Source: Gammaproteobacteria bacterium
Lineage (GTDB): Bacteria > Pseudomonadota > Gammaproteobacteria > Steroidobacterales > Steroidobacteraceae
NCBI GenBank assembly: GCA_003132425.1
Contig: PKXS01000043.1
Location: 83,188 to 131,094, forward strand
Length of the DNA stretch: 47,907 bases
Direction of reading: 5' to 3'
The position numbers were made by a program, and so were the translations under genes. The notes beneath the pieces are model-generated. The model had not been told where the DNA came from. It worked only from the letters and a program-made list of their open reading frames with translations, and ran no database searches. Shown here in pieces: positions 1-47,907 of this stretch (positions are counted from its first letter, which is position 1; the number at the start of each line of letters is the position of its first letter).

Positions 1-92
1 CCAGAGAGCGACATCCCGCCGCTTCCGCTGCCGCAGGCTGCGAGAAGCAGCGCGGCAAGAAAAAGCGGAAACAAGCGACTCATTGAGCGCAT
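1..92 (-). CDS. N-terminus of a lipoprotein, cut by the window edge
   Basis: Only the first 30 or so codons are in the window. The minus strand reads a classic lipoprotein signal: Met-Arg-Ser-Met-Ser-Arg, a hydrophobic run (LFPLFLAALLLAAC) and a lipobox LAAC followed by Gly-Ser-Gly. The cysteine would be lipidated and the protein anchored in a membrane facing the periplasm. The start may be position 92 or, in the same frame, position 83. The body of the protein lies outside the window, so its function cannot be told. It is separated by about 118 bp from the aminotransferase gene upstream and may have its own promoter. Confidence 0.6.
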   Translation of the reverse strand, partial: MRSMSRLFPLFLAALLLAACGSGSGGMSLS

Positions 93-210
93 GCGCGCCG
101 ATGATTTCCCGCATCGGAGCTGGAGCGGGTAGTGGACATGAGATACACGATAGCACCTTTCCGATGCAAGCCGACGCCACGCGGCGTTGCAACAATTTGC
201 AATTGCTCGG

Positions 211-1377
211 CTAGGCGCGCCTGTGCGTGGCGGCGTATGCGCACAAGCGGTCGGCCGCTGCTTTGAGGGTTTCATCGCGCTTTGCGATGCAGAGCCTCAA
301 TAGGGTCATCTGTGGAGATGCCGCATAGAAGGGCGATAGCGGAATGGTTGCGACCTTTGCTTCACGAATCAGCCGGTCGGCAAAAACCAGGTCGGTGCTT
401 TGGCTCAAGGCTCCGTAATCGACCAGCTGAAAATACGTGCCTGCCGCCGGAACGGGCTCGAATCCCGAGCCGTGCAACAGGCCTGCCAGCAAATCGCGCT
501 TCGCCTGGAAAAAATCCGCCAACTGAGCCCACACGCCAGGGTGAGCAGCAAGATAGCGGGCGATCGCGTATTGGAGCGGTGCGACGATGCTGAAGGTATT
601 GAATTGATGCAGCTTGCGCAATTCGCGCGTCAGTTCCGGCGGTGCGACGCAATAGCCCGTCCGCCATCCGGTCGCATGCAAAGTCTTGCCGAAGGAAAAT
701 ACCGCGAAACTGCGTTCGCGCAATTCCGCATGAGCGAGTACCGAGGCGTGGCGCCTGCCGTCGTACAGCACGTGTTCATAGACTTCATCGGCAAGCACGG
801 TGATCGGCCGATCGCGTACCAAGGCGGCGAGCGCGTCCAAATCGTTGCGGTCTGCGACCGAACAACTAGGGTTTTGCGGGCTGTTGATGATGATCAACCG
901 AGTGCGATCGCTCAAAGCCTGCCTAACCCGATCCCAATCAAACTGAAATGACGGGGGCGTTAGAGGAATGCGCAGGCAGCGTCCGCCGGCCAGGCGTACC
1001 GCCGGCTCGTAGGAATCGTAGGCCGGATCGAAAATGATTGCCTCGTCGCCCGGGCCCACCACGGCCTGGATCGAATCGTAGAGAGCTTCGGTGGCGCCGC
1101 ACGTCACGGTAATTTCAGTGAGCGGGTCGAAGCCGGCGCCGTAGCTTAGATGCAATTTTCTCGCGATCTGCTCGCGCAGCTCGACAACGCCTTCCATGGG
1201 CGCATATTGATTGTGTCCCTCCGCGATGACTTCAACCAGCGAACTCGCCAATCGCGGATCGATGGGGTAATCGGGAAACCCCTGACCGATATTGAGGGCG
1301 CCTTCCTCAAGCGCGCGGCGCGACATCACGGTGAATATGGTCGTACCGACATCCGGCAACTTACTCTTGAATCGCAT
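211..1377 (-). CDS. PLP-dependent aminotransferase, methionine aminotransferase-like
   Basis: A 388-residue class I/II aminotransferase. Visible family marks are the N-terminal GQGFPDYPID stretch, NQYAPMEG, the cofactor-binding NSPQNPSC region, ADEVYEH with the PLP-contacting Asp and Tyr, and the PLP lysine in SFGKTLHATGWRTGY. Length and the GFPDY/FGKT motifs fit the YbdL/kynurenine aminotransferase-like group, which transaminates methionine and aromatic amino acids with 2-oxo acids. The chosen ATG at 1377 overlaps the end of the moeB-like gene by 17 bp; an open frame continues upstream but is only the antisense of that gene. It is the last gene of the molybdenum-cofactor operon, a link not obviously explained by its chemistry. 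The substrate is inferred. Confidence 0.88.
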   Translation of the reverse strand: MRFKSKLPDVGTTIFTVMSRRALEEGALNIGQGFPDYPIDPRLASSLVEVIAEGHNQYAPMEGVVELREQIARKLHLSYGAGFDPLTEITVTCGATEALYDSIQAVVGPGDEAIIFDPAYDSYEPAVRLAGGRCLRIPLTPPSFQFDWDRVRQALSDRTRLIIINSPQNPSCSVADRNDLDALAALVRDRPITVLADEVYEHVLYDGRRHASVLAHAELRERSFAVFSFGKTLHATGWRTGYCVAPPELTRELRKLHQFNTFSIVAPLQYAIARYLAAHPGVWAQLADFFQAKRDLLAGLLHGSGFEPVPAAGTYFQLVDYGALSQSTDLVFADRLIREAKVATIPLSPFYAASPQMTLLRLCIAKRDETLKAAADRLCAYAATHRRA

Positions 1378-2425
1378 TGGCCTCGCGATCCAAGGCTTGC
1401 AATCCGCCGGCGAGCGAACGAACCGCGAGGCCGCGTTTGCGCAGCTCCCGCGCGGTCGCCAAGCTGCGTTTGCCGGAAGCACAGACCAGAACATATTGAG
1501 CGGTGGAGCAGAGCACGCTCGGATTCGCCAGCAGGCTGGACATGGGTATGTGCCGCGCGGATGTCGGTCGCGTTTTGAACTCGTCCAAATTGCGGACATC
1601 AATGACTTCGAGACCGCGCGCTGCTGCCGCGGCCAGCGATCCCAATTCGATCTCCACACCCGACTCCTCACGCGGCAGCTCGCGAATGCGCGCGCAATCA
1701 GGCGCCGCGCACTCGGCATGGCGCCGTACTTGCAGCTTTATGCTGGAAAAGTTCATGAAATCGAGCAACAGGAGTTCACCGTCCAGTTGACCCGGCATGC
1801 CCAACAATATCTTGAGCGTCAGCAGCGCCTGCAGCGAACCGAAGATACCCGGCACCGGGCCGAGCACGCCGGCCTCGGCGCAATTGCCGACGACGCCATC
1901 GGCGGTCGCCTCCGGCCACAGACAGCGCAGGCAGGCATGGCCGGCCTGCGGCTTGTAGACTTGCAGCTGCCCTTCATACTGATACACGCTGGCAAATACG
2001 GCGGGCTTGCGGGCCAGAACCGCCGCGTCGGTGATGAGAAATTTCGTGCGGAAATTGTCGCTGCAATCGACGACGACATCGCAGCCGCTGATTAGCTCGA
2101 GCGCATTGTCGGCGGTCAATCGCACGGCATGGGCCTGGACATGCACGCCGGGATTGATCTTCAATACGGCGTCCCGCGCCAATTCCGCTTTGGATTTGCC
2201 GACATCGGTCAATGCAAAGATCGGTTGGCGATGCAAATTGCTGGCATCGAGCGTATCTGCATCGACGAGGCCCAAGTAGCCCACGCCTGCACCCGCCAGG
2301 TATTGCAGCACCGGGCTGCCGAGGCCGCCCGCACCAACGACGAGCACGCGACTGCGTCCGAGCGCCGCCTGGCCGGCTGCGCCGATTTCCTTGAGCAGCA
2401 ATTGTCTCGAGTAATCCGGCTGCAT
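1361..2425 (-). CDS. moeB: MoeB/ThiF-type adenylyltransferase fused to a rhodanese domain
   Basis: About 354 residues. The N-terminal E1-like half has the nucleotide-binding GAGGLG loop (residues 31-36), NLHRQ, and the first zinc cysteine pair in CLRCLW. The second pair appears as C-x4-C rather than the usual C-x2-C. The C-terminal 100 residues form a rhodanese domain with active cysteine about 315 in CASGKRS. By family knowledge (MOCS3-like), it adenylates the MoaD C-terminal glycine and the rhodanese Cys can pass persulfide sulfur to make MoaD thiocarboxylate. The start at 2425 lies 4 nt after the moaE stop and aligns with other MoeB proteins; an in-frame ATG at 2461 inside moaE is an alternative. 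Neither has a strong ribosome site, suggesting coupled translation. Confidence 0.9.
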   Translation of the reverse strand: MQPDYSRQLLLKEIGAAGQAALGRSRVLVVGAGGLGSPVLQYLAGAGVGYLGLVDADTLDASNLHRQPIFALTDVGKSKAELARDAVLKINPGVHVQAHAVRLTADNALELISGCDVVVDCSDNFRTKFLITDAAVLARKPAVFASVYQYEGQLQVYKPQAGHACLRCLWPEATADGVVGNCAEAGVLGPVPGIFGSLQALLTLKILLGMPGQLDGELLLLDFMNFSSIKLQVRRHAECAAPDCARIRELPREESGVEIELGSLAAAAARGLEVIDVRNLDEFKTRPTSARHIPMSSLLANPSVLCSTAQYVLVCASGKRSLATARELRKRGLAVRSLAGGLQALDREANAIQE

Positions 2426-2429
2426 CGCG

Positions 2430-2915
2430 CTACTCAGGAGCGGACAGAGCGGGCTCGTCATGGCGTACGTGATCATGGGAGTGATTGGGCGCCGCCGCAC
2501 AGCGCTCGCAGTTCACCCAACCGGAGTCCCCATTCCGGTAGTGTTCCTTCTTCCAAATCGGTACGCGGTGCTTCACTTCGTCGATAATGAAGCGACAGGC
2601 GTCGAATGCCTCGCCCCGATGCGCCGAGCTGACTCCGACCCATACGGCCATTTCCCCCAAGTTCAACCCGCCGACTCGATGGATGCACAGGGCGTGTTTG
2701 ACGGGAAATCGCTTCAATGCCTCGGTTACGATCCGATCGCCCTCCGTTACCGCAAGTTCTTGAAAGGCTTCATATTCCAAATGAGTGACCCGCTGGCCCT
2801 CATTGTGATCGCGCACCCAGCCTTCGAAGCTCGCGTAGCCGCCCGCGCCAAGATCGAGTAATTCGCGCCGCGCGGAGCCGGTATCGATCGCCGCCTGGGT
2901 GAACCGGAAGCGCAT
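2430..2915 (-). CDS. moaE: Molybdopterin synthase catalytic subunit MoaE
   Basis: A 161-residue protein with the MoaE hallmarks: FEGWVRDHNEG, LEYEAF, the HRVGGLNLGEMAVWVGVSSAHR block, and the lysine-rich DEVKHRVPIWKKE segment whose lysines bind precursor Z. With thiocarboxylated MoaD it inserts two sulfurs into cyclic pyranopterin monophosphate to make molybdopterin in the cytoplasm. The ATG at 2915 overlaps the stop of the mobA-moaD gene by one base (TAATG), so translation is probably coupled. An open frame further upstream is not needed. The C-terminal tail after KKE (with NCERCAAAPNHSHDHVRH) is a little longer than in E. coli MoaE and is rich in His and Cys. Confidence 0.95.
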   Translation of the reverse strand: MRFRFTQAAIDTGSARRELLDLGAGGYASFEGWVRDHNEGQRVTHLEYEAFQELAVTEGDRIVTEALKRFPVKHALCIHRVGGLNLGEMAVWVGVSSAHRGEAFDACRFIIDEVKHRVPIWKKEHYRNGDSGWVNCERCAAAPNHSHDHVRHDEPALSAPE

Positions 2916-3760
2916 TAGCCGCCCGCAACCGGAGGAATGAATACCACCGCATCGCCCGCCGCGAGCTTGCGCGACCAATCCGAGAACTCGCTGTTGACCG
3001 CTACTTTCAATTGTTCGCGCGCCAATGTGAAGCCGTAACGGGCATGCAACTCGGTATACAGGTCCGCCGGGGTGGCCGCCGTGGTTTCCACTATTTCCTC
3101 GGAGCGGCCCGCTTGCTCGCGCATCAGCGCGTAGTATCGGATGTTCAGCTGCATGGGATCGGTGTGATACGCGTTCTCGAGCGCAACCAGCGCATCCGCG
3201 TATTCCTCGGGTGTATTGACGTTGTCGAGCGCACGCTTGTCAAGCGGATCGAGCAATATCGCGGCATGGCGGATTAAAAACTTGCGTGGACAATGGCCGC
3301 CGCCGGCCTGGTAGGCCGCGAGCGCCGGGCCTGCCGCCGGTTCCCACACCCCGCACAACGGTTCGGGCAGGCCGTCGTGCGCGCTGCGGTACGCGGTCGC
3401 AAGTGCGGCGGGATTTCGCTCGGCCAGCAGATGCTCGAGCACCGCGTCCGACAGAAACGGCAAATCGCAGGCGAGCACCAACCAGGCGGCGTGCGGAAAC
3501 GCCGCCAAAGCCGACCGTATCCCGACGATGGGCCCGTCGCCGTCAACGGAGTCGACGATCAAGGGTTTGTGCGCGCGCGCCGAATCATGCGTTTGATTCG
3601 CGCGCACCGACACGAACACCTTCGCTACCTGCCTGCCGGCCATATCGAAGGCACGATCCAGCTGGCTCTGGCCCCGGTACTGCAGAGCCGCTTTGTCGCT
3701 GTGCATGCGCGAACTCAATCCTCCTGCGAGGATCAGGCCGTACACGGGCGCCGTGCTCAT
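2915..3760 (-). CDS. MobA-MoaD fusion: molybdenum cofactor guanylyltransferase plus sulfur carrier
   Basis: A single 281-residue reading frame carries two cofactor proteins. Residues 1 to about 195 are a MobA-like nucleotidyltransferase: LAGGLSSRM with the following DKA, GPIVGIRSAL, and CDLPFLS with the metal-binding Asp. The MobA glycine after RM is replaced (RMHSDKA). The last 80 or so residues are a ubiquitin-like MoaD ending in the essential Gly-Gly (FIPPVAGG), exposed at the true C-terminus so it can be adenylated by MoeB and thiolated. The ATG at 3760 overlaps the moaC stop (ATGA), which fixes the start. An internal ATG at 3154 matches where free MoaD would begin but lacks a clear ribosome site. 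Confidence 0.9.
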   Translation of the reverse strand: MSTAPVYGLILAGGLSSRMHSDKAALQYRGQSQLDRAFDMAGRQVAKVFVSVRANQTHDSARAHKPLIVDSVDGDGPIVGIRSALAAFPHAAWLVLACDLPFLSDAVLEHLLAERNPAALATAYRSAHDGLPEPLCGVWEPAAGPALAAYQAGGGHCPRKFLIRHAAILLDPLDKRALDNVNTPEEYADALVALENAYHTDPMQLNIRYYALMREQAGRSEEIVETTAATPADLYTELHARYGFTLAREQLKVAVNSEFSDWSRKLAAGDAVVFIPPVAGG

Positions 3761-4233
3761 GGCGTCGCCTTGGCGTATGTGCTTTTGCCGCCGTCCTTTG
3801 CCAGCAGGCGAGTGTCGCCGATGACGATGTCGTGAGACAGCGCTTTGCACATATCGTAAACGGTTAGCGCGGCAATACTGGCGCCGGTGAGCGCTTCCAT
3901 CTCGACGCCCGTCTTGTGATGCACGGTCACCGTGCAGCGAATCACAGCGGAGTCGTCCACGAGCTCGATCGCGATGTCGCAGCTCTCAAGCCCCAGCAGG
4001 TGGCAAAACGGGATCAACTCGTGCGTGCGTTTGGCGCCCATGACTCCCGCCACGATCGCGGTATCGAATATCGGACCTTTTGGCGAGCGAAATCCACTGT
4101 CGCGCAGCGCCGCAGCGACGCCGGGTGGAAACAGCACTCGCGTTTCGGCCACCGCGGTACGCTTGCTCGCCGTTTTGTCGCTGACATCGACCATGGTCGG
4201 GCGGCGATTCGAATCCAAATGAGAAAATGGCAT
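3757..4233 (-). CDS. moaC: Cyclic pyranopterin monophosphate synthase MoaC
   Basis: A 158-residue protein, the normal MoaC length. It has MVDVSDK near the N-terminus, AGVMGAKRTHELIPFCHLL, and TGVEMEALTGASIAALTVYDMCKAL, followed by LLAKDGGKS with the catalytic lysine region. MoaC converts the MoaA product (3',8-cyclo-GTP) to cyclic pyranopterin monophosphate, the second half of the first step of molybdopterin synthesis. The gene starts 6 nt after the moaA stop and its own stop overlaps the next start by 4 bp. All motifs expected for activity are present. Confidence 0.96.
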   Translation of the reverse strand: MPFSHLDSNRRPTMVDVSDKTASKRTAVAETRVLFPPGVAAALRDSGFRSPKGPIFDTAIVAGVMGAKRTHELIPFCHLLGLESCDIAIELVDDSAVIRCTVTVHHKTGVEMEALTGASIAALTVYDMCKALSHDIVIGDTRLLAKDGGKSTYAKATP

Positions 4234-4239
4234 CGCCGT

Positions 4240-5289
4240 TCAGCCGCCGATGTAATACATTTCAATTTTCTTAGGCAACGGTTCGCCGCGGCGCAATTCA
4301 TCGCGAAGCTCGCTGTACCGATCCGTGCGCGCGCCCCAAGTGCCGCGAATCAATTGCAGTAAGTCGGCGTCGCCGGCGCCGGCGCGAAGCGGTGCGCGCA
4401 AATCCAATCCTTGGGTCGCAAACAAGCAGGTATAGAACTTGCCCTCCGAGGACAGACGCGCGCGGCTGCATGCGCCGCAGAATGGCTGCGATACCGATGA
4501 TATAAAGCCGACTTCGCCGGCTCCATCGTCAAAGCGCCAACGCTGAGCGACTTCACCGCGATAGTTCTGCGAGACGGGGTGCATGGGCCACTTTGCGGCG
4601 ATGCGTGCGGCGAGTTCGCGGGACGGCACCACCAATTCCGGCCGCCACGCGTTTCGATTGCCGACGTCCATGAATTCGATGAAGCGCACTATCACCGGGG
4701 AACCACGGAAATGATCGACCAGCTCGAGCGCGGTATGGTCGTTGACGCCGCGCTCAATGACCGCATTAATCTTGATCGGCGCGAGGCCGGCAGCGATGGC
4801 TGCCTCGATTCCGCTTAAGACCTGATCGACAGCCGCGAAACCACCGCTCATTCGGGTGAATATCTCCTTGTCCAAAGTATCCAAACTCACGGTGACGCGC
4901 TTCAACCCATTGGCATGCAAATCAACCGCGTGCTGCCCGAGCAGTACGCCGTTCGTGGTCAGCGCGATGTCGTCAATGCCCGAAATGGCGGATAGATCGC
5001 CCACGAGATCGGCCAAGTTGGCGCGCAACAAGGGCTCGCCGCCGGTGAGACGCACCTTGCGCACGCCGAGCCCCGCGAACAGCCGCGAGAGCCGCACGAT
5101 CTCGTCGAATGACAACCGCTCCTGCGATTTCAAGAAGCGATAGTGCTCGTGGAATTGCTCCTTCGGCATGCAATAAGGGCAGCGGAAGTTGCAGCGATCC
5201 ATGACCGAGATACGCAAATCGTGCAGCGGCCGACCGAGTCGATCAAGCGGATTGGCGGGGCCGCGGATGTCGTGAACGGTAGAACTCAT
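4240..5289 (-). CDS. moaA: GTP 3',8-cyclase MoaA (radical SAM)
   Basis: A 349-residue radical SAM enzyme. The N-terminal cluster motif is C33-x3-C37-x2-C40 (CNFRCPYC). The second 4Fe-4S site is C-x2-C-x13-C in CGACSRARLSSEGKFYTC. LTGGEPLLR is the SAM-binding GGEP loop. The protein ends in the Gly-Gly tail (YYIGG) needed for function in this family. It cyclises GTP to 3',8-cyclo-GTP, handing product to MoaC encoded next. The start lies 11 nt after the moeA stop, consistent with one transcript. Confidence 0.97.
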   Translation of the reverse strand: MSSTVHDIRGPANPLDRLGRPLHDLRISVMDRCNFRCPYCMPKEQFHEHYRFLKSQERLSFDEIVRLSRLFAGLGVRKVRLTGGEPLLRANLADLVGDLSAISGIDDIALTTNGVLLGQHAVDLHANGLKRVTVSLDTLDKEIFTRMSGGFAAVDQVLSGIEAAIAAGLAPIKINAVIERGVNDHTALELVDHFRGSPVIVRFIEFMDVGNRNAWRPELVVPSRELAARIAAKWPMHPVSQNYRGEVAQRWRFDDGAGEVGFISSVSQPFCGACSRARLSSEGKFYTCLFATQGLDLRAPLRAGAGDADLLQLIRGTWGARTDRYSELRDELRRGEPLPKKIEMYYIGG

Positions 5290-5300
5290 AGCCCATCAGG

Positions 5301-6515
5301 TTACCAGCGGTAGACGCTGGTGACGAAGCCTTTTGGGTACGTATTGGGCCCCGGCGGGAGTTCGACGAAACCATCGGTTCCCGCCAGGCTCAGGAAGTCT
5401 CCTGATCCGTTGGGCGGCCGCGGAGCGGCCCAGGGACGGCCCCAATCGCCGTGTTCGATGGCAACAGGCAAGAAATACGTCAGCGCATGCTGGAATGTGA
5501 CCGGGGCCGCCAGCGCGAGACGCTCCGGTTGTCCGCGCTTGGTGCCCATGGCTTCGGCGATGGCGGGAATGACATAACGGATTAGGCACACCAGTGTGGA
5601 GACCGGATTGCCCGGGAGCCCAAATACCGCTTGGCCCTGCGGGCCGATGCCAAACCACATGGGCCTACCAGGCCTTTGAGCGATGTTGTGAAATACTTGT
5701 TGCACGCCAAGCTGCATCAGCACTTTGGGGACCAGATCAAATCTGCCCATAGACACCCCGCCGCTCAGCACCACGACCTCGTGGGTTGTGAGATGCAGCG
5801 CCAGCCGCTCGCGTAGCAGATTCTCGTCATCCGGCACATGGTCGTCGCCGATACGGCCAAATCCTCGCTTACGCAGCGTGGCCGCGACCGCGTAGGCATT
5901 GGAACGGCGCACTTGGAAGTCGGCAATGGGGTCACCCGGTTCGATGAGCTCATCGCCGGTCGAGACGACTATCACCGCCGGTTGACTGCTGACACGCACT
6001 CGCGCCATGCCCGCGGAGGCCGCGACGGCGATTTCCGGTGCGCGCAGCAGCGTTCCGGTCTCCAGCAATAGCGCGCCTTGTCGGCTGTCGCTGCCGCGGC
6101 GATGCACGTTGTGGTACGGGGCGGTCACCACCGCGGTCCTCAACGATGCGAAGCCGCCGGCAACGTCGAGCTGTTCGACGGGGATCACGCAATCGCTCCC
6201 CGAAGGCAGAATCGCGCCAGTCATCACTTCGATCGCGTTGTCGCCGTGAGTCAGCTTGAGCGCCGGCGAGCCTGCACCTTGAGTTGCCTGAATGCGAAAG
6301 CGCTTCAGACCGCGACGCAGAGCCTCGCTGTCCACCGCGATTCCGTCCATGGTGACGCGATCGAACGGTGGTTGATCACGCTCCGCGTAAATATTTTCGC
6401 GCAGTGTCCCACCGACGCACTGCGTCAGCGGCAGTGATTCGATCGGCAAACACGTTAGCCGAGAGTTGATTGCCTCTTCGGCCAGACGCGGCGTGAGGAG
6501 CGTTCCAGCCTGCAT
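5301..6515 (-). CDS. moeA: Molybdopterin molybdenumtransferase MoeA
   Basis: A 404-residue protein with the MoeA layout: the N-terminal linker domain with RDQPPFDRVTMDGIAV, the MPT-binding core with VSTGDELIEPG and LSGGVSMGRFDLV, and the GLPGNPVSTLVC signature, then a C-terminal beta domain. It inserts molybdate into adenylylated molybdopterin to finish the basic cofactor. The ATG at 6515 begins the operon. Upstream lies a strong 9-bp hairpin (6528-6550) and then the gene for a small secreted protein. The promoter is not obvious in the 43-bp gap, so transcription may start further upstream. Confidence 0.96.
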   Translation of the reverse strand: MQAGTLLTPRLAEEAINSRLTCLPIESLPLTQCVGGTLRENIYAERDQPPFDRVTMDGIAVDSEALRRGLKRFRIQATQGAGSPALKLTHGDNAIEVMTGAILPSGSDCVIPVEQLDVAGGFASLRTAVVTAPYHNVHRRGSDSRQGALLLETGTLLRAPEIAVAASAGMARVRVSSQPAVIVVSTGDELIEPGDPIADFQVRRSNAYAVAATLRKRGFGRIGDDHVPDDENLLRERLALHLTTHEVVVLSGGVSMGRFDLVPKVLMQLGVQQVFHNIAQRPGRPMWFGIGPQGQAVFGLPGNPVSTLVCLIRYVIPAIAEAMGTKRGQPERLALAAPVTFQHALTYFLPVAIEHGDWGRPWAAPRPPNGSGDFLSLAGTDGFVELPPGPNTYPKGFVTSVYRW

Positions 6516-6527
6516 GCATTGAAGGAC

Positions 6528-6550
6528 GCGGCGGATCGCACATCCGCCGC
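6528..6550 (-). terminator. Strong hairpin between the secreted-protein gene and moeA
   Basis: A perfect 9-bp stem, GCGGCGGAT at 6528-6536 pairing with ATCCGCCGC at 6542-6550, with a 5-nt loop. It lies 8 nt after the stop of the upstream gene and 12 nt before the moeA start. No clear run of T follows on the minus strand, so it may be a weak terminator, an mRNA 3' stabiliser, or a structure in the moeA leader. Confidence 0.5.
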
Positions 6551-6558
6551 GCTCAAAT

Positions 6559-6939
6559 TTACTGCTTCTGTTGCTTAGCTTTAAAAATCTTCAACTGCTC
6601 ATTGAAGCGCCCAACAACCGCTTGCAGCTCGTCGACGGCGGCGTTGTTCTTCTGGTCCATGATCCTTAGCTGTTCGTCCGACTTTTTCTTCTCGTCAGGC
6701 GTCAGCTTGGCAGGATCCTTGGGCGCAGCAGCATCCCTCTCGAGCTTCAGACAATCCAAGTAGGCGTTCATTTCACCGTTGTAGCGATCGAAGTCATGCT
6801 TAGCGGCGATCATTTGGTCGCGCGTCGCAGTATTGCCGTCAGGAGGCGCATCCGGGGAGCGCGGATAGGAGCAAGTCGCGTGCGCCTGGGCAGCCGTTCC
6901 CAGTGCTAAAACCAATATGAGCGGTATCCAAGCCTTCAT
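6559..6939 (-). CDS. Small secreted protein of unknown function
   Basis: A 126-residue protein with a clean Sec signal (MKAWIPLILVLALGTAAQAHA) and a probable cleavage after AHA. The mature part is charged and helical: proline-rich PRSPDAPPDG, then a likely coiled coil through YLDCLKLERDAAAPKDPAKLTPDEKKKSDEQL to the Lys/Gln-rich end. Two cysteines in the mature region could form a disulfide. The start has a good ribosome site (GAGGA, about 6 nt before the ATG at 6939). I do not recognise a family. It is likely periplasmic. Confidence 0.75.
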   Translation of the reverse strand: MKAWIPLILVLALGTAAQAHATCSYPRSPDAPPDGNTATRDQMIAAKHDFDRYNGEMNAYLDCLKLERDAAAPKDPAKLTPDEKKKSDEQLRIMDQKNNAAVDELQAVVGRFNEQLKIFKAKQQKQ

Positions 6940-7931
6940 CGTGAGTCCTCTAGTTATCGGAATGAATTTGTTATTCGGGCCAAGGAGATCTTACGGCCAA
7001 GGGCTTAAGGCTGCCAGCGTTCCACAGGTTAGCCGTAAGTATATGATTTCATATCTGTAATTGGAGCTACTTCGGTGTGGCTAAGTTCCCGCATCGGACC
7101 GCCGATTGCCTCATTCGGGCTTTTTGAACTAAACCCAGGGCGTGTTCGCGGGCGCCGGCGCTTGCGAATCCTGAAGTCTGTACAGTTGCGCCATACGGGG
7201 AGTAAACGTTGGCTTGCAGGAGGATTCCGTGAGGTTGATCGCGCGCCACGCTAGCATGGTAACCGCCGGACTCGCGGCGGTTCGCGTGGATGCGGCTTTC
7301 TTCCTTCTAGCTCGTTTCCAACGCGATTCTGACATTTCCCGCCGACGCAACTCCCTGCTCCGGTAGTCATCGGGTCAGCAAATCGCCCTCAGGCCACGCC
7401 CCAAGATAAGGGGAGAAGGCACGCGAGGCACCCTCTCCCCACAAACATAACCGATGCCTCAAGCGGCCAGCACCTCCTCCGCGAGGTCCCAGAGCCGACT
7501 GTTGATCCGCAGGTCCTCGCGAATCGAAGTGATGCGGCGCGTCCGTGACCGTCGCCCGCTGGCGGCCAAACGCATCAGGCCGCCTCGCAGGATGTTCTCC
7601 TGGATTTATGTTGTGATGGCGGTTATGTGGAGAACACTGCAGCAGCACGGCCAGATCCGCTTTCACGCAGCCGTCACCTCCGCATAACTTGGGGCAGATT
7701 CCGGGGATGGGTGAGTAGTGCAGGTGGGTTCCCGTGCTCCTCCAGGCAGCGGTTCGCTAAGTGCCCCATCTCACCACTCGTGAGCGTCCGCTATCTGGCA
7801 CCCAATCAGATCGCACGCTTCGCCTGTGTCCGCAAAGCCTGCTTGAGAGCCCAAGGTTAGTTCCTGCAACAGTGGCGGTTGCCTCTGCTAGGATTAGGAG
7901 GATTGGAAGCGTCAGTCGAGCAAAATTGGCA
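6940..7931. other. Gene-poor region of about 1 kb
   Basis: No convincing gene. Short open frames on both strands lack ribosome sites and family-like sequence. Around 7457-7573 the minus strand reads a plausible 38-codon frame ending TSIREDLRINSRLWDLAEEVLAA, which may be the tail of a lost gene. A hairpin with a 7-bp GGGGAGA/TCTCCCC stem lies at 7410-7440 but has no T-tract. The region may hold decayed mobile DNA. Confidence 0.4.
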
Positions 7932-8297
7932 ATGGTGGGCACAACATTGATAAAGGCACTTCAAGGCGTTCCTATACTGGTTTTACTGCTGATAGCAACC
8001 ACGCTGGAAGCAAGCGGCGACGCCATCGTCCGAATGGCGATCTACAATCACGTCGGTTTTATTCGTATAGGGCTGTTTCTCATTGGCGCCACGCTGCTGT
8101 TGGGCTATGGATCGTTTCTCAACGTGGCGCCGCTCGACTTTGGGCGTGTGGTCGGGCTCTACATTGCGACGCTATTTGTGGTCTGGCAGGTCATTAACGC
8201 CATCGCCTTCCGATCGTTCCCGACGATGCCAATCTTGGTCGGTGGCGCCTTGGTGATCGCTGGAGGTGCAATTGTCAGTTTTTGGAAGCCCGCTTAG
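7932..8297 (+). CDS. Small four-helix membrane protein, unknown function
   Basis: A 121-residue protein made almost wholly of four hydrophobic helices: about residues 8-26 (GVPILVLLLIATTLEASGDA), 40-60 (IGLFLIGATLLLGYGSFLNV), 67-87 (VVGLYIATLFVVWQVINAIAF) and 95-115 (ILVGGALVIAGGAIVSFW). Conserved-looking features inside membranes are the EASGDAIVR segment and GYGSFLN. The size recalls small multidrug-resistance or EamA half-units, but I see no decisive motif. The ATG at 7932 lies just before the first helix; an upstream extension to 7761 is open but of low-complexity Arg-rich composition and is not favoured. It stands alone between two gaps. Confidence 0.7.
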   Translation: MVGTTLIKALQGVPILVLLLIATTLEASGDAIVRMAIYNHVGFIRIGLFLIGATLLLGYGSFLNVAPLDFGRVVGLYIATLFVVWQVINAIAFRSFPTMPILVGGALVIAGGAIVSFWKPA

Positions 8298-8439
8298 GAA
8301 AATTCAAAATACCCCACTACCGATCGGCGATCACGGACAAAAGAGCTGGCTTAATCGTGACACTTTTCTTCGTTCCTGATTTGACCCCACCAACCGCATC
8401 GGGCCGAGGTCTAGGCTCACCCGAGATGCGACGGCGGAC

Positions 8440-10218
8440 GTGATGGACGGCGAGGAGAGCCGACAATTGCCGCTGGCGCAGCTCTCCCTCCTGGCGCTCG
8501 GCCTAGGCGTCGTCACTGGCCTTGGTGCCGTGGCTTTTCGGGATCTGATCGGCCTGATTCACAACCTACTGTTCACCGGTCACGCGCTGGTCCAATACGA
8601 CGCCAACATCTTTACCGCACCCTCGCCGTGGGGGCCGCTGGTGATTCTAGTCCCTGTGCTAGGCGCCGTCGGCGTGACCTTTCTGGTGACTAATTTCGCG
8701 CCTGAGGCCAAGGGCCACGGGGTCCCCGAGGTGATGGACGCAATCTATTACAAGGGCGGGGTGATCCGGCCCGTTGTGGCGTTGGTCAAATCTCTTGCGT
8801 CGGCCCTCGCGATTGGCAGCGGTTCATCAGTCGGGCGGGAAGGGCCAATCATCCAGATCGGCTCGGCGCTCGGCTCGACGCTGGGGCAGATCGTCCGTCT
8901 GCCATCGGGCCAGCGGATCGCGCTCGTCGCTGCGGGTGCAGGCGCAGGCATCGCGTCCACCTTCAATACTCCAATCGGTGGCGTGATGTTCGCTATCGAG
9001 CTGATGATGCCCGAGGTGAGCGTAGCGACGTTCCTTCCAGTCGCGATCGCGACGGGGACTGCAACGTTCGTGGGTCGCTGGTTCTTCGGCGATATGCCCG
9101 CCTTCCACGTGCCCTCGCTTCAGGCCATGGCGGTCGATCCGAGTGCTCTTATCGTGCTTGCCCTGTTCGCTGTGCTGGGCGCTCTCACTGGCGTCGCCGC
9201 AGGAGGTTTCACCCAAGGACTGTATTTGCTCGAAGATATCTTCGATCGGATCAGGTCTCGCTATCTACGGCACATGCTGGGCATGCTGATTCTTGGTGCG
9301 CTGATGTACCTGCTCTTACGCACCCTGGGTCAATACTACGTCGATGGCGTCGGCTACGCGACCGTTCAGGCGGTGTTAGTAGGGCAGATCTCGTCATTCT
9401 GGCTGCTGGGGCTATTAGCCGTCTGCAAGGCCTTGGCGACCTCGCTCAGTCTGGGCTCGGGCTCATCGGGCGGCATCTTTTCGCCATCGCTGTTCATAGG
9501 CGCGACCCTTGGGGGCGGCTTTGCGGCCCTGCTGAACGCGGCCGGCCTTCCGATTCAGCTGAGCGTCCCTGCTTTCGCCATGGTCGGCATGGGAGCGATG
9601 GTGGGTGGCGGAACGGGCGCGGTGATGACCGCCGTCACAATGATCTTCGAGATGACGCGCGACTACAGCATCGTGATGCCGATGATCGTAGCGGTAGCGA
9701 TGAGCATCGGCGCGCGCCGGATGCTCTCTCGCGAGACCATCTACACCTTGAAGCTTGTGCGACGCGGCCGAGCCATTCCAAAGGCGCGGCACGCCAATAT
9801 GTTCCTCGTCCGCTCCGCACGCGAAGTGATGGACGCCGATATCCAGGTCTTACCGGCGGACGCGAGTTTCGATGACTATCTGCGTCAGCCCGAGCACGCC
9901 GGACGCCTGCGCCACGTCGTGGTCACCGACAAGGGTCACATCTACGGGGTGATCCGCGTCAATACAGGCCTCCGCCGAGGGTTGGAGGGCGCCCACACCG
10001 GGGTGAGCCTAGGCGATGTCGCGAGCCGCAATTTCACCGTGGTGGGCGAGGATGAGACCGCCTTCGACGTAATCCGGCGCATGTGGCGCCGGGGTGCCAT
10101 CATGGCGGTAGTCGTACGTGGGCGCGGGGTCCCACGTGGAAGCGACGTTGCCGGCGTGATCACCAAGGAGCACGTCGCTGACTCGGTCGCGGACAGCGTC
10201 AAAGCCTACCCTGAATAG
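8440..10218 (+). CDS. CLC-family chloride channel/antiporter with two C-terminal CBS domains
   Basis: 592 residues from the GTG at 8440, or one less from the ATG at 8443. All three selectivity-filter segments are visible: GHGVP (92-96, usual GSGIP), GREGP (132-136, with the gating glutamate of transporters kept) and GGIFSP (344-349). The ClC core fills residues 15 to about 430 with ten or more hydrophobic helices. The last 130 residues carry a CBS pair (VMDADIQVLPADASF, and VGEDETAFDVIRRMWRRGAIMAVVV) that usually senses nucleotides. It lies in the inner membrane and likely exchanges chloride for protons. The true start could be a little upstream, since the frame is open for 60 bp without an ATG. 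Confidence 0.93.
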   Translation: MMDGEESRQLPLAQLSLLALGLGVVTGLGAVAFRDLIGLIHNLLFTGHALVQYDANIFTAPSPWGPLVILVPVLGAVGVTFLVTNFAPEAKGHGVPEVMDAIYYKGGVIRPVVALVKSLASALAIGSGSSVGREGPIIQIGSALGSTLGQIVRLPSGQRIALVAAGAGAGIASTFNTPIGGVMFAIELMMPEVSVATFLPVAIATGTATFVGRWFFGDMPAFHVPSLQAMAVDPSALIVLALFAVLGALTGVAAGGFTQGLYLLEDIFDRIRSRYLRHMLGMLILGALMYLLLRTLGQYYVDGVGYATVQAVLVGQISSFWLLGLLAVCKALATSLSLGSGSSGGIFSPSLFIGATLGGGFAALLNAAGLPIQLSVPAFAMVGMGAMVGGGTGAVMTAVTMIFEMTRDYSIVMPMIVAVAMSIGARRMLSRETIYTLKLVRRGRAIPKARHANMFLVRSAREVMDADIQVLPADASFDDYLRQPEHAGRLRHVVVTDKGHIYGVIRVNTGLRRGLEGAHTGVSLGDVASRNFTVVGEDETAFDVIRRMWRRGAIMAVVVRGRGVPRGSDVAGVITKEHVADSVADSVKAYPE

Positions 10219-10502
10219 GCTCGCCTAGCCGCTCCATGCCGTGTTGACGAGATTCGATCAAAAACGTGCCGATATCTCTTTGAAACGCACTCGACCGATT
10301 GCAGCGCTGTCGCAGAGCGCACTTGACTGGCAACCGCGGCCGGCTGGCGTAGGCGCGAACGGCGGCTTCGGCGTGAGTAGTTGAGTCGTAGCAATGCTTG
10401 CTTCTGGCCGATCGCGACCGGAACCGGCGATGCCGTCAGGCCCTGCGCGGATCGGCGGCGCCGTCACGGCGTGCCCTAGCACAAGTTGGCTGCCTCGTGG
10501 CA
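10219..10502. other. Intergenic DNA without recognisable genes
   Basis: Between the CLC gene and the recombinase remnant. Only shadow frames rich in Arg and Pro are present; no RNA, terminator or repeat stands out. Confidence 0.4.
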
Positions 10503-10757
10503 TTACAGGCGCCGAAGCCAGCGTGTCAGTTCCGTGCGGTGGAGCGCCATTCCGCCGGTCTTTGGCGCGCCGAGAACATCTGGAAACACCTGCGCCAACG
10601 CCTGGCGTTTAAGATCGAGATCGGCGCGTGCGTAGCGCATTGTCGTTTGAAGGCCGGAGTGACCCAGAAACTGGCTGATGGTCCCGAAGTCCACGCCAGA
10701 CTTAAGTAGATGGATTGCCGTGGTGTGTCTCCTATATCTCGGCAGACATAGGAGGCA
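10503..10757 (-). pseudogene. C-terminal fragment of a tyrosine recombinase
   Basis: An open stretch of 84 codons closed by an in-frame stop upstream (10758-10760). It reads RRHTTAIHLLKSGVDFGTIS, then QFLGHSGLQTTMRYARAD, then LDLKRQALAQVFPDVLG. These are the box-II catalytic Arg-His, the second catalytic His of LGH and the nucleophilic Tyr of the phage integrase family. The N-terminal three quarters, including the box-I Arg, are missing. It is a remnant of a mobile element of the IntI/XerC-like group and is not expected to be active. Its facing neighbour at 10886 is the start of another recombinase. Confidence 0.85.
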
Positions 10758-10885
10758 CTATTTCTCGTGGCCAACTATGTCTAGTGGAGATGCTAAAACC
10801 CTTAAATTTACGGCAAACGCGTTTACCCGACCCGATATAGTCTTGGCTCCTTGCTTCCCAGATTGCTCTGGGAAAGGAGCCGCTC

Positions 10886-11183
10886 TTGAGATACCGCATC
10901 AACGAGCAGATGGTTCTACTGTGCATGCCGAAGCAAGGACCAGACGGTCCTATCGCGCCGTATCTGCATTCGTTTGCGCAGTCTCTGAGTGAACAGGGGT
11001 ACGGGCGTTGTTATCTGCGCCGTCAGTTAATGCTCGGCGCTTGTTTCAGCCATTGGCTTAAGCGAAGACGTGTTCGATCTCGCTGGATCAAGTGAGCATG
11101 CCTCGCGATATTTGCGATATCGCCATCGTGATCGGCAGGCCAACGCAGGCGATTCGGCCGCCCTCGATCATGGGTGTTTTTGA
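10886..11183 (+). pseudogene. N-terminal fragment of a second tyrosine recombinase, frameshifted
   Basis: The first frame (10886-11095) reads the SAM-like core-binding domain of tandem or trio recombinases: PYLHSFAQSLSEQGYGRCYL followed by RRQLMLGACFSHWLKRR. The matching continuation lies in another frame from about 11067: VFDLAGSSEHASRYLRYRHR then DRQANAGDSAALDHG, ending at a stop at 11181-11183. So the gene carries at least one frameshift and is cut off before its catalytic domain. It is oriented opposite to the 10503-10757 fragment, so the two pieces are unlikely to be halves of one gene. Together they mark an eroded integration site. Confidence 0.75.
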
Positions 11184-11459
11184 CTAAAACCGCGAAAAGT
11201 CAATTTTAGAACAGCTGCGCAACTACGCGAACGATGCCACTTAGCCGAGCCTCACGGCGGACGGAGAAGCCGTGGGATGCCAGTACATTCATTCCCCAGT
11301 CCTGTAAACCGGCATCCTTGATTGACCAGATTTGAGATCATATCGGCGGGCAAGCCGGACCAGGGAATTCTGGGAATATTTTCAAAACGACCAATGGATT
11401 GCTGCGTAACCAGCTGATCAGAATTGGACGCCGACGTATGGTCAATGTCCAACGCCGGT

Positions 11460-12306
11460 TCACACACTTGGATGATGGAAAGCACCATCCACGTACTTTC
11501 CAAACGATGCGTGCGGTCCAGGGCAACTACATCGGACCCATCCCGGTGGAACAATATGCCTATGACGTTCTTCCTCAGCTAGCTGCTCGCGCCGACGGCG
11601 GTCCTCCTCCGCTCGTTCCTCTTCTTGCCGAACAGCGCGCCGTTCGTCCTCTGCTTCGATACTGACCTTCAATGCCTTGAGGTATGTTGATGCCAACTCG
11701 AATCGGTCATGCGAGGGTGTTGGATAGCCCAGTCCCTGAGCGACGTCCGCGATAAAGTCGATGCAATTAGATTGGTCACGGCCAGAGATCCCCGTTCCGA
11801 CCAGATTAAATTGCTTCAGATCCCAAACTTCCACTTTTTCTAGAACTGCCCTAACTTGCTCGTCCGTCACCGGCACCTTAACCGAAAGCTCGGTTTCTGA
11901 CGGCCTCAGAAGAGATTTTTTTGTATTCGCTAGCATTGCAATCGTCATTAGCATTACAGCGATATTCCGGTTTAAGCATACCGGGCCCTTTAATCATCCC
12001 GACCCCGTCCTTAGGATAATAGCCATGTGCATCCTCTTTAGGACCATGGTCAGTTGGGTGCGAGATGATCATGAAAATATGACTTGCGGAAATGCAGTGT
12101 GCATTCGGGCCAACAAGATTGACGGGATTCAATTCGGTGCCTCGCGCAACCAACGTAATGATTGTCGTCGACGTTTCGGGCGCTGCAGAACAAGTCCGTG
12201 CAATGCACAGCATCAAACAGGCAGCGGTCGAAGCAAGCGTGACTAGACGCAAAGCAAAATACTCTCCCTGTTCGAATTTTGGATTTGGAATCCGCCTAGC
12301 CAACAA
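11460..12306 (-). pseudogene. Secreted permuted papain/NlpC-like hydrolase, split by a frameshift at a 7-T run
   Basis: Two overlapping frames together make one sensible protein. The 5' frame (12306 to 11878) has a signal peptide (about FALRLVTLASTAACLMLC then a CSA-APE cleavage site). It is followed by SASHIFMIISHPTDHG, DAHGYYPKDGVG and CNASEYKK. The 3' frame (to 11460) continues with VPVTDEQVRAVLEKVEVWDL, QFNLVGTGISGRDQSNCIDF and IADVAQGLGYPTPS, then a Glu/Arg-rich coiled coil. A His motif (SHIFM) before a Cys motif (NCIDF) is the order of circularly permuted NlpC/P60- or DUF4105-like enzymes. The frames meet at seven T's (11916-11922; A's in the mRNA). This is a one-base deletion, slippage site or sequence error. 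The functional family is an inference. Confidence 0.6.
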
Positions 12307-12480
12307 TTGAGTCTACGCGTTCATAGGGGGCTGTTCCTATCTTGATAAAATATGTCATCAATATAGAGTAGCTGGCAGTCGCCGGACTCGTCTTGCGTCG
12401 GCGAGACTCCCCGCCGGCCTCGAATTGAGCCACATCACTAGGACATCCAAGAATTGACTGCACCGGCCGGTGTATCAACA

Positions 12481-13716
12481 TCAGTGGGCCATTCTCGCGA
12501 TCAGAACCGCGTTGGTGCCCCCGAAGGCAAACGAGTTCGACATTACGGCCCGCAAACGAGCGATGCGTGCGTGACCTGATACGTAATCGAGATCACATGA
12601 GGGATCCGCCGCGTCGAGATGCATTGTCGGTGGCACGATATTCCGCGTTAGACTCATTACCGCAACCACGAATTCCAGAGCTCCCGCCGCTCCGAGCAAG
12701 TGTCCATGCATCGACTTCGTGGAGCTCACTGGAATGGCGTGCGCGCGTTCAGCGAACACCACCTTGATCGCGGCTGTCTCCACCGCATCGTTTTGCAAGG
12801 TTGCAGTGCCGTGTGCATTGATGTAATCAATAGCCTCCGGTGCCAAGTTCGCCGCACGGAGCGCTGATTGCATAGCCTTTGCCTGTCCCTCGATGCTGGG
12901 TCGCGTGATATGGGCCACATCGCTGGCGAGGCCGTATCCCGCGAATTCCGCGTGAATGATCGCACTCCGGGCAAGTGCGTGATCCCACTCCTCAAGCACC
13001 ACGAATGCAGCGCCTTCCCCAAGTACCAGGCCCGTCCGCGTAGCGGCAAAAGGGCGACAGGAAGTGGACGCGTCGTGCGCGTCTTCGGTCGCCAACGTCC
13101 GCATGGCATCCCAAGCACGCAGCACGCCGACGACCAAGGGCGCCTCAGCGCCACCGGCCAGCATCACGTCGCCGTCGCCATGCTGGATTCGCCGCGCCGC
13201 CTCGCCAAGCGCTACCGCTGAGGACGAACAGGCCGTCGAGTAGGTCAACATAGGCCCGTGAAGACCGTAATCAATGCCGATCCAAGCGGCCGGCGCGTTG
13301 GTCATCGCGTTGAGCACGCTATAAGGCTTGATCCGATCCGATTTCTGGGCGTACAGCGTGTGATATCCCTCCTCCGTCGTTTCAGCGCCTCCCATGCCCG
13401 TACCGACGAAAACGCCGCATCGCTCGCGCGTTTCAGCGGCGAAGTCCAATCGGGAGTCCACGATCGCTTGTTGAGCCGCCACCAAGGCCAACTGACTGAC
13501 GCGATCGAGCAGGCGTAATCGGGGTGGCTCGAAGTAGTTCCTGCCGTCGAAGTTCGCTGACGCGCCGATGGGCGAGCGCAATCCCTGCGAGATCGAGGAA
13601 GGCAAGCGATGCACGCCCGAGCGTCCCGCGACGAGATTTCTCCAAAACTCTTCGACGGAATTGCCGAGAGGTGCGACGACACCCATGCCTGTCACCGCGA
13701 CTCGCCGCAGTGTCAT
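12481..13716 (-). CDS. FabF-like beta-ketoacyl-ACP synthase in a type III PKS operon
   Basis: A 411-residue condensing enzyme of the FabF/KAS II type. The triad is visible: Cys163 in YSTACSSSA, His302 in NAHGTAT and His339 in SMHGHLLGAAGA. The GGTNA end motif (FAFGGTNAVLI) is complete. It extends an acyl-ACP with malonyl-ACP. Its start overlaps the acyl carrier protein stop by 4 bp (ATGA), and it is the last gene of a five-gene coupled operon headed by a type III polyketide synthase. It probably builds or elongates a special acyl chain for that pathway rather than serving general fatty acid synthesis. No chain-length-factor partner is present. Confidence 0.93.
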   Translation of the reverse strand: MTLRRVAVTGMGVVAPLGNSVEEFWRNLVAGRSGVHRLPSSISQGLRSPIGASANFDGRNYFEPPRLRLLDRVSQLALVAAQQAIVDSRLDFAAETRERCGVFVGTGMGGAETTEEGYHTLYAQKSDRIKPYSVLNAMTNAPAAWIGIDYGLHGPMLTYSTACSSSAVALGEAARRIQHGDGDVMLAGGAEAPLVVGVLRAWDAMRTLATEDAHDASTSCRPFAATRTGLVLGEGAAFVVLEEWDHALARSAIIHAEFAGYGLASDVAHITRPSIEGQAKAMQSALRAANLAPEAIDYINAHGTATLQNDAVETAAIKVVFAERAHAIPVSSTKSMHGHLLGAAGALEFVVAVMSLTRNIVPPTMHLDAADPSCDLDYVSGHARIARLRAVMSNSFAFGGTNAVLIARMAH

Positions 13717-13994
13717 GTGTCGGTCGAAGCTTCCAATGAATTGAGATCGCGCATCGCAGGGTGCCTCGCGAGGAGGCTGTCGATATACCGAACGACGTCG
13801 CCTACGGTAAGTAGGTCGGTAGGTGTGTCGTCCGTGATTTTCACTTTGTATCGATCTTCGATCTTAAACATGAGCTCCAGCACGCTTAAGGAATCGAGCC
13901 GCAAGGTTTCCAGAGTAGCTTCGGGCATGATCTGCTCGCGGGCGACGCAATAATCGCGCGTTAAGATATCCACCAGTGTGTCCAATGTACTCAT
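13713..13994 (-). CDS. Acyl carrier protein
   Basis: A 93-residue ACP. The phosphopantetheine site is Ser35 in LRLDSLSVLELMF, followed by the acidic recognition helix and ITDDTPTDLLTVGDVVRYID. It carries acyl chains as thioesters for the partner ketosynthase encoded next. Its start overlaps the flavoprotein stop by ATGA and its stop overlaps the ketosynthase start in the same way, so stoichiometric coupled production is likely. It has about 15 extra residues at the C-terminus compared with AcpP. No phosphopantetheinyl transferase is encoded in the window. Confidence 0.95.
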   Translation of the reverse strand: MSTLDTLVDILTRDYCVAREQIMPEATLETLRLDSLSVLELMFKIEDRYKVKITDDTPTDLLTVGDVVRYIDSLLARHPAMRDLNSLEASTDT

Positions 13995-15256
13995 AGGATT
14001 CCTTCGAACAGGAGCGACTGAGCGACGGGCTTACTAGCCTTGCCGGCGAGGTGAGCTGCCGCGGTCAAAACCTGGGGACAATCCCCCAACAACCTTGTAA
14101 CCGGCAGGCTCAGCACCGGGCGCATTGCGATGTGAGCGAAGATTGCCGCGAGGCGCAGCCGCAGTGCAAAGACGCTCCGCCAAGCAGAACGATACGCTCG
14201 ATGAATCTCGAGCGCACGGGTCGCATCGATCGCGCGGGCAGGCTGCTTGATAAGGTAGCCGGCCAACAGAAAGGCGGATTGCAGTGCCATGGTAATGCCT
14301 TCGCCGATGAGAGGATGCGTCTCGCCGGCGGCGTTGCCGACGGAAAATAATCGGTCGGACTTCCTCAGCCGAATTTGAGGCCGAAGCGGTCCTATCGATA
14401 GCCAAGGCTCTGACCGCCGCGCGCCGGCTAGTATTTCCCTGACCCCGCGACAGGAAGCGCGCAAATACAGTTCGAACGCGGCCCCAGCGGAGGTGCCGGG
14501 TAGGTGACCGCGCCACCCCGCTAGGGTGTCGCGACGAATACAGCCCGCGAGCGTCAACCGTCGATCTTCCGCCATAACCAAGCCCCCATACCCACCCCGA
14601 AACGAAAGCACAGGCAATAGACCCTGCGGTATGGTTGCGTTAACAAAACTTGCTTTGAAGCCGAATAGGTCGGACCCACGCCGTGGCTTACGAGACGTAG
14701 GACGGGTACAAGCTTGAGGCCCCGTCTCCCAAGATCCATGCGCGTCTACGATGATCGGCACGCGCCGTATAACCGATTCGTGCAAGCGGCCCGGCTGCGC
14801 GTAATCTTGAGCACTCAGTTGGATGTCACACTCGAAATTTCCCAATTCTCCCCTTACCGATCGCACTCGGCCTGGCTGAATCAGAATAACGCCAAGCTCG
14901 ATCGCCCGATTGACCAGAATCGCGTCCAGTTGATCGCGTCCCAGGGCTTGGCCGTATCGGTAAGGTCCGCCGGTACAAGGAGGCAAGTGGGCAATGAGGG
15001 TCGCAGCGCCGCTCATCCACCCAACTTGAGTCAATTCCGGCCCTGCTCGGTCCCGAACGGCGGTGGCGACGCCGAGCTGGTCGAGCAGCGCGAGAGCGGC
15101 GGCCGACAGGCATTCACCACAGACCTTCTGCCGCGGATAGCAGTTTTTTTCCACGAGAATCACGCGCCATCCGGCTAATTTGAGCAATATCGCCGTCGAT
15201 GCGCCGGCCGGCCCGGCTCCAATGACCAAGACATCGGCATCGATGCCGTTACCCAT
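13991..15256 (-). CDS. FAD-dependent oxidoreductase, geranylgeranyl reductase / aromatic hydroxylase fold
   Basis: A 421-residue flavoprotein. The N-terminal dinucleotide fold is GAGPAGAST with EKNCYPRQKVCGECLS. The second FAD motif is LFSVGNAAGETHPLIGEGIT followed by MALQSA. These match the p-hydroxybenzoate hydroxylase / geranylgeranyl reductase superfamily. It could hydroxylate or oxidise the product of the type III polyketide synthase, or reduce an isoprenoid or acyl double bond. The gene starts 8 bp inside the end of the methyltransferase gene and ends in an ATGA overlap with the ACP gene. The C-terminal 100 residues are hydrophobic and Arg-rich and may touch the membrane. The exact reaction is not known. 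Confidence 0.88.
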   Translation of the reverse strand: MGNGIDADVLVIGAGPAGASTAILLKLAGWRVILVEKNCYPRQKVCGECLSAAALALLDQLGVATAVRDRAGPELTQVGWMSGAATLIAHLPPCTGGPYRYGQALGRDQLDAILVNRAIELGVILIQPGRVRSVRGELGNFECDIQLSAQDYAQPGRLHESVIRRVPIIVDAHGSWETGPQACTRPTSRKPRRGSDLFGFKASFVNATIPQGLLPVLSFRGGYGGLVMAEDRRLTLAGCIRRDTLAGWRGHLPGTSAGAAFELYLRASCRGVREILAGARRSEPWLSIGPLRPQIRLRKSDRLFSVGNAAGETHPLIGEGITMALQSAFLLAGYLIKQPARAIDATRALEIHRAYRSAWRSVFALRLRLAAIFAHIAMRPVLSLPVTRLLGDCPQVLTAAAHLAGKASKPVAQSLLFEGIL

Positions 15257-15971
15257 GTGTTAGGCGCACGTTGTTTTGCGCCGCAATGAAGCCGTGAGAA
15301 AACGGCAGCACGCGAAATTCCTGAGTCCACCATGTCTTATCGGTGAATGGCCACGCAGCCGTGATCTCATCGTCAATAAAGCCCGCATCAACACTTTTGA
15401 CCGCGTCTTCCCGGGTGACCGCGTTCGTTCCGAGGAGGCCAATCAATCGGCTGCCCACCTTTGCGAGCATTTCTCGTCGGGGTTCAATCGCAATGAATGC
15501 GCGGCTTTGCGAGACCACACCGCGCAGTAGCTCCCGCAATTCTGACTCCTTAAAATGATGGAGAAACAACGTGGCGACAGTTAGATCGTAGCGCTGGCGG
15601 GCGGATTGCCGCGCCCATATCAGGACATCCTCGCATACCGTAGTCACCTCCCATCCGTGCCTGCGATAACTTTCGACCGTTTCAGAGTTCACGATGCGTT
15701 GACGATCAAGGAGTGTGAGCTTCACGCCAGGCCAGCGAGGTCTTACCGCGGCCGCCAAGCGAAGCAATAAGCTCCCGTCGCCTGCGCCCAGTTCCAGGAT
15801 GCTCTTTGGGTGTGCCGCGAGCCGAAGACGGGACAACGCATGGTTAAGTGCAGAAATTGACCGCATCGCGCGGTGCACACGCCGCAGGTCACGGCGCGAC
15901 CGTCGTGCCTTCGGATCTTCGGGAGTAAGATTGTCGAGCACTTCCGGACGTACACATCGAGGACTCGTCAT
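15249..15971 (-). CDS. SAM-dependent methyltransferase of the type III PKS operon
   Basis: A 240-residue class I methyltransferase with motif I ILELGAGDGSLLLRLA, the acidic loop after LTLLDRQ, CEDVLIWA and motif IV-like DLTVATLFLHHF. Such proteins often O- or C-methylate polyketide or quinone rings. The ATG at 15971 lies 10 nt after the polyketide synthase stop; a longer frame upstream only runs antisense to that gene. The end overlaps the flavoprotein start by 8 bp. By its place between a type III synthase and a flavoprotein it likely methylates the aromatic product, parallel in logic to the Streptomyces griseus srsABC set, although SrsB is a different methyltransferase type. Confidence 0.87.
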   Translation of the reverse strand: MTSPRCVRPEVLDNLTPEDPKARRSRRDLRRVHRAMRSISALNHALSRLRLAAHPKSILELGAGDGSLLLRLAAAVRPRWPGVKLTLLDRQRIVNSETVESYRRHGWEVTTVCEDVLIWARQSARQRYDLTVATLFLHHFKESELRELLRGVVSQSRAFIAIEPRREMLAKVGSRLIGLLGTNAVTREDAVKSVDAGFIDDEITAAWPFTDKTWWTQEFRVLPFSHGFIAAQNNVRLTHG

Positions 15972-15981
15972 GGACAATGAC

Positions 15982-17040
15982 TCACTCGACCGCCAGCAGC
16001 GCGCCGTGACACGTGAACCCCGCACCGAACGAGGACAGCCACCACCATCCACCCGGCGCGCGGTCGCGGAGTGCAGCCCCAAGTACAAAATAGACAAACG
16101 CACTGCTTAGGTTACCGTACCGGCGAAGCGCCTCTCGACTGTAACGCAGTGCTTCGGGAGACAGACCTAGATGCGCCTCGAGTGCGAGCAAGACATCGCG
16201 ACCGCCAGCATGGAAAATCCACTCGCTGATCTGGCTTTGCCTAAGGTCGGCGCGCTGAAGAGTCTTAGTCAAGATGTCCGCCGCATGTTGTGCGGCGAGT
16301 CGCGGTACGGCACGGGTCAAAATGTTTCGCAGCATTCCGTCTTGATGCTCGAACCGAAGCGCAGCCCGCTCAGACGGATCGATAAATGAGGTGGTTTGCT
16401 TCCATTCGATTCGGCGGTGCGCCGCGAGCGGGCTGCGAGACAAGACAGCTGCTCCGGCCCCATCGCCGAATAGGCATGCGCTGATCAAAACGCCCGGATC
16501 ATCGTCAAGGTACATCGCCGCACTGCAAACCTCGACGCAAATTGATAAGACGTGGTTACATTGCCCAGCGGCTAACAGAGCACTTGCGAGCTGCCAGTTG
16601 GGAAGTGCTCCGGCGCATCCTTGGCCGACCAAATCGAACGCAAGGATATCGTTTCGCAAGCCCAATTGCTCAATCACGTAACCGCTTAGTGCCGGACACA
16701 AATACCCCGTGCACGTAGTGACGATGACCGCGTCGATCTGATCCGCACAGACGCCGGCAGTACGCAATCCGGATAGAGCTGCGGCAGACGCCAGTGGCGG
16801 TGCATGGGCGGCAAAGCGGCGGTGCAAGACGTTTGGATCGATGGCGAAGACCTCATCGAGGGAATCAACGCTGAGCCACCGCTCCTCAATTCCATTATTC
16901 CGGGTTAGAACCAGTTTCGCGATCGCATGGGAGCGCGCGTCGAGACGCACAAACCAATCGGAGGCTCTGAACGCGTTCCAACACGCGTCCTTCGAGTAGC
17001 ATTTCTCGGGAAGCGCAGTACCAATCGCATTTAGGAACAT
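15982..17040 (-). CDS. Type III polyketide synthase (chalcone/stilbene synthase superfamily)
   Basis: A 352-residue thiolase-fold enzyme. The type III triad is Cys142 (DLVGQGCAGALPNWQLA), His277 (IFHAGGRDVL; the usual HPGG is HAGG) and Asn310 (RRYGNLSSAF). The GAGF segment near the end is the C-terminal family loop. It condenses an acyl starter with malonyl units and cyclises the chain to a pyrone, resorcinol or phloroglucinol. I chose ATG 17040, which has AAGGG just upstream. An in-frame GTG at 17061 would add seven residues but has no ribosome site. It leads the five-gene operon, and its product would then meet the methyltransferase and flavoprotein encoded downstream. Confidence 0.93.
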   Translation of the reverse strand: MFLNAIGTALPEKCYSKDACWNAFRASDWFVRLDARSHAIAKLVLTRNNGIEERWLSVDSLDEVFAIDPNVLHRRFAAHAPPLASAAALSGLRTAGVCADQIDAVIVTTCTGYLCPALSGYVIEQLGLRNDILAFDLVGQGCAGALPNWQLASALLAAGQCNHVLSICVEVCSAAMYLDDDPGVLISACLFGDGAGAAVLSRSPLAAHRRIEWKQTTSFIDPSERAALRFEHQDGMLRNILTRAVPRLAAQHAADILTKTLQRADLRQSQISEWIFHAGGRDVLLALEAHLGLSPEALRYSREALRRYGNLSSAFVYFVLGAALRDRAPGGWWWLSSFGAGFTCHGALLAVE

Positions 17041-17685
17041 GTGCCCTTCTCGCTTATCCACGGACCGCTACAGAGCGCGCCGCGAGTTCAGGATATATCA
17101 TCTCTCACAGGTGGGCGTGGACGAGATTGCTAGCGGGCGAGACTTAATAGAAAACGTTTGCCCCGCGAGGTATCACCGGACGCCATGATTAAAAGATGGA
17201 TACCCAGCCCTCTACGGCATATTACCGTAGTGCGCTCGGTCCACCGGCGCATGCGCCGCGCATCGGCGCAAAGCCACTGGGTCGGCTTCAGTTATCAAGG
17301 TTAGCGCAGCGACGGGTCTAATGGGTGCGAGCTGAGCCGGTGGTCTCGACGTCGGCCGTGAGGTGCCACACGCTCTTGTAGAGCCCGAACCCTAGCACGA
17401 AGATCACGATACGCGATCGATCCAGCAGTACTTCGACCATAGGAACATCACGCATGCCGTGCGCTACACCGAGCGCAGTTCCAAGCGGTTTAAGAATTTC
17501 TGGAAAGATTGAGACACATCCCACCGAAGATTCCCTTCCTCGCACGCATCCCCCAAGGACTCGCGCGCGGATCCAATGGTCGTCTCAGTACCTTGGACAT
17601 GAAGCGGCATGGAGGGCTTTTCCCGTGCGCGATTTGCGAACATGCGTGCGGCGCCGTAGTGAACCCGGTAAACTTCCGGGCGGTT
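17041..17685. other. Region between the PKS operon and tRNA-Arg
   Basis: It should hold the promoter of the PKS operon at its left end, but I see no strong sigma-70 pair. A 75-codon minus-strand frame at 17318-17545 ends with one hydrophobic segment (SRIVIFVLGFGLYKSVWHLT) and could be a remnant of a small membrane protein. It has no ribosome site and I do not call it a gene. Confidence 0.4.
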
Positions 17686-17762
17686 GCGCCCGTAGCTCAG
17701 CTGGATAGAGCACTGCGCTTCGAACGCAGTGGTCGGCGGTTCGAATCCGTCCGGGCGCGCCA
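17686..17762 (+). tRNA. tRNA-Arg (anticodon TCG)
   Basis: A complete cloverleaf of 77 nt. The acceptor stem GCGCCCG pairs with CGGGCGC, followed by discriminator G and encoded CCA. The D stem is GCTC/GAGC. The anticodon stem is CTGCG/CGCAG around loop CTTCGAA, giving anticodon TCG, which reads CGA. The T stem is GGCGG/CCGTC (one G-T pair) around TTCGAAT. It stands alone. tRNA 3' ends are common integration sites, and a damaged copy of its 3' half lies at 33403-33537. Confidence 0.97.
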
Positions 17763-17827
17763 AAATTTTTGGGTCCGTTCCGGTCAGATGGCTGATGGCG
17801 CCATGCGCCTAAAACCCAATCCGTCGG

Positions 17828-18784
17828 TTAGCGTGCGAGGGCCGCGTCCACCATTCCGATGGTCCCCAACCATGTTTCCACCAATCGCGGCCATTGCGCG
17901 ATCGGCAACTTGCTCGTCCGCAGGCTGAAGGCGTGGCCGCCTTGCGCGTACAGGTGCATTTCAGTGGGGACGCCGGCTTTCTGCAGCGCGACATAATAGG
18001 CGAGAGACTGCTCCACGCCGTCCACGTGGTCGTCCTCGGCTTGGAGTAGAAAGGTGGGTGGCGAGTCGGCGCGTACGCGGATGTCCGGGCGAAGGGTCAA
18101 ATCCGTCTCCTCGCGGCTGGCCTGGTCCTCGTCCTCGTGCGCCCACAGGTGGCCGGGGTAGAGGGCGATGGCGAAGTCGGGGCGGCAGCTCAGCTGGTCG
18201 GCGGCATCCACCGGGGCATACGTCCGCTGCGCGAAATGCGTACTGACCGCGGCCACCAAGTGCCCGCCGGCAGAAAAACCGATCACGCCGACTTTGTGCG
18301 GATCGACATGCCACTGCGCCGCGTGCTGCCGCACCAGCCCCAACGTGCGCTGCGCGTCCTGCAGCGCCGTCTGCACCTTCGGGTATACGCGCCGTTGGTT
18401 CTCGTGGTCCCACCACGGACCCGAGCCCGGCACGCGGTACTTCAGTAGTACGCAGGTGATACCGCGTGATGTCAGCCAGTCGCAGATCTCCGTGCCCTCT
18501 CCACCCATGGCGAGAACCCGGTAACCCCCGCCGGGGAACACCACCATTGCCGCCCCGGTGTTGCGCCCCTTGGCCGCATACACCGTCATTGTCGACCGGC
18601 TGACATCGTAAGCCTCTCCGCCGGGATCGACAGACTCCGGTTTCGGGTCGGGTATCGCATCGGGTACCGCGCCTGGCCATATCGGCACTTGCGTATGTCC
18701 CGGAGAAGGCTGCCAGGAATCCGCCCGCGCACTTGCGCCGCCGGTCGCCGCCGCCACACACAGAGCAAAGATCAACGTCTGCAT
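17828..18784 (-). CDS. Secreted alpha/beta hydrolase (acetylxylan-esterase / BD-FAE-like)
   Basis: A 318-residue protein with a Sec signal (MQTLIFALCVAAATGGASARA). The oxyanion-type VVFPGGGY motif is followed by the nucleophile Ser171 in GFSAGGHL, the acid Asp251/252 in LQAEDDHVDG and His284 in GGHAFSL, a full catalytic triad. Relatives remove acetyl or other ester groups from plant polysaccharides. The chosen ATG at 18784 has GGAG 6 nt upstream; ATG and GTG codons at 18790 and 18796 are alternatives. In this locus it probably trims O-acyl groups from the glycan in the periplasm. It is the last minus-strand gene before tRNA-Arg. Confidence 0.87.
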   Translation of the reverse strand: MQTLIFALCVAAATGGASARADSWQPSPGHTQVPIWPGAVPDAIPDPKPESVDPGGEAYDVSRSTMTVYAAKGRNTGAAMVVFPGGGYRVLAMGGEGTEICDWLTSRGITCVLLKYRVPGSGPWWDHENQRRVYPKVQTALQDAQRTLGLVRQHAAQWHVDPHKVGVIGFSAGGHLVAAVSTHFAQRTYAPVDAADQLSCRPDFAIALYPGHLWAHEDEDQASREETDLTLRPDIRVRADSPPTFLLQAEDDHVDGVEQSLAYYVALQKAGVPTEMHLYAQGGHAFSLRTSKLPIAQWPRLVETWLGTIGMVDAALAR

Positions 18785-18904
18785 CACCATCTCCACTGCT
18801 GCGAACTTCGGATATCCACTTCAGCCGTCATCATACGTAGACTTCGCAGTGACACGCCCCTTGCGAGTCATCGATGAGCGCGTTGCGGCACCCTGGCGGA
18901 GGCC

Positions 18905-19257
18905 TTATTTAATCCGGATGCGTATCGCGTCTCGCCCTTGCATCCTCTGGCCCGGATCGTCCTTCAGGCCGTGGTCGGTATAGCTTGCGATGAGCACGAG
19001 CATTCCCTTGTCCTTCGACTCTCCGTCTTCCCTGTCCGAAACGTTGATTTCGTAACGTACCCGGGAGTTTTCCTCATAGGCGTCGTTCGCCTTGGGGCTG
19101 ACGATCTTCACCGCGGGCGGATGATTCACCGGCTTTTCGCCGGGACCTGTGGATTCTTCCGGGCCCCGCGCACGGCAGCCATCGACAGCAATGCCAGAGC
19201 GGCTGCCATGAGAGCGCGAGTGCTCCTCGCGAAGCCGCACTCTTGCCGATGCTTCAC
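18905..19257 (-). pseudogene. Small secreted protein gene split by a frameshift after the signal peptide
   Basis: The frame beginning at GTG 19257 encodes a signal peptide (RALMAAALALLSMAAVRGA) and then stops at once. The frame one base away continues sensibly as PGEKPVNHPPAVKIVSPKAN, then YEENSRVRYEINVSDREDGE, then MLVLIASYTDHGLKDD to the stop at 18905. The join falls in a GGGCCCC run (19161-19167). The mature part resembles the bridge domain found with ThuA or cytochrome c modules in secreted sugar-metabolism proteins, but those partner domains are absent. It could be a decayed gene or a sequence error. It sits 29 bp after the FAD oxidoreductase stop and looks like part of the same transcript. 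Confidence 0.55.
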
Positions 19258-19286
19258 CACCGCCGAGGGGATTTTGTTTGCGACTA

Positions 19287-20789
19287 TCAAAGTGCGTCGA
19301 TTTCGATGGCGACTCTGCGCCCCGAACGAAGACAGGACTCCATCCCGCGGCTTAGGGGGTCGGCGAAGGTCCCCGCAAAATAGATCCGCCCGTCAGGGCG
19401 CATCAGCCGCGGCCAGAACTTGTTCATCTCCCCGATCGGGTAGGCCAGCATTTCACAGGACGGCGCGTATCTGTCGCGGGTCCAATCGAAGGTCAGGGAC
19501 TGGACGATGGTGTCGTGTTTGCCGGGATAGGCTTCGCGGAAGGCCGCCAAGCCGCGCTGCGCGGAGATACCCCCGGGAGCAAAGGCCTTCAACAGCACGC
19601 GGGTGGTCTGCACCTCGCTGGGCACCTGCCACACCGAGGATATATCGGGGTGCTCGAATTCCATGTTGATGCTCGCGAATCCGTCGTCGAGCCAGAACTT
19701 CGAGGCGGCCTCGAACACATAGAAGGGGTGCGAGGTGAAGCCCAGCTTGTCGACGATGTATTGCATGCCGGGCGATAGTGCGGGGCTGATGGGAATGGTC
19801 CTGAAGATCGACAGGGGCATGCAGTTGACGAGCACATCCGCGGACATTTCTCTCTCGTCCCCGTATCCGTAGGCGTTGTAGCGGATGCTGACGCCGGAAT
19901 CGCTGCGCGTGACGGCCACGATGGGATGCTTGAGCTTGACGCGATCACCCAGGCGCGTGGCGAAGGCCGTGGGAAGCTGCTGATTGCCCCCTGTCAGGCG
20001 ATAGGTGTCTCCTTCCGACCAAGGAATGCCGCGAAATCCCATCACAGCAAAGCGCCAAAGGGAAAATAGCGCGGATTCATCCTGCCCGCCCAGGAAGCGC
20101 AGCGCGGCCGCCGAGGCCCTCTGCCTTTCATAAAAGGCGGCCACGGAAATCTTGTCCAGTTCGTCATGGCCCACGCCGAGCGGGTGCGATTCGTCGGTGA
20201 ATTTTCCGAGGTGGGATTGCAGATAGAGACGGGGCAGATCGTTCCACGAATTCGCGGACAGAAAGCGGGCCTCCGCGTCGTCGAAGCCCAGCTTCTTGAG
20301 CACGGTCCGGTCTGCCAGCATTTCCTCCGAGAAGAACTTGCCGTCGATCATCCGAAGGACATGTCCGCCGGGTACGGCCGTGGAGCCTTCCGCGTAGGGG
20401 TAGGGGACCACGCTGAGACCGAACTCGGCGATGTAGTCGAAAAATGCCTCATAGCCCGGCCGGGTGATGTGGTCCGCACCGAAGTCGGCATACAGGCCAT
20501 CCGACAGGCCGTCGCGTCCCGTGAACACATGTCCGCCGTGCCTGCCGCTGGCTTCGAGCACGACGACTTCATGGCCTCTGCGCATCAGTTCGTAGGCGCA
20601 GCACAGACCGGAGATACCGGCGCCGGCCACGACGATTTTCTTGCGCGTGGAGGGGCTGCTCGGCGATGGATTCGCCGGCCCCGTCACGCCGGCCGACGAT
20701 GCGTTCGCAACGGCCGACCCTGCCAGGTACAGTTCGACGCCGGCCGTCGCGGCGTTCCTTAAGAATTCTCTCCGGTTCACCTTAGTCAT
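19287..20789 (-). CDS. Exported FAD-dependent oxidoreductase (flavin amine oxidase family)
   Basis: A 500-residue flavoprotein. It starts MTKVNRREFLRNAATAGVEL, a twin-arginine-type export signal (RREFL), then a Pro/Ser linker. The dinucleotide fold is VVAGAGISGLCCAYEL with VVLEASGRHGGHVF, the GG doublet motif of amine oxidases. The C-terminal FAD contact is DGRIYFAGTFADP followed by the GMESCLRSGRR helix. The enzyme is likely folded with FAD in the cytoplasm and exported. A substrate amine, amino sugar or carotenoid-like compound is possible; none is shown by sequence. It lies 90 bp after the TonB receptor gene, probably co-transcribed. Confidence 0.85.
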   Translation of the reverse strand: MTKVNRREFLRNAATAGVELYLAGSAVANASSAGVTGPANPSPSSPSTRKKIVVAGAGISGLCCAYELMRRGHEVVVLEASGRHGGHVFTGRDGLSDGLYADFGADHITRPGYEAFFDYIAEFGLSVVPYPYAEGSTAVPGGHVLRMIDGKFFSEEMLADRTVLKKLGFDDAEARFLSANSWNDLPRLYLQSHLGKFTDESHPLGVGHDELDKISVAAFYERQRASAAALRFLGGQDESALFSLWRFAVMGFRGIPWSEGDTYRLTGGNQQLPTAFATRLGDRVKLKHPIVAVTRSDSGVSIRYNAYGYGDEREMSADVLVNCMPLSIFRTIPISPALSPGMQYIVDKLGFTSHPFYVFEAASKFWLDDGFASINMEFEHPDISSVWQVPSEVQTTRVLLKAFAPGGISAQRGLAAFREAYPGKHDTIVQSLTFDWTRDRYAPSCEMLAYPIGEMNKFWPRLMRPDGRIYFAGTFADPLSRGMESCLRSGRRVAIEIDAL

Positions 20790-20879
20790 GCGACCTCGGC
20801 GAAGTTGCGGCGGACCGCATCAGCACTCATCGCGGGTCCGTGCCGATCGCGGCCCCTTCGTCGATTTTTTAAGGGCCGA

Positions 20880-23800
20880 TCAGAATTGATACGACGCTCC
20901 GAGAGTGTAGGTTCTGCCGTAGGCGCTGTACCCGTAGCCCACGCCGCTCGAACTCTGGCCGACTTGTTGTCCGGGTGCCCAGGGCAGTAACGGGTTGCCG
21001 TTGAGGTAAGTGCGCGCAACCGAGTTCGTCAGATTCTTGCCCTCGACGTAGATTTGAAATTCCTTGTATATCTTGTAGTGCGCGCTGGCCGTCAGCCACT
21101 GGAACGGACTCGTGACCGCGGGCCAGCCCGGAACCTCGGTGCACTGCGAACACTCGGATTGAAAACTCGCGGCGTAGTCCCAGTTGACGTCGGCGCTGAT
21201 GTGACCCTTGTCATACAGCAGTCCGGCCGAAAGGGTCATGGGCGGCACGGCGTTGATCGCACCGATGCTGTTGCCGTTCTGATCGTAGCTCTTGTTTTCG
21301 GTGCGCGTGTACTGAAAGTGGGCACCGAAGCCATTGTCCATGATGTGTTGCCACGCGAGCTCGACGCCATAGAAAGTGCTCTTGGCGCCATTGGCCGGCT
21401 CGGTGATGGTCCACAGGAAGGGCGTGCCCGGAATTTTGCCGCCGGGCGGTCCGCCGATATATTGCAGCGTGCCCAGATTGACGTTGGGTATGGTCTCCGT
21501 GTAAATGTCGTCGCGGATTTTCTTGCCGAACAGCGCGACCGTCAGTGCCGAATGCGGGTGGTAATACCACTCTGCGGAGAAGTCCACTTGAGTCGCTTTG
21601 ATGGGCTTGAGGCCCGCCGTTCCCCCGTAAGCAAGTTGCGGTTGGCCGTTTTCGGCGTTGTTGCTGGAGGTCGGGGCGAGCTCGTCGAGGTCGGGGCGGG
21701 ACATGGTCTCCGCCACCGCGGCTCGAAGCTGCACTCTGTCCGGCACCACCCAGTAATTGAAATTCGCGGACGGCAGCGGCAGGATGTAGTGGCCTTCCGT
21801 TACGGATTCCTGCCCCGTGGCATATTGCACATTCCACGTCTCTGTAGAGGAGTTGATGGAAGGTGTCCAAAGCGAGGTCGGCGCGGCTATGGCGGTTGAG
21901 GCGGTGGTGTTGGTGCGCACGACGCGCAGTCCTAAGTTTCCACCCCAGTTGTTGCCGGCGAAGGTCATTTCCCCGTACACCGAGAATGTCTTTTCCGTGA
22001 CAACATACGAATTGTAGGGATTGGCCTGCGGCAGCGTTTCGCTGAAGTCGAAAGGCTGCGAACAGGGCAGGCTCGAGCAGAAGAACGGATTGGGTTTGCC
22101 GTTAAGGCCCTTCAAGAATGCCAGCAGCTGGCCGACGTTCAGTTGAGGCAGCGTGGTGGGATAGGATCCGCCGGCTCCTTGCATGAAATTCGGCACACTG
22201 ACCATGGAAATCACAGGAAAACCCAGAGAACCAAAGGAGTACGGGTCGCACTGAACGGGACAGCCCGCCGTTTGATACAACGTGCCGTACTGGCCGGAGC
22301 CATTGGTCCAGTCGTTGCTGATGTCGGTGCGGCTCTTGTCGCGATTGCTGTAGCCGGCGCCGAACAGGATCTTGTCGAACCAGCCCGCCCCCACATCGAA
22401 GCTGCCGTCGAGTGTGAATCCCGTGACCTGGTCGTGAACCGAGTAGCCATTCAGCCCGTCGTAGTGGGTGGACCAGTAGTTGTTGTTGTTTAGAAATCCG
22501 GAGTTCATGAGCGAGGTGTATGAGCATGAACCCGGGTTGGTCGAACTGGCGGTGCCCTTGGGGCAGGCGGTCAGTCCAAGCTGACTCGGCGGTACCAGCA
22601 CGTTGAAGTTCGGCAAGCTGTTGGGTACGTCCGAAAAGATCAGGGTATCCGGCGCGGTCGGTGTGTTCGTGACCAGGCCCGCGGTCACGAAGCTATCCTG
22701 GCCGCCCTCGGGCCGATTGGCCGTCGATCGATACCCATCCGCGGTGAAGCGCAACCGGTCGATCGGTTTCCACTCAACATTCAACCCGAACATCGTGGTG
22801 GTGACCACGCGATCCACGGTGTTATTCACCATTTCAGGCTGGAAATCGCTGACCGTGACACCGGTCACCACGCCGTTCTTGACCACCGGATTCGACCAGC
22901 TGGTGCCGATCGTATCCGGCGAAGCAAAGTAATAAGACTCGTTGTAGCCGACCTGCGGGTCGTCCAGGTGGGTCCACAAACCATCGGCGACTATCTTGAG
23001 CTCCGAACTGGGATGCCACTCGAGGCTGCCGGAGAGCGCATCGCGCTTCTTGTCATCGAAGATGGACCCGAAGGTAATGCAGCACGGCGTGGCGGCGAGC
23101 GGCGTCCCGTTCGGGTCGTCGAAGGGGTAGGTCGTCGGGCCGTAAATGTTCTGGTTGTAGGCATTGAGCGAATCGGTGCGGATCTTGATGTCCGAATGCA
23201 CGGCACCGAGTAGAAAGCCCAATGTCCGGTCGTCGTTGGTGTCCGAGACGAAGGCGGAAAACTTGCTGCCTTTCAGGTCCGACATGTCGTTGTCGTTGCC
23301 CTCGGCATGCACCCCGCCGTGAAACCCGGGATTGTCGAACGCGCTGGCGGTACGCAGGTTCACGGTGCCGCCGATGCTGCCTTCGAGCGCCGATGCCTGT
23401 GTCGATTTCAGGACGTCGGCCCCCGAGATCACCTCCGAGGGCAAGACGTCGAAGGCCAGATCTCGGCCGTCGTCATCGGTGGCGAGAATGCGGTTGTTAA
23501 GCGTCGTGATGTTGTACTGGGGCCCCAGGCCCCTCACGTTCACACTGATTCCCTCACCCCCGGTGGTGCGGCTGATGGTGATGCCGGGCAGATGCTCCAG
23601 CGAGTCGGCGACGTCGGCGTCGGGGAATTTGCCGAGTTCCTCCGCATTGATCGAATCCAGGACGACTGAGGCGTCCCTCTTGATCTGGAGCGATTTCTCG
23701 AGGCTGGCGCGCATGCCGGTCACGACGATTTCTTGCAAATCCGGGGAATCGCTGGCGGTCGCTGCGGCGGTAGTGGCCGACGTGGCTGCATCGGCCGTCG

Positions 23801-23894
23801 CCGTGTTGGTGCTGTCCACGGCGAAAGCTGGGAAGTTCGAGCTCAGCGCGGCGGCGGCCACGAACAGAACAGAGCGCAGGCGCATCGTCGGCAT
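20880..23894 (-). CDS. TonB-dependent outer-membrane receptor (Xanthomonas/Caulobacter type)
   Basis: A 1004-residue receptor with signal peptide (SVLFVAAAALSSNFPAFA) and a TonB-box-like LQEIVVTGMRASLEKSLQIK. The plug domain runs from DASVVLDSINAEELGKFPDA to ADVLKSTQASALEGSIGGTV with ISVNVRGLGPQ, and a 22-strand barrel ends in the aromatic YGRTYTLGASYQF. This subclass imports oligosaccharides in xanthomonads and caulobacters. It is the first gene of the minus-strand half of the locus and shares a 25-bp control block with the divergent transporter operon. It most likely takes up the glycan degraded by the GH-D enzyme encoded at 30823. Confidence 0.94.
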   Translation of the reverse strand: MPTMRLRSVLFVAAAALSSNFPAFAVDSTNTATADAATSATTAAATASDSPDLQEIVVTGMRASLEKSLQIKRDASVVLDSINAEELGKFPDADVADSLEHLPGITISRTTGGEGISVNVRGLGPQYNITTLNNRILATDDDGRDLAFDVLPSEVISGADVLKSTQASALEGSIGGTVNLRTASAFDNPGFHGGVHAEGNDNDMSDLKGSKFSAFVSDTNDDRTLGFLLGAVHSDIKIRTDSLNAYNQNIYGPTTYPFDDPNGTPLAATPCCITFGSIFDDKKRDALSGSLEWHPSSELKIVADGLWTHLDDPQVGYNESYYFASPDTIGTSWSNPVVKNGVVTGVTVSDFQPEMVNNTVDRVVTTTMFGLNVEWKPIDRLRFTADGYRSTANRPEGGQDSFVTAGLVTNTPTAPDTLIFSDVPNSLPNFNVLVPPSQLGLTACPKGTASSTNPGSCSYTSLMNSGFLNNNNYWSTHYDGLNGYSVHDQVTGFTLDGSFDVGAGWFDKILFGAGYSNRDKSRTDISNDWTNGSGQYGTLYQTAGCPVQCDPYSFGSLGFPVISMVSVPNFMQGAGGSYPTTLPQLNVGQLLAFLKGLNGKPNPFFCSSLPCSQPFDFSETLPQANPYNSYVVTEKTFSVYGEMTFAGNNWGGNLGLRVVRTNTTASTAIAAPTSLWTPSINSSTETWNVQYATGQESVTEGHYILPLPSANFNYWVVPDRVQLRAAVAETMSRPDLDELAPTSSNNAENGQPQLAYGGTAGLKPIKATQVDFSAEWYYHPHSALTVALFGKKIRDDIYTETIPNVNLGTLQYIGGPPGGKIPGTPFLWTITEPANGAKSTFYGVELAWQHIMDNGFGAHFQYTRTENKSYDQNGNSIGAINAVPPMTLSAGLLYDKGHISADVNWDYAASFQSECSQCTEVPGWPAVTSPFQWLTASAHYKIYKEFQIYVEGKNLTNSVARTYLNGNPLLPWAPGQQVGQSSSGVGYGYSAYGRTYTLGASYQF

Positions 23895-23971
23895 AGCAAT
23901 CCCCTTTTTTCTAAATTCTCTTTCTGCTTGGCCTTGCGTCGCGAACGTGGCACGCAGGGTCAGCGGTTCCG

Positions 23972-24003
23972 ACGTTAAACGAAACTAATATAACTTTCAA
24001 TAG
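23972..24003 (-). promoter_or_regulatory. Promoter/operator block for the TonB receptor gene
   Basis: Read on the minus strand: -35 TTGAAA (24000-23995), 17-bp spacer, then a weak -10 TAACGT (23977-23972), about 78 nt before the start codon. The stretch 23979-24003 matches the block at 24417-24441 at 20 of 25 positions in the same orientation to its gene, including CTATTGAAA and AGTTTC. The partial GAAAC/TTTC inverted repeat could bind the DeoR-family regulator encoded nearby. Confidence 0.6.
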
Positions 24004-24416
24004 TGGTTTTTATGAATACTTAGTTCGCGTGTCGGACAGAATAGCGACTCGACGATTGTTGTAGCGGCTGAGGCGAGCTCATAATTCTCGAACATTGAGA
24101 CTTGTGAAACTGATATAGATATTTAATGAAACTAAATACAGGGAGTAATTGGGGGGTACGAAACATAAGGGCGAAGAAAGGAAGCATCGATTGATTCGCG
24201 ATTGGCGCTGGCGGCACAGGTCCGCGCAGACTCGATCGGGTGTACCGCCGGAAGAAGCGACGACGCAACTGGCCGCCGCCCAGGGGGTGCGCCGTCAATG
24301 GCGAAGATCCTGACAGGCTGCAACTCGATGCTTAGCCGAAGCGGGAATCCCGAAAGCCAGCGAAACCTCTGCATCGAAGCACTGGATATCAGCGTCCGCA
24401 GTCGATAAAATGATAT

Positions 24417-24448
24417 CTATTGAAATTTATGTAAGTTTCAAATATAAC
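24417..24448 (+). promoter_or_regulatory. Promoter/operator block for the EamA-to-glycosidase operon
   Basis: A good sigma-70 promoter: -35 TTGAAA (24420-24425), exactly 17 bp, -10 TATAAC (24443-24448), about 64 nt before the ATG at 24512. The inverted repeat TTGAAA/TTTCAA (24420-24425 and 24436-24441, spacer 10) overlaps the promoter, as an operator would. The block is shared with the TonB receptor promoter at 23979-24003. Confidence 0.7.
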
Positions 24449-24511
24449 AAGTCACCGGGTGGCGCCCGGCTCCAACACCCTACAATGGCTCCGCCGCAGG
24501 AATTAAATTCA

Positions 24512-25444
24512 ATGAGATCAAGAGCATGGTTGGCCTATGCGCTGGTGACGACGGGGTTTTGGGGAGTGTGGGGCGCGTTCACCGGTTTGCCTGCGAATCA
24601 TGGATTTCCTGAAACGTTGATCTATGTGGTGTGGGCGCTGACCATGATTCCCCCTGCGTTGTACGGCTTGCGGCGAGTCGGCTGGCGCGTGCAGCACGAT
24701 GCACGGTCGGTGTGCTACGGCGCCTTGATCGGGCTGCTGGGGGCGGGCGGCCAGATGTTGCTGTTCCATGCGGTGCGGACTGGACCCGCCTACCTGATCT
24801 TCCCGGTGATCTCGCTGTCGCCGGTGGTCACGGTGGCCCTGTCGTTGGTGTTGCTGCACGAACGGACCGGCAAGCTCGGCACGCTCGGTATCGTGCTGGC
24901 CTTGTGCTCGCTCCCGCTGTTCGATTACTCGGGGGGCAGGTCGGGCGGTGCTTATGGCGAATTATGGTTTCTGCCGGCACTGGGGGTGCTGGTGGCCTGG
25001 GGGTTGCAGGCCTTCTTCATGAAGCTGGCGAACGCGACCATGGATGCGGAGAGCATATTCTTCTACATGACGGTCAGCGGTCTGTTGCTGATTCCGGTGG
25101 CGCTCGCCATGACGGATTTTTCCGTGCCCATCAACTGGGGCGCGGACGGCCCCTACCTCGCGGCGGCCATCCAGATTCTCAATTCCATCGGCGCACTGAC
25201 CTTGGTGTATGCCTTTCGTTACGGCAAGGCCATCGTGGTCTCGCCGCTGACCAACGCGGGCGCTCCCCTGATCACCGCCGTGCTGTCGATACTGTTGCTG
25301 GGCACCGCGCCCACGGCAACTAAACTGGCCGGCATCGCCTTGGCGCTCGTGGCCGCCGTGTTCCTGGCCATCGAGCCCGAGCCTAGCGCGGCCGCCACGG
25401 CAGCGGCGCATACGGAGACCCTCAAGGAGTACGGTCGATCATGA
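24512..25444 (+). CDS. EamA/DMT-superfamily transporter
   Basis: A 310-residue inner-membrane protein with about ten hydrophobic helices and the internal two-fold EamA repeat (first half WLAYALVTTGFWGVWGAFTG, second half ALGVLVAWGLQAFFMKLANA). PVISLSPVVTVALSL and SPLTNAGAPLITAVLS are the matching late-helix motifs of the two halves. The ATG at 24512 precedes the first helix; ATG 24485 is an alternative. It heads the seven-gene operon and is the only inner-membrane transporter visible in the locus, so it may import the freed amino sugar, an unusual role for this family and an inference only. Its stop overlaps the next start (ATGA). Confidence 0.88.
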   Translation: MRSRAWLAYALVTTGFWGVWGAFTGLPANHGFPETLIYVVWALTMIPPALYGLRRVGWRVQHDARSVCYGALIGLLGAGGQMLLFHAVRTGPAYLIFPVISLSPVVTVALSLVLLHERTGKLGTLGIVLALCSLPLFDYSGGRSGGAYGELWFLPALGVLVAWGLQAFFMKLANATMDAESIFFYMTVSGLLLIPVALAMTDFSVPINWGADGPYLAAAIQILNSIGALTLVYAFRYGKAIVVSPLTNAGAPLITAVLSILLLGTAPTATKLAGIALALVAAVFLAIEPEPSAAATAAAHTETLKEYGRS

Positions 25445-26244
25445 TTATCCGGCAAGACACGAGCAATATTATCCGGCGAGACACGAGCAATCGGCGCGAG
25501 CGCATCGTCGCTCTGCTGCGTGAACAGGGCAGCGTGCAAATCCCGGCGCTCGCGGAACGATTTCGCGTCTCCACGCAGACTCTGCGCAAGGATCTGAATT
25601 TTCTCGACGACAAGGGCATCTGCACGCGCTCGTCGGGCGGCGCCATTCTCAGGCGCAGCGGACCATCGCCCACCGAGGAGGCGATCGACGTCAAACGCAC
25701 GCTGTTCGCCGAGGAAAAAATCCGCATCGGTCGGGCGGCCGCCGCCTTAATCAAGAACGACGAGTCGGTGTTGATCGATTCCGGCACCACGGCGCTGCAG
25801 GTCGCGCGGCATATCGAGGCATCCGCGTCGCTGGCGGTGGTCACCAGCGATGTGGGCGTCATGAATGAAATGGTGGCGCGGGAAAAGGTGCACCTGGTGT
25901 TTCTCGGCGGCACGCTGCGGCGCAAGAACCTGTCTTTCTACGGCACGCAGACCGAACGGGCGCTGCAGGACCTGCATGTCGACAAGCTGTTCTTGGCCGC
26001 CGACGGCTTCGATATCGAGAAGGGCCTCACCACGCATTTCGAGCCCGAGGCGCTGCTGAATCGCCTGATGTGCAAGGCGGCCTCCGAAATCATCATGGTC
26101 GCGGATTCTTCCAAGTTCGGCCGGATTTGCCTGCACAAGATCATCGAGTCGCAGGGGATCGCCAAAGTGGTGACCGATACCGGGATTCCGGATGCAACCC
26201 GCGAAGCGCTGCTGCGGATCGGCGTCGAGGTCATCATCGCGTGA
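25441..26244 (+). CDS. DeoR-family transcriptional regulator (AgaR-like)
   Basis: A 267-residue repressor. The winged helix is IPALAERFRVSTQTLRKDLN followed by FLDDKGICTRSSGGAIL, the DeoR signature. The C-terminal sugar-phosphate sensor has IDSGTTALQVARHIE, VTSDVGVMNEM, FLGGTLRRKNLSFYG and ADSSKFGR. Related AgaR proteins sense amino-sugar or tagatose phosphates. It overlaps the transporter gene by 4 bp (ATGA) and the next gene by 4 bp (GTGA). The N-terminus carries a 24-bp tandem duplication (25444-25467 and 25468-25491), giving IIRQDTSN twice. It likely controls its own operon and the divergent TonB gene through the TTGAAA-type blocks. Confidence 0.92.
   Translation: MIIRQDTSNIIRRDTSNRRERIVALLREQGSVQIPALAERFRVSTQTLRKDLNFLDDKGICTRSSGGAILRRSGPSPTEEAIDVKRTLFAEEKIRIGRAAAALIKNDESVLIDSGTTALQVARHIEASASLAVVTSDVGVMNEMVAREKVHLVFLGGTLRRKNLSFYGTQTERALQDLHVDKLFLAADGFDIEKGLTTHFEPEALLNRLMCKAASEIIMVADSSKFGRICLHKIIESQGIAKVVTDTGIPDATREALLRIGVEVIIA
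25444..25491 (+). repeat. 24-bp tandem duplication in the regulator gene
   Basis: Two adjacent 24-bp copies (25444-25467 and 25468-25491) with one mismatch (CAA against CGA). They add eight residues before the DNA-binding domain and keep the frame. Confidence 0.9.
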
Positions 26245-27524
26245 AGGCCATTCAAGCAATCATTGCGCAACACAAGGCGGGGCGTTCGGTCGGCATTTAC
26301 TCGGCGTGCTCGGCGCATCCTCTGGTGATCGAGGCCGCGCTGAATTACGCGCGGCGGCGATCCGCGCCGGTCTTGATCGAAGCCACCTCCAACCAGGTCA
26401 ATCAGGACGGCGGCTACACGGGCATGCGCCCTGCGGATTTCAATCGATTCGTGCTTAAGATCGCGGCGCGCGTCGGCACGCCGCCTTCGCAGGTGCTGCT
26501 GGGCGGGGATCACCTCGGGCCCAATTGCTGGCAGGACTTGCCGGCGGAGTCGGCGATGGCCAAGTCCGAGCAGCTCATCGCCGACTATGTGGCCGCGGGC
26601 TTTCGCAAGATTCACCTGGATTGCTCCATGTCCTGTGCGGGCGATCCGACGCCTCTTTGCGACACGGCAGTGGCCGCGCGCGCGGTGCGCCTGTGCGCGG
26701 TGGCCGAGCGTACCTGGGAGCGCGTCGGGGGAGAGGCGCCGGTGTACGTGGTGGGCACCGAAGTGCCCGTTCCGGGCGGCGCGCAAGAGGAGCTCGCCGA
26801 ATTGGCGTTGACCGATGCCGCGGCCGCGACCGCGACCATCGATGCACATCGGGACGCCTTCCAATTGGCGGGATTGCAGCAGGTGTGGCCGCGCGTCATC
26901 GGCCTGGTAGTGCAACCGGGCGTCGAGTTCGATCATGACAAGGTCATCGACTTCCGCGCCTCGCGGGCCGGTGCACTCGCTGCTGTGGCCGACGCGCAGC
27001 CCCACCTGGTCTATGAAGCGCACTCGACCGACTATCAGACGCCGGCCAATCTGCGCGCTCTGGTGCAAAACCACTTTGCGATCCTGAAGGTCGGGCCCGG
27101 TCTGACTTTCGCCATGCGCGAGGCGCTTTGGGCGTTGGACGACATCGAGCGCGAGTGGCTGGGAGCGCATCGCTACTCCGGGCTGCGCAAGACCGTGCAA
27201 AAAGCCATGACGGCGGCTCCGCAATTCTGGAACAAATACTACCTGTCCGAGGGCCGCCAGCTCGAGCTGGACCAACAGTACAGCCGCAGCGATCGAATCC
27301 GTTACTACTGGCCCGTGCCCGAGGTCGACTCGGCATTGCAGCGCCTGCTCGCGAACCTTGAAGCAAACCCGCCGCCGCTCACCCTCTTGAGCCAGTACTT
27401 GCCGCTGCAATACCAAGCCATCCGTGACGGCCGGCTTTCCCTAAGCGCCCGCGAGCTGGTGCTGCATGCCGTCCAGCAGGTGCTGCAACAGTACGCGGAG
27501 GCCTGCACCGACCATGCGCGCTGA
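26241..27524 (+). CDS. agaZ: GatZ/KbaZ/AgaZ-type tagatose-1,6-bisphosphate aldolase subunit family protein
   Basis: A 427-residue protein of normal GatZ/KbaZ length. Recognisable stretches are GIYSACSAHPLVIEAAL, LIEATSNQVNQDGGYTGM, LGGDHLGPNCWQ, KIHLDCSMSC, VVGTEVPVPGG and KVGPGLTFAMREALWAL. In E. coli the family is the non-catalytic partner of the class II aldolase GatY/KbaY. In other proteobacteria AgaZ has been proposed to act in tagatose-6-phosphate processing. No GatY-like gene is in the window, so its exact step here is open. GTG 26241 overlaps the regulator stop (GTGA), which fixes the start. Confidence 0.9.
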   Translation: MKAIQAIIAQHKAGRSVGIYSACSAHPLVIEAALNYARRRSAPVLIEATSNQVNQDGGYTGMRPADFNRFVLKIAARVGTPPSQVLLGGDHLGPNCWQDLPAESAMAKSEQLIADYVAAGFRKIHLDCSMSCAGDPTPLCDTAVAARAVRLCAVAERTWERVGGEAPVYVVGTEVPVPGGAQEELAELALTDAAAATATIDAHRDAFQLAGLQQVWPRVIGLVVQPGVEFDHDKVIDFRASRAGALAAVADAQPHLVYEAHSTDYQTPANLRALVQNHFAILKVGPGLTFAMREALWALDDIEREWLGAHRYSGLRKTVQKAMTAAPQFWNKYYLSEGRQLELDQQYSRSDRIRYYWPVPEVDSALQRLLANLEANPPPLTLLSQYLPLQYQAIRDGRLSLSARELVLHAVQQVLQQYAEACTDHAR

Positions 27525-28683
27525 CATGAGGACCTATCTGCAACTGGACGAGACTTCGCTGAGCCGCGCCGGTGCGCTGTGGACCGCTCGCGAGATCGAA
27601 CAGCAGCCGGCGAGCTGGTTGCGCACGCAGGAGTTGGTGCGCCAGCATGCCGCGCCGATTGCCCGCTTCCTCGCTCCCCTGCTGGACAAGCTCGATCTGC
27701 GCATCATTCTCACCGGGGCGGGCAGCTCGGCCTTCATCGGCGAATGTCTCGCGCCGCTGCTGCTGCAGAGGCTGGGCCGCCGTGTGGAGGCCATCGCCAC
27801 CACGGATTTGCTGTCCGGTCCCGCGCTGTATTTCCAAAAGGACGTGCCGACGCTTCTCGTTTCCTTCGGCCGCTCGGGCAGCAGCCCGGAAAGCGTTGCG
27901 GTGGTCGATCTGGCGGATCGATCGCTGCGCGAGTGCCATCAGCTGGTGTTCACCTGCAACGCGCAGGGCACGCTCTACCAACGCTGCCGCGAGCGGCGCA
28001 ACGGCCTGGCGATTCTGCTGCCGCCGGAAACGCACGACCAAAGCTTTGCGATGACTTCCAGTTTCACGGCCATGATGCTGGCGGCCTCTCTGGTGTTCAA
28101 CGCCGCCACGGATGGAAATGCCGGCGTGGCCACCATCGCGCGGGCCACGCGGGAGCTTCTCGAGCGACACAATGACCGGCTGCGGGATCTGGCCGCCGAG
28201 AGCTACTCGCGGGTGGTGTACCTGGGGAGCAACGGCTTCAAGTCGCTGGCGCGCGAAGCCGCACTCAAATTATTGGAGTTGACGGACGGAAGAATCGTCG
28301 CAGCCTTCGATTCGCCGCTCGGCTTTCGCCATGGGCCGAAGACCATTGTGACGCGCGACACGCTGTTGTTCGTGTTCGTCTCCAACGACCCCTACACGCG
28401 CCGCTACGATCTCGATCTGTTGCGCGAGCTGCGCTCGGAGGGGCTGGCGGGGCGGCTGATCGCCATCACGGCGCGCGCGCAGGACGCCGTCGCCGAGGGC
28501 GAGTACCTGCACGTGCCGCATGCGGCCGAGGCCGCCGATGGGGATCTGTATTATCCGTACATCGTCTGCGGCCAGCTCTACGCCTTTCATCGATCGCTGT
28601 CATTGGGCAACAAACCCGATCAACCGAGCAATTCGGGTACGGTCAGCCGCGTGGTACGCGGTGTGACGATTCATTCGCTGTGA
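27514..28683 (+). CDS. agaS: AgaS-like SIS-domain sugar-phosphate deaminase/isomerase
   Basis: A 389-residue protein with two SIS domains. The first has ILTGAGSSAFIGECLAPLL and SFGRSGSSPESVAVVDL; the second has YLGSNGFKSLAREAALKLLE and FDSPLGFRHGPKT, typical of GlmS-like and AgaS proteins (E. coli AgaS is 384 residues). AgaS converts galactosamine-6-phosphate to tagatose-6-phosphate and ammonia. ATG 27514 has GGAGG 12 nt upstream and overlaps agaZ by 11 bp; ATG 27526 is an alternative. The stop overlaps the kinase start (GTGA). Confidence 0.92.
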   Translation: MRADMRTYLQLDETSLSRAGALWTAREIEQQPASWLRTQELVRQHAAPIARFLAPLLDKLDLRIILTGAGSSAFIGECLAPLLLQRLGRRVEAIATTDLLSGPALYFQKDVPTLLVSFGRSGSSPESVAVVDLADRSLRECHQLVFTCNAQGTLYQRCRERRNGLAILLPPETHDQSFAMTSSFTAMMLAASLVFNAATDGNAGVATIARATRELLERHNDRLRDLAAESYSRVVYLGSNGFKSLAREAALKLLELTDGRIVAAFDSPLGFRHGPKTIVTRDTLLFVFVSNDPYTRRYDLDLLRELRSEGLAGRLIAITARAQDAVAEGEYLHVPHAAEAADGDLYYPYIVCGQLYAFHRSLSLGNKPDQPSNSGTVSRVVRGVTIHSL

Positions 28684-29693
28684 CCGAAGGCGCTGCCCTG
28701 TATCTCGGCGTCGACGGCGGCGGGACCAAGACGGCACTGGTGCTCATCGATTCCGACGGCGCCATCAGAGCGACGCATGTGGCGCCGGGTGCTTACTACC
28801 TCACCATCGGGCTGGACACGCTCGGCACTGTGCTCGCCGACGCCGTGGGCAGCGTGCTGGCCAAGGCGGCGCTGCGCGTTGCGGATGTAGCTTTTGCTTT
28901 TTTCGGGCTGCCCGCCTATGGCGAGGATAGTGCTCTGATCGGTGCATTGAGCCGGCTTCCCGAGCGATGCCTGCCGGCCGGCCGGTATTTGTGCGGTAAC
29001 GACATGATTTGCGGCTGGGCGGGCTCGCTGCTCTGCGGCGATGGGATCAGCATCGTCGCCGGCACGGGCTCCATCTGCTACGGCGAGCGCCACGGCGCCA
29101 TTGCGCGCAGCGGCGGCTGGGGCGAATTGTTCAGCGACGAGGGCTCCGCGTACTGGATCGCGTGCCGCGGCTTGAATTTATTCTCGCGCATGAGCGATGG
29201 CCGAGCGGCGCGGGGACCGTTGTATGAGATCGTCAGGCAGTCGCTCGGCATCGCCGAAGATCTCGATGTGTGCGCGCATGTCTTTACCCGGCTGGGGGGC
29301 GATCGAGCGCGCATTGCGCAATTGTGCCAGTGGGTGACGCAGGCCGCTCGGGCCGGCGACGAATCGGCGCTGGACATCGTGCGGCAGGCCGCCGCGGAAC
29401 TTGCGCTCATGGTCGATGCGACCCGGCGACACTTGGGATTCAGCGCCGCCGAGCCGGTGGCGGTTTCCTATTCAGGCGGCGTCTTCGACAACGTCGGCGC
29501 GCTGCTATTGGATCCTTTCACCGCGTCGCTGCAGGCGCATCGGTCCGGCTACCGGGTCAGCGAACCGGTGCTGCCGCCGGCCATCGGCGCCGCGCTGTAT
29601 GCGGCGAAGCGCAACGGCCGGCCCCTGTCGGATGCGGCGATCGAGCGCCTGCGCGCGCACAGCGATGCATGGCGACGCGAGCTTGAATCATGA
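28680..29693 (+). CDS. BadF/BadG-type sugar kinase (N-acetylhexosamine kinase-like)
   Basis: A 337-residue ASKHA-fold ATPase. The phosphate-1 loop is YLGVDGGGTKTALVL, phosphate-2 is ISIVAGTGSICYG, then GGWGELFSDEGSAYWIA, and the adenosine loop is VSYSGGVFDN. This subgroup includes human-type N-acetylglucosamine kinase and bacterial glucosamine kinase. By context it would phosphorylate N-acetylgalactosamine or galactosamine to feed AgaS, the role AgaK plays in other proteobacteria. GTG 28680 overlaps the agaS stop by 4 bp. The sugar specificity is inferred. Confidence 0.9.
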   Translation: MTEGAALYLGVDGGGTKTALVLIDSDGAIRATHVAPGAYYLTIGLDTLGTVLADAVGSVLAKAALRVADVAFAFFGLPAYGEDSALIGALSRLPERCLPAGRYLCGNDMICGWAGSLLCGDGISIVAGTGSICYGERHGAIARSGGWGELFSDEGSAYWIACRGLNLFSRMSDGRAARGPLYEIVRQSLGIAEDLDVCAHVFTRLGGDRARIAQLCQWVTQAARAGDESALDIVRQAAAELALMVDATRRHLGFSAAEPVAVSYSGGVFDNVGALLLDPFTASLQAHRSGYRVSEPVLPPAIGAALYAAKRNGRPLSDAAIERLRAHSDAWRRELES

Positions 29694-29707
29694 GGGACAT
29701 TGGAATC

Positions 29708-30826
29708 ATGAAGAACCTGCCGTTGCGCCGCTTCTTGGTTTGCGGCTGGCTGGCGCTCGCCGCCGCCTGCAGTACCACGCCGCGCACCTTCACGGCGGAG
29801 GATTTCGCCAAGGTGGACAAGATCGATGTCCACGTGCATATCAACACTCCCGGCTCGGCGTTGATCGATCAGGCCGAGACCGATCATTTCCGTCTCCTGA
29901 CCATCAATGTCGATTATCCCGACTTTCCGCCGATCGCCGAGCAAGCGCGAATCGCGCGGGAGCTGGTCGCGCGCCATCCAGGGGTGCTGGCGTACGCGGC
30001 CACCTTCTCCATGAACGGCTGGGATAAGCCGGATTGGCAGCAGCACGTGATCCAGGAGCTCGATGCCGCGTTCGCAGACGGCGCCGTCGCCGTGAAAGTG
30101 TGGAAGAACATCGGAATGAGTTTTCGCGATGCCAACGGGCGCCTGGTCATGATCGACGACCCGAAATTCGATCCGGTGTTCGATTTCATTCGCGAGCGGC
30201 ACAAGATCCTGATCGGACATCAGGGAGAGCCGCTCAATTGCTGGCTCCCCATTGCCGACATGACCGTGAACAACGACAAGGAATACTTCAAGGAACATCC
30301 GCAGTACCACATGTATCTGCATCCGGAGATGCCGTCCTACGAGCAGCAGATGGCGGCGCGCGACCGAATGTTGGACCGAAACCCTCAGTTGAAATTCGAT
30401 GGCGCCCACATGGCCAGCCTGGAATGGAGCGTGGACAGACTGGCGGCTTTCCTCGACCGCTATCCGAACACCGTGGTCGACTTGGCGGCGCGCCTGGGGC
30501 AGGTGGAATTTCAATCCAACCAAGATCTCGCCAAGGTGCGCCGGTTCTTCATTCGTTACCAGGATCGCCTGCTCTACGGCACCGACCTGTCGCAGGATCC
30601 CGGTGACGATCCGCAGGAAGTGCGCCGCGACGCTCACGCGGCGTGGCTGCACGATTGGCAGTATTTGGCCACCGGCCTGACCTTCCGCGTTCCCGAATTG
30701 GATGCGCCGGTGCATGGCTTGAGTCTGCCTGAGAGCGTGGTGCGCAAGATTTATAGCGGCAACGCCGAGCGCTGGTTCGGCAATCCCTGGCATGCCCCGG
30801 AACTGCATTCGCAGGAGTCGAAATGA
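29708..30826 (+). CDS. Lipoprotein amidohydrolase (amidohydrolase-2 / TIM-barrel metal hydrolase)
   Basis: About 372 residues from the ATG at 29708, or six more from the ATG at 29690 that overlaps the kinase stop. The N-terminus is a lipoprotein signal with lipobox (FLVCGWLALAAAC). The body starts with KIDVHVHIN, the metal-binding HxH of the superfamily, and continues with AVKVWKNIGM, ILIGHQGEP (metal His), FDGAHMASLEW (His) and LYGTDLSQDP (metal Asp), a full ACMSD-like set. Relatives cleave lactones, decarboxylate or hydrolyse C-N bonds. It is unlike NagA/AgaA, yet it is the only amidohydrolase in the locus, so a deacetylase-type role in the periplasm is possible but unproven. It overlaps the glycosidase start (ATGA). 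Confidence 0.87.
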   Translation: MKNLPLRRFLVCGWLALAAACSTTPRTFTAEDFAKVDKIDVHVHINTPGSALIDQAETDHFRLLTINVDYPDFPPIAEQARIARELVARHPGVLAYAATFSMNGWDKPDWQQHVIQELDAAFADGAVAVKVWKNIGMSFRDANGRLVMIDDPKFDPVFDFIRERHKILIGHQGEPLNCWLPIADMTVNNDKEYFKEHPQYHMYLHPEMPSYEQQMAARDRMLDRNPQLKFDGAHMASLEWSVDRLAAFLDRYPNTVVDLAARLGQVEFQSNQDLAKVRRFFIRYQDRLLYGTDLSQDPGDDPQEVRRDAHAAWLHDWQYLATGLTFRVPELDAPVHGLSLPESVVRKIYSGNAERWFGNPWHAPELHSQESK

Positions 30827-33327
30827 ATCATTGGTTGAAATCCTGTGGTTGCGCCGTCCTCGCGGCCGGGGCGTCGGTTTGCTGGGACGCGGCGCCGGCG
30901 AAGACCGCGGCACCTTCGACGCCGCACGGGGTGCACGTGCTGGGCTCGATACAGGGAATGGACATGGCGGTGACCGTCGACTCCGACGGGAGCTACTCCA
31001 TCGCCTCACCCGGCATTCCCGGTGCGGTGATTCGCTCGGACGTCGAGGCAGTGGTGGACTCTCGCGTCCTGCGATCCTTCGCGTACCCACAGCACCGGGT
31101 GGCGCAATCGGAGTTTCGTGACGAATTCGGCACGGGATCGACCCTGACGGTCATTCACACCGGTCTTCCCGGCACGCCGGATCTCGTGTGTACCGTGCGG
31201 CTGTTTCGCGATCGATCGTGGGGTGAAATCGAAGTCAAGGTGCAGAACGGCACGGATCGAGCGATCTCCGTCGCGTCGATCCGCGCGGTTCATGCGACGG
31301 AGGCTCCGGTCATCAATCTGAACGGGCCGGCTGCCGCCGATCGTATTCTTTCCGACAGCTACAGCGAGGATAGGCCGCAGCTCGCGATTCGTGATCTCGG
31401 CGATGCCCAGAAGGGCATGCACCGCGCCGTGGGAAGCCAGCTCATCTACAATCGCCGCAGCGGCGAGAGCCTGTTTCTCGGTGCGCTCACCTCCGATCGG
31501 CTGCTGACGATCTTTCATCTGACAGAGCACAGCGCGGGCGGCAACGCGTCCATCGTCGCCTACGACGCCGTGGCCACGGGCACGACCGAAATCATGAAGG
31601 GCGAGTCGCTTAAGGACTCGCCGGCGGCCGAACAGGTGGACCTTGAGCTTCGCGTGAATCCCGGCGAGAGCCTGCCCTCCGAGCGCCTCATGTTCGCCGT
31701 CGGCACCGACTACCACGCGCAACTGGAACAGTATGGGCGGGCAGTGGGACTGCTGCACAAGGCGCGGGTGAGCGCCGCGACTCCCATCGGGTGGTGGAGT
31801 TGGACCGCGTATTACTTCGGGCTCAGCCAGGGTACCGCCGCCACGAATGCGTACTGGCTTGCCCAGAATCTCAAGGCCCTGGGCTACACCTACTTTCAAA
31901 TCGATGAGGGATACCAATACGCGCGCGGCGAATACACCACCGCCGACGCAAAACTCTTTCCTCTCGGCATTGGCTACATCGCGGATTTGGTGCGCCATAG
32001 CGGACTGACCTTCGGCATGTGGACCGCTCCCTTCGAGGTGTCGCAGCGTGCCTGGGTGTTTCAGAACCACCCGGAGTGGCTGCTGCATAACGCCGCCGGC
32101 CAGCTCATTCGCATCGGCTACGTCACGGACAAGCAAGACCCTCTCTACGTGCTGGACACCACCAACCCCGGCGCCCAGGAGTACTTGAGACAGACGTACC
32201 GTACGCTGTTCAACTGGGGCCTGCGCTTCGTGAAAATGGATTTCATGGATGACGCCGCAGTCGAAGGCGCCTATTACCGCCCCAACACGACGGCCTTGGA
32301 AGCGCAGCGGATCGGTCTGAATATCATCCGCAGCGCCGTCGGCGACAGCGTCGTGCTCGATAAGGACGGCAGCCCCATGCTGAACCCGGTCGGCATCGTG
32401 GATGCGGGCCGTATCTCCCAGGATACGGGGCATAGCTTCGATGCCAGCCGGGACGCCGCTTCGGGCATAGCAGCGCGTTACTACATGAACCGTAATTTTT
32501 TCATCGCCGATCCGGATGCGTTCACCGTCTCCACTCAGACCGTCGATGACCAGTCCTGGCATGGAGGGCAACGCCCGCTCACGCTCGATGAGGCAAAGGT
32601 GTCCATTGCACTGGCGGCGGTTTCAGGGGGTATGTTCGAGATCGGAGACGATCTTCCCTCCCTGGGTGCTTCTCCGGAACGCCTGTCCCTGGTCAGCAAT
32701 GCGGACCTCCTCGACATGGCCCGTCTCGGCCGCGCCTCCACACCCGTGGATCTGATGACCTATGCGCCGGGCGACAAGCAACCGAGCATCTTTCTGCTGA
32801 AGGAAAATGAGCGCCAGACCATGCTAACGGTGTTCAACTGGACGGAGGCGCAACGTGCCCGCGCCATCGACTTCGTGAGTCTGGGGTTGAAGAAACCGGG
32901 CGAGTACAAAATCGTCGAGGAATTCGGCGATCAAGGCTGCTGCAGCAGCGCTTCTGACACGATCGATCTGGTCGAGAAACCGCATTCAGTGCGCATGCTC
33001 AAGCTGATCGACAAATCCGCGCCCGCTCTCCCGCCTCCGTTTGAGATTGGCTCGGCAGCCGGCGCAAGGGCGGGGGAGACATTGGCCTTCAGTGCGGCGG
33101 CCTCGTCTTCGCAGGCGCCGGCGCTGACATGCCACTGGGACTTCGGCGATGGTTCGAGCCTGGACGGCATGCAGGTGAAGCATGCCTTCACTCACGCCGG
33201 CCGATACGACGTGCAGGCAATGGTGACGGGTCTGGATGCAACCACGAATCGCAAGACCGTGACGGTCGCGATTTCCGGAGACGTTCCGACACGGTTCGAG
33301 GCGGCGGACAAGATGCGCCCCGAGTGA
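30823..33327 (+). CDS. Clan GH-D (GH36-like) alpha-galactosidase / alpha-N-acetylgalactosaminidase with C-terminal PKD domain
   Basis: 834 residues with an N-terminal signal sequence. A beta-sandwich domain (about 35-315) precedes a TIM barrel starting at PIGWWSWTAYYFG. The nucleophile is Asp473 in FVKMDFMDD and the acid/base is most likely Asp534 in DAGRISQDTG, the R-x3-D arrangement of clan GH-D. A C-terminal sandwich follows, then a PKD domain at about 745-825 (CHWDFGDGSS, HAFTHAGRYDVQAMV). The enzyme should retain configuration and release alpha-linked galactose-type sugars. With AgaS and AgaZ in the operon, alpha-GalNAc is the likely substrate. It is the last gene of the coupled operon. 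Confidence 0.9.
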   Translation: MNHWLKSCGCAVLAAGASVCWDAAPAKTAAPSTPHGVHVLGSIQGMDMAVTVDSDGSYSIASPGIPGAVIRSDVEAVVDSRVLRSFAYPQHRVAQSEFRDEFGTGSTLTVIHTGLPGTPDLVCTVRLFRDRSWGEIEVKVQNGTDRAISVASIRAVHATEAPVINLNGPAAADRILSDSYSEDRPQLAIRDLGDAQKGMHRAVGSQLIYNRRSGESLFLGALTSDRLLTIFHLTEHSAGGNASIVAYDAVATGTTEIMKGESLKDSPAAEQVDLELRVNPGESLPSERLMFAVGTDYHAQLEQYGRAVGLLHKARVSAATPIGWWSWTAYYFGLSQGTAATNAYWLAQNLKALGYTYFQIDEGYQYARGEYTTADAKLFPLGIGYIADLVRHSGLTFGMWTAPFEVSQRAWVFQNHPEWLLHNAAGQLIRIGYVTDKQDPLYVLDTTNPGAQEYLRQTYRTLFNWGLRFVKMDFMDDAAVEGAYYRPNTTALEAQRIGLNIIRSAVGDSVVLDKDGSPMLNPVGIVDAGRISQDTGHSFDASRDAASGIAARYYMNRNFFIADPDAFTVSTQTVDDQSWHGGQRPLTLDEAKVSIALAAVSGGMFEIGDDLPSLGASPERLSLVSNADLLDMARLGRASTPVDLMTYAPGDKQPSIFLLKENERQTMLTVFNWTEAQRARAIDFVSLGLKKPGEYKIVEEFGDQGCCSSASDTIDLVEKPHSVRMLKLIDKSAPALPPPFEIGSAAGARAGETLAFSAAASSSQAPALTCHWDFGDGSSLDGMQVKHAFTHAGRYDVQAMVTGLDATTNRKTVTVAISGDVPTRFEAADKMRPE

Positions 33328-33402
33328 CGCTCGAGCGCGCATGAATCCCTGGCGGGCCTGCTAAATGGTTGAAAAATAAGAATCCATAAAATCATATTTG
33401 CG

Positions 33403-33537
33403 ACTTCGAACCAGGTGGTCGGCGGTTCGACAACTTGGCCGAAGGCCAAGTTGGACGCCGGAGCGAAGCGACGGTGGTCCCGAGCGTAAGCGAGGGATGA
33501 GCGGCCGCCGCGGCCGCGAACAATCCGTCCGGGCGCG
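33403..33537 (+). repeat. Damaged copy of the tRNA-Arg 3' half, probable attachment-site relic
   Basis: 33403-33430 repeats the tRNA-Arg from the anticodon loop to the T loop (ACTTCGAAC, then GTGGTCGGCGGTTCGA) with a few changes on the 3' side of the anticodon stem. 33523-33537 repeats the rest (ATCCGTCCGGGCGCG, followed by C). The two parts are split by a roughly 92-bp insert in the T loop. The sequence beyond (AATTTT) still resembles that after the real tRNA. No acceptor 5' half is present. It is a direct repeat of the tRNA end at 17686-17762 and may be the far attachment site of an island. Confidence 0.7.
33431..33522 (+). other. Hairpin-rich insert in the tRNA relic
   Basis: About 92 bp of four consecutive hairpins. 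First, CAACTTGGCC/GGCCAAGTTG, a perfect 10-bp stem with a GAA loop (33431-33453). Second, CCGGAGC/GCGACGG around GAA. Third, TCCCGAGC/GCGAGGGA around GTAA, a GNRA-type loop. The second and third can each form tandem G-A pairs. Fourth, GCGGCC/GGCCGC. There is no open frame. It could be a small structured repeat element. Its exact ends are uncertain by one or two bases. Confidence 0.55.
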
Positions 33538-33540
33538 CAA

Positions 33541-33838
33541 TTTTCACGGGGTTCTTCGCGCTGGAACGTGGTCGATTCAAGAGCAAGTTAGGGCCGCTGG
33601 GAGCGCTACGCCTACCCGCCCGCCACCCTCGCAGGAAATGCAGCGCGGAGTCGTCGGCGAGTCGATACGGATCGGTTCTCGGGTTGGCCACGAAGAATTA
33701 GCGCGTTGCGCGAACGAAGAATATTTCCCCGCCATAATCGCCAGACGGGGACTTCGATTGGATTCTTCGGCCGGTCAAACGCCCCACCCACTGAGGCGTT
33801 CGCCAATTCTCACAAAACCGCGCCCGCTTCGCCGCTGA
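33541..33838. other. Intergenic region after the tRNA relic
   Basis: About 300 bp with only low-complexity Arg/Pro-rich shadow frames. No gene, RNA or terminator is supported. Confidence 0.4.
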
Positions 33839-34024
33839 TTAATAGCAGGGCGGCCGCGTCCCGTCCCGGCAGAGCGCGGGTCCCGAGTCCTGTGGTACGA
33901 CCACCGTCGTGGTTCCCGAGCTCGGCGGAACGACGACCGTGGTCGCTCTCGATGGCGGCGGGCTGTTGCTGACACAGCCTGAGAGCATAGCGCCTAAGAT
34001 AAGCAATCCTGATACGATCTTCAT
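33839..34024 (-). CDS. Small lipoprotein, unknown function
   Basis: A 61-residue lipoprotein: signal MKIVSGLLILGAMLSGC with lipobox LSGC. The mature part has two copies of TTVVVP separated by PSSG, and an end PALCRDGTRPPCY with two cysteines. The CRDGTRP tail is seen in many short proteobacterial envelope proteins of unknown role. The ATG at 34024 has AGGAGA 6 nt upstream; an ATG 18 bp earlier would only add MNQETK. It lies alone, just outside the putative island, on the minus strand. Confidence 0.7.
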   Translation of the reverse strand: MKIVSGLLILGAMLSGCVSNSPPPSRATTVVVPPSSGTTTVVVPQDSGPALCRDGTRPPCY

Positions 34025-34565
34025 CTTCGTCTCCTGGTTCAATCGAATTTGGTCCAGAACCGATTGTCGACTGGTTCAATCGTGCCGGATGTCGTATCTG
34101 GTCCCGTTTATAACGCGCGTATTGCGCATTTGGAAGTCGTCGACTGTCCTACAGCGCATTAGTATTGACTGCCGCTCACGCACGTCTGCTGTCCACAGTC
34201 ACTAAGAATGCGCCGTCAGCGCGTGTTACCTCCGTTCATAGGCCGATCGAGTTGCATCACACGGCGCAATTGCGCTTGATCCGACCCGTGTCTTGCGGCT
34301 TATTGGGAACACTCACCCTGCTAAGCGTCTATTCTGTGCACTAACGCTCAAACACCCGCAGGCGTCCTCTTCGATCCGCGACAGCAGTACCGCCGGCGCG
34401 ATACGCGCCCGTGACTTGTTAAATCTACTCGCGAAAGTGAACTACCGCTCGGAATGAGCCAGGGTCGCCGTCGGTCTCGTCACGGACTGCCCAAATGGGG
34501 TTCCCCTACACTTTATCTCGCCTGCAATGACGCAGAGCAGCCGTATTCAAGCGTGGAGGCTATGA
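34025..34565. other. Intergenic region upstream of the repeat lipoprotein
   Basis: About 540 bp. It should contain the promoters of the small lipoprotein (left) and the large repeat lipoprotein (right), but no clear -35/-10 pair stands out. No gene is supported. A GGAGG ribosome site at 34555-34559 serves the next gene. Confidence 0.45.
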
Positions 34566-37532
34566 ATGACCTTCCTACGTACAACGCGCTCCGGTAGCAC
34601 GTCGCTTGTTGGATTCAAGGCGATAGCCGCGCTCATCCTCGTGAGCTTCATGGGTATGCTCGCCGGGTGTTATGGGTCGTCCTGGTCGAACTCGCCGCAG
34701 ACAGCGCAACTCACCTCCATCGCGGTGGGACCACCGGACAGCAGCGTTGCGATGGGCTTGACGAATCAGTTCACGGCGACCGGTTTGTTCTCCGATGGCT
34801 CGAAGTGGAACATCTCGTCGCAGGTGGCCTGGAAGTCCGCCAATGCGGCCATGGCCTCCATCAGCAACGCGGGACTCGCGACCGCGGTCAGCCCGGGCAC
34901 AACCACGATCACCGCGACCCTTGGAAGCGTGTCCGGGTCGACGACTCTGGCCGTGACGGCGGCGACTCTTGTATCGATCGGCGTGACGCCCATGAATCCG
35001 AGCATCGCCAGCGGTCTGAGCGATGCGCTCAAGGCAATCGGCGTCTATACCGACAACTCGACGCACGACCTCACGGACTCGGTGACCTGGAGTACCTCCG
35101 CCGCGATCGTCGCCTCGATCAGCAACACGTCGGGCTCCAATGGACTTACCACCGCGGCGAACCCCGGCTCGACGACGATCACGGCGACCCTGGGCGCCGT
35201 GTCGGGGTCCACGAATCTCACTGTGACCTCCGCGAGCCTCATGGCAATCGGCGTGACACCGGCGAACCCGAGCATCGCCACTGGCCTGACCGAAGTGCTC
35301 AAGGCGACCGGTGTCTATAGCGATCATTCGACGCATGACCTCACGAGCTTGGCGACCTGGAGTTCCTCCGCCACGACTGCCGCCTCGGTCAGCAACACGT
35401 CGGGGTCAAAGGGACTCACGACGGCGCTGAGCCCTGGTTCGACGACGATCACGGCGACGCTGGGCGGTGTATCCGGATCAACGACCCTGAATGTGACCGC
35501 CGCGACGCTCGTCTCTATCGGCGTGACCCCGGCGAACCCCAGCATCGCTAATGGTCTGAAATCCCAGTTCACGGCGATGGGGACCTACACCGACAACTCT
35601 ACGCAGAACCTCACGGCGAAGGTGGTGTGGAGCTCCTCCAATCCGACCGTCGCGACGGTGAGTAATGCATCGGGTTACGACGGACTCGGAACGGCGCTCA
35701 CTTCCGGCTCGGTGACAGTCACCGCGACCCTGGGCGGCGTGTCCGGGTCCACGGCTTTGACCGTCACCCCCGCAACGCTCATGTCGATCGCTGTGACACC
35801 CACGAACCCCAGCATCGCCATTGGTCTGACGAATCCGTTCATCGCGACCGGGACCTACACCGACAATTCGACGCAGGACCTCACTGGCTCAGTGGCCTGG
35901 ACGTCATCCAATACGACCGTGGCATCGGTCAGCAACGCCTCGGGTTCCCAGGGTCTCGCGATGGGAGTGAGCGCGGGATCGGTGACGATCACGGCCGCTC
36001 TCGGCAGCGTGTCCGGATCGACCGGCTTGACGGTCACGCCCGCGGCACTCGTCTCGATCGCCCTGATACCGGCGAACCCCAGCATCGCCAACGGCACCAG
36101 CCAACAGTTCGCTGCCACCGGAACTTATACGGACAACTCGACGCAACCCTTGACGACATCGGTGACCTGGAGTTCTTCCGACACAACCGTCGCCTCGATC
36201 AGCAATGCGTCGGGGTCCAACGGGCTGGCGACCACGGTCAGTCAGGGAGCGGTCACGATTACCGCAACTCTGGGCACTGTCTCCGGCTCGACCGGCTTGA
36301 CCGTCACACCCGCGACGCTGGTGTCCATCGCCGTGACGCCGGCCAGTCCCAGCATCGCCGACGGAACTACCCAGCAGTTCACCGCGACCGGGACCTATAC
36401 GGATAATTCGACGCAGAACCTCACCGCATCGGTGACCTGGACGTCTTCCGCTACGACGATAGCCTCGGTCAGCAATGCTGCGGGCTCCAGCGGACTTGCG
36501 ACGGCCGTCGGTGTCGGGTCGACGTCGATCAGTGCGGCTTTGGGTAGCGTGACGTCACCCACGGCGACTTTGACCGCGACCGCCGCCCCGGAGTACGCCT
36601 TTGCGGCGAACCAATCCGACAACACAGTGTCGCAGTACACGATTGGCGCCGGCGGCGCGCTCACCGCGATCGGCACGGCGGCGACCGGGAATGAGCCCAA
36701 CGCCGTCGCCGTCGACCCGTCGGGCCGCTACCTCTATGTGGCAAACTGGACCGGCAGTACCCTCTCGCAGTACACGATTGGCACGGGCGGCGCGCTCACT
36801 GCCATCGGCACAGTGGCGACTGGAAGCAACCCCGCATCCGTCACCGTCGACCCCTCAGGCAGCTACGTCTATGTCGCGAACCTAGGGAGCGATACCGTCT
36901 CGCAGTACACAATTGGCACGGGCGGCACGCTCACTGCCATCGGTACGATGGCGACCGGGAGCGGCCCCGCATGCCTCACCGTCGACCCCACGGGCCACTA
37001 CGTCTATGTGGCGAACGAAAATGGCAACGATGTCTCGCAGTACACGATCGGCGCCGGCGGCGCGCTCACCTCCACCGGGACGGTGGCGGCAGGAAGCTAT
37101 CCCCAATCCGTTTCCATCGACCCTTCGGGCCAATACGCCTATGTGGCGAACTACAGCGACTACACCCTCTCGCAGTACACGATTGGCACGGGCGGCGCGC
37201 TCACTGCCATCGGCACGGTGGCGACTGGGAGCAACCCAGAATCCGTCACCGTCGACCCCACGGGCCGCTATGTCTATGCCGCGAACTACGGAGGCAATAC
37301 GGTTTCGGAGTATACGATTGGCACGGGCGGCGCGCTCACTGCCATCGGCACGATGGCGACCGGCAGCGGTCCCTGGTACATCACCGTCGATGTCACGGGC
37401 CGCTATGTTTATGTGGCGAACTTCAACGACAACACCGTCTCGCAGTTCACGATTGGCACGGGCGGCGTGCTCATTTCCTCCGGAACGGCGGCGACAGGGA
37501 ACGGACCTAACGCCATCACCACGAATTATTGA
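34566..37532 (+). CDS. Repeat lipoprotein: seven Ig-like (BIG2) domains and a seven-bladed beta-propeller
   Basis: 988 residues. The signal ends in lipobox MLAGC (Cys about 35). Residues about 48-675 hold seven BIG2-type Ig-like repeats of about 90 residues, each opening LVSIAVTPANPSIA-like and closing VSGSTTLTVT-like. From about 676 to the end are seven 45-residue blades with the pattern YVYVANxxxxTVSQYTIGTG followed by GALTAIGTVATGS, a YVTN/lactonase-type propeller that would close as a complete ring. Such proteins are surface-exposed adhesion or binding scaffolds. The ATG at 34566 has GGAGG 6 nt upstream, which settles the start. It is a single gene with no operon partner visible. The DNA repeats make it prone to recombination. 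Confidence 0.9.
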   Translation: MTFLRTTRSGSTSLVGFKAIAALILVSFMGMLAGCYGSSWSNSPQTAQLTSIAVGPPDSSVAMGLTNQFTATGLFSDGSKWNISSQVAWKSANAAMASISNAGLATAVSPGTTTITATLGSVSGSTTLAVTAATLVSIGVTPMNPSIASGLSDALKAIGVYTDNSTHDLTDSVTWSTSAAIVASISNTSGSNGLTTAANPGSTTITATLGAVSGSTNLTVTSASLMAIGVTPANPSIATGLTEVLKATGVYSDHSTHDLTSLATWSSSATTAASVSNTSGSKGLTTALSPGSTTITATLGGVSGSTTLNVTAATLVSIGVTPANPSIANGLKSQFTAMGTYTDNSTQNLTAKVVWSSSNPTVATVSNASGYDGLGTALTSGSVTVTATLGGVSGSTALTVTPATLMSIAVTPTNPSIAIGLTNPFIATGTYTDNSTQDLTGSVAWTSSNTTVASVSNASGSQGLAMGVSAGSVTITAALGSVSGSTGLTVTPAALVSIALIPANPSIANGTSQQFAATGTYTDNSTQPLTTSVTWSSSDTTVASISNASGSNGLATTVSQGAVTITATLGTVSGSTGLTVTPATLVSIAVTPASPSIADGTTQQFTATGTYTDNSTQNLTASVTWTSSATTIASVSNAAGSSGLATAVGVGSTSISAALGSVTSPTATLTATAAPEYAFAANQSDNTVSQYTIGAGGALTAIGTAATGNEPNAVAVDPSGRYLYVANWTGSTLSQYTIGTGGALTAIGTVATGSNPASVTVDPSGSYVYVANLGSDTVSQYTIGTGGTLTAIGTMATGSGPACLTVDPTGHYVYVANENGNDVSQYTIGAGGALTSTGTVAAGSYPQSVSIDPSGQYAYVANYSDYTLSQYTIGTGGALTAIGTVATGSNPESVTVDPTGRYVYAANYGGNTVSEYTIGTGGALTAIGTMATGSGPWYITVDVTGRYVYVANFNDNTVSQFTIGTGGVLISSGTAATGNGPNAITTNY
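34700..36590 (+). repeat. Tandem repeats coding BIG2 domains
   Basis: Seven units of about 260-276 bp, diverged from each other but with shared blocks such as CCCCAGCATCGCCA and GACAACTCGACGCA. They begin near 34709, 34971, 35235, 35511, 35781, 36048 and 36324. Confidence 0.8.
36591..37529 (+). repeat. Tandem repeats coding propeller blades
   Basis: Seven units of about 135 bp with high identity, for example CAGTACACGATTGGCACGGG repeated with few changes. The near-identity at DNA level suggests recent expansion or gene conversion. Confidence 0.88.
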
Positions 37533-37533
37533 T

Positions 37534-37754
37534 CGCGAGATCGGCGCGGTGAAACGCCGGCCTGGGCGCATGGCAACGGCGTCGAGCCATCCCATTTCGC
37601 ACGGACCCAGGACGAAGCCTATCGCGAGATCGCTGCAAAGGCAGCGCTCGCCCAGAGCGAGATGGCAGCGGCGCTCTCATCCTTCGGCACGGTGCTCGCG
37701 GAGATCCCGTCCCGGCTTGCCGTGGTCGAGAAAATTCTCAAGGACGTTGGGTAA
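37534..37754 (+). pseudogene. Possible C-terminal gene fragment
   Basis: A 73-codon open stretch after the repeat lipoprotein, with no start codon in a likely place. It ends ARTQDEAYREIAAKAALAQS, EMAAALSSFGTVLAEIPSRL, AVVEKILKDVG, which looks like a real helical protein tail. A hairpin (TCGCTTT/AAAGCGA, 37760-37783) follows its stop. I do not recognise a family. It may be a remnant, and the confidence is low. Confidence 0.35.
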
Positions 37755-37811
37755 AGAGATCGCTTTTTCCGCCGGCAAAGCGAGAAAACTACAAGCATAA
37801 AGGAGCCCCAA

Positions 37812-38213
37812 ATGAACGAGGTTTCGTTGTTTCGCCTGTATGTCTTGCGCGCCATGTATTTGTTCATCGTGGTCGGGCTAGGCGTCTATCTCTGGCCCGA
37901 CGTGCTCGATCCTGAAAAACATTGGGAACTGATGAAGGGGCAGGCCTCCTGCATGCTCGCCGCCTTTTCCTTGCTCTGCATCCTCGGATTGCGCTATCCG
38001 CTGCAGATGCTGCCCGCGCTCCTCTGGGAAGTGGTCTGGAAGACGCTTTGGCTCTTGCTCGTTCCGTTACCGCAGTGGATGGCAGGCCGTGTCGACGAGT
38101 CGATCAAGCCCTCGATCTTTGCCTGTTCCATGGTCGTGCTCGTTTATATCGCCATTCCCTGGCGCTATGTGTTCGCGCACTACGTGAAAGCGCGCGGCGA
38201 TCGTTGGCGATGA
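37812..38213 (+). CDS. Integral membrane protein, unknown function
   Basis: A 133-residue protein with about four hydrophobic helices: YVLRAMYLFIVVGLGVYLW, ASCMLAAFSLLCILGLRYPL, LLWEVVWKTLWLLLVPLPQW and ACSMVVLVYIAIPWRYVF. The ATG at 37812 has AGGAG 6 nt upstream. The C-terminus is basic (HYVKARGDRWR), consistent with a cytoplasmic end. It converges on the Nudix gene with a 15-bp gap. I do not recognise a named family. Confidence 0.75.
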   Translation: MNEVSLFRLYVLRAMYLFIVVGLGVYLWPDVLDPEKHWELMKGQASCMLAAFSLLCILGLRYPLQMLPALLWEVVWKTLWLLLVPLPQWMAGRVDESIKPSIFACSMVVLVYIAIPWRYVFAHYVKARGDRWR

Positions 38214-38228
38214 CGCCCTTGACGATCG

Positions 38229-38729
38229 TCAGGTATTCGGCAGCGCGAGGCGGGATAACAAGGTGGGGATGGCGCACCAATGCGCGCTGTTAATCGACAA
38301 TTTCGGCAGTGATGCAATTGCCTCCCAACCGGCCGTTCCGCCCTCTGAATTGAGCCATTTTTGCCCAATTATCACATGATCTGGAAAGTGATAAAGCCGG
38401 AAAGTCTGGTCATAAATCCAGAACTCCTTGCGATCATCGGCGTAGAAGCCGCGCACCTGCTGGAATCGCTCGAAGGGGCCCTTGACGTTAAAAGCAATGC
38501 CGACTTCCTCGGCCCATTCACGCTCCATTGCCTGATCGGGCGTTTCGTCATCTTCTATTCCGCCGCCAGGAAGTTCTGGCACGTCGGGCGCGCAAGCCTC
38601 GGCTGAAAGCATTATCGCGTTGTCATAGATGGCAACCACCAGTGCGAATACGCCGCGGCGCGACTTGATAGTCGATTGCGCATAGGGGGTTACAACGTTG
38701 CCCCATCGATCATAGAAAGTGATTGACAT
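38229..38729 (-). CDS. Nudix hydrolase
   Basis: A 166-residue protein with a full Nudix box, G-x5-E-x7-REW-x-EE-x-GI, in GGIEDDETPDQAMEREWAEE followed by VGI. The glutamates bind the metal that cleaves a nucleoside diphosphate linked to another group. The substrate cannot be told; the flanking FALVVAIYDNAIMLSAEA and VRGFYADDRKEFWIYDQTFR stretches do not match a known specificity. The ATG at 38729 is preferred; ATG 38759 would add ten residues (MHPESDCANT). Neither has a strong ribosome site. Confidence 0.85.
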   Translation of the reverse strand: MSITFYDRWGNVVTPYAQSTIKSRRGVFALVVAIYDNAIMLSAEACAPDVPELPGGGIEDDETPDQAMEREWAEEVGIAFNVKGPFERFQQVRGFYADDRKEFWIYDQTFRLYHFPDHVIIGQKWLNSEGGTAGWEAIASLPKLSINSAHWCAIPTLLSRLALPNT

Positions 38730-39018
38730 AGTATTTGCACAATCTGACTCAGGGTGCATGCGTGAACTCAGTTTGAGGGGACCTCAAGACTCGGATCTTT
38801 AGGTACGTCCAACGTTTCTCGTAGCATAGCGGACGCGGACGTCTCACTGCCGCTCTGGAACCGCAACGACCGTCAAGCAATCTTAGATAAGCGTGATGCG
38901 TGCGGTCAAAGTCGAGGGAAGAGGGCCTCAAGCCTGCAGATGACGGAAGAGCTTCTGCGACCAGGCGATCTGGCGAGGCATCGGGTGTGACGGGAACACT
39001 GTGGCGATTGTAGGATCG

Positions 39019-39414
39019 TCAGCCGAATTTAGCCCGCATCCGTTCGGATAACTTCGCCAGGTGCATTACCACGCGTTCGTGTGTGCCGACTCCAATCTCC
39101 TCGTTTCCGTCGCTCGCACGAATCGAAAACTCGATGCGCCGCCCATCAACGACGGTCACTTTCGCTTCGCCGGTAACGCGCCGACCAGCCGGCGTCGCGG
39201 CCAGATGGCGCACGTCGACACGCGTGCCGAGCGCACTTTCGCCGGCGTCAAGGTAAGGCTTGATCGCGTTTAGCGCCGCGTTCTCCATGACCATGATCAT
39301 GACCGGCGTTGCCAGGACCGGAGGTAATGTCACATCCTTAAACCTGCTGGCGAGATGGTCGGGCATGACGACAAGACTGAACGAGCCCGTGGCCCCGACC
39401 GGTATCGATTGCAT
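39019..39414 (-). CDS. Thioesterase-like protein (FlK / hot-dog fold)
   Basis: A 131-residue hot-dog-fold protein. LPPVLATPVMIMVMENAALN is typical of the FlK-like thioesterase family, followed by GTRVDVRHLAATPAGRRVTG, VVDGRRIEFSIRASDG and GTHERVVM, where His and Glu sit at the expected active-site place. Such enzymes hydrolyse short acyl-CoA esters in the cytoplasm. The ATG at 39414 has AAAGGAAAGG just upstream. A long frame continues to 39636 but only as unlikely sequence. It stands alone. Confidence 0.85.
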   Translation of the reverse strand: MQSIPVGATGSFSLVVMPDHLASRFKDVTLPPVLATPVMIMVMENAALNAIKPYLDAGESALGTRVDVRHLAATPAGRRVTGEAKVTVVDGRRIEFSIRASDGNEEIGVGTHERVVMHLAKLSERMRAKFG

Positions 39415-39635
39415 GGCCTTTCCTTTGAGTTGATAGGAATTATAAACCGCATGCCGACCTCCGTTCGCGCCGGTATTTGATCGGTGTACTTTCAATCGCC
39501 GTTGCCGTCGACCTGCAAGGAATACGAGCGCGGGATCGTCCGGGGTGAGACCCAACCGGTCGGATACCGGTGACTGATTCGGAGATCGAAGTGTTGCCTT
39601 CGTGTCGGCAAGCACGCCAGGTCTAGCGCCAAACA

Positions 39636-39669
39636 ACCGGGAGCCGGGCTTGCGGTCCCGGCTCCTGGT
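39636..39669 (-). terminator. Rho-independent terminator for the 39692-40138 gene
   Basis: A 13-bp GC-rich stem (39636-39648 with 39657-39669, one G-T pair) and an 8-nt loop. On the minus strand it is followed by TTGTTTGG, and it lies about 22 nt after the stop of the secreted protein gene. Confidence 0.7.
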
Positions 39670-39691
39670 TCTGGCTTTCGCAATCCCAGTG

Positions 39692-40138
39692 TTATTTCAG
39701 GTCAAGTTCCTGCCCGGTCCACGAACCGAGAATTCGCCGCATTTTGCCGCGATCGACCGCGCCCTGATTAGCAGCCGCCAACGAGCCTTCCACTTGCTTC
39801 GTTATCGCATCTCCCTTGGCGGTTGCATCGTCCAACGCCGCCCAGTTCTTGTAATAGACCACCAGGTAAATGTCCGGATCATTTTCGCCGCGCGGCTCGA
39901 CGGTGATTACCTTATAGCCGGTAATGTACCCGGCCTTCTTTGCTGTTTCCTGCGTTGCCTTCCATGTCTTGTCGAGATACTTCATGTAGTCATCAAACTT
40001 CCCGTAGTCGGTGCGAATCGCAGATACGTTGACGACCGGCCCTTCAGTAAATGGATGCTCATCCGCAACCGCCGCGACGCTTGTAAGCGTGAGCCCAAGG
40101 AAAGCCGCGAACGCGGCGAGATAGTTATTGCTTTTCAT
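39692..40138 (-). CDS. Secreted NIPSNAP/dimeric-barrel-like protein, unknown function
   Basis: A 148-residue protein with signal MKSNNYLAAFAAFLGLTLTS and a cleavage near VAA/VADE. The mature part, GPVVNVSAIRTDYGKFDDYM through WKATQETAKKAGYITGYKVI, EPRGENDPDIYLVVYYKNWA, suggests a ferredoxin-like dimeric alpha/beta barrel as in NIPSNAP proteins. The role is unknown and it is likely periplasmic. It has its own terminator at 39636-39669. The ATG at 40138 follows TCAAAGGGAAAT, a usable ribosome site. Confidence 0.75.
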   Translation of the reverse strand: MKSNNYLAAFAAFLGLTLTSVAAVADEHPFTEGPVVNVSAIRTDYGKFDDYMKYLDKTWKATQETAKKAGYITGYKVITVEPRGENDPDIYLVVYYKNWAALDDATAKGDAITKQVEGSLAAANQGAVDRGKMRRILGSWTGQELDLK

Positions 40139-40391
40139 AATTTCCCTTTGAGTGATTTAGTGTTATATAAAGGCGCGCCAGAAGCGCCCACGCGGAATAT
40201 ATTAACCCCAATGGCTGCTCTGTGGGTTGCCATACATAGACCAAACGAGCTTAAACGATCAACGCTGAGATTGCTCGGCGGCTGTAGTTCGATAAAATGG
40301 AGCAGGTGGGAGATTTGTCGACAATATCCGCTAAAGCAGCCTCATTGCGCCGGCAACCGGAAACTGTCCACCTGCTCTTTACAGATGCGTG

Positions 40392-40562
40392 TCAGCGGCA
40401 GTGCTCGTCCTGCTCGGCGCACTGATGCCATGTATTTTCGTGATAATACCTATGTTGATCGCGATCATAGTAGCCTTCGCGCGGTCCGACGACGCAGGCC
40501 GATGCAAACACGATCAATCCCAGCAAGAAACTGCCTTTGGCAACGGGTTTTAAGTTCGTCAT
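40392..40562 (-). CDS. Small lipoprotein, unknown function
   Basis: A 56-residue lipoprotein: signal MTNLKPVAKGSFLLGLIVFA followed by SAC (lipobox-like ASAC). The mature peptide is short and rich in Tyr, His and Arg (GPREGYYDRDQHRYYHENTW) and ends HQCAEQDEHCR with two Cys. The ATG at 40562 has AGGAG 6 nt upstream. Similar Tyr/His-rich short lipoproteins are common in soil proteobacteria; the function is unknown. Confidence 0.7.
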   Translation of the reverse strand: MTNLKPVAKGSFLLGLIVFASACVVGPREGYYDRDQHRYYHENTWHQCAEQDEHCR

Positions 40563-40812
40563 AGATGCTCCTGTTAATTGACGCAATGAGCATATCCCAC
40601 CGTCGCCGCGGCGAAACGTCCCTTAGTTCCGACAGTTTGTGTAAGCAAAGCTCTTACAGGTCGGCACGAGTTGGGATGGCGCATGCAGATTCTACAAACG
40701 CCTGTGGCCGTTCCTTAACTTGTAGTGCGCGATGGCTCACTAGCGACTAAAATCCCAGTGCAAGAGGCCGAATAGCGCCTTGAGAGGGAATACCTTGGGG
40801 ACACTTCGACGA

Positions 40813-42105
40813 ATGACGCGCAGCGCATCGCAAAGCATTGCAGTAGGCATTCTGCTGTTCTTTGGCGCCAGGAACGGTGTCCTCGCCGATCCGCCGGCCG
40901 GCGCGGAAGCTGGAGCTGCGGGCGTGTCGTCCTCGAGCGATACGCCAAAATCGCTCCCCCAGAGGAATTTTCTCTCGTCAGTGAAACAGTCTCTCAGAAT
41001 GGGCTTCGATCACGAAATGGTGCGTGGCCATTTCGATCTCGGCACACCGCCGAACTCGCATCGATACTATTGCTTGGTCGACACCAAGACTCATAGTAGA
41101 GAACCCAATGGAGTGCTGGGCCAGCCAGTCCCGCTGCCTGATGGGACGACCGGCCTCAAGGTTGATTCCGTCTCATTATTCGGCTGTGACGACGCAGAGA
41201 AGCAAGGGATGCTGGTCACCGCCGGGTACGTGTTGAACGCGCCGACCGGCGCCGCAATTACCCCGCCGGCAGCCACGCTGGCAGCGCCGCCGGCACAGGT
41301 GCCGGCGCAAACTCTTAGTCCACCCGAGGTATCCCCGGACAAAATCGACGTTGCCGGCGTGAAGCTTGGAATGTCGCTCGATGAAGTCCGCGCGGCGCTC
41401 AAATCCAAAAAGTTGCGCGAATACAATGAGTCGGCGGAAACCCTGGGCTATTTGGACTCCGCCAGGGGCGCCATGCGGTCGATCGCCAACGGGTCCTTTG
41501 TGAATGTCATTGCAGCGTGGACCCCATCGACTACCGGCGATTCCTTCGAGGCGGACGGGGAATCTTACGAAGTCATGTTCACTCCGGTCCCGGGCAAGGA
41601 GCGGGCGATGGCAATTGTCCACTCGGTTGGGTATTCGCCGGCGAATGCCGTTCGCGAAATCACTCTAGAGAATGAGTTGGCAAGGAAATACGGAGGCTTC
41701 ACGGGATCGAATACCTTGCCGGAGTCTCCTACTTGGCGTGTTCAGAGCGGTGGTAACGTGCAGGTCGGCGATTCGTGCGATCGCCGCGGACAATTTGGCG
41801 GGCTCGGCGCCTTGAGCGTCGCAAGCGCGGCCCGGGAAAATCTTGCTCTGAAGAGAACTCCCGACGAGTTGCGATTCCAAATCGATCACTGCGGAATTGC
41901 GATCGTGACCGAAGACCACTTCACTGCGAACGGCGGTGCATTGCGTGGGGATCGCCTAGTGACACGATTTACGGTGACTGCGTACAGCCCAGCGATCGCC
42001 TTCGAGGGATCCAAGGCGGCGGCCCAGCTCATTCAGGCAGCCAAGGGCTCGCCCGACAAGGCCGATGCTGCGCGAGGCAAAGATCAACCCGCTCCGAATC
42101 TTTGA
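40813..42105 (+). CDS. Secreted protein of unknown function
   Basis: About 430 residues from the ATG at 40813; TTG 40795 with an AGAGGG site is an alternative start. Signal region SIAVGILLFFGARNGVLA. The first mature domain has HEMVRGHFDLGTPPNSHRYY then CLVDTKT. A Pro/Ala linker (AAPPAQVPAQTLSPPEV) joins it to the C-terminal domain, which opens IDVAGVKLGMSLDEVRAALK, a motif seen in small secreted SmpA/OmlA-like or DUF proteins. Four cysteines in the second half may pair. It is the only gene on its strand here. I do not recognise a specific family. Confidence 0.75.
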   Translation: MTRSASQSIAVGILLFFGARNGVLADPPAGAEAGAAGVSSSSDTPKSLPQRNFLSSVKQSLRMGFDHEMVRGHFDLGTPPNSHRYYCLVDTKTHSREPNGVLGQPVPLPDGTTGLKVDSVSLFGCDDAEKQGMLVTAGYVLNAPTGAAITPPAATLAAPPAQVPAQTLSPPEVSPDKIDVAGVKLGMSLDEVRAALKSKKLREYNESAETLGYLDSARGAMRSIANGSFVNVIAAWTPSTTGDSFEADGESYEVMFTPVPGKERAMAIVHSVGYSPANAVREITLENELARKYGGFTGSNTLPESPTWRVQSGGNVQVGDSCDRRGQFGGLGALSVASAARENLALKRTPDELRFQIDHCGIAIVTEDHFTANGGALRGDRLVTRFTVTAYSPAIAFEGSKAAAQLIQAAKGSPDKADAARGKDQPAPNL

Positions 42106-42178
42106 ATCTTCTCGCGCGCGAATCCGCGGCAGTAACATGATACCGTCGTAAGGTCCTGACAAAATGGGTTGAAGGGTC

Positions 42179-42964
42179 ATGGCGCGTTCCTCATCATGCC
42201 AAGCGCAGATTGAAATGTTGCGTGATCAGGGTTATGTGGTTCTACCTCGATTCGTGCCGGCCGATGGACTGGTGAGGCTCAACGCAGTCGCTAGAGCACA
42301 GCTCGCGGCACGCGCCGATCCACTGGAATTAGAAGCCGATCTGCAATATCCGGGCGCTCCGCCGTCACGCGCGGCCAGGGGCGGCGCGACCGTGCGCCGG
42401 CTGCTCGACGCATACGGCCGCGACCCAGTGTTCGCCGAGTTTGGCACGTCGCAGGAGTTGCGCGAGTGGCTGGAAGCGTATTTCGGGGAACGGGCGCTGA
42501 TGTCGCGCGCTCATCACAATTGCTTGATGACGAAGCATCCGCTTTTCGGAAGTCTGACAGGCTGGCACCGCGATATTCGCTACTGGTCCTTCGACCGCGA
42601 GGATCTCGTCTCGGTCTGGATTGCGCTCGGCAAAGAGGAAATCGACAACGGTGCGCTGTGGTTCGTGCCGGGTTCACAGCGGATGGCATTCGACGCCGAT
42701 CGCTACGACGAGGCTAAGTTCTTCCGTTCCGATCGCGCGGACAATGCAAAGATAATCGGGGCTAGGGATTCGCCGCGGCTCGCACCCGGCGACGCGGTCT
42801 TCTTTCACTGCAATACCCTGCACTCCGCCGGCAGGAATCTTAGCGATGCCGTGAAATTTTCGCTCGTCTACACCTATCACGGCCGTAGCAACACGCCGAA
42901 GCCGGGTACGCGATCGGCCTCGAAGCCGGAAATCCAACTCGTTCGTCATCCGTCAGAGAGCTAA
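42179..42964 (+). CDS. Phytanoyl-CoA dioxygenase (PhyH) family Fe(II)/2-oxoglutarate oxygenase
   Basis: A 261-residue protein. The metal triad is His130-x-Asp132 in TGWHRDIRYWS and His215 in NTLHSAGRN, with Arg219 a likely 2-oxoglutarate contact. The N-terminal MLRDQGYVVLPRFV is typical of PhyH. WIALGKEEIDNGALWFVPGS is the conserved core strand region. The enzyme hydroxylates an unknown small molecule in the cytoplasm. GAAGGG lies just before the ATG. It begins 73 bp after the 40813-42105 gene in the same direction, so co-transcription is possible. Confidence 0.88.
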   Translation: MARSSSCQAQIEMLRDQGYVVLPRFVPADGLVRLNAVARAQLAARADPLELEADLQYPGAPPSRAARGGATVRRLLDAYGRDPVFAEFGTSQELREWLEAYFGERALMSRAHHNCLMTKHPLFGSLTGWHRDIRYWSFDREDLVSVWIALGKEEIDNGALWFVPGSQRMAFDADRYDEAKFFRSDRADNAKIIGARDSPRLAPGDAVFFHCNTLHSAGRNLSDAVKFSLVYTYHGRSNTPKPGTRSASKPEIQLVRHPSES

Positions 42965-43047
42965 ATCTATCTTGCCACCTGGGGTGAAAGCACCGCAGTG
43001 GCCGTGTTAGCGCCATTGTCCATGACGAAAGCTGCTTACCCGAATCC

Positions 43048-43251
43048 CTAGTCGATCGGCCAGGACATGCCCTTAGGCAAGGCGGTCGCCGCAGGCATGA
43101 CGGGCTCTGATTTCCGCGCGGCCGTGTCGACGACGCGCCACCACGGCTCGATGCCCTCCGCGTGCGCCGGCTCGACCGGTTCGCCGAGGTGCGGCATCAC
43201 GCCCCAAGCCTCGAGGTGTGCGCCGTCCGGTTTCCTGCCGAGCGATTTCAT
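43048..43251 (-). CDS. Possible small protein, unknown function
   Basis: A 67-residue frame starting 9 nt after the stop of the methionine sulfoxide reductase gene on the same strand. It reads KPDGAHLEAWGVMPHLGEPV, AHAEGIEPWWRVVDTAARKS, ALPKGMSWPID, with a conserved-looking WGVMPHLG and PWWRV. It could be a true small protein or a lost gene's tail. There is no ribosome site, but the tight spacing supports coupling. No family is recognised. Confidence 0.45.
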   Translation of the reverse strand: MKSLGRKPDGAHLEAWGVMPHLGEPVEPAHAEGIEPWWRVVDTAARKSEPVMPAATALPKGMSWPID

Positions 43252-43260
43252 GATCGCGGC

Positions 43261-43764
43261 TTAGTCGAGAAATTTCTTCAACTCGGAGTGTTGGAGCAAC
43301 AGATCCACGGCGGCATTGAGGCCGATGGAGTCCTCCCGATCAAACCGGCCCAATTGAGGGCTATCCATATCAAGGACGCCCAATAGGCATCCATTCTGGA
43401 TTAACGGAACAACGATCTCCGAACGCGACGCGGCATCGCATGCGATATGTCCGGGAAATGCATTCACGTCGGCAACGACAAGTGTTTCCTTGCGCTGAGC
43501 GGCAGTTCCACAGACGCCTTGGCCCAGCGCGATCCGCACACAGGCAACCGTGCCTTGGAAGGGTCCCAGCACCAGCTCGCCGCCTTGCAGAAGATAGAAT
43601 CCAACCCAATTCAGATTTGGCAAACCCTGGTAAAGAAGCGCCGACATATTTGCCGCATTGGCCACGCCATTGCGCTCACCGGCAAATAGTGCCGCCAGTT
43701 GATCGTTCAATTCGCGGTAGACGGTTGCCTTGGTGAGACCGGCAATGGGTTTTACGACATGCAT
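43261..43764 (-). CDS. msrC: Free methionine-(R)-sulfoxide reductase (GAF domain)
   Basis: A 167-residue single GAF-domain protein. All three active cysteines are seen: Cys75 (GTVACVRIALGQ), Cys85 (GVCGTAAQ) and Cys109 (PGHIACDAASRSEIVVPL), matching E. coli fRMsr Cys84/94/118. LNWVGFYLL and LGVLDMDSP are further family marks. It reduces free Met-R-sulfoxide using thioredoxin, protecting the cytoplasm from oxidants. The gene lies 18 bp after the GNAT gene stop, so the two are probably co-transcribed. Confidence 0.94.
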   Translation of the reverse strand: MHVVKPIAGLTKATVYRELNDQLAALFAGERNGVANAANMSALLYQGLPNLNWVGFYLLQGGELVLGPFQGTVACVRIALGQGVCGTAAQRKETLVVADVNAFPGHIACDAASRSEIVVPLIQNGCLLGVLDMDSPQLGRFDREDSIGLNAAVDLLLQHSELKKFLD

Positions 43765-43782
43765 TGGAAGATCCCTGATGTA

Positions 43783-44238
43783 CTAGCGTAGCGCGCGTCG
43801 ATATTGCACGAAGCCGGATCGCTCTGCGACCCGGTCGTACAGAAACATGGCATCGCTGTTCGATTCATGCGTTAGCCAATGCACTCGCGCGCAACCCTGG
43901 GCAGCGGCGAGTTCGTACACGTACTCGATTAGCTTGCGGCCGATGCCGGCGCTGCGTGCGGCCGGACTCACGAACAGGTCCTGCAAATATACGTAGTCAC
44001 CCACGGTCCAGCAGGACCGATGCCTAATGTGATGAACCAAACCGACGGCTGTCGGGCCGTTCCAGGCAAGTGCTCCTCCCATCGGCTCCCGGGGATCCAA
44101 CAATCGCGACCAAGTGACCGCCGACACCTCGGCGGGTATGTCTACTTTGTAGAAGGCTTGATAGCCGCGCCACAGCGGCAGCCACTCAGCGTGCTGGTGA
44201 TCGGACAGCGGAAGAATCTGAATGATGTCGTTGGGCAC
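43783..44238 (-). CDS. GNAT-family N-acetyltransferase
   Basis: A 151-residue acetyltransferase. Acetyl-CoA loop is RSAGIGRKLIEYV after YLQDLFVSP, and the last part VHWLTHESNSDAMFLYDRVA then SGFVQYRRAL completes the GNAT fold. Close relatives act on small amines or polyamines, but the acceptor cannot be told here. It starts just 4 nt from the end of the response regulator gene on the same strand, suggesting one transcript with the two-component genes. The ATG at 44238 gives a normal length. Confidence 0.88.
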   Translation of the reverse strand: MPNDIIQILPLSDHQHAEWLPLWRGYQAFYKVDIPAEVSAVTWSRLLDPREPMGGALAWNGPTAVGLVHHIRHRSCWTVGDYVYLQDLFVSPAARSAGIGRKLIEYVYELAAAQGCARVHWLTHESNSDAMFLYDRVAERSGFVQYRRALR

Positions 44239-44242
44239 GGGA

Positions 44243-44878
44243 TCAAGCCTCTATAAGTCCGTGTCGAATGGCGATCAAGGTGAGCTCCGACTGATTGGCG
44301 ACGCCCAGTTTCTGCTTGATGTTGTACAGATGAGTGCCGACGGTCGATGCGGAGAGCTTCAGATCCTGGGCGATCTGCTGCACGGTAGCGCCGCCCGCGA
44401 GCCGGACGAACACCTCGAACTCGCGCTCCGACAGCCGCTCCACGGGTGACTTCGCGGCACCGTCGAAATCCGCCAGCGCGAGCTTTTGCGCCAAGGCCGG
44501 GTCGAGGTAGCGACGGCCGGCGGCAACTGCGATCACCGCTTCGAGCAATGCTTCAGGGGCGCTGCGCTTGGATAGGAAGCCCAGTGCGCCTTCCTGCAGA
44601 GCTCGCCGGGCGTGCATCGGGTCATCGTGCGCCGACAGCGTCAATATCCGCGCTTGAGGATGTTTGGCGCGAATTCGGCGCAGCGCCTCCAAGCCTCCCA
44701 TACCCGGCATCGCCAGATCCATCACAGCGACGTCGGGTGTGAGCTCGAGATACAGCTGACACGCTGCTTCACCGGATTCGGCCTCGGCAATCACCGACAT
44801 TTCCGGCCGCGACTGCAGCAGCAGCCGAAATCCCGTGCGGACCACGGCGTGATCGTCCACCAGCAGTACCCGAATCAT
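44243..44878 (-). CDS. NarL/LuxR-type response regulator
   Basis: A 211-residue protein. The receiver has Asp8/9 (LLVDDHAVV), the phosphorylation Asp near 54 in VAVMDLAMPGMGG, and Lys in FLSKRSAPEA. The C-terminal LuxR helix-turn-helix is LSEREFEVFVRLAGGATVQQ, IAQDLKLSASTVGTHLYNIK. The ATG at 44878 overlaps the sensor kinase stop (ATGA). It will bind DNA as a dimer once phosphorylated. The neighbouring divergent pqq operon and the inverted repeat at 46283-46304 make that operon a likely target. The C-terminal Gln-Ser-Glu-Leu-Thr region resembles regulators of alcohol oxidation in pseudomonads, an inference. Confidence 0.93.
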   Translation of the reverse strand: MIRVLLVDDHAVVRTGFRLLLQSRPEMSVIAEAESGEAACQLYLELTPDVAVMDLAMPGMGGLEALRRIRAKHPQARILTLSAHDDPMHARRALQEGALGFLSKRSAPEALLEAVIAVAAGRRYLDPALAQKLALADFDGAAKSPVERLSEREFEVFVRLAGGATVQQIAQDLKLSASTVGTHLYNIKQKLGVANQSELTLIAIRHGLIEA

Positions 44879-46227
44879 GCCGGCACCGTCAGAGGAATCT
44901 CGGCGGTGAGGCACACGCCGCGTTGTCCACCCTTGCCGATGTCGAAGCTGCCGCCCAACTGTTCCACACGGTCCGCCAGGCCGCGCAAGCCAAAATGACC
45001 GGGGCGCGCCCATTCGGCCGGCAATCCGACGCCGTCATCGGTAACCGTCACGAGGATTCGGCGCACATCGGATTGCACCTCGATCTGCACCCGCGAGGGT
45101 TGCGCGTGCCGCAGGGCATTGATCAGACCTTCTTGGACGACGCGATAGATCGCGAGCGTGACGCTCGGGCCAAGATCATTGGGGAGTTCCTGCCGCAGGG
45201 TGAGAGCAATCGAGGGGTGGCGACGCTGCCAATCTCGCACGAGATTCTCCAGAGTAGTGGCGAGTCCGAGCGTATCCAGCGACAGCGGCGTCAGCCGGGG
45301 AATAAGACCGTGCATGGCGTCGTACAAGCGGGCGGCCTCCTCGGAAATCAGATGCGCCACCTTGCCCATCTCCGGATCGCGCACCCCGCCTTGGGTGGCG
45401 ATGGCAAGCGCAAGGCTGCGGATCGCGGTAACCGACTGGCCGAACTCATCGTGCAGCTCGTGTGCGATCAAGCGTCGCTCCTCCTCGACGCGCTGGTCCG
45501 CGAGGGAAGCCATCTCGCGCCGCTCCTCCAGCCGCGTCTCGGCGTCGCGCGCTTTGCGTTCGACCCGCACTTTGTCTTCGACGGCTTGCGCCATGCGGTT
45601 AAAGGCGGCTCCGATGGCGTGCGCTTCGAATCCCGCGAGCCGCGGCAAGCGGAACGAGAGATCTCCTTGCTCTATGCGTTGCAGACCGCCGGCGATGATC
45701 GGGAACGGTTTGAGCACATGGGCCACCGACCAAAAGGCAACGCCGTTGACGATGACCAGCATGAGTGCCGCTATCGCTGATAGCCGGGTCACGTCATCCC
45801 ACGCATCGAGCACGGCTCGGGAGGGCTGTGCTTCGACCACCAACTGCGTGCCGTCGCGCAGTAAAAACATGTACTTGGCCGGCTGCGGCGCCAGCAGATG
45901 CGCAAACCATGCCGGCGCCTCGCGCCCGGCCTTGTAGGGCGAAGGGGGCGACCGATAAAGCACTACTCCCGCGGCCGATAGCAGCGAGACCTCGTTGGAC
46001 CGCACCCGGCCAAGCTGCTGCAGGAACTGCAGCACCAGATCCGGGCCCCCGACATGAGAATAAACCGACGCCAGGCGCCCCAGGAGCTGCGCGGCGACGC
46101 GATTTGCGGCTTCGATTTCCTCGCGCACGGAGGAACGAGCGCTCTGGATCTCGGCCGCGATCAGCACGATCACGAAAGCGGCGCTTAAGGCGGCTACTAC
46201 GAGATTCAGGCGGGTCCGCAGTCTCAT
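44875..46227 (-). CDS. NarX/UhpB-type sensor histidine kinase
   Basis: About 450 residues from ATG 46227. TM1 near 8-28 (LNLVVAALSAAFVIVLIA), a periplasmic domain of about 110 residues, TM2 near 150-172 (LSAIAALMLVIVNGVAFWSV), a HAMP segment (LQRIEQGDLSFRLPRL), a coiled coil, the HisKA_3 site with phosphorylated His in RLIAHELHDEFGQSVTAIRS, and the ATPase domain (EGLINALRHA, DDGVGLP, HFGLRGLADR). It would phosphorylate the regulator encoded next. A longer start (46278 or 46287) is open but would place the 46283-46304 inverted repeat at or inside the gene. The ligand is unknown. Confidence 0.92.
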   Translation of the reverse strand: MRLRTRLNLVVAALSAAFVIVLIAAEIQSARSSVREEIEAANRVAAQLLGRLASVYSHVGGPDLVLQFLQQLGRVRSNEVSLLSAAGVVLYRSPPSPYKAGREAPAWFAHLLAPQPAKYMFLLRDGTQLVVEAQPSRAVLDAWDDVTRLSAIAALMLVIVNGVAFWSVAHVLKPFPIIAGGLQRIEQGDLSFRLPRLAGFEAHAIGAAFNRMAQAVEDKVRVERKARDAETRLEERREMASLADQRVEEERRLIAHELHDEFGQSVTAIRSLALAIATQGGVRDPEMGKVAHLISEEAARLYDAMHGLIPRLTPLSLDTLGLATTLENLVRDWQRRHPSIALTLRQELPNDLGPSVTLAIYRVVQEGLINALRHAQPSRVQIEVQSDVRRILVTVTDDGVGLPAEWARPGHFGLRGLADRVEQLGGSFDIGKGGQRGVCLTAEIPLTVPA

Positions 46228-46282
46228 CCAAGAATGGTACCAGGGCCGCGTTGGCCGCTGTGGACGACCCGGCCTCATGAAA

Positions 46283-46304
46283 ATCATGAGTCTAGATTCA
46301 TGAT
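46283..46304. promoter_or_regulatory. Perfect 7-bp inverted repeat between sensor kinase and pqqA
   Basis: ATCATGA (46283-46289) and TCATGAT (46298-46304) with an 8-bp spacer. NarL-type regulators bind heptamer pairs, so this is a candidate operator, 67 bp before pqqA and 56 bp before the kinase start. No promoter elements of high quality are visible nearby. Confidence 0.5.
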
Positions 46305-46370
46305 GCTGCTGATTCGGAGGGTCTTGATTCCGGCCGAATATAGCTTCGTAGCTTTTCCAGGAGATTCATT

Positions 46371-46445
46371 ATGAGTTGGGAAACCCCGCAAGCGGTAGAA
46401 ATGCGGTATGGCATGGAAATCACCATGTACGTGTCGAATCGCTGA
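46371..46445 (+). CDS. pqqA: PqqA, precursor peptide of pyrroloquinoline quinone
   Basis: A 24-residue peptide, MSWETPQAVEMRYGMEITMY followed by VSNR. The Glu16-x3-Tyr20 pair is the one that PqqE joins by a C-C bond, and it lies in the conserved MEITMYVSNR end that matches PqqA of other bacteria. AGGAG lies 8 nt before the ATG. The peptide is later processed by other Pqq enzymes and becomes the redox cofactor PQQ for periplasmic dehydrogenases. It is the first gene of the plus-strand pqq operon. Confidence 0.95.
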   Translation: MSWETPQAVEMRYGMEITMYVSNR

Positions 46446-46450
46446 AAGTG

Positions 46451-46493
46451 CGAACGGGCGTTCGTCCGCGTAAGCGGGCGGCGCCCTCTTTTT
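46451..46493 (+). promoter_or_regulatory. Attenuator-like hairpins between pqqA and pqqB
   Basis: CGAAC/GTTCG (46451-46464), then either CCGC-GTAA-GCGG (66-77 in 46400s) or GGGC-GGC-GCCC (76-86) followed by TCTTTTT (46487-46493). The last two share bases and exclude each other. This could terminate some transcripts after pqqA so that the peptide is made in excess, as reported in other pqq operons. Confidence 0.5.
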
Positions 46494-46494
46494 C

Positions 46495-47415
46495 GTGAAA
46501 ATCCGGGTGCTGGGGTCGGCCGCCGGCGGCGGATTTCCCCAATGGAACTGCAATTGTGCGAATTGCGCGGGGTACCGCGCCGGCACCTTGCGTGCCCGGG
46601 CCCGAACCCAGTCTTCGATCGCCGTCTCCGGCAGCGATGAGGCCTCCTGGGTCCTGGTCAATGCTTCACCGGACATCAGCGCGCAGCTGCAGGCGAGTCC
46701 GGCATTGCAGCCGAACCGCGCAATACGCGACAGCGCGCTCGTCGCAATTATTCTGGTCGATGGGCAAGTGGATCACACCACCGGTCTTTACATGCTGCGC
46801 GAGTCGGTTCGGCCCTGGCCTATCTGGTGCACCGACAGTACCTACGCCGATCTGACTCGCGGCAATCCCATTCTCGGGGTACTCGCGCATTATTGCGGCA
46901 TCGATCGGCGCCGCATTGATTTGGCCGGCGCCGGCTTCACAGTTGACGCGGTCGTCGACGTGCGATGGCGTGCCCTGCCGGTGGCGAGCAAACCGGCGCC
47001 GTATTCGCCGAACCGCGATTCACCGATCGACGGCGACAATTTGGCGCTCGTGATCGAGGAGGAGAGCACCGGGCGCTCGGTGGTGTACGCGCCGGGCTTG
47101 AGCGCCATCGATGAGCGGGTTTGGGCCGCCATGCAATCCGCCGCGTGCGTGCTGGTGGACGGCACGTTCTGGACGGATGATGAAATGATTCGCGTCGGCG
47201 TGTCCGGCAAGCGCGCGCGGGAAATTGGTCACCTACCGCAGAGCGGGTCCGGCGGCATGCTCGAGTGGTTGGATCGCTTGCCCACGGGCGCGCGAAAAAT
47301 CTTGATCCATATCAACAACACCAACCCCATTCTCGACGAAGCCTCCGTGGAGCGTGCAGAGCTCACTCGGCGCGGCGTCGAAGTCGCCTGGGACGGCATG
47401 GAGATTCGGCCGTGA
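46495..47415 (+). CDS. pqqB: PqqB, PQQ biosynthesis hydroxylase-type protein
   Basis: A 306-residue metallo-beta-lactamase-fold protein. The N-terminus [20 protein letters not shown] with ANC holds the C-x-C-x2-C zinc site typical of Pqq[41 protein letters not shown] and [12 protein letters not shown] are further conserved parts. PqqB has been shown to hydroxylate the Glu-Tyr-derived intermediate. The GTG start at 46495 lies just after the attenuator-like hairpins, and the stop overlaps the pqqC start (GTGA). Confidence 0.95.
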
Positions 47416-47907
47416 CTTCCAAGGCCTGGTCCCGAGAGGAATTCGAAGCGCAGTTGCGAAAGCAGGAGAGCGCCTACCACATTCACCACCCGTTCAATGT
47501 GCTGCTGAACTCGGGTGCCGCGACGCAAGAGCAGATTCGTGGTTGGGTTGCGAATCGCTTTTATTATCAGGTGAATATCCCGATCAAGGACGCCGCGATC
47601 CTCGCCAATTGCCCGGACCGCGCGGTGCGCCGCAATTGGGTACAACGCATTCTCGACCACGACGGTTATGGCGATGATCCCGGCGGCATCGAGTCCTGGT
47701 TGCGGCTGGCGCAAGCCGTCGGGCTTTCTCGCGACACGGTCGAGAGCCTGACGCTGGTGCTGCCCGGCGTGCGCTTCGCCGTCGATGCGTACGTGAATTT
47801 CGCGCGCCGCGCGCCCTGGCCGGAAGCGGTGTGCTCCTCTCTGACCGAGTTGTTCGCGCCGCAGATCCACAAGCAGCGACTCGCCAATTGGCCGCTGCAC
47901 TACCCAT
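47412..47907 (+). CDS. pqqC: PqqC, pyrroloquinoline-quinone synthase (3' end outside window)
   Basis: 165 codons of PqqC are present. [20 protein letters not shown] then [34 protein letters not shown] then [20 protein letters not shown], and [20 protein letters not shown] are clear matches to the heme-oxygenase-like oxidase that closes the rings of PQQ. GTG 47412 overlaps the pqqB stop by 4 bp. The gene runs off the right edge. pqqD and pqqE are presumed to follow. Confidence 0.95.

Follow-up and report, generated by a model that had tools for sequence, protein, structure and literature searches.

A five-gene cassette that couples a type III polyketide synthase to an acyl carrier protein and a FabF-like ketosynthase in beta- and gammaproteobacteria

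The window analyzed here, a stretch of 47,907 nucleotides, is part of contig C135 of a Steroidobacteraceae assembly (4.08 Mb, 146 contigs). Five adjoining genes on its minus strand form the cassette:

17040-15982, minus strand: type III polyketide synthase (T3PKS), 352 aa; Pfam Chal_sti_synt N- and C-terminal domains over the cut-off
15971-15249, minus strand: class I SAM methyltransferase (MT); Pfam Methyltransf_25 over the cut-off
15256-13991, minus strand: FAD-dependent oxidoreductase (FAD); Pfam FAD_binding_3 over the cut-off
13994-13713, minus strand: acyl carrier protein (ACP), 93 aa; PP-binding domain with a DSL phosphopantetheine site
13716-12481, minus strand: FabF-like ketosynthase (KS), 411 aa; ketoacyl-synt N- and C-terminal domains, Cys-His-His triad intact

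The T3PKS and MT genes are separated by a 10-nt gap, and the MT/FAD, FAD/ACP and ACP/KS junctions overlap by 8, 4 and 4 nt, respectively. The open reading frames, Pfam assignments and junctions thus bore out the original prediction of five genes coupled through 4-8 nt overlaps and one 10-nt gap. No ketoreductase, dehydratase, acyl ligase or phosphopantetheinyl transferase (PPTase) was found among the five cassette genes, and a Pfam scan of these and of five flanking proteins detected neither a type I fatty acid synthase nor a PPTase. Promoter and terminator scans at the locus yielded matches below the shuffled expectation. A tRNA-Arg (tcg) gene is located at 17686-17762 in the window.

The synthase contains the catalytic residues Cys142, His277 and Asn310 and scored 41.1 bits on PF00195 and 57.2 bits on PF02797 (cut-off 27). 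In the alignment of its relatives, Cys was present in 55 of the 57 rows, and His and Asn in 56 each; the missing residues correspond to gaps in truncated rows. The C-terminal motif is FGAGF, where type III synthases usually have GFGPG. The structure model (pLDDT 92.2) aligned with the 50 matches listed, including PKS11, chalcone and 2-pyrone synthases, with TM-scores of 0.86-0.92 (query length). The closest solved structure by TM-score among these matches was M. tuberculosis PKS11 (4jao, 0.92), titled an alkylpyrone-type enzyme; at 24% identity it is little informative on chain length. Identity to the window synthase was 52-73% in 34 aligned clade members and 25-29% in five T3PKSs from other records. 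Matches in the plasmid collection comprised one record at 60-80% identity and 235 below 60% (40 matches listed). On sequence identity, the synthase belongs to a separate clade of its own. Its deep placement in the T3PKS tree was not used because reference branches reached up to 10 changes per column.

Profile searches pointed in two further directions. On PRK09352, three clade members scored 86-109 bits, as compared with 47-73 bits for seven other T3PKSs, and judged by profile the clade resembles KASIII more than other type III synthases do. The annotation of a Caballeronia plasmid labels its synthase a KASIII C-terminal protein, so that the enzyme may be overlooked in at least one record. The best NCBIfam match was the DpgA model NF042429, but the score (149.9 bits, cut-off 425) led us to reject this identity. 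A Streptomyces plasmid protein reached 632.6 bits and passed the cut-off. The match is uninformative because five of six other non-DpgA T3PKSs scored 132-174 bits too; the sixth, annotated as PhlD, had 67.8 bits.

For the MT, NCBIfam PRK06202 remained below its cut-off. The flavoprotein model (pLDDT 88.2) had the halogenases ChlB4, PltA, Mpy16 and CmlS as its nearest folds, with 3-hydroxybenzoate 6-hydroxylase, an aromatic hydroxylase, further down; the TM-scores were modest (0.54-0.75, query length). Flavin-dependent halogenases carry a W.W.I motif. Among the 46 cassette flavoproteins, GGYGG was found in all and W.W.I in none, and we therefore rejected a halogenase identity despite the fold neighbours; the predicted flavoprotein is likelier to be an oxygenase or a dehydrogenase. 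The KS residues Cys, His, His and Lys were each conserved in 41 of 41 rows, and the Asp-Ser-Leu site of the ACP in 43 of 43. With catalytic residues intact wherever the rows reach, the cassette enzymes look active.

A search with one genome per species yielded 57 related loci, in which genes were called using profiles built from these sets. All five genes occurred in the same order and on the same strand at 38 loci, all of them in beta- and gammaproteobacteria. The cassette is therefore no local accident. The carriers are soil and water bacteria and include Oxalobacteraceae, Comamonadaceae, Sphaerotilaceae, Burkholderiaceae, Alcaligenaceae, Steroidobacteraceae and a Thiotrichaceae metagenome-assembled genome (MAG); Paralcaligenes ureilyticus and Azohydromonas lata are among the cultured ones, and the closest relatives of the window cassette are Gammaproteobacteria MAGs. 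A crude ORF picker, which also picked antisense frames, revealed no ORF cluster common to more than five loci outside the cassette stretch; some clusters were checked further, and a larger cluster around the cassette was rejected. A tRNA integration site was rejected likewise: tRNA calls were obtained in 7 of the 44 relatives scanned, within 1.5 kb upstream of the synthase only at L042, L043 and L045, so that a tRNA is no general neighbour of the cassette, and a repeat search gave no convincing att-like pair.

The remaining loci carry variants. Six proteobacterial loci have T3PKS-MT-FAD without an adjacent ACP-KS (L016, L018, L024, L026, L038 and L039), and two have T3PKS-MT-FAD-ACP and no KS (L014 and L044). 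In two near relatives, T3PKS-ACP-KS stands without the cassette MT and FAD (L002 and L003). Five Verrucomicrobia loci contain T3PKS-MT and a weak FAD-like gene (38-48 bits). Contig ends cut L027, L030 and L053, and L058 is distant (25% identity). Placing the six trio-only rows on the T3PKS tree calls for three or more state changes. The cassette is thus modular, the synthase also occurring with MT-FAD only or with ACP-KS only. In the genomes of L002 and L003, no close homologue of the cassette FAD was found elsewhere. At L003, tailoring may have been replaced rather than lost, because a methyltransferase-family gene and a Trp_halogenase-like flavoprotein lie within 4 kb of the cassette.

The five-gene cassette has apparently spread horizontally. 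The Caballeronia plasmid mentioned above carries the same five genes, and a site-specific integrase is annotated upstream. In the Steroidobacteraceae, the family of the window, the synthase was found in 7 of 120 genomes, counting the window's own genome and one partial match, which makes it an accessory trait in this family. A PF00195 search of the window's own genome returned one match. Some of the 120 genomes are evidently assemblies that are also among the 57 loci (e.g., G097 is L003), as contig numbers and positions match, and the two sets of counts are not independent.

The ACP-KS pair was compared with the housekeeping pair of the same genome, where fabF and an ACP gene adjoin on contig C96. 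The two pairs are alike in that the cassette KS is of the same subfamily, has the same triad and is encoded beside an ACP gene. The cassette KS and ACP are, however, only 41% and 26% identical to this FabF and AcpP, whereas the cassette KS is 53-74% identical to the KSs of other cassette members, and the ACP about 32-64% identical to other cassette ACPs among the matches listed. On the FabF equivalog model TIGR03150, the cassette KS scored 446.8 bits, below the cut-off of 493.75, as compared with 631.8 bits for the genome's own FabF. In a tree of 67 KSs, 11 FabF-type reference rows (9 housekeeping and 2 others) were split from the other 56 with a support of 100/99. The cassette ACP-KS pair is therefore distinct from the housekeeping fatty-acid pair. 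ACP/KS is also the tightest junction of the cassette, never exceeding 7 nt in the 41 loci measured, with a median of -4 (start codons chosen by script). According to the original prediction, it would have counted against the proposal if the ACP and KS matched a general fatty-acid operon found apart from the synthase in relatives. This objection largely fails because the pair differs from the general one, with the qualification that related pairs do occur apart from the synthase in some genomes.

Eight proteobacterial genomes, each with one synthase match, lack a KS beside the synthase. Four of them encode, at another site, a KS that falls within or close to the cassette clade and adjoins an ACP gene (L138, L139, L141 and L147). 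L139, from the genome of L014, has a KS that groups with Azohydromonas rows and with a Rubrivivax and a Hydrogenophaga row, and the L014 synthase groups with Azohydromonas rows as well. The L138 KS clusters with another lineage than the T3PKS of the same genome (L024), so that mixing within the MAG is possible. The KSs of L141 (genome of L039) and L147 (genome of L016, partial) are situated near the base. Besides FabF-like KSs, the other four genomes contain only KSs of other groups, at 47-50% identity. At L018, L026 and L038, these belong to a 49-50% group that is common in genomes without the synthase, the FabF-like KSs there being of 40-43%; a dedicated ACP-KS is thus not always needed by the trio. 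In the five Verrucomicrobia, the KSs are all of 37-44% identity, and the ACP-KS pair is absent. In one family, at least 22 of the 143 genomes without the synthase likewise contained KSs of 46-50% identity. Together with the L138 mismatch, these weaken the unlinked pairs as a general proof of dependence. The pairs of L138, L139, L141 and L144 adjoin non-biosynthetic genes, and since pairs stand alone in some genomes, the ACP-KS may serve another pathway there. An ACP-KS pair is usual beside the synthase, but it is not universal.

Of the 39 complete loci, which include the window, 35 were used to compare distances; the correlation between KS and T3PKS was 0.80, and all ten cassette gene pairs gave values of 0.76-0.84. 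These correlations, together with the gene order shared by 38 of the 57 loci, uphold the earlier claim that the five genes belong together. Across 13 genomes, the correlation with T3PKS was 0.845 for KS, 0.643 for ACP and 0.415 for the FabF control. Among the 120 genomes from the window's family, a KS of at least 57% identity was found in exactly the 7 that carry the synthase; at E <= 1e-104, one KS of 48% identity in a genome without synthase was added. Another family (150 genomes) had the synthase in 7 and a KS of at least 55% in 5, all among those 7. Over both families (270 genomes), at the thresholds used, a KS of at least 55% was seen in 12 genomes, each with the synthase; such a KS was absent from 2 of the 14 genomes with the synthase. 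Linkage of the genes would by itself lead one to expect co-occurrence. The distance correlation relative to the FabF control is better evidence; correlated distances would arise from linkage alone too, and this comparison cannot separate linkage from function. The ACP-KS pair does share descent with the synthase.

The order of the first three genes is known from other organisms. Streptomyces griseus srsABC has the order T3PKS-methyltransferase-oxygenase, as in the cassette; to our knowledge, it has no ACP-KS. T3PKS, methyltransferase and FAD oxidoreductase genes also stand side by side in two Deinococcus records and one Psychrobacter record, the Psychrobacter synthase being on the opposite strand; these synthases (25-29% identity) fall outside the window clade on a tree with very long reference branches. 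A closer parallel than srsABC is found in the cyanobacterial hierridin-like hid clusters, which combine a T3PKS, a methyltransferase and an oxidoreductase and of whose two orders the rarer, hidC>hidA>hidB, equals T3PKS-MT-FAD (PMC8086630). The cassette shares with them the presence of these three genes in one operon. In planctomycetes, an operon of methyltransferase, oxidoreductase and T3PKS goes with alkylresorcinols; expression of the synthase genes in C. glutamicum yielded pentadecyl- and heptadecylresorcinols, and the G. maris methyltransferase and oxidoreductase genes together led to the addition of one methyl group (PMC10896814). Unlike the cassette, neither the hid nor the planctomycete clusters are described with a dedicated ACP or KS in the accessible sections (PMC8086630, PMC10896814).

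The premise of the original prediction that type III synthases do not need an ACP was too strong. Germicidin synthase (GCS) and ArsB/ArsC take acyl-ACP (PMC6274091), and CylI uses ACP-bound chains (PMC8086630). The Azotobacter vinelandii ars operon encodes the fatty acid synthase ArsA, the T3PKSs ArsB/ArsC and the PPTase ArsD (PMC4824345), and the acyl group is reported to pass directly to the cysteine of the T3PKS (PMC6274091, PMC4824345). The cassette resembles ars in that a source of acyl-ACP, here a putative one, is encoded with the synthase (PMC6274091, PMC4824345). In the cassette, by contrast, the supply would come from one FabF-like KS and a discrete ACP, with no type I fatty acid synthase and no PPTase in the operon. 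The cylindrocyclophane cyl cluster similarly combines a free-standing ACP (CylB) with CylI, but cyl-type clusters also encode type I PKS modules, an AMP-binding enzyme and a halogenase (PMC8086630), which the five cassette genes lack. The original prediction had not recognized the combination as a described pathway, and we too found no description, in the open PMC literature, of a T3PKS accompanied, in this gene order, by a discrete ACP and a FabF-type KS of its own, or of the cassette product. MT-FAD-synthase trios and ACP-fed T3PKSs are already known; as far as this literature shows, the dedicated discrete ACP and FabF-type KS are the new part.

With the above results in hand, we propose that the cassette makes a methylated and oxidized type III polyketide, a phenolic lipid in character, from an acyl starter carried by the dedicated ACP, with tailoring by the MT and the flavoprotein (probability roughly 0.5). 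The KS and ACP would elongate an acyl chain on this ACP, or keep it bound there, and the host fatty-acid synthase would lend malonyl transfer, reduction and dehydration. The discrete ACP and extending KS would thereby play the part of ArsA. The T3PKS would take the acyl-ACP starter, add malonyl-CoA units and close a resorcinol- or pyrone-type ring; the direction of the hand-over, the chain length and the ring type are all predicted. The MT and flavoprotein may then methylate and oxidize the ring, the flavoprotein reaction being putative. A role of the ACP-KS on the synthase side is supported by L002 and L003, which keep T3PKS-ACP-KS and drop the cassette MT and FAD.

Two alternatives appear unlikely to a similar degree. 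The trio could be a hierridin-like alkylresorcinol pathway fed by general fatty-acid synthase, the ACP-KS being dispensable and shifting only chain length or flux. Such an arrangement fits the six proteobacterial loci without adjacent ACP-KS, the Deinococcus and Psychrobacter trios and the alkylresorcinols obtained from the planctomycete synthase genes in C. glutamicum (PMC10896814); we doubt it, given that most members have an ACP-KS correlated with the synthase and that a related pair is retained at another site in four genomes.

The direction could also be reversed. A small aromatic acid made by the T3PKS would be loaded onto the ACP, methylated and oxidized there, and the KS would extend it into an aryl-primed chain, comparable to the priming of type I PKSs by DpgA-type synthases. 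ACP-KS does come last in the gene order, and among the nearest folds of the flavoprotein are ChlB4, PltA, Mpy16 and CmlS, several of which act on carrier-bound groups. Clade 1 synthases such as DpgA and Ken2 start chains later extended by type I PKSs (PMC8086630). This route is improbable in our judgement: L002 and L003 retain T3PKS-ACP-KS without the cassette tailoring genes, the five genes include no loading ligase, and the synthase is not a DpgA. A third option, in which the ACP-KS is part of some other lipid pathway and accompanies the trio through linkage alone, is very improbable, as the coupled pair and the gene order are kept across classes and all 12 genomes with a KS of at least 55% identity (at the thresholds used) have the synthase, even though some pairs adjoin non-biosynthetic genes and KSs of 46-50% occur in synthase-negative genomes.

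Within the preferred reading, in which the dedicated ACP supplies the acyl starter, a narrower version is tentative. The cassette might represent a widespread hybrid type II/type III class of polyketide pathway, in which the ACP-KS is a minimal builder that feeds only its own synthase, and does so directly, and in which a halogenase-fold enzyme oxidizes the ring. If so, the synthase clade, whose Caballeronia plasmid member is annotated as KASIII, would rely on a separate carrier protein of its own. The cassette offers a natural test case for carrier-protein choice by type III synthases, both for whether it takes place and for how, since related synthases occur with a dedicated ACP-KS, without one, or with an ACP-KS minus the tailoring genes. 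In addition, it points to a conserved product, probably lipid-like, in many beta- and gammaproteobacteria.

Pairs of an ACP and a FabF-like ketosynthase (KS) other than that of the cassette were found in three fetched loci:

L144, 6646-8134
L145, 7425-8931
L146, 1993-3502

In the KS tree, the ketosynthases of these pairs formed a clade of their own. The L144 pair is neighbored by genes that include members of the FtsK, MgsA and pyridine-redox families, and the putative counterparts of these neighbors in L145 are of similar length.

The window's own genome carries another cluster, apart from the cassette:

L075, G000:C42:50000-69900, about 6264-18724 of the locus

It encodes an MMPL exporter, two ketosynthase-domain proteins, an AMP-binding enzyme, an LpxL-type acyltransferase, a short-chain reductase and an ACP, a content that we take to resemble an aryl-polyene or xanthomonadin-type pigment cluster.

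tRNA genes were called near the cassette and in a relative:

window, 17686-17762, tRNA-Arg (tcg), upstream of the cassette at a distance of about 650 bases
L040 (Azohydromonas aeria), 9774-9846 and 10318-10393, tRNA-Arg and tRNA-SeC (ARAGORN)

Any tRNA call was obtained in 7 of the 44 relatives scanned; in three of the seven, a call lies upstream of the synthase and no more than 1.5 kb from it. The L040 calls sit at and inside the FAD oxidoreductase gene, and are probably false.

A flavoprotein gene and an oxygenase gene stand beside the KS in some synthase-bearing relatives:

L003, 10652-12043, strand opposite to the KS, Trp_halogenase/FAD_binding_3 flavoprotein
L043, 12575-13783, strand opposite to the KS, Rieske/VanA_C oxygenase (same group in L031 and L045)

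The flavoprotein immediately follows the KS in L003, a close relative that lacks the cassette methyltransferase and FAD oxidoreductase. The oxygenase gene, assigned through a domain scan of one member, occurs shortly past the KS in the related L043, L031 and L045, where it may provide an additional tailoring step.
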